In this document: positions 1 to 64,000 of the stretch, one piece after another
How the letters are laid out: each line of letters opens with the position of its first letter
Position numbering within the stretch: position 1 is the first letter of the stretch
NCBI GenBank assembly: GCA_013359135.1
Contig: JABWCN010000019.1
Span: 1 to 64,000, forward strand
Reading direction: 5' to 3'
Origin: Pseudobdellovibrionaceae bacterium
Lineage (GTDB): Bacteria; Bdellovibrionota; Bdellovibrionia; Bdellovibrionales; Bdellovibrionaceae
Length of the DNA: 64,000 nt
Translations under genes and position numbers: made by a program
The notes under the pieces: model-generated
Told to the model about the DNA's origin: nothing
Seen by the model: the letters and a program-made list of their open reading frames with translations, nothing else
Database searches by the model: none

Positions 1-168
1 GGCGATGGTCACGCCTTGGGCCAAAATGTACACCAAAAAGAGCGACTTCGCGCCGAGCAATCCTGCAAAGTACTGCCAGCCTGGAATTCGCTCAACCAAT
101 TCACAGATATCATTTGTGATATCTGCATAGGTCTTATTACCTAAAACCAGTTGATTTCGCTTAATCAT
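1..168 (-). CDS. actC: ActC, NrfD-like membrane subunit of alternative complex III (N-terminal part only)
   Basis: The frame opens at an ATG at 168-166 that overlaps the actB stop (ATGA arrangement) and runs off the left edge; 56 residues are visible. They begin MIKRNQLVLGNKTYADIT, pass through an amphipathic stretch (NDICELVERIPGWQ) and enter the first membrane helix (FLVYILAQGVTIA). ActC is the NrfD/PsrC-type quinol-binding integral membrane subunit that follows ActB in complex III operons, and this N-terminus and position fit that role. The overlap implies translational coupling to actB. Only the N-terminus is seen, so the call rests mostly on context. Confidence 0.8.
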   Translation of the reverse strand, partial: MIKRNQLVLGNKTYADITNDICELVERIPGWQYFAGLLGAKSLFLVYILAQGVTIA

Positions 169-3100
169 GAGTTGTGTCCCTCCCCATGAGCAGCTTCGCC
201 GTGGCCATGGCCACCGCCGCCCTTGAGATCTGCCGTATTGCGAACCTTAGCCTGATAGTGAACAGCCGGTTTCGCATTCAATTCCTCTAACAAAGCATAA
301 GTACGTTCATTTTTGAAAAGTTTTGATACCTGAGAATCAGCATCATTCATATCACCAAACACAATGGCATTGGTTGGACATGAGGTCTGACAAGCTGTCT
401 TAATCTCGCCATCCTTAAGAGGACGTTTTTCAAGTTTAGCTTTATTTTTACCTTCCTTAATTCTTTGAACACAGAAAGTACATTTTTCCATCACCCCTCT
501 CATACGCACAGTCACATCAGGATTCAGCGCCATATGCAGAGGTTTTTCAATTTTCTTAGTCCAGTGAAACCAGTTAAATCTTCTTACTTTATAAGGACAG
601 TTATTAGAACAATATCTTGTACCTACGCAGCGGTTATAAACCATCTCATTTAGTCCCTCTGAGGAGTGAACCGTCGCAAGAACAGGGCAAACCGTTTCAC
701 AAGGAGCATTGTCACAGTGTTGACACATAACTGGTTGGAAAACGGTTTCAGCATTTTCAGGAGTTCCTGTAAAATACCTATCAATACGAATCCAATGCAT
801 TTCTCTGCCTTGAATCACATATTTTTTTCCAACAACTGGGATATTGTTCTCTGATTGACAAGCCACCATACAAGCAGAACAACCTGTACAAGAATTTAAA
901 TCAATAGCCATTCCCCATTTGTGTCCATTGTACTGATGACCTGACCAGTAAGACCAAATAGGATGCTTGTGGATTAAATGATCTTTTTTATTTTGATACT
1001 CTTTCAAGGTCGCTTCTATAACAATTTGACGGCCTTCCATAGAGTGGTGAGTTTGTGTCTGAGCTAACTCATATTTTTTTTCAGTCACTGTGACCTTAGC
1101 CACAGAACCAGTACCTAATATACCTTTTTTATCTAGAGCTGCTAGATTATAAGCATTTTTTCCTATTCCATTAGTAACTTGACCACCATGAGTTCGGCCA
1201 TAACCAACGGCCACAGCCATCACGTCATCATGTAAACCTGGCTGAATATGAAGAGGAAGCTCCAATTTCACACTGTTAGTTTCAACTTCGATAATCTGAC
1301 CTTCTTTAGCTTTCAACTTGTTAGCTGTCGCCAAAGAAACCAAAACATAGTTATCCCAAACAATCTTAGTGATCGGGTCTGGTAACTCATGAAGCCAAGC
1401 GATATTTGAACCTGTTCCATCGCCAATTTGGAGCGTGGAATAAAGAACTACCTCGTAACCAGTAGCCTTTGGGAGTGATTTGATGGTCTCAAGAACCTCT
1501 ACATTATAACTTCTTGCCGAGCTTGAATCCTCAAGCTTGCCAACAAAACCTGCCTGCAAAACACCATCCCAAAAAGCATCAAAGGTACCGCCCTTACCCA
1601 ATTTTGGATAAAGTTCTGTTCTCCAGTAATTTCTTAAGTAATCATAGAAAGTTTCAAACTCTTGAATCCTTTTAGGTCCAACCTTAGCCTGAAAAGCCCA
1701 ATTCATTAAAGTTAGCTGTGCCGACTGAGTGTCATACATTGGTCTGATAGTTGGTTGCTGAATAGAGTAAACACCACTTACAGCTTCGACATCTCCCCAG
1801 GTTTCTAGCGCATGATTTTCTGGAAGAACATAATGAGCCTGTTGCCCCATCTCATCCATACGATCGCCAATATAAACAACTAAATTAACATTTTTCAAAG
1901 CTGCCAAAAATTCTGATTTTTCAGTTAACGCATAGGCAGGGTTAGATCTGTGGATCACCAAAGTTTTTACTTTTTTATTCTTCATGTCCTCAATCAATGA
2001 AGCCATTTCAGAATGCGAAGACTGAACAGAAAGAATAGTCGGCTTTGAAAGCACTGTTTTGCCATCATTTTCTAGAATAGAATTTAAAAAATTAACAGCT
2101 AATTGTAAAGCCACTGCTGTTTCAGAATGAGCTTGCATTCCACCAGCTACAACTAAACTCTCTCCTTTATTCTCCCAAAGATCTTTGGCTACTTCTTTAA
2201 GAAGTGCAGGCTCCAACAAAAGCCCTTCAGCTAGATTACCAAAACTTCCAATCCATGATTTTAGCTTCGCATTTCCAGCATAGATTGATTTGTTTTGAAC
2301 AAAAACAAGTTCGTTAATTAAAGCCAAAGCCACTTGAAGTTGCTGAGAAGGCTTAATGCGCACACGAATATCACTATTTGCGCCAGTCAAAGAGTACTGA
2401 GAGTCAAAAGCCACCATTCGCGACATCTTAGCAAAATCTTTTCTTGTTTTAGAGAACTGCTTAGTGAAAACCGTTGGCATCAACCAAGTTCCCAAAAAGT
2501 CAGCATCAATAGAAACAATCATTTTCGCTTTATCAAAACGGTAAAAAGGAACAACTGGATTCTTATAAGAAAGCTCTTGTCCTTTTTTTATATCTTCATA
2601 AGAGAATGGCTCCCAAGAAACATGTTTAGCTTTAAATCCTTCACAAAAATCACTCACTAAGGCTTTGGTCGCAGGAGAAGAGTAATTCCCTGTCAACAAA
2701 ACGACATCACCCTTTTTTAATTCTTCAACAATGGCCTTATCAGCCTCTTCCCATTTCACACCAATGGTATCTTTATTCGTACGTTTTTCATTGAAAAGAT
2801 TTTTCTTAGGAGAAGTTAACCGGTCTGGATCATAAAGCGATAGAATAGAAGCTTGAGCCCTTACCGAAGTTCCCCCTTCACTTAAGGGATGAGATTCAAG
2901 TCCTTCTATTTTGATTGGACGTCCCTCTCTAGTTTTAACTAAAACTCCAATAGCCTCTTGTCCATCAAAATAAGTAGAAGTATAAAAATTAGGAATCCCT
3001 AAAGTCACCTCTTCTGGTTGCTTACTGTAGGGGACAATTTTTTGAACAGGTCTTCTTACGCAACTAGCAGTGCTCAATGCAAGGGAAGCACCCATGAGTT

Positions 3101-3293
3101 TTAAAAACTCTCTTCTAGCCCAAGGCTCTTGTTTTTCACCCTCTCTTATGGGCGAAGACATAAATTCAGTTTCAGCCAACTTCTTCATCTCTGGGTCTTG
3201 ATTATAGTTTTCAAGACTTAACCAGTAAGTGTTGTCGTGCTCAATAACAGGTCTATTTGTTTTTTTGATTTCATCGTTATGAATTTCAGACAT
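165..3293 (-). CDS. actB: ActB, molybdopterin-like/iron-sulfur subunit of alternative complex III
   Basis: A 1042-residue protein with the ActB layout: a twin-arginine-like signal (RREFLK at 60-65, followed by a hydrophobic stretch ending in ASC with Cys78), a large domain related to molybdopterin oxidoreductases (about 90-740), and a C-terminal ferredoxin-type domain. The last has four cysteine clusters from about residue 798 on (CTGCSACMVAC, CQHCDNAPCETVCP, CVGTRYCSNNCP and CTFC with a later CQTSCP), as expected for several FeS clusters. The C-terminus is rich in Gly and His. ActB is known to carry electrons from quinol towards the ActA hemes; in characterised complexes the molybdopterin domain lacks cofactor. 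It follows actA by 27 bp and overlaps actC. A good ribosome site (AGGAAAGAAG) precedes the ATG. Confidence 0.93.
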   Translation of the reverse strand: MSEIHNDEIKKTNRPVIEHDNTYWLSLENYNQDPEMKKLAETEFMSSPIREGEKQEPWARREFLKLMGASLALSTASCVRRPVQKIVPYSKQPEEVTLGIPNFYTSTYFDGQEAIGVLVKTREGRPIKIEGLESHPLSEGGTSVRAQASILSLYDPDRLTSPKKNLFNEKRTNKDTIGVKWEEADKAIVEELKKGDVVLLTGNYSSPATKALVSDFCEGFKAKHVSWEPFSYEDIKKGQELSYKNPVVPFYRFDKAKMIVSIDADFLGTWLMPTVFTKQFSKTRKDFAKMSRMVAFDSQYSLTGANSDIRVRIKPSQQLQVALALINELVFVQNKSIYAGNAKLKSWIGSFGNLAEGLLLEPALLKEVAKDLWENKGESLVVAGGMQAHSETAVALQLAVNFLNSILENDGKTVLSKPTILSVQSSHSEMASLIEDMKNKKVKTLVIHRSNPAYALTEKSEFLAALKNVNLVVYIGDRMDEMGQQAHYVLPENHALETWGDVEAVSGVYSIQQPTIRPMYDTQSAQLTLMNWAFQAKVGPKRIQEFETFYDYLRNYWRTELYPKLGKGGTFDAFWDGVLQAGFVGKLEDSSSARSYNVEVLETIKSLPKATGYEVVLYSTLQIGDGTGSNIAWLHELPDPITKIVWDNYVLVSLATANKLKAKEGQIIEVETNSVKLELPLHIQPGLHDDVMAVAVGYGRTHGGQVTNGIGKNAYNLAALDKKGILGTGSVAKVTVTEKKYELAQTQTHHSMEGRQIVIEATLKEYQNKKDHLIHKHPIWSYWSGHQYNGHKWGMAIDLNSCTGCSACMVACQSENNIPVVGKKYVIQGREMHWIRIDRYFTGTPENAETVFQPVMCQHCDNAPCETVCPVLATVHSSEGLNEMVYNRCVGTRYCSNNCPYKVRRFNWFHWTKKIEKPLHMALNPDVTVRMRGVMEKCTFCVQRIKEGKNKAKLEKRPLKDGEIKTACQTSCPTNAIVFGDMNDADSQVSKLFKNERTYALLEELNAKPAVHYQAKVRNTADLKGGGGHGHGEAAHGEGHNS

Positions 3294-3320
3294 GATCTTC
3301 TTTCCTTAACTTTCTTAATT

Positions 3321-3884
3321 TTAGTGATGGCAAGTTGTACAGTTTAGAGGCGCTTTATTTTCGGGTTGTCGGTGACAGTTTATACACCAACCCATCGACA
3401 AATCTGAGTATTGATAAACCTTAGCCATAGTCTCAATAGGCCCGTGACAAGTTTGACAATTGACACCTTTATTCAAATGAGCCGAGTGATTAAACATAAC
3501 ATGATCGGGCAACATATGAACTCGAGTCCATTCCATCGATTTGCCATTATCATAAGCTTCACGCATTTTTTGGATATAAGGCGAATCTGTTCTGACTTGA
3601 AGATGACAGTTCATACATGTTTGCAAACTTGGGATATTTGCATGTTTTGATCTTTCCACCTGATTATGACAATATTGACATTGCATGCCATGCTTTCCTA
3701 CGTGCATTTCATGAGAAAAAGGCACCGGCTGTTCTGGGGAATAGCCCTTGTTGTAGCCAAATCCAGGTTGAAATTTACAACCCATTAGTGAAAAAGTCGC
3801 CGTTAAGGAGGTCGCAATGACCAACACCAAAGGCCCAATAAGTCCCTTGATAGCTCTATGAATTACAGATTTTTTTGATAACAT
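3321..3884 (-). CDS. actA: ActA, pentaheme c-type cytochrome of alternative complex III
   Basis: A 187-residue protein with an N-terminal membrane/signal segment (about 14-35, ending LMGC, so a lipoprotein or anchored form is possible) and five CxxCH heme-binding motifs at about 69-73, 90-94, 143-147, 167-171 and 182-186. Extra histidines such as FSHEMH and FNHSAH are candidate distal ligands. This matches the pentaheme ActA subunit, which hands electrons from ActB to a cytochrome c or directly to the terminal oxidase on the periplasmic side. It is first in the visible actABC operon. Heme attachment would depend on the ResB/CcsA pair encoded at 15604-18670. Confidence 0.92.
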   Translation of the reverse strand: MLSKKSVIHRAIKGLIGPLVLVIATSLTATFSLMGCKFQPGFGYNKGYSPEQPVPFSHEMHVGKHGMQCQYCHNQVERSKHANIPSLQTCMNCHLQVRTDSPYIQKMREAYDNGKSMEWTRVHMLPDHVMFNHSAHLNKGVNCQTCHGPIETMAKVYQYSDLSMGWCINCHRQPENKAPLNCTTCHH

Positions 3885-4420
3885 GAAAAACCCTATAACT
3901 TTGTTAAATCGTTTATGTAAAATTAAGCTTGGAATTATTTTTTAAACTCAAAGATTAATCAAAATATTTTGTTATGATTAATTTAAAATCCGAAAATAAA
4001 AAATTTGCAACATTCTTTTTGAAAACTTATTGAAAATTTATTTTTTCACCATCCTATGCTTGCTTTATAAGCAAAGAATTTTTCTCATATCAATGCCCAT
4101 CTAGAGATTATTAAATGAATACAAAATTTAGCCTATGAACTTTTAGTTTTTTAACCATTTTTTTATATAACAGTCTGAAACTAAAACCCACCAGCAGTGT
4201 TAAAAAAAAATAATAAAATCTTAAGTCATTACTTTCAAAAAACTCTACAAAGAATCCAATTCCAAAACTTCTTTCTGTAAACAGTTAAAGATAGTACTAA
4301 AATTTGACACCTGTCTAAAGTTAATTGTCCCCATCGTTTCAAATCAAAAATACAGCTAAAACAGATCTCATTTAATTGGTATTCGTCTTGATAATACTTA
4401 GAACTTGAAAGAGGTAACCA
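3885..4420. other. Intergenic region between divergent actABC and an exported-protein gene
   Basis: About 536 very AT-rich bases separating divergently transcribed units, so promoters for both are expected here. I could not fix a convincing -35/-10 pair for either. A 12-bp palindrome CAAAATATTTTG at 3960-3971 is flanked on both sides by GATTAAT-type sequence (direct copies near 3953 and 3976), which could be an operator. No open frame in this stretch looks like a gene. Confidence 0.5.
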
Positions 4421-6226
4421 ATGAACAAAAAAGTCTTTTTTTTAAGCAAAGCAGCCCTAACAACTTCACTGATCTATTCTTTTTCTATTCTTGCAGCTCC
4501 TACCACCTTAGACATTTTAGTAGGAATATCACAATCTGGAAACTCAAGGCCACTGGAAAAGTTTCTCGCTCAGCCTGAACAAGGGCCAAAGGAAGTTAGA
4601 ATGAGGCCTCTAAGTGGTGTTGAAGCCCAAGCTGCTTTATATGGTGCCTATCGCGATAGCATGAGCCAAAGAAATAGACCTATTTATGAGAATCAAATTC
4701 AAGCCACAAACACATCTGCGGCAGAAAAAAGGTTAGCTGAATTGAAAGAAATCTATAAATTTAAAACCAACTTCATTACCACTAACGCCGATGGCAGTCC
4801 TAGCGATGATTCCTACAAACATGGTGAACCTGAAATCAGAGAGGAAACAGTTCAAGTCTTCCAAAAGTACCAACTACGCGATCCAAAAAATACCTTAAAT
4901 GCTGGAGAACCTGTTTTCTTGGTTTACGGTGTTGCCGCCCCTGAATACAGAATCGAAGAGCGTCCCACTGAATATGGAACAGAATATGTTGAAACTCACA
5001 ACAGATTCAATCCCAAATGGTATCTTCAAATTGGTGGTGATGCAAGTACCGGAAGTACTTTCGTTGAACTTGAATCAGAATTTAAAGGTGGACGTACAAC
5101 TCTTAACGGCTTCTTTGAGGGCCCAATGATTACTGAAGTTTCAACCCCCTCTTTCCCTACTGGAAAAATGCCGCTATTCTCTTACGACGCTACAAAGTCG
5201 GTCAATCTAGGTAATTTGGTCTTTGATCGCTTACATCAAAATAAGTATAACTATAACGTAGCGGCAGCATCAGCTTATTCTGCAGACGAAAGATTACCAC
5301 ATTCGGCTCTAGGTCACTTTGAAACTGGACCGATAATAACTGTCAGGGCCCAAGCTCAAATGCAACAAATTGATCCTGCCCAAGCGACTAGTTACAAATA
5401 TGCTTTTTATAAGGTAGACTCTAAAGACCCGCAATATGAAAAGATCGCTATTGTTTCTGCAGTTCCAGATCACTCAACAAATTATGACTACATGAACGAA
5501 ACACCAAAACTCTTTATCGTTGATTTAGCTTCTGGCCAGACACATGAGATAGAAATTATTGACAAAGGCAGAGGCCTGTTTGGAACTAGCTTCTTTGACC
5601 TTCAAGGACTCAACACTATGGGATCCACAGTTCCCTACATTGATCCAATTAAGAATAAAAACTTAGGTAGTCTTATCCTAGGGCAAGGCGACCTCAAGGT
5701 TACAATTCCTTTTGGAAAGCACATCGATTTTTTTGGACGGTCTTTTGCTGAAGTCACTAACTTCAGAGCTGTCTCTCAGGCTGAACTCATGGATTTAAAA
5801 CTAGCAGTCCCTAGAGTGATGGGACCTATGTTCCCAGGAGTCAAAAACTTAATCTCTCCTTATTCTTACTTCAGGGAAAGACTTGCTGGTATTTTACCTG
5901 AAATTAGGGGTCTAACTCTAGGAGGAGTTGCTAGAAAAGGTGAAGCTATCTCTCCTGAAAAAGCTAACGAACTTTCAGCTCTTGGAATTAAAGTGTTTAA
6001 TGCACCACCATCAGATGTTTTTGCAAGAGGTAATGGGCAAAACCCTATGGATTTATTTAATAAGGTCCACGCCGCAAAATCTGCGCCCAGCAATGATGGA
6101 GGTAGTAACCAACTTATTATAGCAGGTGGTCCTATTGTTGTTGATCCCTCTGCAAATGAAACTAGTACTAAAGTTGTTATTAGCAAAAAAGCTATGTGCC
6201 TTGGAAAGTATACATTAGGAAAATAA
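4421..6226 (+). CDS. Exported protein of unknown function (601 aa)
   Basis: I do not recognise the family. The first ~25 residues form a signal peptide (MNKKVFF, a hydrophobic core, cleavage near ILAAP). The mature part is mixed polar sequence without membrane helices, so a periplasmic or surface location is likely. It contains a single Cys, near the C-terminus. The ATG follows GAAAGAGGTAACC, a fair ribosome site. The stop lies 4 bp before the next gene on the same strand, so the two probably form one transcript; the partner is also exported and uncharacterised. Confidence 0.8.
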   Translation: MNKKVFFLSKAALTTSLIYSFSILAAPTTLDILVGISQSGNSRPLEKFLAQPEQGPKEVRMRPLSGVEAQAALYGAYRDSMSQRNRPIYENQIQATNTSAAEKRLAELKEIYKFKTNFITTNADGSPSDDSYKHGEPEIREETVQVFQKYQLRDPKNTLNAGEPVFLVYGVAAPEYRIEERPTEYGTEYVETHNRFNPKWYLQIGGDASTGSTFVELESEFKGGRTTLNGFFEGPMITEVSTPSFPTGKMPLFSYDATKSVNLGNLVFDRLHQNKYNYNVAAASAYSADERLPHSALGHFETGPIITVRAQAQMQQIDPAQATSYKYAFYKVDSKDPQYEKIAIVSAVPDHSTNYDYMNETPKLFIVDLASGQTHEIEIIDKGRGLFGTSFFDLQGLNTMGSTVPYIDPIKNKNLGSLILGQGDLKVTIPFGKHIDFFGRSFAEVTNFRAVSQAELMDLKLAVPRVMGPMFPGVKNLISPYSYFRERLAGILPEIRGLTLGGVARKGEAISPEKANELSALGIKVFNAPPSDVFARGNGQNPMDLFNKVHAAKSAPSNDGGSNQLIIAGGPIVVDPSANETSTKVVISKKAMCLGKYTLGK

Positions 6227-6230
6227 ATTT

Positions 6231-7760
6231 ATGAAAAATTTTGAGAATAAGTTTTTAATTTACCCTAAAAAACTTCGCACAAACCTAGTTATAATAGCAC
6301 TAGGTTTGTGCTCTGTAACTTACTCTCAAAATCATACAGCTTGCCTGAGCCTCTATGATGTTTCTAAATTATCTGCTCAGGAGCGTCGTTCTATGGAACA
6401 TATCCCCCTGACTAATGATTATTTTAATCGTCAAAAAAGTGGAGGATTGTTTCAAGCTATTAATCCACAATATCCATTACGTGCTGAAGATATTAATGCT
6501 ATTAATAAATTGCATAACGGTCCAGTTTTATTCCTATCTACCAGAGATATACCAGGAAAAAACTTTACAGGTAAAGAAACCATCATGACTCTTTCAACTA
6601 GAAGCAAACTACCTCTAGATCCTCTTCGCTTATCTGCAGAAAGTGATCAGCTATCTACAAAGACTCGCTCACCTGAGCTGATTGAGTTAGAAAAATTAAA
6701 ATTAAAAATTGAAGAACTCACTCGCACTCAACCAGAGACTTGGAAGCCTAAATTACTTGATTTTTATATTGCTATGACCATTCAAGTTAGAGAGCTTAAC
6801 TCCCTTCTCTATATCGGAAAAGTTCTTGGAGAAACTACAGATCATAAAGAATATATTGAAAACTACAGGAAAAGAATCGCTGAGCTTGAAGGTCCAAATA
6901 TACCTATCGATAACGGCTTAGGCACTTTATTTTCAAGACAAGACTCTAGAGATATAACTTTATCAACACATGGAGCAAACAAACATTTTAAATTAACTAC
7001 CCCAGAAGGAAATGATCTCTATGGAAGAATCCTAGGGATTAATAATTTTATAAGCTTACCCCGCATTCCTGCATTTAACTACACTCAAGTTATTGCCGAG
7101 TTCATAGATCCGAAAACAAAAAGAACTATAGTAAGACTACTATCTGAGGTGGACTTTTTAAGACTCACGCAAAGTTCTGAAATATCACGAATAGCAGATA
7201 GGCTTTTCGAAACAAAATCAATAAGAAATAAAAATACAAACTTATTATTAACTAGGTACTTTCCTCCACGCTTTCCCAAAGACTACGCACGTAAGCAACT
7301 CCGTGAGATTCCTGCCAAAGGAGATCCAAATTGGAGCCAAACGGATGTATTCACTATTGGTGGTGAATACAACGATCAACTTCAAAGAGATACGTTCAAA
7401 TCAGAAAATAAAACAATAGCTCAAATCCTTAAGAGCGATGCCGAAAATGCTTTTTATTGGGCTGTTGATGTTGATGGACGTTTTTTATTTAGTTCAGGAT
7501 TCAAGAAGCACAATATTCCTGAGGACACTCGTTTGAACCTTCTCGGAAACAACAGACCTTTACGACTAGGTGGCCTCTTAACTTATGAAAATGGCAAGCT
7601 CACTGTAACCATAGACTCTAAAATTTATAGCTTCGTTTCTAACGATGCCTGGAGATATAAAGAAGCTCAGGAAGGAATCAAAGCAACAATCACTTCTTTA
7701 TTTCAAGAAAACTTACAAGGTATAACTGTTGATGAAGTTCATCTAGAAACTTCTCACTAG
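6231..7760 (+). CDS. Exported protein of unknown function (509 aa)
   Basis: No family recognised. There is a basic N-terminus and hydrophobic segment (about 18-32, LVIIALGLCSVTYS), then a mature chain starting near HTACLSLYDVSKLS. The middle is predicted helical (EKLKLKIEELTR). The opening of the mature chain and the overall length resemble the product encoded at 25322-26881 (SLCITFYDPNKLS), so the two may be distant paralogs; this is a weak, by-eye similarity. It starts 4 bp after the upstream gene, which points to translational coupling. Confidence 0.78.
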   Translation: MKNFENKFLIYPKKLRTNLVIIALGLCSVTYSQNHTACLSLYDVSKLSAQERRSMEHIPLTNDYFNRQKSGGLFQAINPQYPLRAEDINAINKLHNGPVLFLSTRDIPGKNFTGKETIMTLSTRSKLPLDPLRLSAESDQLSTKTRSPELIELEKLKLKIEELTRTQPETWKPKLLDFYIAMTIQVRELNSLLYIGKVLGETTDHKEYIENYRKRIAELEGPNIPIDNGLGTLFSRQDSRDITLSTHGANKHFKLTTPEGNDLYGRILGINNFISLPRIPAFNYTQVIAEFIDPKTKRTIVRLLSEVDFLRLTQSSEISRIADRLFETKSIRNKNTNLLLTRYFPPRFPKDYARKQLREIPAKGDPNWSQTDVFTIGGEYNDQLQRDTFKSENKTIAQILKSDAENAFYWAVDVDGRFLFSSGFKKHNIPEDTRLNLLGNNRPLRLGGLLTYENGKLTVTIDSKIYSFVSNDAWRYKEAQEGIKATITSLFQENLQGITVDEVHLETSH

Positions 7761-7766
7761 TTTTAC

Positions 7767-7787
7767 ACCAAAATCTAATATTTTGGT
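7767..7787. terminator. Hairpin at the junction of two convergent genes
   Basis: An 8-bp perfect inverted repeat (ACCAAAAT, 5-base loop, ATTTTGGT) lies just after the plus-strand stop at 7760 and overlaps the last codons of the minus-strand gene. There is no clear U-tract on either side, so it is at best a weak bidirectional terminator. Confidence 0.3.
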
Positions 7788-9760
7788 AAAATGGGTTTGT
7801 AGTTTTGATCATCACCAACAAAAAGCCTTAAATCATAAGACCTATTGTTAAGGACCCCAAAAATGTATAAGAACTGACGAAGATCTTCATTGCTCTTAGA
7901 ATTCCCGTATTGAAAGTTAATACTTTTAACATTTTTTGCTCTAAAGTTTAAAGAGTAGTAAACTGCATCTTCACGTTGTCTTTGTGGAATTAAAGAAAAT
8001 AAAAAGCCAGCACCCTTTTGTTTAAAAAGTTCATTCTCACTTAAAAATAAAAATGAATTTCTTTTCTGATCAGCTCGCAAATTGGGGCTAAACACATCAC
8101 TTAACTTCACAGCAACAACATGAATATCCTCTTCATAACAATCGATGTAATTTGCTTTACCCTGACAAGAATCTCCCTCGATTTGTGTTTTACTTTTCTC
8201 AGAACGAACCGTTGGAGGACCAGAGCGTAGAATATAATTTTTAAAGGCCTCTTTTAAAAACTCATGATTTCTTCCACCAATCATATTATTTAGCAACTCT
8301 GTTTTAAAAAACATTTCCTGTGAGAAAAATCCATTTACCAAATCACCTTTGGAAAAAGACCAATCCTGCCAAGAAATTTTCTTATATACCTCGGGAGGCA
8401 AATCTTTTTTTACCTCTTCTTGTACATTATTAAAATCCCCTTCAGAGACACTGCGTATCACCCTTTGCTTTACTAAATTGAAAGAAGCAAATTGATCCGG
8501 TTCAAATTTTTCATTAGTTTCAAACAATACACTTGTTTGTTCCGAATTATCATCTCCATAAAAATCCCAAAGAAATCTAAGATTCGTAAACGGATTTTTA
8601 ATATCAAACAAAAAATACCTTTGTCTATTATCTCTGTCTGTCAAAATGTTTCTACTACTTGAAAGATTTGTTCCCGTGTTATAGTGAATCAATCTCAAGT
8701 CTAACCGAAAGTTTCGATGTTGTGTATCTGAATAAGATCTACCTTGAAAAAGTCGATCCACTCTTCTTTGCTCCACGGGTTTATCTTTGTCTTCTCGTGC
8801 TAGTTTTTCCACTTCTGTCAAATCTGAAAAAACCATCCCCTGCAAATCTTTAATATTGTTAATCGGATTCAAAATCTCTAATTGTTTCAAACGCATTTTT
8901 GCTGACATGAAATGATCATAGGCCTGAAGGGCATCCAACTGATTCAAATCAAAGACATAATCTATCATAACCAAATCAGAACTTTTTTTATTCCAATCCA
9001 GCGTCAGTGGTTTAAAATTTAATAGTCTTTTTACTTTACCTTTAACATAACGTTCAATGCTAGTTAAACCTAGAGCCTCATATCCTGAATACTCATCACT
9101 ATTAACACCCACTCCGAAACCATTCTGTTTCAGAGCTAAAATTTTAATACGCACACGATTATCAATCAGTTTATAAAAATGGATATTGAATTGTCCGGTC
9201 AGAACTATGTAAGCAGCCCCTTTAACATCTACAAAGCCAGCGGAATAATTAAAGGCCTCTGCGGAAAGAAGTAGATTTAGTTTACCCGTCAAACCAACAA
9301 AATCCCCAGGCTTTAAATTTTGAATGACGTTTTGACTATTAATAGGCAAATGCTTTAAATTATATGGTGGATTTTTAACAACGTTTAATGCTTCCCCTTG
9401 AGTTCTAAACTGACGAGCAAATAAAACCTCAGAACCAGCTCCAATATGAAATCCGATGGGACTTGGCCATCCTGAAAACCAATCCCCAGGATCCAGTGAA
9501 GTATCTAATGAATAACGATCAATACGAGTATAATAGCCATCTAGATAGGATGGCTCCGCTGATAAGGCATACTTAAGTGATAAATTAATACCTTCAATTT
9601 GATCTAACGAAAAAAGATCCAAATTTCCTTGGATCTTTTGCTTTGATAACTCCTTGAGTATTTTTTGAAAACTTAAATCAAGTTCAAATAAACCAGAATT
9701 TTCAGCCGCAGCATGAAATCCGAAGCAGCACACATAAATTAAAAAAAATAATTTTTTCAT
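7775..9760 (-). CDS. Exported protein of unknown function (661 aa)
   Basis: Not recognised. The protein has a clear signal peptide (MKKLFFLIYVCCFGFHAAA) and a long mature part rich in aromatic/polar alternation, with basic and acidic patches but no membrane helix. Segments such as FNIHFYKLIDNRVRIKILALKQNGFGVGV read like beta-strand repeats, so an outer-membrane-associated or periplasmic beta-rich fold is possible; that is inference. It converges on the two exported proteins at 4421-7760 and sits upstream (same strand) of nothing related. Ribosome site is weak. Confidence 0.78.
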   Translation of the reverse strand: MKKLFFLIYVCCFGFHAAAENSGLFELDLSFQKILKELSKQKIQGNLDLFSLDQIEGINLSLKYALSAEPSYLDGYYTRIDRYSLDTSLDPGDWFSGWPSPIGFHIGAGSEVLFARQFRTQGEALNVVKNPPYNLKHLPINSQNVIQNLKPGDFVGLTGKLNLLLSAEAFNYSAGFVDVKGAAYIVLTGQFNIHFYKLIDNRVRIKILALKQNGFGVGVNSDEYSGYEALGLTSIERYVKGKVKRLLNFKPLTLDWNKKSSDLVMIDYVFDLNQLDALQAYDHFMSAKMRLKQLEILNPINNIKDLQGMVFSDLTEVEKLAREDKDKPVEQRRVDRLFQGRSYSDTQHRNFRLDLRLIHYNTGTNLSSSRNILTDRDNRQRYFLFDIKNPFTNLRFLWDFYGDDNSEQTSVLFETNEKFEPDQFASFNLVKQRVIRSVSEGDFNNVQEEVKKDLPPEVYKKISWQDWSFSKGDLVNGFFSQEMFFKTELLNNMIGGRNHEFLKEAFKNYILRSGPPTVRSEKSKTQIEGDSCQGKANYIDCYEEDIHVVAVKLSDVFSPNLRADQKRNSFLFLSENELFKQKGAGFLFSLIPQRQREDAVYYSLNFRAKNVKSINFQYGNSKSNEDLRQFLYIFGVLNNRSYDLRLFVGDDQNYKPILPKY

Positions 9761-9907
9761 ATATGAGTTTCTACTCTAGAACTGAATTTTATCCAAGTTT
9801 GTTTTTTTGCATGCTCATTTTAGAAGCGCAATGTTATCTATCCATTGAACTTTTTGAGTGTGGAATTCCAGACCAAGAGCAAATACCACACCCAAAAATG
9901 TTAAAAT

Positions 9908-12532
9908 TTAAAACTTATAATTATATCCCACAAAAAATCTTCTGCCATTAATATCATACAAAGATCCATTAACTTCAGCAGCACCCCCTGTACCACCATT
10001 AATATCCGTTGGCGGAACTGAATTAAAAAGATTCTTCACTCCTGCTGTCAATTGACTTCGGGTTCCCATTTTTATAGCTGCAGCTAAATCTATCTCATTA
10101 AGGTCATTGATTTTCTCATTGATTTCACGATTAATTACATTTTGGCCAGGAATAGTTCTTAGCGTAACTGAAAACAAATGACTCTGATTTTTCAAACTTA
10201 AAGTCAGATTATTTCTCCAACCAGGATTACCCCACTCTCCGATAATATCTCGCTTTCCTGCCCCTGGAAAACCTTCTTTCTTAAAAAATAATAAGTATGA
10301 CAATTCATTCTCTAAGCTTAAACTGTGCCCTAGAAAATTAGGAGACAAACCCATATCAATCCCCCAATCAATTCCAGAAATCTCTTCCTCCTGAAGATTC
10401 AAATTAGGAGCTTGAATACTCTCAATAACACCATTACTATCTCTGGTCACTGTCACTCCATACTGAGATGTGTTCACCCCATTGAGCTCTGCCTTTGTAA
10501 GTTCCTCAAACTCTATTCCAACCACATTAGAAATACGTGTGTACCAGGCATCAACAGTCATTGAAAAATTTTTTTGAGACTCATAGACGACTCCTATACC
10601 AGCCGTTACTGCTTTTTCTTCTTTAAGCTTTTTGTTACCTCCTCCGTAGACTAAATATTGGTCTGATTGACATCCGGCAGGATTTTTAGAACAGGCCACT
10701 CGATCAATAAACTCCTGATATCCTTCTGATGACCCCTGATACAGCTCGGAAAGACTTGGTGCCTTAAAGCCTGTACCAATAGAAGCTCTTAATAAAGTAG
10801 TATCACTTAGGTTAAACTTCGAGGAAACTTTAGGATTTAAAGTGTTTCCAAAATCTGAATACATATCAAATCTCGCGGCTAAGTTAATTTCTAACTTCCT
10901 AGTTAAAGGAACATTGAACTCACTAAAAAGTGATTTTACATCCCTGCGACCTTGTTCGTTTGAACCAGCAGAACCCAAGATCATTTTTTGGGCTAATTTA
11001 TCGTCAGTTTTTTGTTTCAGATTTTCTTGCCAAAGACTTACACCAAAAGCGGTGCCAATGTTTTTTTCACTACTTAGTTCTAAGTCCCCAGAAACTACTA
11101 AGTCTGTTGTAAACAAAGTGCTCTCACTTTCCTGAAAAATGGGAGTGATCGCCGAAGAAATATCACCTTTCTGTCCTTCTGCCTTAAAAGGGTCAAAGCT
11201 TCCGTTCTTAATCAAATCATTTAGAATTGTTTTATCTAGGTATCCATTCACGCCTTGATTTTTTCTAAAGATACGACTGTATCCCATAGACACATCATAC
11301 TCCCAAGCGTCTTTAAAAGTTCCCTTAAGCCCAAGCACCGTTGAAAAATTTCTTTCACTATCCTTATCATCACGATTCCCAGCTTCCATGTAACGATAAG
11401 CCACAGCTCTTGCATCTGGAGCTGCAGATGTTCCCGTAGGAGTAGAAATCATTGCCGGGGTTGGTGCATAATTCCACTCGATATCTTTTGTCACGATGAG
11501 ATTGCGATTATAGACCTTCAAACCACTCTCTGTTCTAAAAGTGTAATCCGTTAACAAGTTCATTGTGTTTACTAAAGGTTTTGAAGTCGCTATTTCATTA
11601 TATTTAAAGTAGCATCTTTTGCCATTTCCACTAATATCATCTTTTAAAAGTTCGGGAGGACATTCTTTACTAGGATCAACAACCCAAAGCCCACTATTAT
11701 CACGATAAGCTGCGACGCTGCCAAAGGCAGACAAACCATTTTTAGTTACATCGCGATCTCTTCCCAAAATTTTTTCATCTCTACGAAAATTAAAAACTGT
11801 GAGTAAATCTGATTTCTCATTAGCAAACCCACTCAAGACTGAAGTTGAAAGAGCACTTCCTCCTTTTTTTTCAGCGGAAGCAAACTTTGTATAAATCTCG
11901 GTGTCATTAAAACCTTTTTTAGTCACGATATTTATGACTCCCCCTAAGGCATCTGATCCATACAAAGCAGAAGCGCCATCTCTTAAAATTTCTATGCGTT
12001 CAATGGCACTCTCAGGGATTAGATTCAAATCTACAGCTTCCGTAGAGGGATCCTTTGGTAATCTGTGGCCATTAAGCAATATCAATGTTCTTGAAGACCC
12101 TAACCCCCTAAGTCCAATGTTGGTTGTGGCCGCGGCATTGTTGCCAGCTGCTTCACTCGTAACTCCGAAGGTAGCGGCAGCAGAGTCTCTTAAGCTATCT
12201 GAGACAGAGACATTGGCTGAGTTTGACATACTTTCTTTTTTAATTTGTTTTACAGCTGATGGCCCTTCCGTATTTATTCTTTTGATTCTTGTACCAACAA
12301 CTTCAACTCTCTCAATTTGACTGTCTTTGTCGATTTGATTTTGATTAGCTTCTGTGGCTTGTAATTTTGATACTTGAACCAAAAGACAACTTATGACTGA
12401 AAAAAAAGTTGAAACCACTTTTAACCTTTGTTTAATCTTTTTTGGTCTTACTAAAAGATGATGTGCTTGCATATCCTTCATGGATGTCATGCTAAAATTT
12501 ACAGTTCTGCTACAATTTTTTTTTGAACTCAC
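9908..12532 (-). CDS. TonB-dependent outer membrane receptor
   Basis: An 874-residue receptor. After an N-terminal export segment (about 36-60) comes a plug domain (about 75-210) with the typical features [14 protein letters not shown] and [28 protein letters not shown], followed by a 22-strand-type barrel that ends in the aromatic NYKF. Start: a GTG at 12532 with an excellent upstream AAGGGGG six bases away; internal ATGs at residues 15 and 18 lack such a site. The plug style (the '[14 protein letters not shown]' group) is common in receptors for complex organics as well as siderophores, so the substrate cannot be named. It is divergent from tonB-exbB-exbD, which should energise it. Confidence 0.92.
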
Positions 12533-12558
12533 GATTCCCCCTTGTAAGTCATTAGCCC

Positions 12559-12574
12559 ATCTAGATCTCTAGAT
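12559..12574. promoter_or_regulatory. 7-2-7 palindrome between receptor and tonB operon, possible operator
   Basis: ATCTAGA-TC-TCTAGAT is a perfect inverted repeat 27 bases upstream of the receptor start codon in the divergent 191-bp interval. Position in the receptor leader suits a repressor site shared by the receptor gene and perhaps the tonB operon. It does not look like a Fur box. No regulator gene is nearby. Confidence 0.4.
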
Positions 12575-12723
12575 TATTTTTGAGTTAGCAAATGTAAGAC
12601 CAATCCTTTTTTAAAAGTCTAGTTTCTTTTTGGCCCCAGTTAAGCTGGAACGATTCTTGAAGTCACCTCTTGTGTCATTAAACATTTGTTTTTTGATGGG
12701 GCAAAAAATACTGAGGGGGAAAT

Positions 12724-13401
12724 TTGGCGGCAGAATTTTTCAGTTGGTTTCAATTTACAGAGAAAAAAACCTCTGTACAAAAAAATACCTTGGCTTTTTC
12801 TATTTCTATCTTCTTTCATTTCCTATTAATACTCCTAGTTATGAATTGGAGATGGGAGAATAAAACAGTCCTCAATCAACAAACTGAAAACTATGTTGAT
12901 CTTGGCTACCAACAATTTGATGAAATTCCAAAACTTGTTGAAACTAGAAATGAAGTATCCAAAGAACCTTTGACTGAACAACCAGAAGTTAAAGAAGCTC
13001 CTTCATCTGTTAATCATGAACTTCAAGATCAAAGCTCCGAAGTAAGCTCTTTGAATAAAGATGTAAAAGAGACTACTCCCATTAAACCAACTCCTATTAG
13101 TGGACCGATTACTGATGTACCCTATTATCAGATCAAACCAAAATATCCCAAAGAAGCCTTACTCTCTGGACTTGAAGGACATGTGCTTCTTAAAGTCGAC
13201 ATCAATGAAGATGGTAGTGTAGAAAATATCCGTGTAACTGGAGGAGAAAAACTTAATGTCTTTGAAATAGAAGCTAAGCGAGCCGTTGTTAAATGGAAAT
13301 ATAAACCTTTCTTAAATCAGGAGGGCTCTCCAATTAAAATGCAAAATCATCAAGTTCGAGTCGATTTCAAGCTGGTCGATGAGCAAGTCGTTAAAAATTA
13401 A
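12724..13401 (+). CDS. tonB: TonB energy-transducing protein
   Basis: 225 residues: a short cytoplasmic head, one membrane helix (about 22-42, with SISIFFHFLLILLV), a charged periplasmic linker rich in Pro/Glu/Ser, and a TonB C-terminal domain (about 130-220) with YPKEALLSGLEGHVLLKVDI and the late VVKWKYKPF element. It links the ExbB/ExbD proton channel to outer membrane receptors. The start is a TTG at 12724, chosen because GAGGGGGA ends three bases upstream and no ATG precedes the helix. It is the first gene of tonB-exbB-exbD and divergent from the receptor. Confidence 0.88.
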   Translation: MAAEFFSWFQFTEKKTSVQKNTLAFSISIFFHFLLILLVMNWRWENKTVLNQQTENYVDLGYQQFDEIPKLVETRNEVSKEPLTEQPEVKEAPSSVNHELQDQSSEVSSLNKDVKETTPIKPTPISGPITDVPYYQIKPKYPKEALLSGLEGHVLLKVDINEDGSVENIRVTGGEKLNVFEIEAKRAVVKWKYKPFLNQEGSPIKMQNHQVRVDFKLVDEQVVKN

Positions 13402-13478
13402 TTTTAAATAAACATAATAACTAACAACAAGAACAAAAGTTCAATTGAACATACCCAATGAAAAAGGAGATCAAAACC

Positions 13479-14108
13479 ATGGAATCATTATTCAAAATCG
13501 CAGAGGCCAGTGCCAATTTTATTCTCTATTTTATGGCGTTTTTAAGCATTGCCAGTTTTGCTATCATTATTGAAAGGTTTTTTTCTCTGAGAAAACTAAC
13601 AAAGCACAGCAAAACCATTGGTAGTAAATTCAGAGAAGTAATTGAAACTCAGGATACTCAGAAGGTTCCTCTACTGACTCAGTATGATCAAGCTATCGAA
13701 GGAAAAGCTTTGAAGTTTGGTTTGAACCACATTGCAAAAAATAGCTCTGAAGGACTTGATGAACTCTTTAGTTCTTTTAAAACAATGGAAAAACCGAAAT
13801 TAGAAGGTAATCTTTACATCCTAGGAACGATTGCCTCTAACGCCCCTTACATAGGACTTCTTGGCACAGTGATGGGAATTATGAAAGCTTTTAATGACCT
13901 AGGAAATGCACCAGGACAAGGAAATGAAGTTGTCATGGCAGGGATAGCCCACGCTTTGGTTTCTACAGCGATTGGTTTAGGTCTTGCTATACCTGCCGTG
14001 ATTGCTTTTAACTTCTTTCAAAAAAAGGTTTCTCTTATTCTTGCAAATATTGATGCATCTAAGGATCTTTGTCTTATGTTTTCTAAAGCAAAAAAAGGTG
14101 GAGTTTAA
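13479..14108 (+). CDS. exbB: ExbB/TolQ-family proton channel protein
   Basis: MotA/TolQ/ExbB fold: a first helix at the N-terminus (FILYFMAFLSIASFAIIIERFF), a cytoplasmic stretch, then the conserved pair of helices in the second half with IASNAPYIGLLGTVMGIMKAF and VSTAIGLGLAIPAVIAFNFF. With ExbD it forms the proton-driven motor for TonB. The start is taken at the second ATG (13479) because AAGGAG at 13464-13469 is nine bases upstream; the ATG at 13458 would put that site inside the gene and has no site of its own. It ends two bases before exbD. Confidence 0.9.
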   Translation: MESLFKIAEASANFILYFMAFLSIASFAIIIERFFSLRKLTKHSKTIGSKFREVIETQDTQKVPLLTQYDQAIEGKALKFGLNHIAKNSSEGLDELFSSFKTMEKPKLEGNLYILGTIASNAPYIGLLGTVMGIMKAFNDLGNAPGQGNEVVMAGIAHALVSTAIGLGLAIPAVIAFNFFQKKVSLILANIDASKDLCLMFSKAKKGGV

Positions 14109-14110
14109 TT

Positions 14111-14521
14111 ATGGCCGCAAAAGTTGGATCTGAAGATGCGACAAGCATCAACGAAATCAATGTTGTCCCTCTAGTTGATATCATTCTTGTTGTTTTAATT
14201 ATTTTTATGGTTGCTGCTCCTTTAGTGATGCAACCAAAAATAGACATTTCACTACCAAAATCATCATCAACTGATCTTGATAAAACAAAAAAACCAATGA
14301 AAATCGTAGTAGGAAAAAAAGGAGAACTATTTGTTGACAACAAATCTCTTGATATTAATGGATTAAAGATAGAATCACAGCTTAAGGTAAAAGAAAATCC
14401 AGAAGTTAGCGCCGTTCTAGTTGCAGACAAAGAAGTAACGTTAGCCATGGTCACTGAAATTATTGACACGGTAAAATCACAAGGATTAAAAAAAGTAGCT
14501 TTTAGTATTCAAAAAAAATAA
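14111..14521 (+). CDS. exbD: ExbD/TolR-family biopolymer transport protein
   Basis: 136 residues with the ExbD pattern: short cytoplasmic N-terminus ending EINVVPLVDIILVVLIIFMV, where the Asp in the membrane helix is the conserved proton-carrying residue, then a periplasmic domain of about 90 residues (KIVVGKKGELFVDNK, AVLVADKEVTLAMVTEIIDTVK). It is coupled to exbB with a good GGTGGAG site in the exbB end. Together the three genes make a complete TonB energising system for the receptor next door. Confidence 0.9.
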   Translation: MAAKVGSEDATSINEINVVPLVDIILVVLIIFMVAAPLVMQPKIDISLPKSSSTDLDKTKKPMKIVVGKKGELFVDNKSLDINGLKIESQLKVKENPEVSAVLVADKEVTLAMVTEIIDTVKSQGLKKVAFSIQKK

Positions 14522-14841
14522 ATTTTAAAATACTTTTTCAAAAGCTGTTTTTAATTACCCTATTTAAATGCAAGGAGATTAAATTCAATTCCTAAACTAT
14601 TGAATCTTAAAGAATAGATCAAGACAACATGAAAGCCTTGCTGACAAAAGTTTTTATTTAATATTTTTTTTAAATTTATGTACAACTTGTCAAACAACCA
14701 ACACAAAACGTTAGTTAAAAATCTTGCTGACTATTTTTAAGCAGAAGAATATGAAAAAGAAAAATTAAACACCATCAAAATTTTACTGAATCAAAAATTA
14801 TTTTTAACAAAAAACCAACAAAACTTCGAAAGGAAGTCATT
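14522..14841 (+). other. Intergenic region upstream of a two-module exported protein
   Basis: About 320 AT-rich bases between exbD and the next plus-strand gene. I see no convincing gene, hairpin terminator or clear promoter; the only firm element is the AAAGGAAG ribosome site just before 14842. Confidence 0.4.
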
Positions 14842-15513
14842 ATGAAAACATTTTTAAAAACATTTTTAGGCCTTGTCGCTTTTTCTCTTGTGGTTAAAGC
14901 AGACCATCTTGGAACTATTGATTTAACTAACAAAAACGCTAGCTATCTTGATTTAAAAGAATGTCAAGGACATGCTACAGTAAAAACCAATTGGGATTCA
15001 TCAATCCAACTTAATGTTTATGGTAATAATAATTGTACTCGCGTGATTGTTAATGGCCAAGAATTCACTTCTGAAATTGGCTATGATGGCACCAGAAGTA
15101 TTCAGATCAGAATTGAAACTTATGGTCAATCTTATCATTCTTCATCTGTTATCGTAAAATCTATTAGTGGTAAAACTCAAGATCGCTTCGCAATAGTTAA
15201 ATCAAAAAAACAAGCTCCTGTTATTTCAGATGAAGACTGGGTAAGGTTATCTTATTGCCAAGGTTTTGCTAAATTTGATGTACAAAATGGTCAAGCTAAC
15301 TTCAAAATTAAAGGTATCAACTTAAACAAATGTCGCTCAGTGACTCTTTATGGTGATGGTTCTTCAAGAACTTATGATTTAAATAGCGAAAATCAAAGTT
15401 TCACAGTACCAAAAGCATTAATTAAATTTGGTACAAACAAAGTTCAAGTAAGCTTTAAAACTCCTTACTACGACGTTGTTGATAAGTTGTACTTAAAGTT
15501 TCCTGCGTACTAA
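14842..15513 (+). CDS. Exported protein with two copies of a cysteine-paired module
   Basis: No named family. After a signal peptide (MKTFLKTFLGLVAFSLVVKA) the protein contains two related modules. Module 1 (about 34-105) has YLDLKECQGHATV ... NNNCTRVIVNG; module 2 (about 131-222) has WVRLSYCQGFAKF ... LNKCRSVTLYG. Each carries a CQG motif and a second Cys about 27-29 residues later, so one disulfide per module is likely in a small beta-rich domain. The ATG follows CGAAAGGAAG, a strong ribosome site. The gene has its own long upstream gap, so it is probably expressed alone. Location periplasmic or surface. Confidence 0.8.
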   Translation: MKTFLKTFLGLVAFSLVVKADHLGTIDLTNKNASYLDLKECQGHATVKTNWDSSIQLNVYGNNNCTRVIVNGQEFTSEIGYDGTRSIQIRIETYGQSYHSSSVIVKSISGKTQDRFAIVKSKKQAPVISDEDWVRLSYCQGFAKFDVQNGQANFKIKGINLNKCRSVTLYGDGSSRTYDLNSENQSFTVPKALIKFGTNKVQVSFKTPYYDVVDKLYLKFPAY

Positions 15514-15539
15514 GTTTATCTTTACTTTTAAAGATAACC

Positions 15540-15576
15540 AAAAAATGGAGCTCTAGGAGTTAAACTTTTAGAGCTC
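15540..15576 (-). terminator. Intrinsic terminator after ccsA
   Basis: Inverted repeat GAGCTCTA (15548-15555) with TAGAGCTC (15569-15576), extended inward by G-U pairs, followed on the minus strand by a run of six T. It ends the resB-ccsA transcript. A second hairpin (TTATCTTTA, 4-base loop, TAAAGATAA at 15516-15537) sits directly after the convergent plus-strand stop but lacks a U-tract. Confidence 0.6.
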
Positions 15577-15603
15577 TCTCAAACAACTTAAACACTTATC
15601 TTT

Positions 15604-17289
15604 TTATTTACCCAAAGTTTGACGACGATAGACAGTGACATAGACCACTAATAAAATATGTAAAAAAACAAATCCTGAAACATACTCAACTCCTCCAGCT
15701 CCAAAGCCATAAGAGTGAAGCCCTGCACCCAAAACAAAGTTAACACCATACCAAGCCATAATCACCAACGAAAAAGTCAAGACACCGCTCACAACCATTC
15801 CAAAATCTTTAATCCAACCCACAAGACGTCCATGAAGAATAGCTAAATATCCTAACAAAGCAATCAAAGCCCACGTCTCTTTAGGATCCCATCCCCAAAA
15901 TCGTCCCCAGGAATAATCTGCCCAAATACCACCTAAAATAATACCTGGTGCTAAAAATACTACACCAATTTGTTTAGCTCTATAGATAGCCGTTACAATA
16001 GCTTTAATTTTTTCATGATGCTTTTTTTCACCTTTAAGGTAATAGATCAAGCCCATATCGCCCAGTGCAAATGCTAAGAAAAAAGCAGAATAGCTTATTG
16101 TGATCGTCATTACATGCACAGTAAGCCAATAGTTACTTCTTAATACAGGCTCTAATGGCTGTAATGAGGGGTCTAACACTATTGGAGCACTGTCCGCAAT
16201 GATCATTCCAAAAGCTGCAATGATAGATCCAGCTAACAGAATAAACTTAAATTTATAAACTTTTTCTAGGATGGCCGCAAAAACCAAACTTCCCCAAGAA
16301 ACCCAAACTACTGTTTCATACATATTAGAGACAGGAGGTCTTCCCATTAAATAAGATCTCAGTAAAAAACCATATACATGAAGTAAAAACCCAAGACCCA
16401 ATAAAACCCAAGCCAATGACATTGGTTTTGATTTATCAGTAATCCAAGCAAACAGAATAACAAAGGCTCCTAATATATATAAAATATATGCCCAACGGAA
16501 AGGGTGAAACAAATTATAATGAATCTCTGTATCAATACGCGTTTGATCAGCATATAATTCAGGGTTATTCGCCTTAGCTAACTCTTTAAATTTCAATACC
16601 TGTTCATCCAATTTTTCGGCCTGCTCCACGCTTACCGCTTTTCCTTCAGAAATGGCTCCAATAGATGAAATAAAAGCCTTTGTCACTTCCATAAACTGAG
16701 CCTGTAAATCTCCTTGTAGGTCAGCAACAGCCATCCACTGAGTTCCTTCTTTAGGAGGCACTAGCCGAATCATTTTACCCGAGGCAATTTCACTAAAAAT
16801 AAAAAATTGATTTTCTAGTCTTTGCAGAGCTTGAAAATAAGGGTTTAGTTTCTCTTTTGACTCTCTTTTTATATTCAATTCCGTTCTTAAATCATTAAAC
16901 TTGGAATTTCCAAACAGCTCATCCCCTTTAAAATAGCGCTTACTCGGTTCAAGATTCAGATTTTTAAGAACCTCATGATTTCTGACTTCAAAAAGTTCTT
17001 TTTGCGTCCATACTTGAGGAGCTAACATCCAAGTAAAAATAATTTCATAGGCTTCACGCCCCTCGTACTTTTGTTTACCATAAATCAACTCCAACATTTC
17101 TCTGGCAAAACTGTCAAAAGGCTTTGTTCTTCCATCTGATTGGACAGGCAAAGCTCTTAAAGCTTCTCCCCTTTTGAGAGTCAATGCGTTTATCTGTGAT
17201 GAAAAACCACAGATAAATAACATTAAACTAGCTAAGAGAACTTTAAAACTCCATCTGTTGATAGACTTGCTTTTTGGTTTCATCTCCAC
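15604..17289 (-). CDS. ccsA: CcsA-type cytochrome c heme export/ligation protein
   Basis: 561 residues. An N-terminal export helix and a soluble domain (about 35-270, beginning LPVQSDGRTKPFDSFAREML) precede a polytopic CcsA/CcmF domain with the tryptophan-rich heme motif WGRFWGWDPKETWALIALL and conserved His residues in flanking helices. With ResB it moves heme across the membrane and attaches it to CxxCH apocytochromes (System II). The long soluble N-terminal part is the version seen in lineages that fuse ResB and CcsA features. It lies one base behind resB. ActA in this window is an obvious client. Confidence 0.9.
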   Translation of the reverse strand: MEMKPKSKSINRWSFKVLLASLMLFICGFSSQINALTLKRGEALRALPVQSDGRTKPFDSFAREMLELIYGKQKYEGREAYEIIFTWMLAPQVWTQKELFEVRNHEVLKNLNLEPSKRYFKGDELFGNSKFNDLRTELNIKRESKEKLNPYFQALQRLENQFFIFSEIASGKMIRLVPPKEGTQWMAVADLQGDLQAQFMEVTKAFISSIGAISEGKAVSVEQAEKLDEQVLKFKELAKANNPELYADQTRIDTEIHYNLFHPFRWAYILYILGAFVILFAWITDKSKPMSLAWVLLGLGFLLHVYGFLLRSYLMGRPPVSNMYETVVWVSWGSLVFAAILEKVYKFKFILLAGSIIAAFGMIIADSAPIVLDPSLQPLEPVLRSNYWLTVHVMTITISYSAFFLAFALGDMGLIYYLKGEKKHHEKIKAIVTAIYRAKQIGVVFLAPGIILGGIWADYSWGRFWGWDPKETWALIALLGYLAILHGRLVGWIKDFGMVVSGVLTFSLVIMAWYGVNFVLGAGLHSYGFGAGGVEYVSGFVFLHILLVVYVTVYRRQTLGK

Positions 17290-17290
17290 A

Positions 17291-18670
17291 TTAACTTCCT
17301 TTTTTTTGGCCTATGCCCATTTTTTTAAAATAAAACAAAAGAATAATCCCTAAAGTCATTATCAGCGATCCTAGATATTTTAACCAACGTCCTGGATCTT
17401 TATTAATAGAAAAAATAGAAGCAACAGGATTACCCATGGGGCCATCTTGAAAGCTTGCTTGATAAATAGTTAACCCTTGATATTTCAAGGGTTCGTTCAT
17501 AGAAATTTCATGTTCTCCATAGCCTTCTATCTGAACTTGTGATTTATAAGCCATAGCCCTCATTGTTCCTTGGTATTTATCAACAATAAAGTTTTTTAGT
17601 TGCACATTAAAACCTAAATCCATGCGTCGATTGGCATAGGTTAAAAAATAAACCGCGTTATCGGTAAAAAATTTAACCGTGTCATTAAGCAATATCCACT
17701 GAGACTTTCCTTTGTACTCTACCTCTAATGCCTCGGATGTCAAAGGTGTTGGGAAATCTCTTTTTTCTATCTTCCAATTTTCCTGAGCTTGAGGAAAAAA
17801 TCTTAAAATTCTTAGTTCTAAACCCATCCACCCTGTAGCCATGGACTTACCCTCTTCCAACTCTCCAGTAAATTTAGGATCAAGAGAGCTTTTATCAAAA
17901 AGCATATACTTAATTTTCCCATTATCCATTGCTTGCAAATAAATTTCATTCAATCCCTTACCGCTTTCTGGTAAAAGCCCCAAATGGACCTTTAAAGGAC
18001 CTAAATCAACATTAGCTTTAGTATAAGGATTTCTCTGAACAATCCACTCAATAAAGTTAGCTTGCCCATTAGTGATTTGAATACGTACGCCAGCGCCTAA
18101 TTTTTTATTATCACTAGCTTGAATCTCTTTACTCGCCAGAGCATAGCGGTAATGGTTTTTAATTTTTATATCAGCTTGATCTGGTAATAACACCATAGGT
18201 TTTTCTACCGTTGGTGGATTTCTAAAAAAATCAACTTCTCGTTCAATAATTTTTGTATAATTATTGCCATCAAATGAAGAATACAAAATCAAATCGGTTT
18301 GAGGAAGTTGCACCAATCTACTTTGTCCACCAATTTCCACTCGCAAAGTACCATCTACTCCTATTTTGGAAGTTAAAAACTGACCTAACATCAAAATCAA
18401 AATACCGATATGCGCACATATGAAAGGAATATGACGAATCTTCCATGGCCAACGATCTACCATCACAGCAGTTAAGTTGATAGCAAATACAACCATTATA
18501 ATATTCATATAAATGGAATCATAAACTAATTTTTTGGCGGCAGTAGCATCATATTTAGCTTCTACAAAAGTACCGATCGCTGTCAGAATAGCAATACTAG
18601 CAATTACAATTACAGCCATCTTAATAGAGGCAAGAAATTTAAGCGTTTTTTTATAGTCTATTTTAAACAT
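17291..18670 (-). CDS. resB: ResB-like cytochrome c biogenesis protein
   Basis: 459 residues with three N-terminal membrane helices (about 14-34, 50-70, 80-100), a large periplasmic domain, and a final helix near residues 433-451 before a short basic tail. Signature segments include LASIKMAVIVIASIAILTAIGTFVEAKY and, near the end, PLKYQGLTIYQASFQDGP. ResB acts with CcsA in System II cytochrome c maturation. It is the first gene of a two-gene operon with ccsA, separated by one base. Confidence 0.9.
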   Translation of the reverse strand: MFKIDYKKTLKFLASIKMAVIVIASIAILTAIGTFVEAKYDATAAKKLVYDSIYMNIIMVVFAINLTAVMVDRWPWKIRHIPFICAHIGILILMLGQFLTSKIGVDGTLRVEIGGQSRLVQLPQTDLILYSSFDGNNYTKIIEREVDFFRNPPTVEKPMVLLPDQADIKIKNHYRYALASKEIQASDNKKLGAGVRIQITNGQANFIEWIVQRNPYTKANVDLGPLKVHLGLLPESGKGLNEIYLQAMDNGKIKYMLFDKSSLDPKFTGELEEGKSMATGWMGLELRILRFFPQAQENWKIEKRDFPTPLTSEALEVEYKGKSQWILLNDTVKFFTDNAVYFLTYANRRMDLGFNVQLKNFIVDKYQGTMRAMAYKSQVQIEGYGEHEISMNEPLKYQGLTIYQASFQDGPMGNPVASIFSINKDPGRWLKYLGSLIMTLGIILLFYFKKMGIGQKKGS

Positions 18671-18746
18671 AAAAAAGTTTTAACTTAATAAGCTATTGAT
18701 GTGAATCAAAATACCCTGAAATGACAAGTGACAGCGTTAAGCCTTT

Positions 18747-19538
18747 TTACAACTGCCTATATATTGTCTCTATTGCGTTAGCTAGTTTCTCTTTTACTTT
18801 AGCAGATTCAGGAATTATTTTTTTGTTTATTTCATTCATATATAGAGCTCGATTTAGCTCCACCTGAATTGACTGTTGTCCTTGAGCTGGTTTACCATAT
18901 TGCTGAGACAAACGCCCGCCCTTGTAGGGCCAATTGTAAGCTACTTTGAAACCAGCCGTAACATAAGCGGCAATAACCAAATCTCTAAAAGGAGCCTGAC
19001 AGCTTCTCTGATCACAATCGCTGATAACGACATCAGCACGATATTCCCCTGGATCTGCATGCATCTCAGTGCCCCGTGATGGCATTGAGTGCAAATCAAG
19101 ATGGTAAATAGTATGAACGTTCAAACTTTTACGAAGATACTCATACACTGCCTCGATTTCTTTATGAAAAGGAGAGTAAATCAGATCCGTTAGTTCTTGA
19201 TGACTTTGTATCGACATAGGTTTATTCATCAAAGTTTCGTTATAAGTTGTTACAGACCAATGGTAACCACGCTCGTGTCCATCTTCTAGCTTAGCCTGAA
19301 CCACCGACTTTTGGTCAATATCCTCAGGCAAACGATTTAAATCCACGGCATAACGATGCCACTTAGTTTTAATAACAGGTATATTTAACTTGGAAATTAC
19401 TGGTTCATAAAGCCTATCAACATATCGATCCACGTCCCTCATCAATGTTTCTTCAGGAAGATTCATTAACCACGGGGTCTGGGAAGGAATTTCCTCACCA
19501 GAATGAGGGATAGTTACAAAAAAAGGCTTTTGACTCAT
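18747..19538 (-). CDS. N-formylglutamate amidohydrolase family protein
   Basis: 263 residues typical of the family: VTIPHSGEEIP near the start, then RDVDRYVDRLY, AVDLNRLPED and YHLDLHSMPSRGTEM, the last carrying likely metal-binding Asp/His. Members hydrolyse N-formyl-L-glutamate at the end of one histidine breakdown route, but many homologs have other amide substrates. No histidine degradation genes are close by, so the substrate is uncertain. It is divergent from the cobalamin adenosyltransferase gene with only 29 bp between start codons. Confidence 0.85.
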   Translation of the reverse strand: MSQKPFFVTIPHSGEEIPSQTPWLMNLPEETLMRDVDRYVDRLYEPVISKLNIPVIKTKWHRYAVDLNRLPEDIDQKSVVQAKLEDGHERGYHWSVTTYNETLMNKPMSIQSHQELTDLIYSPFHKEIEAVYEYLRKSLNVHTIYHLDLHSMPSRGTEMHADPGEYRADVVISDCDQRSCQAPFRDLVIAAYVTAGFKVAYNWPYKGGRLSQQYGKPAQGQQSIQVELNRALYMNEINKKIIPESAKVKEKLANAIETIYRQL

Positions 19539-19567
19539 GTCAGTCTCCTTGAGAGGATAAAAAGATC

Positions 19568-20167
19568 ATGACTGAAGAAAATAAAAAATCAAGAATTTAT
19601 ACTAAAAAAGGCGATCAAGGAAAAACTTTTCTTGTTAGTGGCAGTTGTGTAGACAAATTTGATGTCCGCGTTGAAGCTTATGGAACAGTCGACGAACTCA
19701 ACTCACACATAGGATTAATTCGATTTTTATTACAAACTTCAAAATCTCCTGAGAAAAATGTTCTACTAAAGCAAGAAGCCCTCCTTGAATACATTCAAAA
19801 CCATCTCTTTCGCATAGGTAGCCTCTTGGCATGTGAGGAGTTCACGATCCAAAAAAAACTACCTCCTATTCAAGAGCTTCACACGCAGTTTTTAGAAAAA
19901 AGTATTGATGAGTTTGATGCTTCGTTACCTGAACTTAAAAATTTTATTCTGCCTAGTGGCTGTGAAATTTCATGTCAATACCACATAGCAAGAACCCTTT
20001 GCCGTAGGGCCGAACGCAGAACGGCCGAAATAGATGTAACCAGCAATGAGTTAAATCAAAACTGTCTTATTTATCTCAATCGTCTTAGTGATTTATTTTT
20101 TGTCTTAGCCCGATGGAATAACCACAATCAACAAATCAAAGAAACCCTTTGGGACAAAGAAAAGTAG
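19568..20167 (+). CDS. PduO-type cob(I)alamin adenosyltransferase
   Basis: 199 residues of the PduO/MMAB family: the ATP-binding N-terminus RIYTKKGDQGKTFLVSG, then EAYGTVDELNSHIGLIR, and the C-terminal RTLCRRAERRT and YLNRLSDLFFVLARW. It makes adenosylcobalamin from cob(I)alamin and ATP. No cobalamin synthesis or adenosylcobalamin-dependent enzyme is visible in the window. The downstream gene starts six bases after its stop, so they are likely co-transcribed. Confidence 0.9.
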   Translation: MTEENKKSRIYTKKGDQGKTFLVSGSCVDKFDVRVEAYGTVDELNSHIGLIRFLLQTSKSPEKNVLLKQEALLEYIQNHLFRIGSLLACEEFTIQKKLPPIQELHTQFLEKSIDEFDASLPELKNFILPSGCEISCQYHIARTLCRRAERRTAEIDVTSNELNQNCLIYLNRLSDLFFVLARWNNHNQQIKETLWDKEK

Positions 20168-20172
20168 TTGAA

Positions 20173-21303
20173 ATGATGACTCTGGAACTTGCACAAATGG
20201 CCAACAACGAAGAACTATTAGAGTTTTATCGTTCTTTTCCTTTAGAAGGATTGATTAATATCAAGATCGATCGTGGTCGAGATTTCTTCAAATACTTTAA
20301 TCTACAATCTGATCAGTATCTTACTTATATTCTTCGTTTTAATGGTAAAGTTTGCGGAACCGTCAGTTTTATCATTGAACAAGTCATTATTGAAGGAAAA
20401 CCAACCCTAATCGCTTGGGCTAGAGATCTAAGAATCGCAAACGAGCGTAAAGCCATTCTTAGTTGGTCTGAACACATTCAACCCGTTTTTGAAGAGATCA
20501 AAAAAGCTTTTCATGTCGAATATTTTTTCTCTACTCTTAATTTTTCTGAAGAAAAAGCATTAAATACTTTTATTCGACCTAGAACTCAAAAAAGAAACCT
20601 TCCTAAGTACCATTTGTATCGTAAGTTTCAATTGGTATCAGCTCATGGTTTTTATCCCTGGGCCAGGCAGTCTTGGCCCAACTTAAATATTCGACGAGGC
20701 TCTGAAAAAAATGCAGAGGCTATAGTTGATTATATTATCAAGTCTTCAGCAAATTATTCACTGACTTCTTGTGGTAAAAAAGAAGATCTTTTTGACAAGC
20801 TAGAGCGCTGGATTGGTTTTGATTGGAGTGATTTTTTTGTTGCCTATAACCACAAGAATGAAATCGTAGGAACACTCATGAGCTGGACTCCTGCTGGAAT
20901 TCAAGATTATCTTCCCATGCGCTATTCTTTTGAAGCACACAACTTCAGACAATTTTTAAAATTTGCAAATTTATTGACCTGGTCACGTAAATTGACCAAG
21001 CCCTATCACCGCATTAAAATTGAATCTTCTTTAAACTTTAGAACCCTTAACTATATTCGTGTCGATCATCCAGATGTTTTTTCAAGTTTGTTAGCAGCAA
21101 GCTTTCATGAGTCCAAAGATAATGAATTTTTACTTTACTTTAGAGACAAAAAAAATATTCACTTAAAAGCACCCAGAGGTTGGATTTCTGCAGAACAATC
21201 TTATGGACTTTACTGTCCTGTTCTTGCAAATGAATCAACTCCAGATTTTCTACACCCTAAATTTGATAATATTGCTGATGTAGAAACAACAAGGATTATT
21301 TAG
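20173..21303 (+). CDS. GNAT-like protein, function unknown
   Basis: About 377 residues. Two parts each resemble a GNAT acyltransferase fold: an N-terminal half with YILRFNGKVCGTVSFIIEQV and a C-terminal half (from about 175) with NIRRGSEKNAEAIVDYI and FFVAYNHKNEIVGTLMSW. No acetyl-CoA loop is obvious by eye, so activity is not certain. I start it at the ATG at 20173, after the upstream stop; a TTG at 20149 inside the previous gene would add eight residues but has no ribosome site. It lies in a likely operon with the cobalamin adenosyltransferase, though no functional link is evident. Confidence 0.72.
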   Translation: MMTLELAQMANNEELLEFYRSFPLEGLINIKIDRGRDFFKYFNLQSDQYLTYILRFNGKVCGTVSFIIEQVIIEGKPTLIAWARDLRIANERKAILSWSEHIQPVFEEIKKAFHVEYFFSTLNFSEEKALNTFIRPRTQKRNLPKYHLYRKFQLVSAHGFYPWARQSWPNLNIRRGSEKNAEAIVDYIIKSSANYSLTSCGKKEDLFDKLERWIGFDWSDFFVAYNHKNEIVGTLMSWTPAGIQDYLPMRYSFEAHNFRQFLKFANLLTWSRKLTKPYHRIKIESSLNFRTLNYIRVDHPDVFSSLLAASFHESKDNEFLLYFRDKKNIHLKAPRGWISAEQSYGLYCPVLANESTPDFLHPKFDNIADVETTRII

Positions 21304-21322
21304 GAACACCAGCTGTTAAAAT

Positions 21323-21757
21323 TCAGTCTGCAGCAGTGTTAGCTCCTAATCTTTTTGCAAGTAGCTTTTCAACCTCAGGCCTACAAGTCCCACAAGCTGT
21401 TGAAGCGCCTGTCCATTGGGAAATAAGATCAGCAGCATGAGCTCCGTTAAAAATAGCTTCATCGATAGCACTTACACTCACATGTCGACAATGACATATT
21501 TCTTCTTGCAGATCGGGATAAATCCAATCTCCTTTTAACTTCAATAAAAACTCACGAATAATCATCTCTGAGTGAGAAGAACCTTGAGGCAAAGGCCATC
21601 CAGAAATGTCAGGCCCAAATTTAATTTTGAACTGATTCATAAGCTGTGTGAATTCAAAACAACCACGAAACAAAATCTTTTTTGGTTTATTTTCTGCGTC
21701 CCTTTGAATTTCAACAAACTCTTTTCCGGGATAATTAATCACTAAACTTTCCATCAT
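21323..21757 (-). CDS. BFD-type [2Fe-2S] protein with an unusual N-terminal extension
   Basis: 144 residues. The C-terminal half (about 86-135) is a BFD-like [2Fe-2S] domain with the CxC...CxxC set: ICHCRHVSVSAIDEAIFNGA and TACGTC. Such domains occur in bacterioferritin-associated ferredoxin and in NasB/CopZ-type proteins. The first ~85 residues (VINYPGKEFVEIQRD, FKIKFGPDISGWPL) are not a family I recognise and may bind a partner. It converges with the GNAT-like gene and stands alone. Likely cytoplasmic iron-sulfur or redox accessory protein. Confidence 0.8.
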   Translation of the reverse strand: MMESLVINYPGKEFVEIQRDAENKPKKILFRGCFEFTQLMNQFKIKFGPDISGWPLPQGSSHSEMIIREFLLKLKGDWIYPDLQEEICHCRHVSVSAIDEAIFNGAHAADLISQWTGASTACGTCRPEVEKLLAKRLGANTAAD

Positions 21758-21817
21758 GTTCTCGCTATCTTGGTTTATTTGATCTATAAGGATCTGGCCA
21801 CTAAGAATATCATAGGA

Positions 21818-21846
21818 TTTACTTTTAGAAATAATTTTTGTATAAT
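21818..21846 (+). promoter_or_regulatory. Candidate sigma-70-type promoter for the ATP-grasp gene
   Basis: TTTACT and a perfect TATAAT (21841-21846) separated by 17 bases, about 100 bases upstream of the ATG at 21949. The leader that follows contains small hairpins (CCCTA/TAGGG and ATGTG/CACAT). Confidence 0.5.
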
Positions 21847-21948
21847 TCCCTACTTAGGGCGTATTAGTTACGATGTGAGTCTTACCCACATTCAACCAAG
21901 CTCCAAACAAAAACTTCTAGCCTTTTAGCTAGGGAGATCTTACGTAGT

Positions 21949-22773
21949 ATGAATCCATTCATTATCATTACTTTTCTACCACATCTTGAAAGTAACCAAA
22001 AATTCAAATTAGCCTCTGCAGAATTTAAAAATGAAATTATTTTTATAAATCCTTTTGAGTTGAATCAAAAATTTATTGATAGCTATCCTGACTCTAAATA
22101 CTTTATTAGAATCGGTGACTATCGATACAAAGAAGTCATTTCACACTTAAAAAAATTTCCCATCACTTATATAAACCCATTAAATCAATTTGTTATATTC
22201 CGCAGTAAAGCCTTAACTTTTCAATTTTTTTGGAAACACCATTTTCCTACCCCTAGCACCTTACTGGTTTCAGAAAATAACTCCAAAGTTTTAACAGAGA
22301 TTCAAAAGGCACTGCCATTCCCCATGGTTGGAAAATTAAGTGAATCCAGCAAAGGCAACGGAGTTTTTTTAGTTTCCAACAATGAAGAACTAAAATATTT
22401 CTTAGAAACACATATGCAAACACACCAAGTTCTTCTTCAGGAGTTCATTGTAAAATCAGCAGGAAAAGACGTTCGAGTCTTCATCACAGAAAATGAATTG
22501 CTTTCTATTGAACGCCAAAATGCAACAGACTTCCGCAGTAACTTGAATCAAGGAGGAAAAGCCATTGCAACCAGCCTTAACCCCAAAGAGCTTGAGCTTT
22601 GTATAAAGTTATTCAAGCTTACTGGTTTAAAATATGCAGGTATTGACTTCCTAAGAACTGATCATGGCCCTTTGTTTTTAGAAGTTAATGTAAGTCCTGG
22701 ATTTAAAGGAATCGATGATGTTTATGGAAAAGATATGGCTAGACGAATTCTTGAAATTAAAGGTTCACGTTGA
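21949..22773 (+). CDS. RimK-like ATP-grasp ligase
   Basis: 274 residues. It shows the ATP-grasp core: MVGKLSESSKGNGVFLVSNN (glycine-rich loop region), LLQEFIVKSAGKDVRVFITE, and the metal-binding end GLKYAGIDFLRTDHGPLFLEVNVSPGFKGID. This is the RimK/LysX type that joins amino acids to a carboxylate (glutamylation or similar). The substrate cannot be told; no carrier protein or lysine genes are nearby. It is a single gene behind its own promoter and converges with the CNNM-type gene 7 bp away. Confidence 0.82.
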   Translation: MNPFIIITFLPHLESNQKFKLASAEFKNEIIFINPFELNQKFIDSYPDSKYFIRIGDYRYKEVISHLKKFPITYINPLNQFVIFRSKALTFQFFWKHHFPTPSTLLVSENNSKVLTEIQKALPFPMVGKLSESSKGNGVFLVSNNEELKYFLETHMQTHQVLLQEFIVKSAGKDVRVFITENELLSIERQNATDFRSNLNQGGKAIATSLNPKELELCIKLFKLTGLKYAGIDFLRTDHGPLFLEVNVSPGFKGIDDVYGKDMARRILEIKGSR

Positions 22774-22779
22774 AAAGAA

Positions 22780-23817
22780 TCATTGTTTTATTTTAAGCAT
22801 TCTCTGACTTAGTACTTTCCTTAGCATACCATCATCGTCTTCATCATAAATATCACCTATAATTTCTTCGAATATATCCTCTAGGGTGACAATTCCTATT
22901 CTCTCATCCCCCATCAAAACTAAAGCCATATGACTCTTTTTTTCCTGCATCAATCTCAATGTCCTTAGAATACCTTCATTAGGTCCAATTTTAAGTACTG
23001 GTCTTATGATGTTTTTCCAATTTTCATCTCCTGAGGAAATAAAGGTAATGAATTCTTTGGAATGTAAAATACCCACCACTTCATCTTCACTGATCACTGG
23101 TAAGCGAGTATGACCACTTTTGATCACCATCGAAAGGACTTCATTAAGATTAAACTGAGAGGAAATATAATTGACCTTATCCCATGGAAGCATAATATCT
23201 TTAATTCGTTTGGTTTCTATATGGACTAAATTAATCACATATTGTTGGTGGGCATTAGAAAGATTAGAGATGTTTAACGACTCCGAAGTCTCAGAACTTT
23301 GACTTTGATTTTTCCCAATAGGAGCAAATAACTTTAAACAAACCTGTGTTGATTTTTCTAAAATCTCTACAAAAGGGGAAAGAACTTTCTCTGCCATTGC
23401 CAAACCAAGAACTGATCTCAAAGCAATTTTCATAGGAAAACGTAGGGCTAATGTTTTTGGAACAAGCTCCCCAATCACGGTATTGAAGTATGTCAACGGG
23501 ACGACGACTAAAATTACCGCGATTGTTTTAGAAATCGTTTCAGAAAATCCGTACTCACTAAAATAAGGAGAAATCTTATCTTCAGCTCCAATCCCTCCAA
23601 CAGCAGCAGAAATAGAACCAACAACGGTAATACCAATTTGTAAAACCGACAGTGTTCTCTCTGGACGCTCCCTTAATCGAAGTAACTTCAGAGCTAGGCT
23701 ATTGTTCTTAGAAAGACTTTTGATTTCAGACTTCGAAACGCTGACAAAAGCCATTTCAACCAAAGCAAGAAGGGCATTAAAAAATAGACATATAACTACA
23801 ATCGTAATTTCAACCAT
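22780..23817 (-). CDS. CNNM/CorC-type membrane protein (DUF21 plus CBS pair)
   Basis: 345 residues: an N-terminal DUF21 transmembrane domain (about 1-150, helices at the start and around 90-115, with GELVPKTLALRFP) followed by a pair of CBS domains (about 200-330; IKDIMLPWDKVNYI and VVGILHSKEFITF). It ends shortly after the acidic IGDIYDEDDDG and lacks the usual C-terminal CorC_HlyC transporter-associated domain. Family members act in magnesium or other divalent cation efflux or sensing. Single gene. Confidence 0.88.
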   Translation of the reverse strand: MVEITIVVICLFFNALLALVEMAFVSVSKSEIKSLSKNNSLALKLLRLRERPERTLSVLQIGITVVGSISAAVGGIGAEDKISPYFSEYGFSETISKTIAVILVVVPLTYFNTVIGELVPKTLALRFPMKIALRSVLGLAMAEKVLSPFVEILEKSTQVCLKLFAPIGKNQSQSSETSESLNISNLSNAHQQYVINLVHIETKRIKDIMLPWDKVNYISSQFNLNEVLSMVIKSGHTRLPVISEDEVVGILHSKEFITFISSGDENWKNIIRPVLKIGPNEGILRTLRLMQEKKSHMALVLMGDERIGIVTLEDIFEEIIGDIYDEDDDGMLRKVLSQRMLKIKQ

Positions 23818-24118
23818 TTATCGAACCCATTACATCAGCTCTTTCTTAGAATATAAAGACTTTATGCAATGTTCTTGAGATCTAAATGAAAATATAGACT
23901 AACCACTGAATTATTATGTCACAAGACCTCTCCCAACCTTTAACTTGCTTTAAAATAAGACATCTTTTTTAATCAAGTAACCGCTCGTAGTTTGACTTAA
24001 AATACGAACACTCTAAAACAGCATCTGTTCTTACAAGCAGTTTCAACAGTAAAAAGATTTTAGTGACCTCTTCCAAGTTATAGTGTTTCAATAGAAATAC
24101 CCGCAGCCTGGAGCCTTT
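23818..24118. other. Intergenic region between divergent genes
   Basis: 301 bases without a supported gene. It must hold promoters for both flanking genes; I found no pair that I would defend. Confidence 0.4.
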
Positions 24119-24829
24119 GTGAATTCAAAATTACTAATCATTCCACCTATCACTTTGTTGTTTACACTATTTTCAAATGCCGTCTATAGCATTCCCCCAG
24201 GAGAATACTTAGCTAAAAATGGGCGAGGTACCTTATTAGTTACCGCCCGCAAGAAGGGGCAATATTTTAAAATCAATACCTACGGAGCCAACGGACACTC
24301 TTGTTTTTCTGAGGGAATCGCAGAAAACAATGTAAATATTGAAAAAGATGATTTAGACAAAACATGTACTATCACCTTCATAGAAAAAGATGATCTTATA
24401 CAAGTTAGTACCCCTGAAGATTCCTGCCAAGGAAATTGTGGAGCCCGCGCTTCCATCAACCATGATTTTTTCAAGGTTGATGATATATGTACTAGCAAAA
24501 ATAAAACTAAAAAATTAAAATTATTTAAAAAATACTATTCAAAAAAGACTTTTGCTTTGGCAGAAAAAACCCTTCGTACAGTTTATGACTCTTGCAGGAG
24601 TTACATGTCTATCTTTGAGGAAATGGAAATAATAAACGACTTAGCTGTTACCTACAAAAATTTGAATAAAAAAGATGAGTGCTTAAATATTATCAAACCA
24701 TTCGACGAACAGGCTGATATGAGTGAAACTCAAATAAAAGAGAACTATTTCCCTGCAGAGGCTGAAACCCTTGCACCCATAGCAAAAAAATTGAAATTTA
24801 ATCGAGATTTATGTCAGAGCTTAAAATAA
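24119..24829 (+). CDS. Exported cysteine-containing protein of unknown function (236 aa)
   Basis: Not recognised. The start is a GTG at 24119 with TGGAG five bases upstream. A signal peptide (SKLLIIPPITLLFTLFSNAVYS) is followed by a domain with several Cys (HSCFSEG, KTCTITF, DSCQGNCGARAS), likely disulfide-bonded in the periplasm, then a helical C-terminal half with two or three hairpin-like helices (KKYYSKKTFALAEKTLRT) that could be TPR-like. A strong hairpin lies directly after the stop. It stands alone. Confidence 0.75.
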   Translation: MNSKLLIIPPITLLFTLFSNAVYSIPPGEYLAKNGRGTLLVTARKKGQYFKINTYGANGHSCFSEGIAENNVNIEKDDLDKTCTITFIEKDDLIQVSTPEDSCQGNCGARASINHDFFKVDDICTSKNKTKKLKLFKKYYSKKTFALAEKTLRTVYDSCRSYMSIFEEMEIINDLAVTYKNLNKKDECLNIIKPFDEQADMSETQIKENYFPAEAETLAPIAKKLKFNRDLCQSLK

Positions 24830-24831
24830 AT

Positions 24832-24870
24832 CTCTGAATCAAACACACATACACTTGATTCAGAGTTTAA
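24832..24870 (+). terminator. Terminator-like hairpin after the 236-aa exported protein
   Basis: An 11-bp perfect stem (CTCTGAATCAA at 24832-24842 with TTGATTCAGAG at 24855-24865), 12-base loop, followed by TTTAAATT. It starts three bases after the stop codon. Confidence 0.55.
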
Positions 24871-25068
24871 ATTCCTTGCTACCAATAAAGAGGAAACTAG
24901 AACACCAAAAGCAGGAAGCCTACAAGACAATGATCCATAGCTTGCTACTTTAAACTTGTGAGTTTTTGTTACCAAACAGTTTCACCACTTCGATTTTAAT
25001 TAAATTTTAATAAAATTATAGTTACTTATAACTTGATTATTAGTCACTTTATTTTCTTACAATTTTAG

Positions 25069-25239
25069 GTCAAATATAACTTCCCATCCGACATTCATGG
25101 AGCAAAAAACATAGGTGCTATAGCAGCTGCTGCCTTGTGGGACTCTAATGCTGTTGAAAAAAACCTTGTTTCTGCAGGCGCAGAATTGTACTTTCGTGAA
25201 CCACTTAATATCATTCATTGGCTAAATACAATTATATGA
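25069..25239 (+). pseudogene. C-terminal remnant of a HAD-superfamily hydrolase
   Basis: A 56-codon open stretch with no start codon, bounded upstream by TAG. Its translation has the layout of the last motif and tail of phosphoglycolate-phosphatase-like HAD enzymes: SDIHGAKNIGAIAAAALW, then VEKNLVSAGAELYF and REPLNIIHWL. In intact enzymes this follows 'VGDSxxD'; here only 'SD' remains and nothing matching the catalytic DxD start is found upstream. It looks like a deletion remnant that has kept its reading frame to the TGA. Recognised by eye, not by search. Confidence 0.5.
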
Positions 25240-25321
25240 CATCATTCGACAAGTTGATAAATATCCAGATTTTAAACTTCTCCACAAAATCTAGTTTTCA
25301 CAAAAATTTTATAGCTAAGTA

Positions 25322-26881
25322 TTATTTAGTTATTTCAGGAGGTATCGGTGATATTGGAAAAATTCCTGATGTCCCTCCAAATGGGCTGGTCGATAATACA
25401 GGTAAACCTACCGATCCGAAAAAATTAAATTCATTTTCCTTCTTTGGAGGTTTTGTCGTGTCAAACTCATCCCAAGGTTTGGGTAATTGGCCACGCCCGT
25501 CTGTAATTATAACTCCATGACGTCGAAGCTCAATCAAAAACTTCCCACTTGGTGGATTGTCTGTAAAAATAAACTCTTTCACATGCTTTAAAGTTAAAAT
25601 CCCAAAATACTGAGTTTCCCAATAGGCTCCTTGAAAGGTATTTACCTGATCACCTACTAAATTAATTAGAGATTTTTCTTTTTCTAACCCTCGTAACAAA
25701 TTTAAATTTATTTCTGCGGGTAAGTCAGACAATTTTATCGTAGGTATATCAAATTTACTTTTACTCAGTCCATCTAACATAAAAGGAATCATCAAATAAC
25801 GAAATCGCCAAGGAATCATGAATTTTGTCCAATCAGGTTGACCATTCAAATTTCCTATTCCAGTTTGTCGTCCTAAACTATCATCAATATAAAAGGTCAA
25901 CCGATCTTTTATCTCTTCCGTTTTAAAAACAAAAATATCGGCCCCATACCTAGATGCTCCAGTTGTATTATTTGATAGACCCGAAACTTCGGAAACTCTA
26001 AAGGTGCCATATTTAGGTTTCAGATGAGCGCTGTAGGTTTCATAATCTTTTAATGGGACATTTAGCATTGAAGCTTCTGTCGAGTTTCTCATATCAGGAA
26101 GTAATGAACCTCCTGAAGTCTTAGTTATAAATTGATTTATAAATCCTGAAACGCTGATATCATTACGTCTCCCTTCGGTCCTATACATTACGAAATTAAT
26201 TTGGTTACTATCTATTATTGAAATGGCCTGTTTGATTCTGACGTCTAGAGATCCTTTCATACGCCTAACAAATTCTTTATAAGGTATACCCTCAGTTTGA
26301 TAAAATTCTTGTTCTATTCTTTGCTCAAGATTATCAACTAACAAGGCACCCATTTTCGTATTATTTTTCAGAGTCAAATCATAAGTAGGTCTAAATATTT
26401 TGAATCTTAGCTCATTAGGTAGTAAACGCATATATGTTACTAGGCGATTAAAAATTTCACGTTCAACATACGCCTCAATGGGGCTATAAGCTTTTTGCCC
26501 CAAGTATAACTGCATGTTAAAAAATTGATCTAATTCTCTATAAACTTTTATAGACTGTAAAATTAACTCTAACTCTGATTTTCTTTGTTCCAGAGACATT
26601 TTGTGCCAAGATTTTAAAAAGTCTTCTATGAATGGCCTTAGGTCTTCTATTTTATTTAATAAATCAACCTGATTTTCATCGCCTCTGACAGAAAAGACTC
26701 TTCCCAAGTTAAGAACTATCAACCTATTCATTAAGGCCTGGGTAGATGGTCTAGCATAAGTCAATGGACTTAGTTTATTTGGATCGTAAAAAGTTATACA
26801 TAAAGATTTTACTGGTAAAGCTGTCGCATTGATAGTCATCGACAAGATAATAAAAAATATCATTACACAAAATATTTTCAT
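25322..26881 (-). CDS. Exported protein with DUF3626-like motifs (519 aa)
   Basis: A signal peptide (MKIFCVMIFFIILSMTINATA) is followed by about 495 residues. The middle contains a pattern reminiscent of DUF3626: AHLKPKYGTFRV, a glycine/asparagine loop, then RYGADIFVFKTEEIKDRLTFYIDDSLG; family members show 'RPKYG' followed by 'FVLK...R.TFT.GDS'. The biochemical role of that family is not known to me. The mature N-terminus SLCITFYDPNKLS resembles the protein at 6231-7760. The C-terminal part has GAYWETQYFGILTLKHVKEFIF. An overlapping plus-strand frame at 25218-25520 is rejected. Divergent from the 1040-aa protein, 328 bp away. Confidence 0.75.
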   Translation of the reverse strand: MKIFCVMIFFIILSMTINATALPVKSLCITFYDPNKLSPLTYARPSTQALMNRLIVLNLGRVFSVRGDENQVDLLNKIEDLRPFIEDFLKSWHKMSLEQRKSELELILQSIKVYRELDQFFNMQLYLGQKAYSPIEAYVEREIFNRLVTYMRLLPNELRFKIFRPTYDLTLKNNTKMGALLVDNLEQRIEQEFYQTEGIPYKEFVRRMKGSLDVRIKQAISIIDSNQINFVMYRTEGRRNDISVSGFINQFITKTSGGSLLPDMRNSTEASMLNVPLKDYETYSAHLKPKYGTFRVSEVSGLSNNTTGASRYGADIFVFKTEEIKDRLTFYIDDSLGRQTGIGNLNGQPDWTKFMIPWRFRYLMIPFMLDGLSKSKFDIPTIKLSDLPAEINLNLLRGLEKEKSLINLVGDQVNTFQGAYWETQYFGILTLKHVKEFIFTDNPPSGKFLIELRRHGVIITDGRGQLPKPWDEFDTTKPPKKENEFNFFGSVGLPVLSTSPFGGTSGIFPISPIPPEITK

Positions 26882-27209
26882 TCCGTGTAAATCTACATTA
26901 ATCTGTTAAAATAATCGCCTGTAGATAATTTAACACTTTTACAATAAATGTCAGTATGTACGTGAATAAAATAATGTAAAATTTCCTTTCAAACGAGAGA
27001 TTAATTCTAGAGGATCCACACAAAACCACCAGTTCACCCCACTTTGTCTCATATTGAAACAACACTAGACTACCCCTAACTAGCAATCTCGACAGCTTTA
27101 CTTCTAATCTGTTCTTAAAAAATAAGGGTAGAGAAATTTTGTTATTTTTTAATAAATAGCTAATTTTATTACCTAAAATAACGATACGTAAAAGGTAAAG
27201 GAATCTTTA
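26882..27209. other. Intergenic region between divergent exported-protein genes
   Basis: 328 AT-rich bases without a supported gene. The right end carries the ribosome site AAAGG for the TTG start at 27210. No clear promoter or hairpin found. Confidence 0.4.
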
Positions 27210-30200
27210 TTGCTTAGCTTGAATGTCCATTTTTTCTTCATTTTATTTTATTTTCTGGGTACCTTGTATGCGGAACCTAATTTAGTTATTTTGCAAAACT
27301 TTGAAAGTCTAAAAAAAATTCAAATAGGTAAAAGTTGCAGAGACAATACTTCCTGTAACTACTGGAACAATTTGCTTGCTGAAGAAAATCAATATTCACG
27401 TTTTGCAGGAATTATCCCCAGCAGTGTAAAGAAATGTAAAAATTTTGAGATAACGAGCATTGAATCTAACTTAGACTTATTAAATGATTTAAAAAAAAAT
27501 ATCGATTCACCTCTGTCAGAAGAAAACTACACAGCACTTAAACTTTGCCAGCCAGGAACAGACAAACAAAGTCAGAAAAAAACTTCTCAACATTATTATT
27601 TTCTTTCTATTTTAGAAGAATCTCAAAGCCAAATGATTAAAGAAATTCATTTGATTGATGATTTGTTAGCGGAAAAAAAAACTCAGCATGAGGCTTGTAA
27701 AAACTCATCTTGGCCAAGAGTTAGATCCCTTTGCGAGAGCCAAACAAATTGTGCTTCGAGCAAAGATTTAGAAGATCTTGCCTATCAGACTCAAGATGCA
27801 ATTGAAGAAATTCAGAACTATGACAAAGAAATTGCTAAAACTGAGATTTATTTGAAAGAAAATCGAACTAGACACTATCAAACTGAAGAATATAAAAAAG
27901 GAAAAATCAAACTGCATGCTCTTCAGGAAAGTAAAAAACTTAAACTTTCTTTATTTCCCTGGATAGATAGCGCTATATTTAAAAAAACATTCGATTCAAC
28001 TCGTAATATGAATGAGGCTCTCAAAAACTATCTAAAAGATAAACGCAGCTCTTTGATTGCTGATGCTCAAGAGGGAAATCAAATTGCTAACTGTTTACAA
28101 AACATTAAAACATTCAAATGCAATTACAAGGACATGGTTAGTTATCTGGCTCAAAAAAAACCTCCAGAGCTTAACCGCAAAATTAACTCTTCTAACTCTT
28201 ATTCCAACAAGTGGTTAAAGTATCAAGAATGCCTTCTTGATAACCAAGAGGAAAATTTACAGAATGAAAATGATTACCGCCGTGCTTTAACTGATACACT
28301 CTTAATTGGAGGCTCTTTAATGACTGGAGTTGCGGCTCCTCTCTCAAGCGTAGTTCTTGAAGCAAGACAAGTTGCTTTTTTAAAAAACATCCTTTCGGCA
28401 GAAAAGTATATTAACTCTGCAAATTTACTCAATGGAGTTAAACAAAGCATAGAGGAATGCAGTAAAAAAATTCAAACAATTAAACTTTCCTCCCATGAAA
28501 ATTCAGAACTCAAATGTGAATACAAAGACCTTTACTTTTCTGCGAAAATGACAAATCTTTTTGACAGTTGTCTTTCTCAAACTGCTTTATCTTTTTTAGA
28601 CGCCACACCTTTAGCCATAAATAAATTTCAACGAGCTCTGCAAACAAGGAATTTAACCCTTACTGAGCTCAAAGAACTTGAACGCCTAGAAAGCTCTGAT
28701 GAGTACTTATACAAACTATGGCCTGAAGAACATAGACATCAGCATCTTGCCATCCAAGGGGTTAGTAAAACCAGTGCAGAAAAAATAGCTTTTACCCGAA
28801 GTTTTCAAAACTATAATCCAACTTCTGTGAACCAAAACAAAAAATACATGCAATTGGCTGAAAATGCCTTTGACCAAATATACACAACCAATTCTAAGTT
28901 CAAAGCCTTAGTCGTTGAAAATAGTGTTTTAAAACCGCTAAATGCTCTTTACAATGATCGTGATTTCGTAACTAGCCTTACCAATTTGCATAAGTCTATT
29001 TTAATGAAACAAATGACTCCGTTTATTGAAAAATGGAGAAAAAAAGGGCTCAGCATAGCTACTTATTCTGATTTTAAATCTATGAAATTTCTTATGCGAG
29101 GAGATTTTCCTCCTGAGGCAGAGAAGGAACTAGCGTCCCTTTACCAGCAAACAAATAAAGATTACGCCGATTATCTAATAAAAAATAAAATTGTCAGAAA
29201 AGAAGATCACCCTGAAGATTGGTTTCGCGGAGGCCTTGGAAACAGTGACGAACAAGCCTCTAGTCAAGCTAAAATGGCTAGAGATAGTTCTGAAAATAGC
29301 TTAGAAAATTTCAATAATCCAACTACTCTTAAAAAAATTAATACCACTGTAGATAACATGAATGAACTTCTCAATCATGAGACCAATGGAATTGGGCGCT
29401 ACTTTGAAAAAATAGGAATTTCAAAAAAGGATGAAAATATTCCTGGTATCTGGAGTTTTGACAAAGAAGCCATAGATATTCTTAGAAAGTCCGAAAGCAC
29501 GACTCAAGCTCAAATGGAGCTAGCACATCGGTTTAATAGTAATAATATATCTATAGACGCTGTTGAACGATTGAAAAAATACTTTGATGAGGTGAATAAG
29601 CTCCCAGCTTCACTACTGATTCCGGAACGAAAATTTGCATCTTTTTCACCAACTACCAAAGGAGGCATTTCCTTTGATATGATTGGAATGGGCAGTGTTA
29701 ATCTAGAAGAAACAAGCCTTGCTGTTCAAAAAGCTTTTTCAAAACCACTGCCGACAACAAATATAGAAATAGAAAAAGCTAATCGTGCACTTTATCAATC
29801 CCGCCAAGCTGAGAAAAAAGCTACGGATGAGTTTATTAAACGACAACAAAAAATTACTGAAATCGTGACATCAACGCTTGGAAAAGATAGAGTTTCTGTG
29901 ATCTGTAGTGGTGATGATTGTATCGTCAACTTAACTTCTGCTCTAACTCTTAAAGAAAAAAACAAGTTAGCTCAAAACATTGCTAATTCTGATTTAGGTA
30001 ATCAATTTAGAATGAGTTTTGCAAGTGAGAAAATTATAGATACTTCTTCTATGACTCAGCTAACGAATGAAGGAGAAAGTATTGCTAAAGCAATAAAAAA
30101 ACTTCTCTCACTAGAGCTTGAACCTAGAAAAATATCAGGACTTTCAATTTCGATAGATATGGAAACTCCTACTCTCGGAGGTGGTCCAATACGTCTTATT

Positions 30201-30332
30201 TACGCGATGAATAACTCTGCTATCTTAAGCCCTGCCGAAAAACAAAAAATTGAGCAAGCTTACAAAATGGCAGTGAAGAAACATAATATCAATCTTAAAA
30301 AAGAAAATTATCCAGGATATGATGCTTTTTAG
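27210..30332 (+). CDS. Large exported protein of unknown function (1040 aa)
   Basis: Not recognised. It starts at TTG (27210) with AAAGGAA upstream and no nearby ATG. A signal peptide (HFFFILFYFLGTLYA) leads into a mostly helical, Lys/Glu-rich protein with paired cysteines in the first half (CRDNTSCNYW, CESQTNCASS, CLQNIKTFKC). Near residues 370-385 is a short hydrophobic, glycine-rich stretch (LLIGGSLMTGVAAPLSSVVL) that could insert in a membrane. The last quarter includes VSVICSGDDCIVNL and a strand-rich end (GLSISIDMETPTLGGGPIRL). Large helical exported proteins with a central hydrophobic hairpin can be effectors or surface factors, but nothing here proves that. The kinase gene starts 82 bases downstream. 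Confidence 0.78.
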   Translation: MLSLNVHFFFILFYFLGTLYAEPNLVILQNFESLKKIQIGKSCRDNTSCNYWNNLLAEENQYSRFAGIIPSSVKKCKNFEITSIESNLDLLNDLKKNIDSPLSEENYTALKLCQPGTDKQSQKKTSQHYYFLSILEESQSQMIKEIHLIDDLLAEKKTQHEACKNSSWPRVRSLCESQTNCASSKDLEDLAYQTQDAIEEIQNYDKEIAKTEIYLKENRTRHYQTEEYKKGKIKLHALQESKKLKLSLFPWIDSAIFKKTFDSTRNMNEALKNYLKDKRSSLIADAQEGNQIANCLQNIKTFKCNYKDMVSYLAQKKPPELNRKINSSNSYSNKWLKYQECLLDNQEENLQNENDYRRALTDTLLIGGSLMTGVAAPLSSVVLEARQVAFLKNILSAEKYINSANLLNGVKQSIEECSKKIQTIKLSSHENSELKCEYKDLYFSAKMTNLFDSCLSQTALSFLDATPLAINKFQRALQTRNLTLTELKELERLESSDEYLYKLWPEEHRHQHLAIQGVSKTSAEKIAFTRSFQNYNPTSVNQNKKYMQLAENAFDQIYTTNSKFKALVVENSVLKPLNALYNDRDFVTSLTNLHKSILMKQMTPFIEKWRKKGLSIATYSDFKSMKFLMRGDFPPEAEKELASLYQQTNKDYADYLIKNKIVRKEDHPEDWFRGGLGNSDEQASSQAKMARDSSENSLENFNNPTTLKKINTTVDNMNELLNHETNGIGRYFEKIGISKKDENIPGIWSFDKEAIDILRKSESTTQAQMELAHRFNSNNISIDAVERLKKYFDEVNKLPASLLIPERKFASFSPTTKGGISFDMIGMGSVNLEETSLAVQKAFSKPLPTTNIEIEKANRALYQSRQAEKKATDEFIKRQQKITEIVTSTLGKDRVSVICSGDDCIVNLTSALTLKEKNKLAQNIANSDLGNQFRMSFASEKIIDTSSMTQLTNEGESIAKAIKKLLSLELEPRKISGLSISIDMETPTLGGGPIRLIYAMNNSAILSPAEKQKIEQAYKMAVKKHNINLKKENYPGYDAF

Positions 30333-30413
30333 TTTTACCGTCTTAAATTGATCCAACATTTTGTTCTTATTATAGTATTAATTTTCTGTAAAAAACCGAT
30401 AAAATCATTGGGC

Positions 30414-31871
30414 ATGTTTAAAAGTCTTTCTTCACGTATTTCTTTTTTAGTTTTTTCTATTGTTATCTCATTTAACTTGGTGTTGATGACTATCTTCTAT
30501 TTAGCTCTTGAGAAAAAAAGTAAAGAGCATTTTAAGAAATCAATTGATACAATTACTAATTCTATTCCTAATTACTATCAAATTCCCCTATGGAACTTAG
30601 ATACCAAAGTTATCATGGAAATTACCGAAGCATTTCTTAAAGATAAGACAATTAAAGGTATTCAGGTAATAGATATAGATAGCTCTATACTTTACCAAAA
30701 GTTTTCTGATGGTGATAATGCCACCTCACTATTTAACACCCCATTAATCGAAATTAGAAAGATACCGATTATACACACCAACTCAAATTCTTTGGGAATT
30801 ATTCAAGTTTTTTTTTCAAGTAAAAACTATCATGATGAAAATAGGGCCATCATCTTAAGAATGATTACTGTTTTTTCACTTTTTTCATTTCTAATCGTCT
30901 TTGCTCTTTACTACATATTAAATAACTTCCTTAGAAATCCACTAGTAATTTTACTTAAAGCTATAGCCTCTACAGAAAAAACTCAGTACTCCGTTCGAAT
31001 CCACCAAAACTTTCCCGCTGAATTAGGTCAAATAGCCACTGAATTTAACAAAGCAATGGAAAAAGTTCAAGAAAGTGAAAACAAACTCCTTTCACAAAAT
31101 CAAAACTTAGAATATCTGGTGAGTGAAAGAACTCATCAACTTGATGAGCAAAGAGCTCAGATGATCAACTCTTCTCGATTAGCATCTCTAGGAGAATTTT
31201 CAGCTGGAATCTCTCACGAGATTAATAATCCTCTGGCTGTAATTCACGGAAACTCACGAATTTTACTTAATCATATAAACTCTGGAAAACTTGATCGTCA
31301 GTTTGAAGGACCCATAAGTAAAATCAAGCTGATGACAGAAAGAATTCAGAAAATAATTAAAAACCTAAGGACCTTTGCTAGAGATGGAGAAAAAGACGAA
31401 AAACAATTATTTGAAATAGCTAAATTTATAGATGAAATTCACCTACTTGCCAAAGTTAAGTTGGATAAAAGCCAAATAGCTTTTGAGTTTTTAAATCTTT
31501 CTAGCTTGACTCATCTTTATGGACAAGAAGTTCCCCTGTCACAGGTAATAATTAACCTTATTAATAACTCAGCTGATGCGATAAGTGAACAAAATGAAAA
31601 ATGGGTTAAAGTCTCGATTGAAAAAGATAACCATTCTGCAGTGATCAAAATTACAGATTCAGGTCATGGAATTCCAGCTACAATTCAAACTAAAATGATG
31701 AATCCCTTTTTCACAACCAAAGAAGTCGGCAAAGGGACTGGACTTGGTTTAAGTATTTCACTGGGAATTATAAAAAACCATGGCGGAGAATTTTATTACA
31801 ATAAGGAAGCTAAAAACACTCAATTCATTATAAAACTTCCTATTAACGAACACTTAAGTCAGGCTATTTAG
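30414..31871 (+). CDS. Membrane sensor histidine kinase (orphan)
   Basis: Domains: helix 1 (about 6-30), a periplasmic sensor of about 120 residues, helix 2 (about 150-170), a HAMP-like linker, a coiled coil, a HisKA dimerisation domain with the phospho-acceptor His268 in ISHEINNPLAVIHG, and an ATPase domain with an N-box (NLINNSADAI) and G-boxes (DSGHGIP, GKGTGLGLSIS). I prefer the ATG at 30414 (MFKSLSSRISFLVF); the longer TTG frame from 30348 has no ribosome site and an unusual N-terminus. No response regulator lies nearby. The core closely resembles the kinase at 41841, including the shared string FARDGEKDE. The last codons overlap a convergent gene by 8 bp. Confidence 0.88.
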   Translation: MFKSLSSRISFLVFSIVISFNLVLMTIFYLALEKKSKEHFKKSIDTITNSIPNYYQIPLWNLDTKVIMEITEAFLKDKTIKGIQVIDIDSSILYQKFSDGDNATSLFNTPLIEIRKIPIIHTNSNSLGIIQVFFSSKNYHDENRAIILRMITVFSLFSFLIVFALYYILNNFLRNPLVILLKAIASTEKTQYSVRIHQNFPAELGQIATEFNKAMEKVQESENKLLSQNQNLEYLVSERTHQLDEQRAQMINSSRLASLGEFSAGISHEINNPLAVIHGNSRILLNHINSGKLDRQFEGPISKIKLMTERIQKIIKNLRTFARDGEKDEKQLFEIAKFIDEIHLLAKVKLDKSQIAFEFLNLSSLTHLYGQEVPLSQVIINLINNSADAISEQNEKWVKVSIEKDNHSAVIKITDSGHGIPATIQTKMMNPFFTTKEVGKGTGLGLSISLGIIKNHGGEFYYNKEAKNTQFIIKLPINEHLSQAI

Positions 31872-32643
31872 ATCTCCAATCTTTCAAACCATATTTTTTT
31901 AAAATTCGTTGTAATTTCCCTGTTTTTCTTAAGGACTCAGTGCCTTCACTGATAATTTCTGATAACTCTTTGCCAGCAGGATACTTTGGGGAAATGGCTA
32001 GAAATAATTCTTGAGAATTTGGTTTAATCTGCCCTAAATTTTTTAGCTTTACTTTGATATCTCTGGTTTTTACAAAGTAATCTAGTACATAATTTGATTC
32101 CACAAAGGCCACGATTCTTTTACTTTGAAGTAATCGAATAAGCTGTAACAATGGTTGCTCACTGCTTACAAACTCTAATGAAGGATGTTTCTTTTTTTGT
32201 AAATCATTAGACCCCTCATCATAAGAATAATTACTGATCATTCCCAATTTAACCCCATCCAGAGACTTCTCATTTTCATAACGCCATTTACTCTCTTTAA
32301 GACCAAAGAGAGAATACTGAGTTAGCCCTTGGGGTTCTTTAGGAAGAAAAAAACCTTCAGCATCTTCCTTTCCTGCGCCAATAATTGCATCGATTTTTCC
32401 TAGTTTTGCATCATGGATAGCTCTGGCCCAATTCCATATTTGATAGTCAATTTGATATCCCTTAGGCTCTAAAATTTCTTTAACAACTTCAACCATATAG
32501 CCTGGAAGTTGGCCCTTTGGATCACAATTAAAAGGACACCATTCATCAGCTCTAATCGAAAGTATTTTTTTACCATTATCCTGACCCATTACCGAAAATG
32601 AAATTAAAATCCAACAAACAAAAAAAAATAAATTAGTCTTCAT
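31864..32643 (-). CDS. Periplasmic solute-binding protein, family 3 type
   Basis: 259 residues with a signal peptide (FFFVCWILISFSVMG) and the SBP_bac_3 layout: LSIRADEWCPFNCDP at the start (two Cys likely bonded), GYMVEVVKEILEPKGY, IDAIIGAG, and LSEIISEGTESLRKTGKLQRILKKYG at the end. Such proteins bind amino acids or related polar ligands, and stand-alone ones often serve as sensor parts. No permease or ATPase gene is adjacent, so transport is doubtful; it may work with a sensor kinase, and the orphan kinase gene is convergent with it. It lies 3 bp behind the SDR-SRPBCC gene, probably in the same operon. Confidence 0.85.
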   Translation of the reverse strand: MKTNLFFFVCWILISFSVMGQDNGKKILSIRADEWCPFNCDPKGQLPGYMVEVVKEILEPKGYQIDYQIWNWARAIHDAKLGKIDAIIGAGKEDAEGFFLPKEPQGLTQYSLFGLKESKWRYENEKSLDGVKLGMISNYSYDEGSNDLQKKKHPSLEFVSSEQPLLQLIRLLQSKRIVAFVESNYVLDYFVKTRDIKVKLKNLGQIKPNSQELFLAISPKYPAGKELSEIISEGTESLRKTGKLQRILKKYGLKDWRSK

Positions 32644-32646
32644 GAA

Positions 32647-34017
32647 CTAGGAATTCCTATTATAAAATTTTTGATAAACCACTTTTTTTCTATAATCAAA
32701 AATAGCACCTACCTCTTTGCTCACCAAGAAAATTGAAGAAATCCAGCCTACATAGTCTAGGGGCACCTTATATCTGACCGTATCACGCATCAAAGTTCCT
32801 CCTGGAACATCAAAAAACTCATGCGTGTGATGCCAAAGAGAATAAGGACCTTCAATTTGCGTATCAATAAAACGCTCGATAGGACTCCAATCTTCAATCA
32901 ATGTCTTCCAATAAACAGGAATCCCTCGAATCTTTAATCGATAATCAATAAGAGTTCCTTTTTGAATATTTTCCGTACTACTTTTTAAAATTTTAAAATT
33001 CAAATGGCTAGGAGTGATCTCTTCTAAATTTTTTGCTTCACAAAAAAAATCAAACACTTTAGATCTTGGTTGAGGAATAAACTGTTCAACAACGAAACAT
33101 TCTTCAGACTTTTTTTGATTTTTCAATAGGTCCTCAAGAGCTTCTCTTAAGCTAGTAAACTTATAACTGAAGCCACTCTGAATAACTCTTTCCGGATAAA
33201 CCTTTTGATCAGAAAGTATCACCCGACTCATCTCACCAAATAAAATCTTTAACATGAATGCTGGAATCGGTAACCCAAGAGGACGTCTTAAAGTGTTTGC
33301 TAGCTCACGAGAAAAAGTTTTATTCATTACTGGGGCAGGACTTACTCCATTAAAAACTCCAGTTAACTTCTGATTCATAATAAAAGTAAATAAACTTACT
33401 AGGTCTTCAATATGAATCCAACTCATAAATTGATTTCCAGATCCTAAAGATCCCCCAACACCGGCTTTAAATGGCCTTAACATCTGCGCAAGGGCACCAC
33501 CTTGATCCGCAAGTACTATTCCTATTCTCACAATAGAAATTTTAACCTCTGGAATGGAAGAAGCTATTGAGGACACAGCCTTCTCCCAAGACTCACAAAC
33601 TTCACTCAAAAAAGATTTATCTCCCTGACTTTTTTCTGAAAGGGATTCCTTTGGACGATCTCCATAAACCCCAATGGCAGAAGCAGAGATAAAATGTTTA
33701 ACTCCTAATTGTAAACTTGCTCCCAAGTTCTTTGTACTTTCTACCCTTGAATCTAAGATGTCTTTTTTTACTTCATCATTCCATCTTCTCTGAGAAACAC
33801 TCTCTCCTAATAGATGAAACACCACATCCACGTTGATTTTTTCTTTCAAGGGAGCTTTAGAAATATCAGCTTCAATCACTTGGCACTGAAAAGGCAACTC
33901 CAACTCCGCTTTCTTGCGTTGACGAGAAATAACTATAATTTCATGACCTTCTTGACTAAGTTTTTTTCCAAGTTGCTTTCCTATAAGTCCTGTAGCTCCG
34001 GTCATTAAAATCTTCAT
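32647..34017 (-). CDS. TIGR01777-type SDR epimerase fused to an SRPBCC domain
   Basis: 456 residues. The N-terminal ~300 residues are an atypical SDR of the TIGR01777 (YfcH/SulA-like) group: MTGATGLIGKQLGKKL for nucleotide binding, FHLLGESVSQRRWNDEVKK, and GVFNGVSPAPVMNKTFSREL. The last ~150 residues (from about 305) form an SRPBCC/START-like ligand-binding domain (FIPQPRSKVFDFFCEAKNL, PYSLWHHTHEFFDVPGGTLM). Substrate unknown. The fusion and its place 10 bp behind a photolyase gene recall clusters in other bacteria where this SDR travels with photolyase. It continues into the solute-binding protein gene. Confidence 0.85.
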   Translation of the reverse strand: MKILMTGATGLIGKQLGKKLSQEGHEIIVISRQRKKAELELPFQCQVIEADISKAPLKEKINVDVVFHLLGESVSQRRWNDEVKKDILDSRVESTKNLGASLQLGVKHFISASAIGVYGDRPKESLSEKSQGDKSFLSEVCESWEKAVSSIASSIPEVKISIVRIGIVLADQGGALAQMLRPFKAGVGGSLGSGNQFMSWIHIEDLVSLFTFIMNQKLTGVFNGVSPAPVMNKTFSRELANTLRRPLGLPIPAFMLKILFGEMSRVILSDQKVYPERVIQSGFSYKFTSLREALEDLLKNQKKSEECFVVEQFIPQPRSKVFDFFCEAKNLEEITPSHLNFKILKSSTENIQKGTLIDYRLKIRGIPVYWKTLIEDWSPIERFIDTQIEGPYSLWHHTHEFFDVPGGTLMRDTVRYKVPLDYVGWISSIFLVSKEVGAIFDYRKKVVYQKFYNRNS

Positions 34018-34027
34018 ATTTTTCCTT

Positions 34028-35374
34028 TTATGTTAACGACAATCCTTTTTTAAACTCAGTTAAACAACGCTCTCTTGCAAAATTATGATCCACTATTGGA
34101 GTTCTATATGCTTTTGTTCCCCACTCGGGTAGCCATGTTTTTATATACTTAGCCTCGGGGTCAAATTTTTCTAGTTGAGATTGTGGGTTAAAAATCCTGA
34201 AATAAGGAGCCGCATCGCAACCTGTTCCTGCTGCCCACTGCCAATTACCATTATTAGCTGCTAAATCATAATCAAGTAGTTTTTTTGCAAAATACCGCTC
34301 ACCTTCTAACCAATGAATTAATAAATGCTTGGTTAAAAACGAGGCTACCACCATTCTCACTCGATTATGCATATGGCCTGTGCTATTTAACTCTCTCATC
34401 CCTGCGTCTACTAATGGATATCCAGTTTTTCCCTCTTGCCATGCCTGAAAATCATCAGGCGATTTGCGCCAAGAAATCCTTTCGTACTTGGCTTTAAAAC
34501 TTTGTTTAACAACTTGTGGGTGATGCCACAAAACCTGCATGAAAAAATCTCTCCAAATCAATTCAGAAAGCCATACAGAAGAAAGTTTTTTTCCTTCCCT
34601 TGCTAGTTCTCTGACACTGACTGTTCCAAACCGCAAGTGTAATCCTAGCAGCGAAGTTCCATTCTTAATAGCAGGATAATCTCGATTCTGCGCATACTTT
34701 ATCAAGGTATTGGAGTTGAGCTCCTCCGCTGGGTAGATCCAAGACTCCGATATAAAACCAAGATCAGCTAAGCTTGGTGTGACAGATATATCTTTAGTCT
34801 TAAAAAAAAGATGTTGATAATTTTTTGTTGGATAACTTTTAAGGTAAAAATCACTTAACGATTGAAGCCACTTATTTTTATATGGGGTATAAACGGTATA
34901 AGGATTCCCATTCTCTGCAACAATTTCTGTTTTTTCAAAAATCACTTGATCTTTAAATGTTAAAAGTTGACAGTTATGAGCCCTAAGCAGCTCACTCACC
35001 TTATTATCTCTTTCTTTAGCCTGAGGCTCATAGTCATGGTTAGCATACACTTTTTGTATAGAGAAAGTCTTCAACAGATGACTGAATATTTCCAAAGGTG
35101 TTCCATGATATATAAGTAAATCAGAGCCTAACTTGTTAAGATCTGCTTTTAAAGACAACACACTCTCGTAGATAAACTGCACCCGCTTATCTTTCTTATC
35201 TTCAAGTTTTTCTAAAATCAGTGTGTCAAAAATAAAAATAGGAAGAACTGGCCTAGTGCTTTTAAGGGCTTCAAAAAGACCGGCGTTATCATGAAGTCTT
35301 AAATCTCTGCGAAACCAAAACAAATTTATTGGCTCTTTATTAACTTTGTAAGAGGGTTGGCTGAACTTTGACAT
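34028..35374 (-). CDS. phrB: Deoxyribodipyrimidine photolyase
   Basis: 448 residues: an N-terminal alpha/beta domain starting LFWFRRDLRLHDNAGL (antenna-cofactor side) and a C-terminal FAD domain with WRDFFMQVLWHHP, MRELNSTGHMHNRVRM and NNGNWQWAAGTGCDAAPYFR. These are the class I CPD photolyase signatures, including the Trp and Asn residues around FAD. The enzyme repairs UV-induced pyrimidine dimers using light. It is the first gene of a three-gene minus-strand set with the SDR-SRPBCC and solute-binding genes, and divergent from the UbiB-type kinase. Confidence 0.92.
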   Translation of the reverse strand: MSKFSQPSYKVNKEPINLFWFRRDLRLHDNAGLFEALKSTRPVLPIFIFDTLILEKLEDKKDKRVQFIYESVLSLKADLNKLGSDLLIYHGTPLEIFSHLLKTFSIQKVYANHDYEPQAKERDNKVSELLRAHNCQLLTFKDQVIFEKTEIVAENGNPYTVYTPYKNKWLQSLSDFYLKSYPTKNYQHLFFKTKDISVTPSLADLGFISESWIYPAEELNSNTLIKYAQNRDYPAIKNGTSLLGLHLRFGTVSVRELAREGKKLSSVWLSELIWRDFFMQVLWHHPQVVKQSFKAKYERISWRKSPDDFQAWQEGKTGYPLVDAGMRELNSTGHMHNRVRMVVASFLTKHLLIHWLEGERYFAKKLLDYDLAANNGNWQWAAGTGCDAAPYFRIFNPQSQLEKFDPEAKYIKTWLPEWGTKAYRTPIVDHNFARERCLTEFKKGLSLT

Positions 35375-35427
35375 ATCTTTTAATTATAGCTTTATTATTG
35401 TACGAAGATCATGTAAATTTTTAATTC

Positions 35428-36807
35428 ATGTCAGAAATCACAAAAAAAAAACTCGATAAAATTAAAAGTTCAGTTTTGTCACGTTCTTTAAGCATGGCAA
35501 AGCTTTCCTTTTCAGCAGGAGCTGGAATTGCATCCCAAGGTATTACTGGCCTATTCAAATCTAAAGAACAAAAAAGTTCTGAATGGAATACTTTTTTAAG
35601 TCAACAGGCGGCTCAATTTTCTAAAGAAGTTGGCGAGCTCAAAGGCTCCATCATGAAAGCAGGACAAATGCTATCCATGTATGGAGAGTATTTTTTCCCC
35701 CCAGAAGTTAATCACTTTTTCAAAACTCTTCAACAAGATTCTCCGGCCCTCAAATGGGAAGCCATAGAACCACTTGTAATACAGTATTTGGGTCAAGAAA
35801 AAATGAATGAACTTGAAATCAACAAAGAACCTTTAGCTTGTGCTTCAATGGGACAAGTTCATAGAGCAAAGATAAAAAGTACTCAGCAAGAAATTGTACT
35901 TAAAATTCAATATCCCAATGTAGATCTTGCCATTGATAGTGATCTTAAAGCTGTAAAGTCTTTCATTCTTTTTTTAAAAATTCTTCCAAAAGATTTAGAC
36001 CTTGATAGCATTTTTTTAGAAATAAAAACTATGCTCACTCAAGAAAGCGACTACGAACATGAAGCAGAGAAAACCACTCTCTTCTATCAACGTCTTAGTA
36101 ATGACCCTCGCTTTATTGTTCCAAAAGTTTATCCCGAATATTCTAACAAAAAAATTCTAGCGACCAGTTTTGAAAGTGGACTTAGACTGGACAGTGAAGT
36201 CATACAATCACTTTCCCAGGAACGCAGGAATAAACTAGCAAAAAACTTTCTTGATCTTTATTACAAAGAACTTTTTGACTGGAAAGAACTTCAAACAGAT
36301 CCCCATGCAGGAAATTATAAAATCCGACTTAGTGCTCAGGGGAATGACCAGTGGGTTCTATATGATTTTGGAGCCACCAGAGCTTATTCTGAAGTTTTTT
36401 TAAAGACATATCATGGCATGATCAAAGGGGCTCTTTATCATGATCAAAACTTATTTCGCAACTCTGCCAAAAAACTGAATTTAATTTTTGATCATGATGA
36501 TAAAGACTTACTTCATCTTTTTGAATCATTTTGTTTCCAAACTGTAGAGCCATTCATGGAGGCCGATGATCCTCGTCAGCTTGGACCTATGGACAAGCAG
36601 GGTAACTACGACTGGAAAAATACCGACCTTCCAAAACGTCTTTCTGCAAAGGTCATGGAGATATTAAAAAAACATACAGTCCGAACCCCACCCAAGGAAC
36701 TCCTTTTTTTGGATAGAAAAACAGGTGGAGTTTTCATCATCGTTTCCATGCTCAAAGCCAATATGAACTCAAGAGATATCCTACTAAAGTATCTGGAAAA
36801 AGTTTAA
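35428..36807 (+). CDS. ABC1/UbiB-family atypical kinase
   Basis: 459 residues with the family hallmarks: the KxGQ motif at 77-80 (KAGQ), the alanine/glycine-rich loop ASMGQVHRA at 139-147, the lysine in VLKIQYP (Lys159), DPHAGN at 291-296 and the metal-binding DFG at 313-315. UbiB-type proteins support quinone synthesis or lipid distribution and use ATP. No ubiquinone or menaquinone gene is adjacent; the quinol-oxidising chain in this window would still depend on quinone supply. Single gene. Confidence 0.9.
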   Translation: MSEITKKKLDKIKSSVLSRSLSMAKLSFSAGAGIASQGITGLFKSKEQKSSEWNTFLSQQAAQFSKEVGELKGSIMKAGQMLSMYGEYFFPPEVNHFFKTLQQDSPALKWEAIEPLVIQYLGQEKMNELEINKEPLACASMGQVHRAKIKSTQQEIVLKIQYPNVDLAIDSDLKAVKSFILFLKILPKDLDLDSIFLEIKTMLTQESDYEHEAEKTTLFYQRLSNDPRFIVPKVYPEYSNKKILATSFESGLRLDSEVIQSLSQERRNKLAKNFLDLYYKELFDWKELQTDPHAGNYKIRLSAQGNDQWVLYDFGATRAYSEVFLKTYHGMIKGALYHDQNLFRNSAKKLNLIFDHDDKDLLHLFESFCFQTVEPFMEADDPRQLGPMDKQGNYDWKNTDLPKRLSAKVMEILKKHTVRTPPKELLFLDRKTGGVFIIVSMLKANMNSRDILLKYLEKV

Positions 36808-36819
36808 TGTCTTAAAGAT

Positions 36820-37287
36820 CTACTCTAACCATTTTTTAAACTTGGCTTTAGTGGAATTATTAAAACCCTTTATATTGTCTTTAATTTGCCAGTCAGTGGA
36901 TAAAAGGACTATATGTGGAATCACCTCAAATGACAGCGTTTTCATTAAAATTTTATTTTTATCCCAGAGATTTAAAAATCCATGATTCTGTTCTTTTAAA
37001 AACTTAATAGCAGCCCCTTTGTCATCATCAAGATTTACTGATAAAAAAAGAATCTTTTTCTTTTTGTATTTTTTTAAAATATCACCATAGAATTTAAAAC
37101 TCTCTTTACATGGTTCACACCAGCTGGCCCAAAAATCCACAACAATGAGCTCTTGCTTTTCAGATATAATTTGCTCCAAAGAAGGCGTGTTTTCTGACAA
37201 CACCTCTAAAGAACTTATTTCTTTTTTTAAATCCAGAGCTTGGGCTTGAAGAACACCAACAAACAACACAAATATTAAAAACTTCAT
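36820..37287 (-). CDS. TlpA-like thioredoxin-fold protein
   Basis: About 155 residues: a signal peptide or anchor (KFLIFVLFVGVLQAQA) and a thioredoxin fold with the active site WASWCEPC and a cis-proline later (EVIPHIVLL). It probably acts as a periplasmic thiol-disulfide reductase, as ResA/TlpA proteins do for cytochrome c maturation. The start is set at the second ATG (37287), because GAGGAAA lies just upstream of it and overlaps the first ATG at 37299. Single gene, convergent with the UbiB gene. Confidence 0.87.
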   Translation of the reverse strand: MKFLIFVLFVGVLQAQALDLKKEISSLEVLSENTPSLEQIISEKQELIVVDFWASWCEPCKESFKFYGDILKKYKKKKILFLSVNLDDDKGAAIKFLKEQNHGFLNLWDKNKILMKTLSFEVIPHIVLLSTDWQIKDNIKGFNNSTKAKFKKWLE

Positions 37288-37352
37288 AATTTTCCTCATT
37301 GAATTTAATTACCATCTCACAGAGTCATACCCTTGTCACTTTGATTTGATTT

Positions 37353-38021
37353 CTAGAACGAAACTCCTCTGGTTCTATCATTAAAACTCTGCAGAGAAAA
37401 TAATTGGTATTTTACATTTAAGGTTTTCACTTGATGATCCAAAGTAGATTGTAAATGCTTTGTAAAAAGCTCTTTCCCACTTTCTTTTTGAAAACCAATT
37501 ATTCCCCAAGCCTCAAAACCAGATAGTAACTCCACAGGTTTTTCACACAATTGAATTTGATTTCCGTTATTTTGTCCTTTAATGAAACCCCATGATTGTC
37601 CTGAAGAGGGAAAGGTAAAGTAGACAACCTCTGGATTTTTCTTCCTAACTTCATTGAGGCTATCAATCAAAGCGTTTACCGGCGTCCAATCAGTATCAGG
37701 TAATATTAACCAATTAAAATCTCCCCACATTTCTTGACTTTTCAAAACTGTTTCTGGCCATTCCTGAGTAGGTCCTGTTAATTGAATAGAAATTTTTTGA
37801 GGATAACTTAGAGCTCTTTTTTCTAACCAAGAAAGCAAAATTTTCTTTTCAGGTCTTGTGATGACAACCACATCGGCCTGTAACTTCGTAGCCTGTCCCA
37901 AGGAAAATTCGATAAACTCGATCCCTGTTTGAGGATTTATTAAAATCTCCTTCGCCTCTGGAAACCCCATTCTAGATGCAAAACCAGCAGCAGGAAGAAT
38001 CACTTTAACTGCCTTTTTCAT
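37353..38021 (-). CDS. Nucleotidyltransferase (sugar-nucleotide type)
   Basis: 222 residues starting KVILPAAGFASRMGFPEAKE, the nucleotide-binding loop of GlmU/RmlA-type nucleotidyltransferases, though the usual G-x-G-T-R-M is altered to AAGFASRMG. WLILPDTDWTP provides the metal-binding Asp. The chain is shorter than RmlA. It may make a sugar nucleotide for the adjacent glycosyltransferase; the two start codons are divergent, 49 bp apart. Substrate unknown. Confidence 0.8.
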   Translation of the reverse strand: MKKAVKVILPAAGFASRMGFPEAKEILINPQTGIEFIEFSLGQATKLQADVVVITRPEKKILLSWLEKRALSYPQKISIQLTGPTQEWPETVLKSQEMWGDFNWLILPDTDWTPVNALIDSLNEVRKKNPEVVYFTFPSSGQSWGFIKGQNNGNQIQLCEKPVELLSGFEAWGIIGFQKESGKELFTKHLQSTLDHQVKTLNVKYQLFSLQSFNDRTRGVSF

Positions 38022-38070
38022 TATTTTTTTCTTTCCCTCTTGTTATTTCGGATATAGATTCTCTCATAAC

Positions 38071-38985
38071 ATGAACACGGAAACTTTCAAGCCAGGAATT
38101 GTTATCCTAAGCTACAATCATCTAGAGCACACACGTAACTGTCTAATATCAGTTAGGCAGCAACTTCCCGACGCCATGATATATCTCATTCATAATGGAA
38201 CTGATAAAAAACAAGTATCTCAGCTGAAGAATACTTTTGAAGAAAAACAACTTCAGCATTTAATTATGGAGAAAAACTTAGGATTTTCTGGTGGAGCTAA
38301 TTGGGGATTAAAGCAAGCATTTATTAATGAAAAGTGGGTTCTCTTTTTAACTAATGACACTTTATTTGAAGGTTTAAATTTATCTCAAGCTCCACCTCCT
38401 GGATTCTACGCACCCCAAATTCTGCTTAACAAAAGTCGGAAAATGGATTCTCTAGGGGGAGAATTTAATCCAAAAAATGGGAAACTCCAACATCTCAGAA
38501 CCAAGAGTTACCAACTTTCTCCTGGCTCTTATTTTTATGTCCCTGGCACTGCTTTTTTAATTGATAAAGAAACTTTTCTTAACTCAAAAGGATTTGATAT
38601 TCACCTTGGAACCTACTGGGAAGATGTAGACTACTCTTTAGAACTACAAAAAAAGAACATCACTGTAAGCACAATCCCTGAAATATTACTCAGCCATAAG
38701 GTAGGTAAAACTTGCCACAAAGATCCACACTACACTACCTACCTTTTTCATAGAAACCGTCTCGTTATCTCTTGGAAATACTGCAATTCTTTGTATCAAC
38801 GCTCTTTTCTGATACTTGTTATATTCATTGATTTTGCCAAGCGCTTCTGGCGAGACGTTATCAAAAATCAAAAATGGTCGTCTTTGTCACTCTATATTCA
38901 AGCGCTTTTTGAGGGAGCTAAAATGATAGTAAGAAACACTCAGCATCCACAGAACATGAGCCAAGGTCAAATGAATCAACTTTAA
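38071..38985 (+). CDS. Family 2 glycosyltransferase
   Basis: 304 residues with the GT-A fold of rhamnosyl-type family 2 enzymes: GIVILSYNHLEHTRNCL at the start, NLGFSGGANWGLKQA, a metal-site-like LFLTNDTLFEG, and the acceptor-side GTYWEDVDYSLELQKK, with a C-terminal membrane-associating helix (SFLILVIFIDFAKRFW). The last 99 bp run antisense over the 3' end of ctaA, so its final ~32 residues are encoded opposite the conserved end of heme A synthase. Role in cell-envelope polysaccharide is likely; the nucleotidyltransferase next door may supply its donor. Confidence 0.85.
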   Translation: MNTETFKPGIVILSYNHLEHTRNCLISVRQQLPDAMIYLIHNGTDKKQVSQLKNTFEEKQLQHLIMEKNLGFSGGANWGLKQAFINEKWVLFLTNDTLFEGLNLSQAPPPGFYAPQILLNKSRKMDSLGGEFNPKNGKLQHLRTKSYQLSPGSYFYVPGTAFLIDKETFLNSKGFDIHLGTYWEDVDYSLELQKKNITVSTIPEILLSHKVGKTCHKDPHYTTYLFHRNRLVISWKYCNSLYQRSFLILVIFIDFAKRFWRDVIKNQKWSSLSLYIQALFEGAKMIVRNTQHPQNMSQGQMNQL

Positions 38986-39906
38986 ACTCGTAGGTGACAA
39001 ACTTAACAAGGTGATAATACCAATAAGAACTGCCAGGAAAACAGAAAAAGCCATCGCCTTAGCCAACCTTCCAACTATCTGCTCTAGATTTTGATATTTA
39101 ATAAGACCTTGAGAATCTCCAACAGAATCCTTCCACTCCGAATACTTATTAGCAAAATAATAAATCATATAAATCCCAAAACTCACAGCAAGTATGGGAT
39201 GAGTAATTCTAATTTTTAAAATAGAATGAGAGTCCGTTGCGAAATCTTTAGCAAAGCCTTCTAAAAGACTCACAGAGGGAAATAAAGTGGTAGATAATGC
39301 GGCCCAAGCTCCCGTCATTGCTAGAATTAAAATCATTAATAGATACCTATTGTTTTGTAACCGTTGAGTTTTTTTATTGGCACTCATCACACTTAATTCA
39401 GGAAACCACTTATATTCAAGCGCAGCACAAAGCAACCTAACTGTAAAACCTACTAACAAAAAGCTGTTTAACTGATGTAACGACATAACTATGACTCTCC
39501 ATAAAGAATCATTCAGATTAACTAATTTAAAAAGTACTAGTTTAGCTCCCAGTAAAGCTTCTGTAATCATAAAAATCAAAACCCAGAAAGACCAGCGCTT
39601 AATCTGAAACAAGGAGTTAAAAGTTTGCTTCTTGATCCAAAAGAATAAAGCCAAAACAAGAATCCCATAAAGACCACTCGTAAAACGATGACTGTACTCA
39701 ACCCATGTTTTTTTCAACTCAGAGTCTGGAATCAATTGTCCCTGGCAAAGTGGCCAAGTATCACCACAACCATCTCCTGAATGTGAAATCCTAACCCAAG
39801 CCCCCCATAATATCACAAGCAGAGTATAGAATACCAAAGCTAAACTGATTTTCCACAAAGACTCAATAAAGCAGTCTATTGATTTCTGATTCAAGTTTTT
39901 TTTCAT
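38887..39906 (-). CDS. ctaA: Heme A synthase (CtaA/Cox15 family)
   Basis: 339 residues, about eight membrane helices. Signatures: WGAWVRISHSGDGCGDTWPLCQ with the Cys pair and first heme-ligand region, EYSHRFTSGLYG, SLHQLNSFLL and, near the end, LIHLTLAHVLWML. It converts heme O to heme A for aa3-type cytochrome oxidases. That fits a chain in which complex III (actABC here) reduces an aa3 oxidase. No ctaB or oxidase genes are in the window. The end of the gene is overlapped antisense by the glycosyltransferase gene. Confidence 0.92.
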   Translation of the reverse strand: MKKNLNQKSIDCFIESLWKISLALVFYTLLVILWGAWVRISHSGDGCGDTWPLCQGQLIPDSELKKTWVEYSHRFTSGLYGILVLALFFWIKKQTFNSLFQIKRWSFWVLIFMITEALLGAKLVLFKLVNLNDSLWRVIVMSLHQLNSFLLVGFTVRLLCAALEYKWFPELSVMSANKKTQRLQNNRYLLMILILAMTGAWAALSTTLFPSVSLLEGFAKDFATDSHSILKIRITHPILAVSFGIYMIYYFANKYSEWKDSVGDSQGLIKYQNLEQIVGRLAKAMAFSVFLAVLIGIITLLSLSPTSLKLIHLTLAHVLWMLSVSYYHFSSLKKRLNIE

Positions 39907-39959
39907 TGTAGCCCCTCAATAAAAGAGCTTGTAGCACAGATAAAAGGAAAAACAAGATC

Positions 39960-40577
39960 TTATGAAAGGACTTCGTTAGACTCTACTAAACGATAGAGTA
40001 ATTCTATTTTTTTATTAATATCATCTAGCTCTAACACCATTTGTTGAAAATCATAATCTTTTACTAGATAAGCTGTGAATGCAGAAATAATAGCTTCAGG
40101 TCCATCCAAATTCTTGATAAACATTTCGGTTTGCATGGGGTTACCAAAATACTTTCCAAGCCAAGTCACAAGCATTTTGTTTAATACCTTAATCTTAGGT
40201 AATAACTTAGGATCAGGTAATTGATTTTCTAGTAGTTCTTTTGCGTCACATACATAATAGGGTGTCATTGTGTCCAATACCTTACCTATCCTTGCTTTAC
40301 CAACGCCAACTAAAAACACCAACAAAAACCCATTTGCTCTTTCCTCTACAATTTGCACCCTGCCATAACCAACAACTGGATTAACAAATGAAAGTGATTC
40401 ACCTGGAGAGACAGGTACTATTTCTGCTGGACTTTCCACATGACCAATGGCTACAAACTGATCCTTTTCCACTGCATCTTTGACCATTTTTATATAACGT
40501 GGCTCAAAAATATTCAGAGGCTTTGTGGTTTTAGGAAAAAGGGTCACATTGACCAACGGAAAAACGAACAACTCCAT
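39960..40577 (-). CDS. Stand-alone Lon N-terminal (substrate-binding) domain protein
   Basis: 205 residues matching the LON substrate-binding domain: ELFVFPLVNVTLFPKTTKPLNIFEPRYIKM at the start, GYGRVQIVEERANGFLLVF in the middle, and a helical C-terminal half. No ATPase or protease part is present. Stand-alone copies are common; their function is not settled. It ends 5 bp... in fact it starts 4 bp after the Nudix gene stop, so the two are likely one operon. Confidence 0.87.
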   Translation of the reverse strand: MELFVFPLVNVTLFPKTTKPLNIFEPRYIKMVKDAVEKDQFVAIGHVESPAEIVPVSPGESLSFVNPVVGYGRVQIVEERANGFLLVFLVGVGKARIGKVLDTMTPYYVCDAKELLENQLPDPKLLPKIKVLNKMLVTWLGKYFGNPMQTEMFIKNLDGPEAIISAFTAYLVKDYDFQQMVLELDDINKKIELLYRLVESNEVLS

Positions 40578-40581
40578 TATC

Positions 40582-40992
40582 TCATTCTACATTTGTTAGC
40601 TTATTAAGCAAATTTTTATTCAAGAAATTTAGGTTTCCTTGACTTACTTTTACATACTGTAAATCGTTAATATCAAACCAGCGAAAACTTTGGTGTTCTG
40701 TGGTCTGAATGTCCTGTCCCTCATAATAGCTCTGAAAAAAATGTATGACATAAGTCTTATTTTGCAAATCCACCAATTCCACCCCTAGCTCTTGGTCTAT
40801 AGACACCTCGATACAAAGCTCTTCTTTTATCTCTCTTTTTAGAGCCTGTTCCAAAGATTCACTTTCTTCTTGCTTCCCACCTGGAAACTCCCACTCACCG
40901 CCTTTTGAGGTTGGTCTCTGCGCTAGAAGAATTTGCTTTTTTTCGTTCCACATTACCAAAGCAGCAACATTTATTAGCTTTCTATTTTCCAT
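40582..40992 (-). CDS. MutT-like Nudix hydrolase
   Basis: 136 residues with a complete Nudix box at about 39-61 (GKQEESESLEQALKREIKEE fits Gx5Ex7REUxEE). WEFPGGK directly before it and the overall length match MutT-type 8-oxo-dGTP pyrophosphatases, which clean the nucleotide pool. Substrate is inferred from the family. It lies four bases upstream of the Lon-domain gene on the minus strand and is divergent from the DUF1275 gene. Confidence 0.88.
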   Translation of the reverse strand: MENRKLINVAALVMWNEKKQILLAQRPTSKGGEWEFPGGKQEESESLEQALKREIKEELCIEVSIDQELGVELVDLQNKTYVIHFFQSYYEGQDIQTTEHQSFRWFDINDLQYVKVSQGNLNFLNKNLLNKLTNVE

Positions 40993-41047
40993 GCTTTTAT
41001 CTTTTTAACTGTATTTTTACCAAAATCAATTCTAAACTATCTCTAAT

Positions 41048-41779
41048 ATGTTTACGCATATTCTAAATGAAACCAGCTATTCACCTAAGAAATTTTTAAT
41101 TTGGACTTCTTTTGCTTTTCAAGCTGGTTGTGTCAACGTCGGCGGTTTTTTAGCTTGTCATCGCTTTGTGACTCACACAACAGGTTTTGCCACTTTTTTT
41201 GGTTCCGAAATGGCTAAAGGAAGTGTCTCTATGGCTTTAGGATACCTTTCGGTTCCATTATTTTTTTTAGCAGGAGCTATGTTTTCTGCTTTCTTTACTG
41301 ATAGGCGCAGCTTGCATAACCACAAGCCCAACTTCTTGATTGTATTTGCCGTCATGTGGGTTTGCTTTTTAACAGTTATTATTTTATCTGAGTTTCAATT
41401 TTTTGGAGTCTTTGGTGAGGAAATTTCTCTCTCTAAAGATTATTTCCTAATTTCTCTACTAAGTCTTTCTTCTGGACTACAAAATGCCATGATTACATCT
41501 GTCTCTAAAACTGTAGTTCGCACGACTCACTTAACCGGATTAACAACAGACCTTGGTATTGGATTAATAAGAATTTTTTCATCACCCACCGAGTATCAAC
41601 GTCATCAAGAAATTCAAGCTATTCGTATGAGACTTGGAATTATAATTGGATTTATTCTTGGGAGTTGGCTTGGGGCCAGTGTTTTTTACAAGTATGACTA
41701 CAGAGGTTTTTTCATACCATTTCTAATAACTAGTTTATTCCTGTTTTTAAGTATTAAAAACAGACTTACTAAGGTCTAG
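41048..41779 (+). CDS. DUF1275/YoaK-family membrane protein
   Basis: 243 residues and six membrane helices. The family pattern is visible: FAFQAGCVNVGGFLACHRFVTHTTGF near the start and SSGLQNAMITSV ... RTTHLTGLTTDLGIGL in the second half. Function unknown for the family. The start ATG at 41048 lies 55 bp from the divergent Nudix start. No partner gene is suggested by context. Confidence 0.88.
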   Translation: MFTHILNETSYSPKKFLIWTSFAFQAGCVNVGGFLACHRFVTHTTGFATFFGSEMAKGSVSMALGYLSVPLFFLAGAMFSAFFTDRRSLHNHKPNFLIVFAVMWVCFLTVIILSEFQFFGVFGEEISLSKDYFLISLLSLSSGLQNAMITSVSKTVVRTTHLTGLTTDLGIGLIRIFSSPTEYQRHQEIQAIRMRLGIIIGFILGSWLGASVFYKYDYRGFFIPFLITSLFLFLSIKNRLTKV

Positions 41780-41840
41780 TTTTAACTGTCACCCACCCTA
41801 TTCACTTAATTTACTTCTCACTGTTGACGAAAAAAATAAT

Positions 41841-44480
41841 GTGATAAAATCAAAGTTTTCTTTCAAAGAAATTCCCAATGATTTGGGCCTAAATCTATTT
41901 ATCTCTTCTAGCTATTTTCTGTTAGCTTTATTTGGATTTTATCTTGCAACCCTAAACAAGTCAGCCTCTCCTATTTGGCTTGCTTCAGGACTTTCATTGG
42001 TCGCGTTGATACAATTTGGTCCAAGAATCTCGATTGGAATATACTTTGGGGCTTTTTTATCTAATTTCTATAACGGTAGTTCATTTTTACTTTCAAGTTT
42101 AATTTCTTCTGGCAATCTTGCAGAAGCTCTTGCTGCCTATGCACTTTACAGGTTTTTTAAAAGTAAGCCTAACTACTTCGGCGATCTAGCAAAGACTTTA
42201 GTTATCGTCACTCTTAGTCTAACACCTACACTCATTAGTGCTATCATCGGAATTTGCTCTCTCATGTACTTTGACCTTATCACTACAAGCACGCTCTCTG
42301 TGTTTATAACCTGGTGGATTGGTGATGCCATGGGTATCCTAATAATATTACCACTATACCTACATTTCATAGAGCCAACTGCATCTAGAAAAATGAATCC
42401 TGATATTTCTAATATTGTTACTAAATTCTGGCTTTATTGTATTTTTACTGTCACGTTCACAACTATTTTTTTCTTTCCAACTGACTCCGTCTACTCTATG
42501 TTTTTCTATCCTTTTTTACTATTAAGTATTTGGATTTGCGGAGAAAGAACTACCTATGTATTTGCTTTTCTAATTGCAATTATTGGTTCCATTCTTACTT
42601 CCTATCACCTTGGACCATTTGCTGAGGGAGAAACTAATAGTAATCTCATCAAGTTTCAATTTTTCATCACTAGCATCACACTCACAACACTAATACTCGA
42701 GTATCTATTTCGTATTAACGAGATCAAGTGGTCTTCTCTTGCTCTTATTGGAAGCTGGATTTTAACTGGATTTACCTTTTATGCTTTTAATTCTGCCTAT
42801 GACAAAGAAAAACACAAAGAATTTCTTAATCTGACTGAGAAAGCTCAACTCGAAGTTCAAAAAAAACTTGATCTCTACTTTAGCTTACTAGAAAGTGGTG
42901 TCGGGCTTTATGCGGCAAGTGATGATGTTTCTGTACAAGATTGGAAACAGTTTGTTACTACCCTGAACTTAAAAGACAAATATCCAGGACTTCACGGTCT
43001 TGGTGTTATCTTTGAGGTACCTGACTCGGAATTAAAATCTCATGCAGCGAAGTTCCATTTAAATATTAAAACTTTTAATGATGATCAGATCGTAGACCCC
43101 ACTGTCAATTGGAGCCAACAATCTCACTATATTATCACCTATGTAGAACCACTTGAGTTTAATAGAGCCGCTTTAGGTCTGGACATAGCAAGCGAAAAAA
43201 ATAGAAGAGAAGCTGCGAACCTAGCAAAAAAATTTAAATCACGAACTATGACTCGTGCTATTCACCTAGTTCAAGACAATCAGAATAGAAATGGTTTTCT
43301 TATTTTTTCACCATTTTTTAAAGATCAACAAACATCTGGTTTTATTTACGCTCCTGTAATCTTAGAACAGTTTTTAAACTCAGCCCTAATCAGTTACAAT
43401 GACAAATTAAACCTCTCTGTATACTCTGTAAAAACTCCTGAGGATGAAGAATCCCTAGCAAAAAAAACTTTACTCTATTCTTCTCAGAAAGAAAAGTTTC
43501 TGAAGTATAAAAAATCTAATACACTTCAATTAGCTGGAAACGATTTTATTTTTCAATGGTCTCAATCTAATTTAAACTCAAGTTCAAATTATTTTATTGA
43601 CTCCATAGTTAGTTTTTTTGGGTCCATCTTTAGTTTGTTTCTTGCCATTAGTTTAGCTAGTCTTAAAAACTTATCTCAAAAGGCCAACGAAATTGCAGAG
43701 CAAAAAACAACCCAACTAAAACAGACTCAGCTTCAACTCGTCAGCGCTGCACGTTTATCTTCTTTAGGTCTAATGGCAAGTGGTGTCGCCCATGAAATAA
43801 ACAATCCCCTAAGCATTATTTCAGGAAGATCTAGGCTAATCCTAAAAATTCTTGAAAAAGAGCCCTCTCCTGAAAACCTAGAAACTATTAAAAACTATGC
43901 GGACAATATTATTAACACAACGGAACGAGTAGTTAAGATAGTTAAAAGTATGCGCTCTCTGGCAAGAGACGGAGAAAAAGATGAAATGAAATCTGTTCCA
44001 CTAACAAATATAGTCAATGCAGTCCTGGATATTTGCAAAGAGAAACTTAAAAACTCTCATATCAGTATCACAATAGATCCGATTCCTGAAGTTTCTATCA
44101 CTTGCCGTGAAGTTCAAATAGGCCAAGTTCTGATTAATCTCATCAATAATGCTTACGACGCCATTGAAAAAAATCCTGAGAAATGGATTAAAATATCTTT
44201 CTCTCAATTTGACGCTCAGGTTTCAATCAAAGTAACTGACAGCGGTCACGGCATTGATAAAGAAATTGCCAATAAGTTAATGATCCCTTTCTTTACAACA
44301 AAAGATCCAGGGCGAGGTACAGGCCTAGGATTAAGTATTTCACGCTCCATTGTTGAAGATCACGAAGGAAAACTAGAGATTGATGGGCAAAACATTAACA
44401 CCTGTTTTATCATGACTTTACCCCAAATTCCTTCAAAAACTAAAAATGAAGTTCAGCAACATTTAGCAAAAGCCTCTTGA
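41841..44480 (+). CDS. MASE1-CHASE sensor histidine kinase (orphan)
   Basis: 879 residues from a GTG start. Order: an N-terminal MASE1-type eight-helix sensor (about 15-300; SASPIWLASGLSLVALIQFG, WWIGDAMGILIILPLYL), a CHASE extracellular domain (about 310-560; YPGLHGLGVIFEVPDSEL, HYIITYVEPLEFNRAALGLD), another helix near 590, a coiled coil, HisKA with His651 in VAHEINNPLSIIS, and an ATPase domain with NLINNAYDAI, DSGHGIDKE and GRGTGLGLSIS. The ligand is unknown; CHASE domains often sense small molecules. No response regulator is adjacent. The transmitter matches the kinase at 30414. Confidence 0.9.
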   Translation: MIKSKFSFKEIPNDLGLNLFISSSYFLLALFGFYLATLNKSASPIWLASGLSLVALIQFGPRISIGIYFGAFLSNFYNGSSFLLSSLISSGNLAEALAAYALYRFFKSKPNYFGDLAKTLVIVTLSLTPTLISAIIGICSLMYFDLITTSTLSVFITWWIGDAMGILIILPLYLHFIEPTASRKMNPDISNIVTKFWLYCIFTVTFTTIFFFPTDSVYSMFFYPFLLLSIWICGERTTYVFAFLIAIIGSILTSYHLGPFAEGETNSNLIKFQFFITSITLTTLILEYLFRINEIKWSSLALIGSWILTGFTFYAFNSAYDKEKHKEFLNLTEKAQLEVQKKLDLYFSLLESGVGLYAASDDVSVQDWKQFVTTLNLKDKYPGLHGLGVIFEVPDSELKSHAAKFHLNIKTFNDDQIVDPTVNWSQQSHYIITYVEPLEFNRAALGLDIASEKNRREAANLAKKFKSRTMTRAIHLVQDNQNRNGFLIFSPFFKDQQTSGFIYAPVILEQFLNSALISYNDKLNLSVYSVKTPEDEESLAKKTLLYSSQKEKFLKYKKSNTLQLAGNDFIFQWSQSNLNSSSNYFIDSIVSFFGSIFSLFLAISLASLKNLSQKANEIAEQKTTQLKQTQLQLVSAARLSSLGLMASGVAHEINNPLSIISGRSRLILKILEKEPSPENLETIKNYADNIINTTERVVKIVKSMRSLARDGEKDEMKSVPLTNIVNAVLDICKEKLKNSHISITIDPIPEVSITCREVQIGQVLINLINNAYDAIEKNPEKWIKISFSQFDAQVSIKVTDSGHGIDKEIANKLMIPFFTTKDPGRGTGLGLSISRSIVEDHEGKLEIDGQNINTCFIMTLPQIPSKTKNEVQQHLAKAS

Positions 44481-44512
44481 TAAGGCTCTAATCATATAGC
44501 AAACTTATACTT

Positions 44513-44842
44513 ATGAGTCAGTCTATTATCCTTTTGTTTTTATCTAATATTTTTATGACCATCGCCTGGTACGGGCATCTTAAATTTCTAAAAGATACAA
44601 CGATGATAAATGTGATCCTAATAAGCTGGGGAATAGCTTTTTTTGAATATTGCTTGCAAGTTCCAGCGAACCGTATTGGAGCTACCCACTATACCCTTTC
44701 TCAATTAAAAATCATTCAAGAGGTAATAACTCTTGTTGTTTTTCTTGGTTTCTCTATCTTTATAATGAAGGAACCTCTAAAGCTAAACTATCTCTACGCA
44801 GGCATCTGTTTGTGCGGCTCAGTTTATTTTATTTTTAAATAA
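44513..44842 (+). CDS. DUF486/DMT-type small membrane protein
   Basis: 109 residues, four membrane helices, matching the DUF486 family (FMTIAWYGHLKFL, ISWGIAFFEYCLQVPANRIG, YTLSQLKIIQEVITLVVF). These look like half-size drug/metabolite transporters; substrate unknown. It starts 33 bp after the MASE1 kinase gene and may be co-transcribed. An overlapping +1 frame at 44650 is a shadow. Confidence 0.88.
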   Translation: MSQSIILLFLSNIFMTIAWYGHLKFLKDTTMINVILISWGIAFFEYCLQVPANRIGATHYTLSQLKIIQEVITLVVFLGFSIFIMKEPLKLNYLYAGICLCGSVYFIFK

Positions 44843-44865
44843 ATCTATTACCATTTAGCGACCTA

Positions 44866-45432
44866 TTATAAAGTCCTAACTTTAACTGTAGCAAATTGAA
44901 TAGAGTCAACCTCTTTAGAAAAAACCTTCATCACTTTCGTCGCTATGTCTTTGGGATTAAGTTTGAGGTCTTCTAAAGATAATGTCTTAACTGGAGTTCC
45001 CACATTGGAAACATTAACTGCAAAATGGATTTGTGTCGCCAAAACTCCTTGAGTCGCGATACTGATAGAAAGCTTTCTATCTTGAAAATACAAATCATCC
45101 CCTGAACGATAGAGCAAAATTTTCTTCTTAATCAAAGAGAGCTCTTGATTTACTATATCTTTGACGATGCTCGCAAATAATCTTTGTAAACACACGCCAC
45201 TAAAAATATTTTGATGAAAAACCTCAATAATAAAATGTAACATTTTGGAACCACGAATTGCACTTCCTGCCACAACATCTTCTAAATCTTTCATATTCTC
45301 AAAAGAAATGTCACATGGCCCTACCCATGAAACTATAGAATTTCCAGAAATTTTAAAATTTTCGTAAGCAAACAATGGCCTTAACTGAGTCCCATCGTAA
45401 GTTAAATTTTTACTAATCCATTTTGTTTTCAC
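44866..45432 (-). CDS. DUF366-family protein next to queC
   Basis: 188 residues. By recall this matches DUF366 (LTYDGTQLRPLFAYENF, SWVGPCDISFENMKDLEDV, MLHFIIEVFH, LYRSGDDLYFQDRKLSISIAT). The family has no established activity that I know of, but it has been noted near preQ0/queuosine genes, and here it follows queC by 9 bp on the same strand. A role in 7-deazaguanine metabolism is therefore reasonable inference. It is the last gene in the long minus-strand run. Confidence 0.75.
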   Translation of the reverse strand: MKTKWISKNLTYDGTQLRPLFAYENFKISGNSIVSWVGPCDISFENMKDLEDVVAGSAIRGSKMLHFIIEVFHQNIFSGVCLQRLFASIVKDIVNQELSLIKKKILLYRSGDDLYFQDRKLSISIATQGVLATQIHFAVNVSNVGTPVKTLSLEDLKLNPKDIATKVMKVFSKEVDSIQFATVKVRTL

Positions 45433-45441
45433 AATAATATC

Positions 45442-46146
45442 CTATTCTAAAAAATGAGTCCTCAAGTCTATGGAATTAACTAAAAGAGCTCTTTTCAGTC
45501 TTTTACAAGACTCACAAACACCACACCATTTAACTCCAGCAAAATAACACGACCATAATTGCTCAAAAGGAAATTTTTTTTGTTTCCCTATGGCAACGAT
45601 TTCACTTTTATTCTTATCTGTAGTGAAACACAACGTTTTCACTTGATTTGCGGTGGAATAAGCTAAACTCCTATCCATAGCCAATAAAAATTCTTCAGAG
45701 TTATCAGGAAAAGTAGCAGCCTCTTCTTTATTAAAGCCAGGAATAATAAACTGAGCGCCCACCGCCTCTGCAACTCCAGCAGCAATATTCAAAAAAATAC
45801 CATTGCGATTTGGCACCCATACCGATTTTGCAGTTTTAAATGATTGATTCAAATCGTCAATCTCTACACTGTTTGTTGGAATTTCACTATTTTCATCTAA
45901 CAAAGAAGATCCACCAAACGACTTCATCCACTTGACATCAATCACTTGATGGACAACATGAACATTCCCAGCAAGCCTCTTAGCGGCTTCTATCTCTCTC
46001 TGCGAAGCTCTTTGCCCATAATCAAAAGTTATCGCTTTAACAACACTAAGCTCCTCCTTGGCAAGAAACAAGTTCATTGAGGAGTCTAAACCTCCCGAAA
46101 GAATAACGACAGCTTTATCTGTTTTTTGATAGATTTTTGCACTCAT
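45442..46146 (-). CDS. queC: QueC, 7-cyano-7-deazaguanine (preQ0) synthase
   Basis: 234 residues with the PP-loop ATP pyrophosphatase motif SGGLDSS near the start, then FDYGQRASQREIEAA, VPNRNGIFLNIAAG and a zinc site near the end (a Cys in SCYFAGVKW followed by CGVCESC). It turns 7-carboxy-7-deazaguanine into preQ0 on the route to queuosine. Its start overlaps the recJ end by 32 bp, which implies coupling. With tgt and queA nearby, the window holds three pathway enzymes; queD, queE, queF and the epoxyqueuosine reductase are not visible. Confidence 0.92.
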   Translation of the reverse strand: MSAKIYQKTDKAVVILSGGLDSSMNLFLAKEELSVVKAITFDYGQRASQREIEAAKRLAGNVHVVHQVIDVKWMKSFGGSSLLDENSEIPTNSVEIDDLNQSFKTAKSVWVPNRNGIFLNIAAGVAEAVGAQFIIPGFNKEEAATFPDNSEEFLLAMDRSLAYSTANQVKTLCFTTDKNKSEIVAIGKQKKFPFEQLWSCYFAGVKWCGVCESCKRLKRALLVNSIDLRTHFLE

Positions 46147-47977
46147 GTTTAACTAAATCCTCAACTAAAATTTGAACTTTATTTTGATTTCTAAATTTAT
46201 CTCTCTTAATTTTTATGACTAAATCCAATCCCTCAATACTATCTGCTATCACTTTCTTCTGACGAGGATTGGGATTAAATAATAAAAAATCTACTTTTTC
46301 AAAAGTCTCGGAATTAATCGCGACCAATTTAAAATGTTTTTGTTTCAACAAGGACATTTGTAGGAAACTCACATTTCGCAATAAAAACTTTGGTTCTTCG
46401 AAACCAACTCCAAAAGGCTCTAGAAACTCAAGCCATAGGTAATTTTTAAAATGAATTTCTTTCCATTTTATTTCAACATCATACTTCAGTGCGGAGACCT
46501 TCGCCGATAGGTGCGTCATAAGAAGTTGGATCTCCTCTTCAGGTTTGAACTGTAAAGCTGGCAACTCAGAGGTTAAAAGCGATTTTTCAAAGACTTTAAA
46601 ATAATCTTTCATCTTGAATCGCATTACTTCTGCTTGCGACTCTGAAAACTCAAAACCCACAGCACAAGCATGCCCACCGCCATCACACTCCGAAGACTTT
46701 AGTAACTCCATCAAATCGACTAAACTTTTATTTTTTTCAACAAAACTCTCTGGCATACGACCAGAGGCTAAAACTGTCTTATGCTCTTCATTCCAGCTTC
46801 CAATTAAACAAGGTAACTGTAATTCATTCATAAAATGATTGGCAATAAGTCCCGTAACACCAGGATGAATCAGAGGGGAGTAATAAAATAAAAACCCATC
46901 CTGCTTTACCATTTCATGAAAGTTAGACCCATCTATAAAATTTTTAACCTGCTTAATCCCCTCATCTTGAAGCTCTCTGCGTTTAGTATTTAATTGAAGT
47001 AAAAAATCGGCATACTGACTTGCATGGTTAGACTCCGTCAAAAACATCAACTCCATGGGTTTACGGTCTTTCTCTAAACGTCCCAGGGCATTAATTTTAG
47101 GCGCTAATTTAATTCCAATATCTTCCGTATCCAATTTTTTTTGATTTAAATTCAGTTTTTCCAAAAGCTTTAAAAGTCCAATATTCTGTACTTTTTTAAA
47201 CCCATCAAAAGCAAACTTAATCCACAGCCTATTATCTCCAACTAAAGGAACCATATCGGTGATCGCCGCAATTGCAAGATATGGCAATAGATCTTTCAGA
47301 TCCAAAGCCACAGTCAATCCCCGATCAATAAGATACTTTCTTAAGGCTCTGATAAGATAAAATCCCACACCAGCACCACACAAATAATTTAATCCTGAAT
47401 CGTCACCATTGGCGTTTGGATTTATTAGGGCCAAACACTCTGGCAACTCTCCACCCTGAGGTAAGTGATGATCGGTAATAATAACATCAACATGAAGATT
47501 TTTAGCTTCACAGCATGCATCCATCGCAGTGATCCCAACATCCACAGTGAGAATTAAGCTCACATTGAATTTTTCTTTTAACTCTGTGACATATTTACTG
47601 TGAAAACCATAGCCATCATGATGTCTGAAAGGCTGTATAGGCACTAGATTTTTAAATCCCATTTGCTTAAGCCCCTCATAAAGTAGCGTTAAACCAAATG
47701 TACCATCTAAATCGTAATCACCATAAATAGCAATAACCTCTTGTTTTTGTAAAGCCTGATACAACCTTTCAACAGCTTGAACCATACCTTTAAGCTTGAA
47801 AGGATCTGTTAAATTTGAGACCTGAGGATAAAGAAAATTTTGAATTGAATCCGCAGTTGAAAAACCACGACTATGAAGGACTCTTAAAATAAAATCAGGA
47901 ATGTTTTTCAATTCCTGATTTTTATTCCCTGGGGAATCTTCTTTTTTAATTAAAGAAACTTTTTCTTTAAAATCCAA
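46115..47977 (-). CDS. recJ: RecJ single-strand DNA 5'-3' exonuclease
   Basis: 620 residues: a DHH-family core with IAIYGDYDLDGTFGLTLL, LTVDVGITAMDA and the metal-binding DVIITDHHLPQ, a DHHA1 domain with DGGGHACAVGFEF (reading SSECDGGGHACAVG), and a C-terminal OB-like domain (FLEPFGVGFEEPKFLL). RecJ acts in recombination and mismatch repair. Start: TTG at 47977 after a GGTGGGG stretch. It lies 27 bp behind secF and overlaps queC, so it sits inside the Sec/queuosine transcript. Confidence 0.92.
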   Translation of the reverse strand: MDFKEKVSLIKKEDSPGNKNQELKNIPDFILRVLHSRGFSTADSIQNFLYPQVSNLTDPFKLKGMVQAVERLYQALQKQEVIAIYGDYDLDGTFGLTLLYEGLKQMGFKNLVPIQPFRHHDGYGFHSKYVTELKEKFNVSLILTVDVGITAMDACCEAKNLHVDVIITDHHLPQGGELPECLALINPNANGDDSGLNYLCGAGVGFYLIRALRKYLIDRGLTVALDLKDLLPYLAIAAITDMVPLVGDNRLWIKFAFDGFKKVQNIGLLKLLEKLNLNQKKLDTEDIGIKLAPKINALGRLEKDRKPMELMFLTESNHASQYADFLLQLNTKRRELQDEGIKQVKNFIDGSNFHEMVKQDGFLFYYSPLIHPGVTGLIANHFMNELQLPCLIGSWNEEHKTVLASGRMPESFVEKNKSLVDLMELLKSSECDGGGHACAVGFEFSESQAEVMRFKMKDYFKVFEKSLLTSELPALQFKPEEEIQLLMTHLSAKVSALKYDVEIKWKEIHFKNYLWLEFLEPFGVGFEEPKFLLRNVSFLQMSLLKQKHFKLVAINSETFEKVDFLLFNPNPRQKKVIADSIEGLDLVIKIKRDKFRNQNKVQILVEDLVKHECKNLSKNR

Positions 47978-48003
47978 TACCCCACCAACCTTACATTGGA
48001 AAA

Positions 48004-48945
48004 CTAAGCTTTTGCCAAGTATTTTAACTTTTCAAAAATAATTATGAATGGTGCTGCCACATAAATTGATGAATAGGTTCCAAAAAAGATACCTACACAC
48101 AAAGCAAAAGCAATATCAGAAACCGTACCACCAGCAAATAAGTATAAACATAGCGACGATGTAAATACAGTTCCTGATGTGATAATAGTTCGTCCAAGCA
48201 TATCATTTATGGCTTTATTAATCACAAAAGACATTGGTTTATTTTTATAGTGATCTTCAGTTTCCCTGATCCTATCAAAAACCACGATAGTGTCATTTAA
48301 AGAAAACCCTATCAAGGTCATAATAGCTGCTAAAATGGGAACATTTACCTCTTTACCAACTAAGACGAAAATACCTAAAGTAATAATCGCATCATGTGCT
48401 AAACAGATTACAGCTCCAGGGGAGTATTTATAGTCAAATCTTAGTGAAATATAAATCAAAATCACAAGCAAACAATAAAACACAGATAAGAATCCATTTT
48501 TCTTTAATTCTGCACCAACTTGAGGTCCTACGGTGTCAACTCTACGAATGTCTGGCTTGTGAGCTGCAAATTCTCCATCAATCATACCTTTTACTTTTGC
48601 AATTGATTGATTCAAAATTTCATTCGTCTCTTTATCAGTGTTGCCAGTTTTACCTTGGAAGCGAATAATAAACTCATTACTCTCTCCAAAACTTTGAATA
48701 CCAATTTCACCAATATGTAGATTTTCAGCAGATTTTCTTAAGTTATCGATCTCGACAGTGTCTGCAAATTTCACCTGAATCTCAGTTCCACCTTTGAAAT
48801 CAATTCCATAGTTAATCCCTTTGATAGCAAGGTAAACTAAAGAAATAATCACCAAAGCTAAAGAAATTCCACCGAATAAACCAATATTTTTAACAAAGTC
48901 AAATTTGCCAAAACTCTCTTCTTTTGTATTTTGAGCTGTTTTCAT
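48004..48945 (-). CDS. secF: SecF, Sec translocon accessory subunit
   Basis: 313 residues, six helices: first helix (about 23-42), the P4-type periplasmic domain with GIDFKGGTEIQVKF, then a five-helix block with LRFDYKYSPGAVICLAHDAI and SLNDTIVVFDRIRE. With SecD it uses proton motive force to pull exported proteins through SecYEG. It follows secD by 18 bp. For a lineage that exports so many proteins, this complex is an important housekeeping element. Confidence 0.93.
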   Translation of the reverse strand: MKTAQNTKEESFGKFDFVKNIGLFGGISLALVIISLVYLAIKGINYGIDFKGGTEIQVKFADTVEIDNLRKSAENLHIGEIGIQSFGESNEFIIRFQGKTGNTDKETNEILNQSIAKVKGMIDGEFAAHKPDIRRVDTVGPQVGAELKKNGFLSVFYCLLVILIYISLRFDYKYSPGAVICLAHDAIITLGIFVLVGKEVNVPILAAIMTLIGFSLNDTIVVFDRIRETEDHYKNKPMSFVINKAINDMLGRTIITSGTVFTSSLCLYLFAGGTVSDIAFALCVGIFFGTYSSIYVAAPFIIIFEKLKYLAKA

Positions 48946-48962
48946 AATTTATTTCCAAATCC

Positions 48963-50684
48963 TTAGTTTGTTTTCGTTGGTAGACCAATTGAAAGATGTT
49001 TAACATTCCATTTAAAAATCAAAGTATCCACAATCACTTTAGAAACAAAAACGTTTCCAAATAAAGTTGTCACAATCCCGATCAACAAAGTCACAGCAAA
49101 ACCTTTTACTGGCCCAGTTCCAAAATACAATAAGATAATACCAGTAGCAGCTACTGTGATATTGGAATCAAGAATAGCAGACATGGCTCTATGGTACCCT
49201 TCCTTGATTGCTGACTTCCAGCTGGCCCCTTTAAGCAATTCTTCCTTGATACGCTCCTGAATTAAAACATTCGCATCAACTGCAAAACCTACAGTCAAAG
49301 CAATTCCCGCAATACCAGGTAAAGTTAAAGTAGCACCTATAGCAGTTAACAATCCAAAAACTGAAAGAATATTAACCCCCAAAGAAACAGAAGCGACTAT
49401 TCCCATCGCACGATAATAAATCAACATAAACAACACTACTAATAAGCTTCCAACATAGGCACCCATCTGTGCATTACGGATAGAATCCGCTCCTAATGTA
49501 GGTCCAACTCTTCTTTCTTCTAGCTGCTCTAACGAAGCAGGAAGAGATCCGGCTTTCAATGCCATAGAAATCATTTTCGCCTCGGCCATAGAAGCCTCTC
49601 GATCTCTTGACTGACCAAGAGTAATCCGTGCTTGACCATTTCCAATTCGCGTTTGGATGTTAGGTGCAGAATAAACCACTTTATCCAAAACAATTGCCAT
49701 TTGATTACCAATATTATTACCGGTGATTTCAGAAAACTTAGCCGCACCCAATGCATTAAAAGAAAGGGCGACTTCTGGCTCGCCAAACTGGCCAAAGTTA
49801 ATGGCTGCATCATCAAGCGATGATCCTCCTAAATCTGTATCCGTTCTTAAGGCATAGGCTATCGAGCCCGCAGTTATATTTGTAGCATTTTGATTTTTTC
49901 CAAAATAAACGACTGTTTTCTCTGGAACTTTAGTTTTTAAATCTTCATTGATTTTTTGAGTGTACTCTGAAAACTTCAAAGTTTTCATTGAGTAGTTACC
50001 TGCTTTTTCAGCATCTTGAATCCACTTTTGCAATTCTACAGGATTCACATCTTTATTCACAATCATGAAGTCCAATTTCGCAGTAGTATTAATTAATTTT
50101 TTTGCATTTTCAGCATCCGTCATTCCAGGCAACTGAACTAAAATACGATTATCACCTTGTTGAGAAATGCTTGGCTCGGCAACTCCAAACTCATCAATCC
50201 TATTTCTAATAGTCTCAATTGACTGAGCTATAACTTTTGCTTTGGTTTCATGAAGTTGATTTTCTAAATAACGCACAACGAGTGTTTTGTCGGTTTTATT
50301 TAAAACCTGAAGAACCACCCCGTGTTTATCAGAAATAAACTTCTCGGCTTTATCAACATCCAATGCCGTTGGGAAATCAAATGTGATTTCCCCTTTGTCA
50401 CCATTGGTGATTTTGAAATCAATCATTTGGACTGGTTCTTTAGCTGTGGACAACTCTTTCTTAATAGAATTAGCTAATCTTGAAGCCGTTTCTGTCATCA
50501 CACCGTTAATATCTACACCCATTACTAGATGCAAGCCTCCTTGAATATCCAATCCATAATTTAGCTTCTTCTGAGCAGGCCACCAAGAAATTTTGCTGGT
50601 ATCAAACGCATTAGGGGTCAGCAAAATCACTGCAGTTAGAACTCCCAATAAAGAGGCCGTCACACGCCAACGATAATTTTCCAT
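48963..50684 (-). CDS. secD: SecD, Sec translocon accessory subunit
   Basis: 573 residues: helix 1 (about 8-24), a first periplasmic domain with LNYGLDIQGGLHLVMGVD and RNRIDEFGVAEPSISQQGDNRILVQ-type sequence, then a C-terminal block with RRVGPTLGADSIRNAQMGA and FAVDANVLIQERIKEEL. Partner of SecF. A Shine-Dalgarno AAGGA lies six bases before the ATG. An intrinsic terminator stands between yajC and this gene (50725-50754), so secDF expression may be set separately. Confidence 0.93.
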   Translation of the reverse strand: MENYRWRVTASLLGVLTAVILLTPNAFDTSKISWWPAQKKLNYGLDIQGGLHLVMGVDINGVMTETASRLANSIKKELSTAKEPVQMIDFKITNGDKGEITFDFPTALDVDKAEKFISDKHGVVLQVLNKTDKTLVVRYLENQLHETKAKVIAQSIETIRNRIDEFGVAEPSISQQGDNRILVQLPGMTDAENAKKLINTTAKLDFMIVNKDVNPVELQKWIQDAEKAGNYSMKTLKFSEYTQKINEDLKTKVPEKTVVYFGKNQNATNITAGSIAYALRTDTDLGGSSLDDAAINFGQFGEPEVALSFNALGAAKFSEITGNNIGNQMAIVLDKVVYSAPNIQTRIGNGQARITLGQSRDREASMAEAKMISMALKAGSLPASLEQLEERRVGPTLGADSIRNAQMGAYVGSLLVVLFMLIYYRAMGIVASVSLGVNILSVFGLLTAIGATLTLPGIAGIALTVGFAVDANVLIQERIKEELLKGASWKSAIKEGYHRAMSAILDSNITVAATGIILLYFGTGPVKGFAVTLLIGIVTTLFGNVFVSKVIVDTLIFKWNVKHLSIGLPTKTN

Positions 50685-50724
50685 AGAACATCCTTATTTT
50701 TTTGTTTCATCAATATATCACTAA

Positions 50725-50754
50725 GAAAAAAGCCCTTTTAAATGGAAGGGCTTT
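50725..50754 (-). terminator. Intrinsic terminator between yajC and secD
   Basis: On the minus strand AAAGCCCTT, a 6-8-base loop, AAGGGCTTT and then a run of six T, a standard rho-independent terminator. It lies about 50 bases after the yajC stop and 41 bases before the secD start. Confidence 0.8.
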
Positions 50755-50805
50755 CACAATGGAAATAATTTGAATATCTAAGTAGTTAAAAGTCAAAAAG
50801 AAAAA

Positions 50806-51207
50806 TTAAGCTTTTGCTGTGCTTTCTTTTTGTGCAGCCTTGATCACCTGTTGAGCACTTCCTGCTATTTGAGCTCTGAGCATTTTAATTCTAACTCCAT
50901 CAGCAATCTCTAGCGTGACAAATTGTTCTGTTAATCCTTCAATTTTACCTAAAATACCTGACTGAGTGATAACCTCATCACCTCTTTTAAGGCCTGTTAC
51001 AAACCCTTGATGTTCTTTTTGCTTTTTCATCTGTGGTCTTAACAACATAAAATAAAGAATTACAAACATGATGATAAATGGGAAGACAGCTTCTAATATG
51101 GAGGGCTGTTGTCCTTGAGGAGCCGTTTCAGCTAAAGCTGTAACACCAGTTAGCAAAGACGAAGCGAGCCACTTAAAGCTTAATGATTTTTGATTATTTT
51201 TTTTCAC
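50806..51207 (-). CDS. yajC: YajC, Sec translocon auxiliary protein
   Basis: 133 residues: an N-terminal segment that looks like a cleavable or extra helix (about 10-25), the YajC membrane helix with EAVFPFIIMFVILYFMLLRPQ-type sequence, then a short cytoplasmic beta domain (GLKRGDEVITQSGILGKIEG, VTLEIADGVRIKMLRAQI). It belongs to the SecDF-YajC complex. It is 180 bp downstream of tgt and separated from secD by a terminator. Normal family length is about 110, so the N-terminal ~20 residues are extra. Confidence 0.92.
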   Translation of the reverse strand: MKKNNQKSLSFKWLASSLLTGVTALAETAPQGQQPSILEAVFPFIIMFVILYFMLLRPQMKKQKEHQGFVTGLKRGDEVITQSGILGKIEGLTEQFVTLEIADGVRIKMLRAQIAGSAQQVIKAAQKESTAKA

Positions 51208-51387
51208 ATGATTCTCCTACAGTTAAAATTAGCATAATTCCTTATTTGTACGAGAGTGCAATATGATGAAATAACTATGTGGAGTCAATGAGTTCGTTTC
51301 TCTCAAAAATGACATAGAGCACACAATAAGGCCTATTCTCACTTGCGCACCTGTCACGAGAAATCAACCTTAATCACGCCAAAACTT

Positions 51388-53633
<2,246 letters not shown>

Positions 53634-53647
<14 letters not shown>

Positions 53648-54695
53648 GGGTAAGGATATTAACATTAGCTTTATGACTGGCCAATGAAATATTCTCTTTT
53701 CTTAGCTCGCCTAAAATGGAGTTCATAATTTGGTCTCCAATAGAATACTTTCGAGAAAAATCTTCCAAAGAATAAAAAACTTTCACTGTCAACCAAGACT
53801 CAGCAACCTCCGTAAGCAACACCCTGGGCTCTGGATCCTTCAACACATCCATATTTTTCTCTAAAGCTCGAAATATGAGCATTTTAATCTTCTCCACCGG
53901 TGCTGACAATTCAAAACGAAAGGTATGAGAGTGCCTAACTTGCTTGAGGTTATTTGAAAAAATCAAAATCTGACTTTGAGTCATGATTTTATTAGGAATC
54001 ATAATCCACTCGTTAGAAAAAGTGGTAATAAACGTAGCTCTCCATGTAATTTCCTGAATTTGCCCGATCCATTTACTAGCACCATTTTGTATTTCTACCC
54101 AATCTCCTATAGAAAAAGGATTGCCAATTTGCATGGCAACCCCTGAGAACAAATTCCCCAAGGTATCCTGCAATGCCAACCCCAATATGATTGAAAAGGC
54201 CGCCGAGGTCGCGATCATTGTGGTTAAATTAATAGAAAAAATTTCCGACAAAAGATAAATGCTAACAAGTAAAGACAAAATAAAAGTAAATAAATTAGCA
54301 ATTAATCTTGGAACACCAACACTCATATTCATAAAAAATAAATACAAATATGCTAAAATTTGAGCGAGCTTAACAAAACTGATAGCTGCAAGCAACAAAA
54401 CAACAAAAACAAAGACTCCAAACATTTTTAACAAAAAAGATGTCTGAAAACTTTCTTCCAAAGCTGATACCGTAACTCCCCAATTAGCAGCTACCCCAAA
54501 GCTTGTGGCCAATAAAAAAAAGCACGTTGTACGAAAACGTTCTTTTAGATTGCGGTGTCTTTTCTGTGAAATTTGTTTCAAAAAAAATTTATAAAAGACA
54601 AACCCTATCAATAATAATAGCCAAAAAAAGATCACAAACTCAGGATGCAAAAAACCTTGCATCTTTTCAACAACAGGACTTGTTATAAACTTCAC
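53634..54695 (-). CDS. MscS-family mechanosensitive ion channel
   Basis: 353 residues: five or so N-terminal helices (to about 190), then the MscS core with AAFSIILGLALQDTLGNLFSGVAMQIGNPF, followed by the beta domain (IGDWVEIQNGASKWIGQIQEITWRAT, with NEWIMIPNKIM) and an alpha/beta C-terminal domain. It would release solutes under osmotic down-shock. Helix count is greater than in the shortest MscS proteins. It overlaps queA by 14 bp and heads the visible minus-strand run. Confidence 0.9.
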
Positions 54696-54716
54696 GCGGA
54701 TTTCTCTTTCTATGTT

Positions 54717-55655
54717 TTAACTAAAAATACTTAAATTTAGAATTTTTGAGAACTCTTTAATGGCCTCACTTACTCGATAACTATGTCCTTTGTCATCTAT
54801 ATTTGGCGAGAACCCAGCAATTCCAAACTTCCCTGGAACCACAGCAAACACAGCCCCACTTACTCCACTCTTGGCCGGTAATCCTACATTAAAAGCCCAC
54901 TCTCCTGCCGAGTCGTACATCCCACAGGTAAACATCAAACTCAAGGTTCTTGAAACTTCTTCTGGTGATAACACTTGCTTGCCAGTTTGTGGCTGTCTCC
55001 CTTTGTTTGCCAGAGTAGCTGCCATCATAGCCAAATCAACAGAGGTCACCAACAAAGAACACTGCCTAAAATAAACATCTAAAGTTTCTTCTATATCTTC
55101 CTCGAGAACATTAAAGTACTTCATTAAATAAGAGATGGCACGATTCCTATGAGCTGTAGCCTTCTCAGAAAGGTAGACTTTCTCGTCAAGCTCCAGAGAT
55201 TTCCCAGCAAGCTCTTGAAAATGACTTTGAATCGCAATAAATTTTTCATCGGTAGAATCTCCAGCAATTAAGCTCGTTGTAGCTATGGCCCCCGAGTTAA
55301 TCATCGGATTAAAAGGTCGATGTGATTTCTCCTCAAGCTCGATAATAGAATTGAAAGCCTCACCCGTCGGCTCTACCCCCACTTTAGAGTGAACAAACGC
55401 TGGACCCTTAGTTTTAAGAGCCAAACTGTACAAAAATGGTTTTGAGGTAGACTGCATAGTAAAATGAACCTCTTTATCTCCGAAAGCAAATACTTCACCT
55501 TGGGTCGTCACCAAAGCTAAAGAAAAGTGATCACGATTTGCCTTAGCAAGCTCTGGAATATAAGTGGCCGGATGACCTTGTTGATTTTTTTGTTGAGATA
55601 CAAAGATTTTTTCTAATTCTTGCTTAAGAAGTGTACTTGAAAATGATTGCCCCAT
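54717..55655 (-). CDS. glsA: Glutaminase
   Basis: About 312 residues with the serine-dependent glutaminase fold: QSTSKPFLYSLAL (catalytic Ser-x-x-Lys), PFNPMINSGAIATTSL, FNVGLPAKSGVSGAVFAVVP and GIAGFSPNIDDKGHS. It hydrolyses glutamine to glutamate and ammonia. The start is set at the second ATG (55655), since AAGGA lies five bases upstream and abuts the first ATG (55661). A terminator and structured leader lie 90-450 bases upstream, which suggests that expression may be controlled by premature termination. Confidence 0.9.
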   Translation of the reverse strand: MGQSFSSTLLKQELEKIFVSQQKNQQGHPATYIPELAKANRDHFSLALVTTQGEVFAFGDKEVHFTMQSTSKPFLYSLALKTKGPAFVHSKVGVEPTGEAFNSIIELEEKSHRPFNPMINSGAIATTSLIAGDSTDEKFIAIQSHFQELAGKSLELDEKVYLSEKATAHRNRAISYLMKYFNVLEEDIEETLDVYFRQCSLLVTSVDLAMMAATLANKGRQPQTGKQVLSPEEVSRTLSLMFTCGMYDSAGEWAFNVGLPAKSGVSGAVFAVVPGKFGIAGFSPNIDDKGHSYRVSEAIKEFSKILNLSIFS

Positions 55656-55750
55656 GCCCATCCTTGAATAAAAAAGCTAAATACTTATACGAACTCAAAG
55701 GTATTATTAAACAGGATAGAATAACAGAGCAAGGAGACTTTACTTAAAAT

Positions 55751-55781
55751 AAAAAAAAGCGGAAGGCTTAAAGCCTTCCGC
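55751..55781 (-). terminator. Strong intrinsic terminator upstream of glutaminase
   Basis: A perfect 11-bp stem GCGGAAGGCTT / AAGCCTTCCGC with a one-base loop as drawn (in practice a 3-5-base loop), followed on the minus strand by eight T. It ends a transcript that comes from about 56100 and lies 96 bases before the glutaminase start. Confidence 0.85.
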
Positions 55782-55856
55782 AGGAGATTTAAATCGCTCG
55801 GGGAACCACCTAACCCTACGAAGTAAACTCTCCAAGAACAAAAAAAGGAGAATGCT

Positions 55857-55922
55857 ATGAAAACAAACACTTTAAAACATTTTTCGAGATTTTACTCCAC
55901 CAAGGAAACTAAACCATCCTAG
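55857..55922 (+). CDS. Possible 21-residue peptide opposite the glutaminase leader
   Basis: ATG at 55857 with a textbook AAGGAG six bases upstream (55845-55850) opens a frame of 21 codons ending in TAG (peptide starts MKTNTLKHFSRFYS). It is basic and hydrophilic. The ribosome site is better than for most genes here, yet the frame lies antisense to the structured region, and no plus-strand promoter is clear. It could be a leader peptide or a chance match. Confidence 0.3.
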   Translation: MKTNTLKHFSRFYSTKETKPS

Positions 55923-56276
55923 CTTAGCCCTCGAAATTCCTTGGCTGGAGCCTAAAGATTTCAACCTACGTTCAACGTTATCTTTACCCCTTTGAAGCTT
56001 CATCCTTGAAGCCCCTTTCATAAGTTAAGATTCACTAGCTTTACAAAGAGGTTAAAACTAAATGTGTTTTTTTGCTTATTTTTTTTAACCTACTGTAATT
56101 ACATAGTTTATAAGTTTCACTTTAAGTTAATAACAATTTGTCTTTTGACCAGTTTCAGACTCAAACTTATGCGTTTATCATTCCTTGGCGTTGCCATCTT
56201 GACTCACTCACAAGGAAGTAATATGGAATATAAACTTATTGAAAGTTCAACAAACCAAAATATTTAAGGAGAAAAA

Positions 56277-56675
56277 ATGAGAAATTTACTAACAGCTATG
56301 GTTGTGGGATTAGCTACTTGTGCTTTGATGAGTTCATGTTCCAGCAAAGCAAAACAAACAGCTACAGAAGCAACAACTCAAACTGCAACTGTTGCTGCTA
56401 CGACAGCAACTCAAGAAAAAAAGACTTTAGAAACTAAAGCCAAAGAAGAACTGAAAAAAACAGTAGCTAACTTAAGCAAAGTCACTTGCACCTCTGGCAA
56501 AGAAACCAGGACTATTGAAGTTAAAGCAAGCGAAGGAAAAGCTTGTGAGGTTCTTTACACTAAAGCTGGTGAGGTTAAATCTCTAGCTTCAGCAGTAACT
56601 GATAAAAATTATTGTCAAACAGTAACCGAAAAAGTTTCCAAAAATTTAGAAGCTGCCGGCTATAAATGCGAATAA
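56277..56675 (+). CDS. Small lipoprotein of unknown function (132 aa)
   Basis: A lipoprotein signal with cleavage before Cys21 (VGLATCALMSSC), a Thr/Ala-rich low-complexity linker (TATEATTQTATVAATTAT), then a lysine/glutamate helix and a small domain with four Cys (VTCTSG, KACEVLY, YCQTV, YKCE) likely forming two disulfides. Not a family I know. It has AAGGAGAAAA just before the ATG. TTGACC-N17-TATGCG at 56145-56173 is a weak promoter candidate. A hairpin terminator follows the gene. Confidence 0.8.
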   Translation: MRNLLTAMVVGLATCALMSSCSSKAKQTATEATTQTATVAATTATQEKKTLETKAKEELKKTVANLSKVTCTSGKETRTIEVKASEGKACEVLYTKAGEVKSLASAVTDKNYCQTVTEKVSKNLEAAGYKCE

Positions 56676-56694
56676 GCAAAATTTAATTCCTAGA

Positions 56695-56724
56695 TTGACA
56701 GCTCTTCTTGAAAATTACTAGAAT
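56695..56724 (+). promoter_or_regulatory. Sigma-70 promoter for tRNA-Leu
   Basis: Consensus TTGACA (56695-56700), 18-base spacer, TAGAAT (56719-56724). A start about seven bases later would lie some 15 bases before the tRNA 5' end. The -35 box overlaps the left arm of the lipoprotein terminator. Confidence 0.65.
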
Positions 56725-56739
56725 AAGAGCTGTCATTTT
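56696..56739 (+). terminator. Hairpin terminator of the lipoprotein gene
   Basis: TGACAGCTCTT (56696-56706) pairs perfectly with AAGAGCTGTCA (56725-56735), 18-base loop, followed by TTTT. It ends just before the tRNA and shares its left arm with the tRNA promoter. Confidence 0.55.
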
Positions 56740-56745
56740 CCAAAA

Positions 56746-56832
56746 GCCCGGGTGGCGAAATTGGCAGACGCACTACCTTGAGGTGGTAGCGCTCGAAAGG
56801 GCGTGCTGGTTCAAGTCCAGTCCCGGGCACCA
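56746..56832 (+). tRNA. tRNA-Leu (anticodon GAG)
   Basis: A full class II tRNA of 87 bases: acceptor GCCCGGG (56746-56752) pairs with CCCGGGC (56822-56828), followed by A and an encoded CCA (56830-56832). The anticodon stem CTACC/GGTAG holds the loop TTGAGGT, with GAG at 56780-56782. The variable arm (CGCTCGAAAGGGCG) is long, as in leucine tRNAs, and the T loop reads TTCAAGT. All arms pair without mismatch. Confidence 0.97.
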
Positions 56833-56989
56833 AATTAATAAAAATAAGGTAATGAAATCAGCTATTTAGTAATTTTGGTTGCGCCTTGGTTGCATAGTAA
56901 GTTCCGACCGGTTGAAACTGTTTCCATAGCAGAAGGACAAAATAAAGCTCGCCTATAAAAGGTGGTAGTTTAGTTTCCAAATCAAAGCC

Positions 56990-57013
56990 AAAAACCCCGA
57001 CAAAAAGTCGGAG
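56990..57013 (-). terminator. Intrinsic terminator of the GNAT-like exported protein gene
   Basis: On the minus strand CTCCGAC, TTTTT loop, GTCGGGG, then TTTTT. It lies 64 bases after the stop of the gene at 57078. Confidence 0.7.
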
Positions 57014-57077
57014 TAATGTTGTTAAACTATTACCCTAAAAAGAAGGGGTTTAATTTACATGTGGTATTTAAGTTTTC

Positions 57078-57749
57078 TTATTGATCCCACCAATTATCCA
57101 TTTCGAACAATTTGATATCTTTAGTCCCACTTGACTGATGAGAAAGAAAATCTTCAAATTGGTCTTCCATTTCTTTTAAAAAACTTTCGGTTATTCTATA
57201 AGGAAATGGTGTACTTCCACTTTTAGTTCGAACGGAAAAATCTTGGATTGCCCAGCCCGCATCAGCCATTTTTTTCCAATCGATGAGTTCGCGCTCATTA
57301 AGATTTGTTCTTATTTCAAAGTTTGAATAAAGGGGTTTACTAGTTTCTTTCGACAAAAGGTAGCTGGCAAAAGTATATAAAAGTATTTCGAAGCCTTTAT
57401 TCTTCGCACTTGTTGTAGTACCCGCAATTGCTTCCCATGTTCCAAAGGTGTACAACATATTAATTCTACCAACAGGTTTCCCATCGGCCACAAGGTATAA
57501 ATAATAACTTGAGTCGTTTACGAATTGAAAATTGCGAACAATACTAATTCGTAGATTACTTCTATGGATTCCGTTGCTTTCCATTATTTCAAACGGGCTG
57601 TTAAGGCCTTTTGAACCTTGATAATAGCGTCTACAGCTTGCTTTCAACTCCGCGCTATTTACCTGTTGAGTGGACACCGCCAAACTTAAAGAAACAACTG
57701 TCAACATAATAGACATTAATGCTTTTCTTGTTTTCTTATTTTGCTCCAT
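57078..57749 (-). CDS. Exported protein with a GNAT-like core, function unknown
   Basis: About 223 residues. The start is the internal ATG at 57749 (MEQNKKTRKALMSIML...), preceded by AGGAGA at nine bases; the longer frame from 57842 has no such site. A signal peptide (SIMLTVVSLSLAVSTQQVNSA) is followed by a domain with strands and a loop like those of GNAT proteins: LYLVADGKPVGRINMLY, KGFEILLYTFASYLL and DWKKMADAGWAIQD. Acyltransferase activity in the periplasm would be unusual, so only the fold is suggested. It is the first gene after tRNA-Leu in the accessory stretch. Confidence 0.72.
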   Translation of the reverse strand: MEQNKKTRKALMSIMLTVVSLSLAVSTQQVNSAELKASCRRYYQGSKGLNSPFEIMESNGIHRSNLRISIVRNFQFVNDSSYYLYLVADGKPVGRINMLYTFGTWEAIAGTTTSAKNKGFEILLYTFASYLLSKETSKPLYSNFEIRTNLNERELIDWKKMADAGWAIQDFSVRTKSGSTPFPYRITESFLKEMEDQFEDFLSHQSSGTKDIKLFEMDNWWDQ

Positions 57750-57910
57750 ACTTCGGTCTCTCCTAATAGAAATATAGGAAAGCAAGTTTGCAGCCAAAAA
57801 AATAAGATCTAAAATCCCCAACAGTTCCCGGACAGTTAACATAATGACACTAATTTTTTCAGGATTTTAAATCGACAAAGCGCATTTCAGTGAAGCGATC
57901 ACGTTCCAAA

Positions 57911-57927
57911 GACCAGGGTTTCTGGTC
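57911..57927 (-). terminator. Short hairpin after the 232-aa exported protein
   Basis: GACCAG and CTGGTC form a 6-bp stem with a 5-base loop directly behind the stop codon at 57929; only three T follow on the minus strand, so it is a weak terminator. Confidence 0.35.
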
Positions 57928-57928
57928 G

Positions 57929-58627
57929 TTAGTTTTTCGTACAGACTAATTTCACTGGAGAAACTATTGTTGGTAGAGTAATAGCGCCTTCTAAGTTATC
58001 AGCATTTTGTCCAACCAAAGAGATCTTAATACTTTCGCTATTCTTCAGCTTTAAATCAAACCCCACAGTAGTTAACCCATTCGATTTTGAAATGGCTATA
58101 TTTCTTGTTTCTACTTGGTACGTAACTGCTAAATTCCTTATCCACTCACTAATTTTTTTAAGCTGAGTGGCAACAGTTGCGTAGACATCAACTCTGCCCC
58201 CGCATGGGACATCGGGAACGATATTTTTATTTTGATCGATATCTTCTAACTTTTTACAAACGACAGGCTGTTTTAGAAGACCGAATTCCGAAGCATTTAA
58301 ACTGCCTGGCTTCCAGTCCAAAGGATCTTTAGATATGTCATACCCCGTATACAAATACAAATGCTGATAATTACCCATTTTATCGATTCCTAAACCACCA
58401 TGACCCAGCATATGCCCAACACTTACGTTTCTATGATTTCGTGTGATAGTAACATCAAATGGCTCCCTACTTGTGTTCGGCAATTTTTCCTGAATAGTAA
58501 CAACGGTATCAATTTCCATAGCATCCGATTCTCCGATGCACTTCAAACTCAAAAGCTCATCTGCCATTGCTGTATATGAAATAGTCAGAATTCCAAAAAT
58601 GGCCATATTTTTTGCAAAACTAAACAT
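57929..58627 (-). CDS. Exported protein of unknown function (232 aa)
   Basis: Not recognised. Signal peptide MFSFAKNMAIFGILTISYTAMA, then a mature domain with four Cys (LKCIGES, VVCKKL, VPCGG, LVCTKN) and strand-like stretches. The ATG has AAGGAGC upstream. The product lacks membrane helices and is probably periplasmic. It runs in the same direction as the preceding gene with a 179-base gap and a weak hairpin between them. Confidence 0.75.
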   Translation of the reverse strand: MFSFAKNMAIFGILTISYTAMADELLSLKCIGESDAMEIDTVVTIQEKLPNTSREPFDVTITRNHRNVSVGHMLGHGGLGIDKMGNYQHLYLYTGYDISKDPLDWKPGSLNASEFGLLKQPVVCKKLEDIDQNKNIVPDVPCGGRVDVYATVATQLKKISEWIRNLAVTYQVETRNIAISKSNGLTTVGFDLKLKNSESIKISLVGQNADNLEGAITLPTIVSPVKLVCTKN

Positions 58628-58983
58628 GAATGCTCCTTAAATTAAGTTCTATTAGATTTTTAAATTTCCTAATTGCCTGATGCTAGACACGTGCCGAGGA
58701 AATGAGTTCGACAAGTATTCGAACTAAAATACTCTCACAGATCTGAAAATCAAACACCGACTCTTCCAGACTCTTCTCTTCCACTGAAGAATTCTGAGGG
58801 GGTATAGAGTTAGGTTTTGAATTTTCTCTCCGTCTTTATTAAAAGGCTGATTTCCTTATGATATCAGAAATTTGAAAATTACAAACTCTATGTAGCACTC
58901 TAGATCTATTCAGTATTACTCAAATTCATTTCATTTATTGACCTTCTCGAAGCATTGGCTTTTACTTTTCAATGAGGTGTCAT
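58628..58983. other. Intergenic region between divergent exported-protein genes
   Basis: About 356 bases with no supported gene. It holds the promoters for both sides. CT-rich repeated bits (GACTCTTCCAGACTCTTCTC near 58760) and a small hairpin (CTTC/GAAG) are the only features noticed. Confidence 0.4.
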
Positions 58984-59352
58984 ATGAAATTTTTTATAGG
59001 AATCTTAACATTATTAATTTCGTTCAATGTGTTTGCAAAAGAAATCAGTGTTGAAGGACTCAAAGAGTTGAAGCGATACCAACTCATTCATAATTGCTAT
59101 AACAAATTTTTAGAAGTTCCAGGCCAATCAGGGCAAAAAACAGGAAAATTGGTAATTGATTTAATTCTAGATAAGTCTGGAAAGGTGCTTGGTGCCAAAG
59201 AAAACTCTAAAGACTCAACGATTCATGAGGATGCTTTGAACTCATGCCTTTTTTCTTCTCTGAAAAAATTGAAATTTCCCAAAGAGGCTTCTGGTGATGA
59301 AGCTGCAATTTCTATCACCTTGACTTTGCCACTAGAAGACAGTGCTCATTAA
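58984..59352 (+). CDS. Exported TonB-C/AgmX-like domain protein
   Basis: About 122 residues. The start is the second ATG (58984), which has GAGGTG just upstream. A signal peptide (FFIGILTLLISFNVFA) is followed by one small domain with the pattern of TonB or AgmX/PglI C-terminal domains: GKLVIDLILDKSGKVLGAKE, a Cys pair (HNCYNKF, NSCLFSS), LKKLKFPKE and a strand at the end. It has no membrane anchor or linker, so it is not an energy transducer. Soluble single-domain versions are common in delta-proteobacterial and Bdellovibrio-like genomes; function unknown. Confidence 0.72.
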   Translation: MKFFIGILTLLISFNVFAKEISVEGLKELKRYQLIHNCYNKFLEVPGQSGQKTGKLVIDLILDKSGKVLGAKENSKDSTIHEDALNSCLFSSLKKLKFPKEASGDEAAISITLTLPLEDSAH

Positions 59353-59440
59353 GCACTTATTTCTGAGATCTAAATTTCTCAAGTCATTGGACCTTCTACT
59401 CAAAGACCGCTTTTTCAGAAAAAACGGTCAGATAGTATAA

Positions 59441-59653
59441 AATCGATTTTTACAGATAAATCCTCTTTTGCGTGTTCCCTCATTAATACATGACTGCAAA
59501 CCACTTTCTGAATCTATGGCAATGATTGAGTTTTTAGAAGCGACTTATCCAACGCCTTCGGTCCTACCAAAGGCTTTATGGGACAGAGCTAAAATTCGTG
59601 AAATATTCGAAATCGTGAATGCAAACCACAACCGCCCAGAGTCCAGGGGTTAA
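59441..59653 (+). pseudogene. Internal fragment of a zeta-class glutathione transferase/maleylacetoacetate isomerase gene
   Basis: A 70-codon open stretch reads INPLLRVPSLIHD, CKPLSESMAMIEFLEATYPT and RAKIREIFEIVNA, which fits the end of the thioredoxin-like half and the start of the helical half of zeta-class GSTs (maleylacetoacetate isomerases). The catalytic Ser/Cys region before it and the C-terminal domain after it are missing; the match stops at 'EIVNA' and ends in TAA. There is no ribosome site. It is a gene remnant in the accessory stretch after tRNA-Leu. Confidence 0.6.
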
Positions 59654-59656
59654 TGC

Positions 59657-59932
59657 TTACTTCTTTTTTGGAGAGCACCAACGATATGAATTAAGACATT
59701 TTAATCCGTCAGGCGAATAATCAGCGGGACATTTGAAAGGCTGACCTTCTTGGAGAACATATCCTCCCGACTTTTCGAGTCGTTTTGCAGAGGACTCACA
59801 ACAGCTATCCCCATTGCAGCGCTTGAATAGCTCTTTATAGTCGCGAATTTGAACGTCTTTGAATGAAGAAGGTGCTTGTGAAAAGCAGCTTACCGAAAAT
59901 AAAAGAATGGCTGGTAAAAAAATAAATTGCAT
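59657..59932 (-). CDS. Small exported cysteine-rich protein (91 aa)
   Basis: A short signal peptide (FIFLPAILLFSVSCFS) and about 75 mature residues with six Cys (CNGDSCC, FKCPADYS, LKCLNSYRWC). The Cys spacing suggests a compact disulfide-bonded domain. An N-terminal lipid anchor at Cys16 is possible (FSVSC). Not a family I can name. It ends 4 bases after the GST remnant on the other strand. Confidence 0.6.
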   Translation of the reverse strand: MQFIFLPAILLFSVSCFSQAPSSFKDVQIRDYKELFKRCNGDSCCESSAKRLEKSGGYVLQEGQPFKCPADYSPDGLKCLNSYRWCSPKKK

Positions 59933-60091
59933 CGATTAAGCTTGTCATTACTAGCAAAGGCGATCAACATCCAAATGCCTCTGTCCGATAGTGCCAACGC
60001 CTCCCAATTAACTTTTTTGATGGTCGCGACCGCCATTTTTCTTCCAATGCTTTATCCTTTGTGACTTTTCTCTGACTTGTGAAATATAGAT

Positions 60092-60271
60092 TCAATTGGA
60101 TTTGTGGACATCATTTTTATGGATAGATTCTTGATGATGCAAAAAATCACTGTGTTTTGGTTCTGGCTTTTCAAGGTCTAGTTTTAAGTCTTCACTTTTT
60201 GGAATATTAATAAGTTTAGGTGCAGTCAGTGTTTTTTTCCGAGTTTGATTTTTCTTGTGCAATAGTTGCAT
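60092..60271 (-). CDS. Possible small hydrophilic protein (59 aa)
   Basis: An ATG-started frame of 59 codons with gene-like composition (residues such as TAPKLINIPKSEDLKLDLEK and a His-rich tail). No signal peptide and no domain recognised. There is no Shine-Dalgarno sequence, and TATAAA lies directly before the ATG, so a leaderless transcript would be needed. It could be the end of a decayed gene. The 454-base stretch 59933-60386 has no other candidate. Confidence 0.3.
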   Translation of the reverse strand: MQLLHKKNQTRKKTLTAPKLINIPKSEDLKLDLEKPEPKHSDFLHHQESIHKNDVHKSN

Positions 60272-60342
60272 TTTATAAAATCAAAACAAAGCATAAGATT
60301 CGACAAAAGAATCAAACTCTAAGTAGATATTTCTTGATAAGA

Positions 60343-60370
60343 GCCTTAGGCGTAGGGCCTCGCCTAAGGC
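60343..60370. repeat. Perfect 10-bp inverted repeat
   Basis: GCCTTAGGCG (60343-60352) and CGCCTAAGGC (60361-60370) with an 8-base spacer. It sits 16 bases beyond the methyltransferase stop. No U-tract follows on either strand, so it may be a weak terminator, a protein-binding site or a small repeat. It is much richer in G+C than its surroundings. Confidence 0.6.
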
Positions 60371-60386
60371 GTCTATACTATTACTG

Positions 60387-61301
60387 CTATTTTTTAGCTG
60401 CTATCAGATACTGAATTGCGCCTCCAGCACTATGATAGGTGCCAGCTTCTACTTCTTTAATAATTTGCTGAAATCGCTTTTGCCGTTCATTCCAAAGTTT
60501 TTCAAACTCTTCAAAGGAGCCACCACCTGCTACAAAATACTTTTTCATATCTTGCTTTTCCCACCCCAAAAAATCTCTTTTACTCCATTCTTTCATTTGT
60601 TGAATGTTTACTTTTTGTTCTTCAGTTTCATAAGGTGGAAAAAACGGGGTTGTTTTGTCAGAAAGATAAACTTTAATGTTCTCTGCTCCTAGCTCAGCAA
60701 GATAGCCAGGTAAAAAATCTCCTTCGGAATTGTAACCTAAGTTTAATGCCTTTTTACCTTGCTGAAGAATCAGATCAAATCGTATTTGATTGACAATCTC
60801 GTCAGTTCTCATTTTTTGCGTCACACTGTCGCCGATGGCACCATTTGCAAAATTATTAGGTTCTGCTAGTAAAACAGTTCCTTTAGTTTTTGTAACTCGA
60901 AGCATTTCCTTTAATGCTTTTTTTGGATCAGGAAGGTGAATCAGTAAAGTTTGGCAAGTTACTAAATCAAAAAAGTTATCAGGAAAGGGAAGCGAATAAA
61001 CATCCCCCACTTGATATTGAAATCTTTTGTTTAAATTTCTTTCTATCGCGCGTTCTTTAGCTTTGGCTATCGACGCTTCTTCTTTGTCGATACCAATAAG
61101 ATTGAAATTATTATTTAGAACTCTTGCCAATAGTTGTCCCCAATGGCCTACTCCACAACCTAAATCTAATACGTCTTGAACGTTATCAAGTTCTAGAGCT
61201 TGAAGTCTTAATTTTAAAAAATCTAAATTCCACCAAAAGTCCCTGTATTCACCAAAATAGTCTTCAGAATGTGCTTTTTGCACACGTTTATTATTTTCCA
61301 T
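60387..61301 (-). CDS. Class I SAM-dependent methyltransferase
   Basis: 304 residues. The SAM site is clear: VLDLGCGVGHWGQLLARVL (motif I), GIDKEEASIAKAKERA, then YQVGDVYSLPFPDNFFDLVTCQ and RVTKTKGTVLLAEPNN. The C-terminal third (from about 185) is longer than in UbiE-type enzymes and may hold the substrate pocket. The substrate is unknown. It is the last gene before the tRNA-like remnant in the accessory stretch. Confidence 0.85.
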   Translation of the reverse strand: MENNKRVQKAHSEDYFGEYRDFWWNLDFLKLRLQALELDNVQDVLDLGCGVGHWGQLLARVLNNNFNLIGIDKEEASIAKAKERAIERNLNKRFQYQVGDVYSLPFPDNFFDLVTCQTLLIHLPDPKKALKEMLRVTKTKGTVLLAEPNNFANGAIGDSVTQKMRTDEIVNQIRFDLILQQGKKALNLGYNSEGDFLPGYLAELGAENIKVYLSDKTTPFFPPYETEEQKVNIQQMKEWSKRDFLGWEKQDMKKYFVAGGGSFEEFEKLWNERQKRFQQIIKEVEAGTYHSAGGAIQYLIAAKK

Positions 61302-61758
61302 AGTTTTTGTCCTAATATAGTTAAAGTATAAATTTATACGAAATTGTTACTGCCTTTAAAGGCTGAAATAAAAAGAAATATAAGACTAAGGTGGACAGAC
61401 TTGTGTAATCATTAAAACATTTTTTAGGACGCATAAAATTATTAGTCAATAGTTTAAACTGGAGATAAAAGATTGTTACTACAAAAATCTTGAGTAGGTA
61501 CTTTTTTTCCTGCATTTATCGTAAAAAATGCCAATTTAAACAAAAAAACACCGTTTTGGCGGGCTGATTTGTAAGATCAAAGTAATTGAGTAACACCAAA
61601 CCTCCATTTGCTGAATCTAAAGCTACTAATTTCATATTTTCTGGTTGGCTTTTGTCCCCTATTTTTTCTACTATTAGTAAATTGAGTCCACAGAAGGGCA
61701 ATCTAATTATTTTTCTACATCAAAATGTGTTCGTTTTCAAACCAATCTAAGAACCTTG
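61302..61758. other. Gap with decayed coding traces
   Basis: 457 bases with no supported gene. The minus-strand frame at 61516-61701 (61 codons, TTG start, no ribosome site) has protein-like stretches such as KLVALDSANGGLVLLNYFDL, so it may be a gene remnant, but I cannot assign it. Confidence 0.35.
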
Positions 61759-61798
61759 GGAAGTTGGCCAGAGTGGCGGTTCAAACCCACACTGCCAT
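61759..61798 (+). pseudogene. tRNA-like remnant
   Basis: GGAAGTTGGCCAGAGTGG looks like the acceptor and D-arm start of a serine/leucine-type tRNA, and GGTTCAAACCCACACTGCC looks like a T arm with acceptor 3' strand. They are directly joined, without anticodon arm, and the two acceptor strands do not pair. So this is either an internal deletion or a join of two tRNA ends. A terminator follows at 61824. Confidence 0.4.
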
Positions 61799-61823
61799 TG
61801 TAAATATATTTTTGCTTAAGAAT

Positions 61824-61849
61824 AAAAAACCAACAAAAGTTGGTTTTTT
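61824..61849. terminator. Bidirectional intrinsic terminator
   Basis: AAAAAACCAAC, 4-base loop, GTTGGTTTTTT: an 11-bp stem with T runs on both strands. It would end the minus-strand phospholipase gene (stop at 61877) and any transcript from the tRNA remnant. Confidence 0.75.
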
Positions 61850-61876
61850 ATTTGATACTTCCCATAGGTCTTTGAA

Positions 61877-64000
61877 TTATAAAAGTTCGTGAAGTGACGG
61901 AAACATTTCCAATAACTTCTCGGAAATATAGTATAACGTCTTCTTTCCAGTTCCCACGTTATCATACAAATCAAATTCGCCAATTGGTTTGCCATCAGGA
62001 CCTAATTGAGCTGAATGCTTAATTCGATTTTGTATATCCTGAATCACTCTATTTGCAAGCTCTGGGTTGTCATGACAGATAAAGACCATTTCATTATTCA
62101 AGTTAGTGGATCGCGGATCGACATTATATGTACCAATCATAGTTATTTTACCATCAATCACAGCACGCTTTGAATGCAGACCCCACAACGCATCTTTTTC
62201 ATAAGCAGGAACTGACAGATACTTAGGCTTTTCCCCTTTGTAAATCCACATATTGACACCTTTAGATGTCCATTGACTCACAATAGGGTAAAAAGCTGCA
62301 ACAGTGTAAAATGCGTCAGTAGAGTACAAGCTATTTGTCAAAATATTCAATTTAAAATCTTTGTTAGCACCTAAAAGATTTTTAAAAATATTCGTCCCTT
62401 TGTCTGTGATCACAAAATAAGGAGATTCTATATGCAAAGACTCCTTAGCTTGTGAAACCACTCCGTAAATTGTAGGAAAAGTCTTTCTTGTTTCAGGGCC
62501 AGCACCAGGTAAATCCGAAACAAAAGTGGAATGACGACAAACCCCTTTATATTCTCGTTCAAACATTTCCTTACCCATATGTTGAACTAGATAAGCATAT
62601 TGATCATCCGTCTCAGAGATGTTGATCATGTTCATACCGCTTTCAATTTTCTTTGTATAGACTAGCTGACCCTTTTTATTTGTACTTCGAGGATTATAAT
62701 ACTCAGGGTCTTCACTGATAGAACTATACCAAAAAGCCTCGAAACTATCTTTAAAAGCTGTCGCCATTGAGCCTTTAACATAGATATCCGTATCTAAAAA
62801 ATTGTACTTTCTACTTAGATCAAAGTAATCATCCCCAATATTTCTACCACCTGTGATGACTTCTTTACCATCTACAATAATTGTTTTTCTATGATTTCTA
62901 GAATTAGATTTCATAAAATCTGTCAAAGGAGCTACATTATAATAACGTACTTGAATTCCTTTATCTCTTAACGCCGTAGCATATGTTTTATCCAACTTGA
63001 ATACTGTAAATGAAGAATCTACTAAAATTCGCACACGGATATTTTTTGAAGGATCAGAGGCAGCTTTCTGCTGCGCTTTAAGCATTAACTCTTGGGTGAT
63101 CATTCTAGCTGAAAAATCATCCTCAGTTTGGTATATAAAGTATTCTAGATCAATAGAATCTTTTGCACTACGAATCATATTAACTCGCTTGTAAAGCGAA
63201 CCAATTCCGCTGGTCAAAAGAACTACTTCCTGAGGATCCATGGAAGTCTTCAGTAAGCTTTCCATTTGATGCTGCAGCATCACATATTCTTTTTTCAAAA
63301 GTCTAAGTAATTCAATTTGAAGCGTCCCACGAACCTCTCTTCCATTTTTATATAATAAAATAGGATGAAAGTTTTTCCCGGGCATTGCCTTTTCTAAAAT
63401 ATGATCAGGGCTAATAGTAAATCGACCCAAAGTCTTTTCTGTTTTCCACTTTAAGTTATCAAAAACAACAAATATAAGTTCCGCACAAACAATTCTTTGA
63501 TCTGATTCCACATCAAAGTTAAAATCATAGGGTTTACCAACTTGCTTCACAGCATTTTTAATATACCTGACTTTTAGTTCTTTAGAGTACTCATCATTAT
63601 TTCTTAGAACTAAAAGATCATCAATATCTAAAAAATGCTCTAACGTGTTAAGCTGTACTCCGTTGAAAAGTTTGGCTACAGCTTTAATTCTATCATTATA
63701 TCTAAGTGCCTCTAGGATTACTTGTCCTTTTTCAATTTGTGACTGGATTGCCGCAGGAATATAACTCCACAATCCTTCTTCTATTAGCTGCTCTTTAGTT
63801 CCTAGCCAAATAGCCACATGGCCATAGTAACCAGGAATAAAAGCATCTGTGGATCTAAAAGAAGTCTTCTCTAAGAGAATATCAAAAGGTCGCAGGGCTT
63901 TAAATATTTTTTCCTTTTCCTCCGTTTTGAGATTTCTCATATAGCCATCGCGGTTATCTGATTTTTTAGCGCCAACGACATTACCAAAAATACCACGTAG
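61877..64000 (-). CDS. YiiX-like papain-fold domain fused to a phospholipase D/cardiolipin-synthase-like protein (5' end outside window)
   Basis: At least 707 residues; the frame stays open from the ATG at 63940 to the right edge (LRGIFGNVVGAKKSDNRDGY precedes it), so the true start is outside. Residues counted from that ATG: about 10-210 form a permuted papain-like (YiiX/C92) domain with DILLEKT, a likely catalytic His in YYGHVAIWLG and Cys in QRIVCAELIFVVFDN. The rest is a PLD pair with HKD motifs HRKTIIVDGKEVITGGRN (about 350) and HSKRAVIDGKITMIG (about 588). Such enzymes cleave or transfer phospholipid headgroups. No membrane helix is visible. A terminator follows. Confidence 0.87.
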   Translation of the reverse strand, partial: LRGIFGNVVGAKKSDNRDGYMRNLKTEEKEKIFKALRPFDILLEKTSFRSTDAFIPGYYGHVAIWLGTKEQLIEEGLWSYIPAAIQSQIEKGQVILEALRYNDRIKAVAKLFNGVQLNTLEHFLDIDDLLVLRNNDEYSKELKVRYIKNAVKQVGKPYDFNFDVESDQRIVCAELIFVVFDNLKWKTEKTLGRFTISPDHILEKAMPGKNFHPILLYKNGREVRGTLQIELLRLLKKEYVMLQHQMESLLKTSMDPQEVVLLTSGIGSLYKRVNMIRSAKDSIDLEYFIYQTEDDFSARMITQELMLKAQQKAASDPSKNIRVRILVDSSFTVFKLDKTYATALRDKGIQVRYYNVAPLTDFMKSNSRNHRKTIIVDGKEVITGGRNIGDDYFDLSRKYNFLDTDIYVKGSMATAFKDSFEAFWYSSISEDPEYYNPRSTNKKGQLVYTKKIESGMNMINISETDDQYAYLVQHMGKEMFEREYKGVCRHSTFVSDLPGAGPETRKTFPTIYGVVSQAKESLHIESPYFVITDKGTNIFKNLLGANKDFKLNILTNSLYSTDAFYTVAAFYPIVSQWTSKGVNMWIYKGEKPKYLSVPAYEKDALWGLHSKRAVIDGKITMIGTYNVDPRSTNLNNEMVFICHDNPELANRVIQDIQNRIKHSAQLGPDGKPIGEFDLYDNVGTGKKTLYYISEKLLEMFPSLHELL

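Follow-up and report, generated by a model that had tools for sequence, protein, structure and literature searches.

To our knowledge, CsrA-soaking RNAs are established only in the gamma-proteobacteria and are believed to be missing from bacteria in which, as in those described here, FliW controls CsrA. Transcription of the CsrB/RsmZ-type sRNAs is activated by BarA-UvrY (GacS-GacA). Gamma-proteobacteria lack the fliW gene, whose occurrence is anti-correlated with that of BarA-UvrY (PMC7652899, PMC4682653), and it is a published question if any species uses FliW and sRNAs jointly (PMC7652899). CsrA/RsmE recognise GGA within a hairpin loop, most favourably an ANGGAN hexaloop, and the SELEX consensus is RUACARGGAUGU (PMC7652899). 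In Campylobacter jejuni, the flaA leader belongs to an mRNA of dual function, which joins FliW in titrating CsrA (PMC4894983). For Geobacter sulfurreducens, RsmA-regulating sRNAs have been predicted by machine learning (PMC5568370), predictions for which no confirmation was found; according to a 2026 paper, no sRNA of the CsrB/C family has been characterised in Geobacter (PMC13407953). The open-access papers that were searched describe no Csr-type RNA for Bdellovibrio; an earlier description elsewhere, as in the subscription literature, is possible. This report concerns an RNA of the Bdellovibrionaceae that, judged from sequence, is likely to be a CsrA-sequestering RNA of the Csr/Rsm type, dual-functional where it has kept an open reading frame (ORF) and probably ECF-controlled.

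The window (the whole stretch of 64,000 nucleotides from a Pseudobdellovibrionaceae bacterium that was analysed) carries on its minus strand a predicted RNA of about 270 nt (55751-56020), a unit conserved in the family model and in 6/6 genomes of the window genus (g1), including all five others; its probable 5' end lies 6 nt past a promoter-like element. The initial annotation had proposed a small RNA of ~350 nt as one of two readings; throughout the Bdellovibrionaceae a terminated RNA unit is indeed conserved, and it covaries strongly. All of the following elements are on the minus strand. The first hairpin, H1 (55994-56015), reads GGGGCUUC-AAGG-AUGAAGCUUC, and its core, CUUC-AAGGAU-GAAG (55998-56011), forms an ANGGAN hexaloop that is putative CsrA site 1. 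The second, H2 (55899-55945), is a long bulged hairpin whose apical part (CUAAGC-UAGGAUG-GUUUAG, 55909-55927) holds putative CsrA site 2; it is the bulged helix earlier placed at 55895-55950. The loops of H1 and H2 are identical in 6/6 genus members and their stems differ, the stem flanking the H1 loop being variable and the pairing of H2 being kept. A U-rich linker (55834-55898), the position of a small ORF in most relatives, leads to H3 (55783-55833), whose invariant loop UAGGUGGUUC is closed by GGG/CCC. The RNA ends in an intrinsic terminator, H4 (55751-55781), of 10 bp and U8 (55751-55758), the letters being GCGGAAGGCT-TTA-AGCCTTCCGC, then T8. A perfect 11-bp stem with eight T had been reported here: the terminator and its T8 stand, and the stem is a palindrome of 11 nt centred on a single base, which gives 10 pairs and a 3-nt loop.

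The minus-strand fold of the stretch from 55751 to 56112 beats dinucleotide shuffles (z -3.5), as does that of the 270-nt RNA (z -3.5; 1/200 shuffles equally good), but the plus strand of the same stretch likewise folds better than shuffles (z -4.9), so folding alone fixes neither strand nor function. The minus strand was assigned from the U-tract, from the conserved GGA loops, which occur on that strand only, and from the promoter-like element. A plus-strand transcript, which has 0 GGA hairpins, was rejected. No Rfam family matches the window RNA at gathering or relaxed thresholds; 6S, tmRNA, RNase P, SRP RNA and the known riboswitches all gave no match, in agreement with what had been noted from the letters. 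The best Rfam match, Hrs12, was rejected (24.6 bits versus a cut-off of 70, mostly in the terminator).

Copies across the taxonomic family were found with R1, a covariance model that covers H3 and H4 and was built on the six genus members and genome G036; a refined model, R2, was then searched in 141 genomes of the order. At E<=7e-8, R2 identifies 56 copies, all within one taxonomic family, the Bdellovibrionaceae. R2 matches weaker than this are terminators (L217-L220, in other families, have no GGUGGUU loop), except for one copy inside the family (L216, in G013), a true divergent member despite its weak R2 score. The R1 matches L176 and L179-L184, which have neither the GGUGGUU loop nor upstream GGA hairpins, were discarded; outside the genus, BLASTN matches below threshold were for the most part terminators or A/T-rich sequence, with the exception of that in G036. 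By these searches, the RNA is a family without an Rfam match that is carried by most Bdellovibrionaceae, including Bdellovibrio bacteriovorus HD100, where the copy spans about 2,159,836 (promoter) to 2,160,186 on the plus strand. The genome treated as HD100 (G060) has its c-di-GMP-I riboswitch inside the published merRNA coordinates, and the published bd0743 RT primers match the expected gene. Carrier genomes have one copy each, except for two copies in both G016 (L140/L177) and G081 (L141/L178), which represent a duplication or a mixed bin. A minimal copy in G061 (L147) consists of two GGA hairpins followed directly by H3 and the terminator, with no ORF. The usual neighbour is a divergent tRNA-Leu(GAG), found at 56746-56832 (+) in the window and upstream of 42/56 copies; queA lies downstream in 27/56. 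A predicted lipoprotein gene at 56277-56675 (+) of the window has no Pfam match and adjoins the RNA elsewhere only in G003.

The glutaminase gene glsA (54717-55661, minus strand; Pfam PF04960, E 2e-115) is the downstream gene on the same strand, as the initial annotation had it, and is a neighbour outside the RNA system. The annotation's alternative suggestion, a termination-controlled glsA leader perhaps responding to glutamine or nitrogen, fails on synteny: only the window copy (1/56) precedes glsA, the stems are not conserved before glsA in relatives (an outcome that the annotation had itself named as refuting), the other genus members have glsA and the RNA on different contigs, and glsA is not detectable in G003, where the RNA is present. 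A preQ1-type leader of queA/tgt was considered in view of the 27 copies followed by queA and was set aside as the leading interpretation, HD100 and most of its genus having no queA there. More generally, termination control of whichever operon lies downstream (glsA here, queA elsewhere) would agree with the shared strand, with the terminator 90 nt before the gene and with the frequency of queA; it is nevertheless highly improbable, given that the downstream genes vary, that neither glsA nor queA follows the RNA in HD100, and that what stays constant beside the RNA is the divergent tRNA-Leu. An informal look showed no conserved sequence that could pair with the terminator stem in its place.

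In the 56 sequences, 93% of cells in H3 and H4 are paired and 22/24 pairs show double changes (0/500 shuffles), against about 50% in slid controls for the pairing; the alignment had been adjusted to the structure, a bias of the covariation count in its favour, and a six-sequence count made before fitting agrees, with double changes in 5 pairs. The GGUGGUU loop of H3 (window 55800-55812) is invariant in 56/56 copies on a covarying stem and contains no GGA, and its invariance suggests a further function of the RNA.

The 5' parts of the RNAs lie outside the search models, so the enrichment of ANGGA found there is not built in. Hairpin loops in the 5' parts of the 56 RNAs contain ANGGA 86 times, versus 10.7+-3.2 in dinucleotide shuffles (maximum 20, 200 sets), 0 in the reverse complement and 2 in an equal downstream flank. 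Among hexaloop hairpins with at least 5 pairs, 39/69 have ANGGAN loops where 0.27 are expected; 14 different stems occur, but 24/39 strict hairpins share one stem (AGAGC/GCUCU) and the copies are related, so the ANGGA counts overstate the number of independent events. The GGA hairpins of the family include AGAGC-ACGGAU-GCUCU, GCC-ACGGAU-GGC, GGCC-AAGGAA-GGCC and GCUAGGAUGGC, and the H2-type site CTAGGATGG is present in 36/56 copies. These sites fit the published SELEX consensus and the ANGGAN hexaloop (PMC7652899). A pattern joining the promoter to the first GGA hairpin (GAGC-ANGGAN-GCUC) occurs in 36 of the 369 phylum genomes, each of the 36 belonging to the Bdellovibrionaceae, and in 0/303 others (reversed control, 0). 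In the window copy one loop is a strict ANGGAN and the other is UAGGAUG; with only two good GGA loops, the second after U rather than A, this copy would be weak as a sponge beside CsrB (22 GGA).

The GGA loops might instead serve another factor, in an sRNA that binds some other protein or that base-pairs with its targets through the GGUGGUU loop or the U/C-rich linker. The invariance of a loop that lacks GGA would suit such an RNA, as would the complementarity of the genus UCUCCUU linker to Shine-Dalgarno sequences; yet the linker is missing in G003 and the specific enrichment of ANGGAN would be left unexplained, and we regard this alternative as decidedly unlikely. CsrA sequestration, the preferred reading, is consistent with the gene content of these genomes: CsrA is encoded in 40/40 genomes tested, with the RNA-binding residues L4 and R44 and the FliW-contact residue N55 present in the window genome (G000) and in HD100. 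FliW is encoded in 63/66, the three misses being genomes of 54% and 67% completeness and the very fragmented G074.

Other candidate CsrA-binding sites were seen in the same genomes. At L213 (G000:C86:16384-16452), TTAACC-N18-GTC is followed by GAGC-AAGGAU-GCUC, with copies in G001-G005, G008, G018, G020 and G024; in the window genome the start codon of a LuxR-type regulator falls within the hairpin, and the regulator is a candidate target of CsrA. Two RNAs of HD100 are possible CsrA binders, namely APsRNA1 (499375-499581, L189), with 7 GGA in 207 nt and two ANGGA hairpins, and merRNA (L187), with 15 GGA.

The promoter-like element of the window copy, TTAACC-N18-(A/G)TCTTA, is positioned at 56026-56055 on the minus strand, with ATCTTA rather than GTCTTA; the promoter first proposed, at 56107-56136, is not the conserved one. 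An A-rich tract that may act like an UP element is located at 56063-56090 (minus strand), and the genus relatives have an A-rich stretch as well. The conserved element and the A-tracts just upstream place the RNA start probably near 56020. Across the family the element is TTAACC-N18-GTC(T/A)TA, the distance from TTAAC to GTC being exactly 19 nt in 41/56 copies. In 13/17 genomes tested, TTAACC-N18-GTC also stands directly before an ECF sigma gene, which in HD100 is bd0743 (published primers, PMC3464611); this position suggests autoregulation and membership of the RNA in the sigma regulon, and the RNA is probably under the control of the ECF sigma orthologous to HD100 Bd0743. In a bd0743 mutant the flagella are longer and differ in flagellin composition, swimming is slower and groES1EL is derepressed (PMC3464611). 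A route from the sigma to the flagellar phenotype through the RNA and CsrA is speculative. In two genera the promoter-like element also stands before a DksA/TraR-like gene (HD100 3738136-3738165, L204; G007:C1:2609285, L207), and a second TTAACC-N18-GTCTTA occurs in the window at 12421-12450 (+).

Most relatives have a hydrophobic ORF of ~35-45 aa (range 28-60) between H2 and H3, with the pattern M.EL..V..FC..YSGVV..SLW.T and, in most non-g1 copies, an AAGGAG-type Shine-Dalgarno sequence. The small protein has no Pfam or NCBIfam match. The RNA is also mRNA-like in most relatives, so its GGA hairpins could be there to control the translation of its own ORF, a point against a sponge. Read in this way, its main role would be that of a CsrA-controlled message for a small membrane protein, with translation repressed by CsrA on the leader hairpins and the Shine-Dalgarno sequence, and the g1 RNA would be a remnant; CsrA targets often have GGA at just these two places (PMC7652899). 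The ORF is missing, however, from all six g1 genomes (no comparable ORF occurs in the window copy or the other 5), from g4, g8, g12 and g15, and from one g5 and one g6 genome, and the GGA hairpins, H3 and the terminator remain, which favours an RNA function with an optional ORF. In g1 the GGA loops are invariant (6/6) and the surrounding stems have changed, unlike decay after ORF loss. A role mainly as a message is unlikely, though a serious alternative. A coding reading of the g1 RNA (MKGASRMK...) was also rejected, its frames in G004 and G005 breaking after 10 codons.

Under the preferred reading of a CsrA-sequestering RNA, transcription would start at a promoter of the RNA's own, probably with the Bd0743-orthologous ECF sigma, and stop at its own terminator. 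Its 5' half would present GGA loops in the form preferred by CsrA/RsmE on 2-4 short hairpins, and CsrA dimers binding to these hairpins would be drawn away from mRNAs. These genomes also encode FliW, which would antagonise CsrA as a protein alongside the RNA. In most genera the RNA would also encode the hydrophobic small protein, and in the window genus it appears purely non-coding. The fuller proposal is that an undescribed RNA family sequesters CsrA in FliW-containing predators under an ECF sigma, acts with FliW on one CsrA and doubles as the mRNA of a small membrane protein, the ORF having been lost in several lineages; we consider the case for this whole evenly balanced. If true, it would answer the published FliW-plus-sRNA question. 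The HD100 copy (~2,159,836-2,160,186) offers a concrete single-copy test locus in a genetically tractable predator. It also brings to notice a conserved small membrane protein without Pfam or NCBIfam match, and it may link CsrA and the predatory life cycle to an ECF sigma known for its flagellar and chaperone phenotypes (bd0743, PMC3464611).

The attack-phase sRNAs of HD100 and merRNA (PMC3627812) are likewise intergenic and from the same species, but their coordinates differ and the RNA is not among the eight. This absence is a point against the preferred reading, although the list had been restricted to transcripts that were enriched in attack phase and lacked protein homologues (PMC3627812). 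The Geobacter predictions resemble the present case in proposing Csr-type sRNAs in former delta-proteobacteria with a fliW genome; in contrast to those single-genome predictions, the Bdellovibrionaceae RNA is a conserved family with covariation. Like the C. jejuni flaA leader, the RNA is found in CsrA-FliW genomes, has two adjacent GGA hexaloops and may be coding, and sponge and CsrA-controlled message roles may occur together, as for that leader. Unlike flaA, a flagellin mRNA, it is short and stands by itself, is non-coding in several genera, and carries a conserved 3' hairpin and a terminator of its own. The Rfam models of CsrB, CsrC and RsmX/Y/Z gave no match at gathering score and none among weak hits, so the RNA is likened to these families in its working and is not filed as a member. 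With CsrB/CsrC and RsmX/Y/Z of gamma-proteobacteria it shares an independent promoter, an intrinsic terminator, several ANGGAN-loop hairpins and csrA in the genome. In contrast to CsrB/RsmZ, it has fewer sites (2-4) and, in most members, an ORF; it belongs to a different phylum, its genomes carry fliW, and its promoter appears to be of the ECF type rather than the UvrY type.
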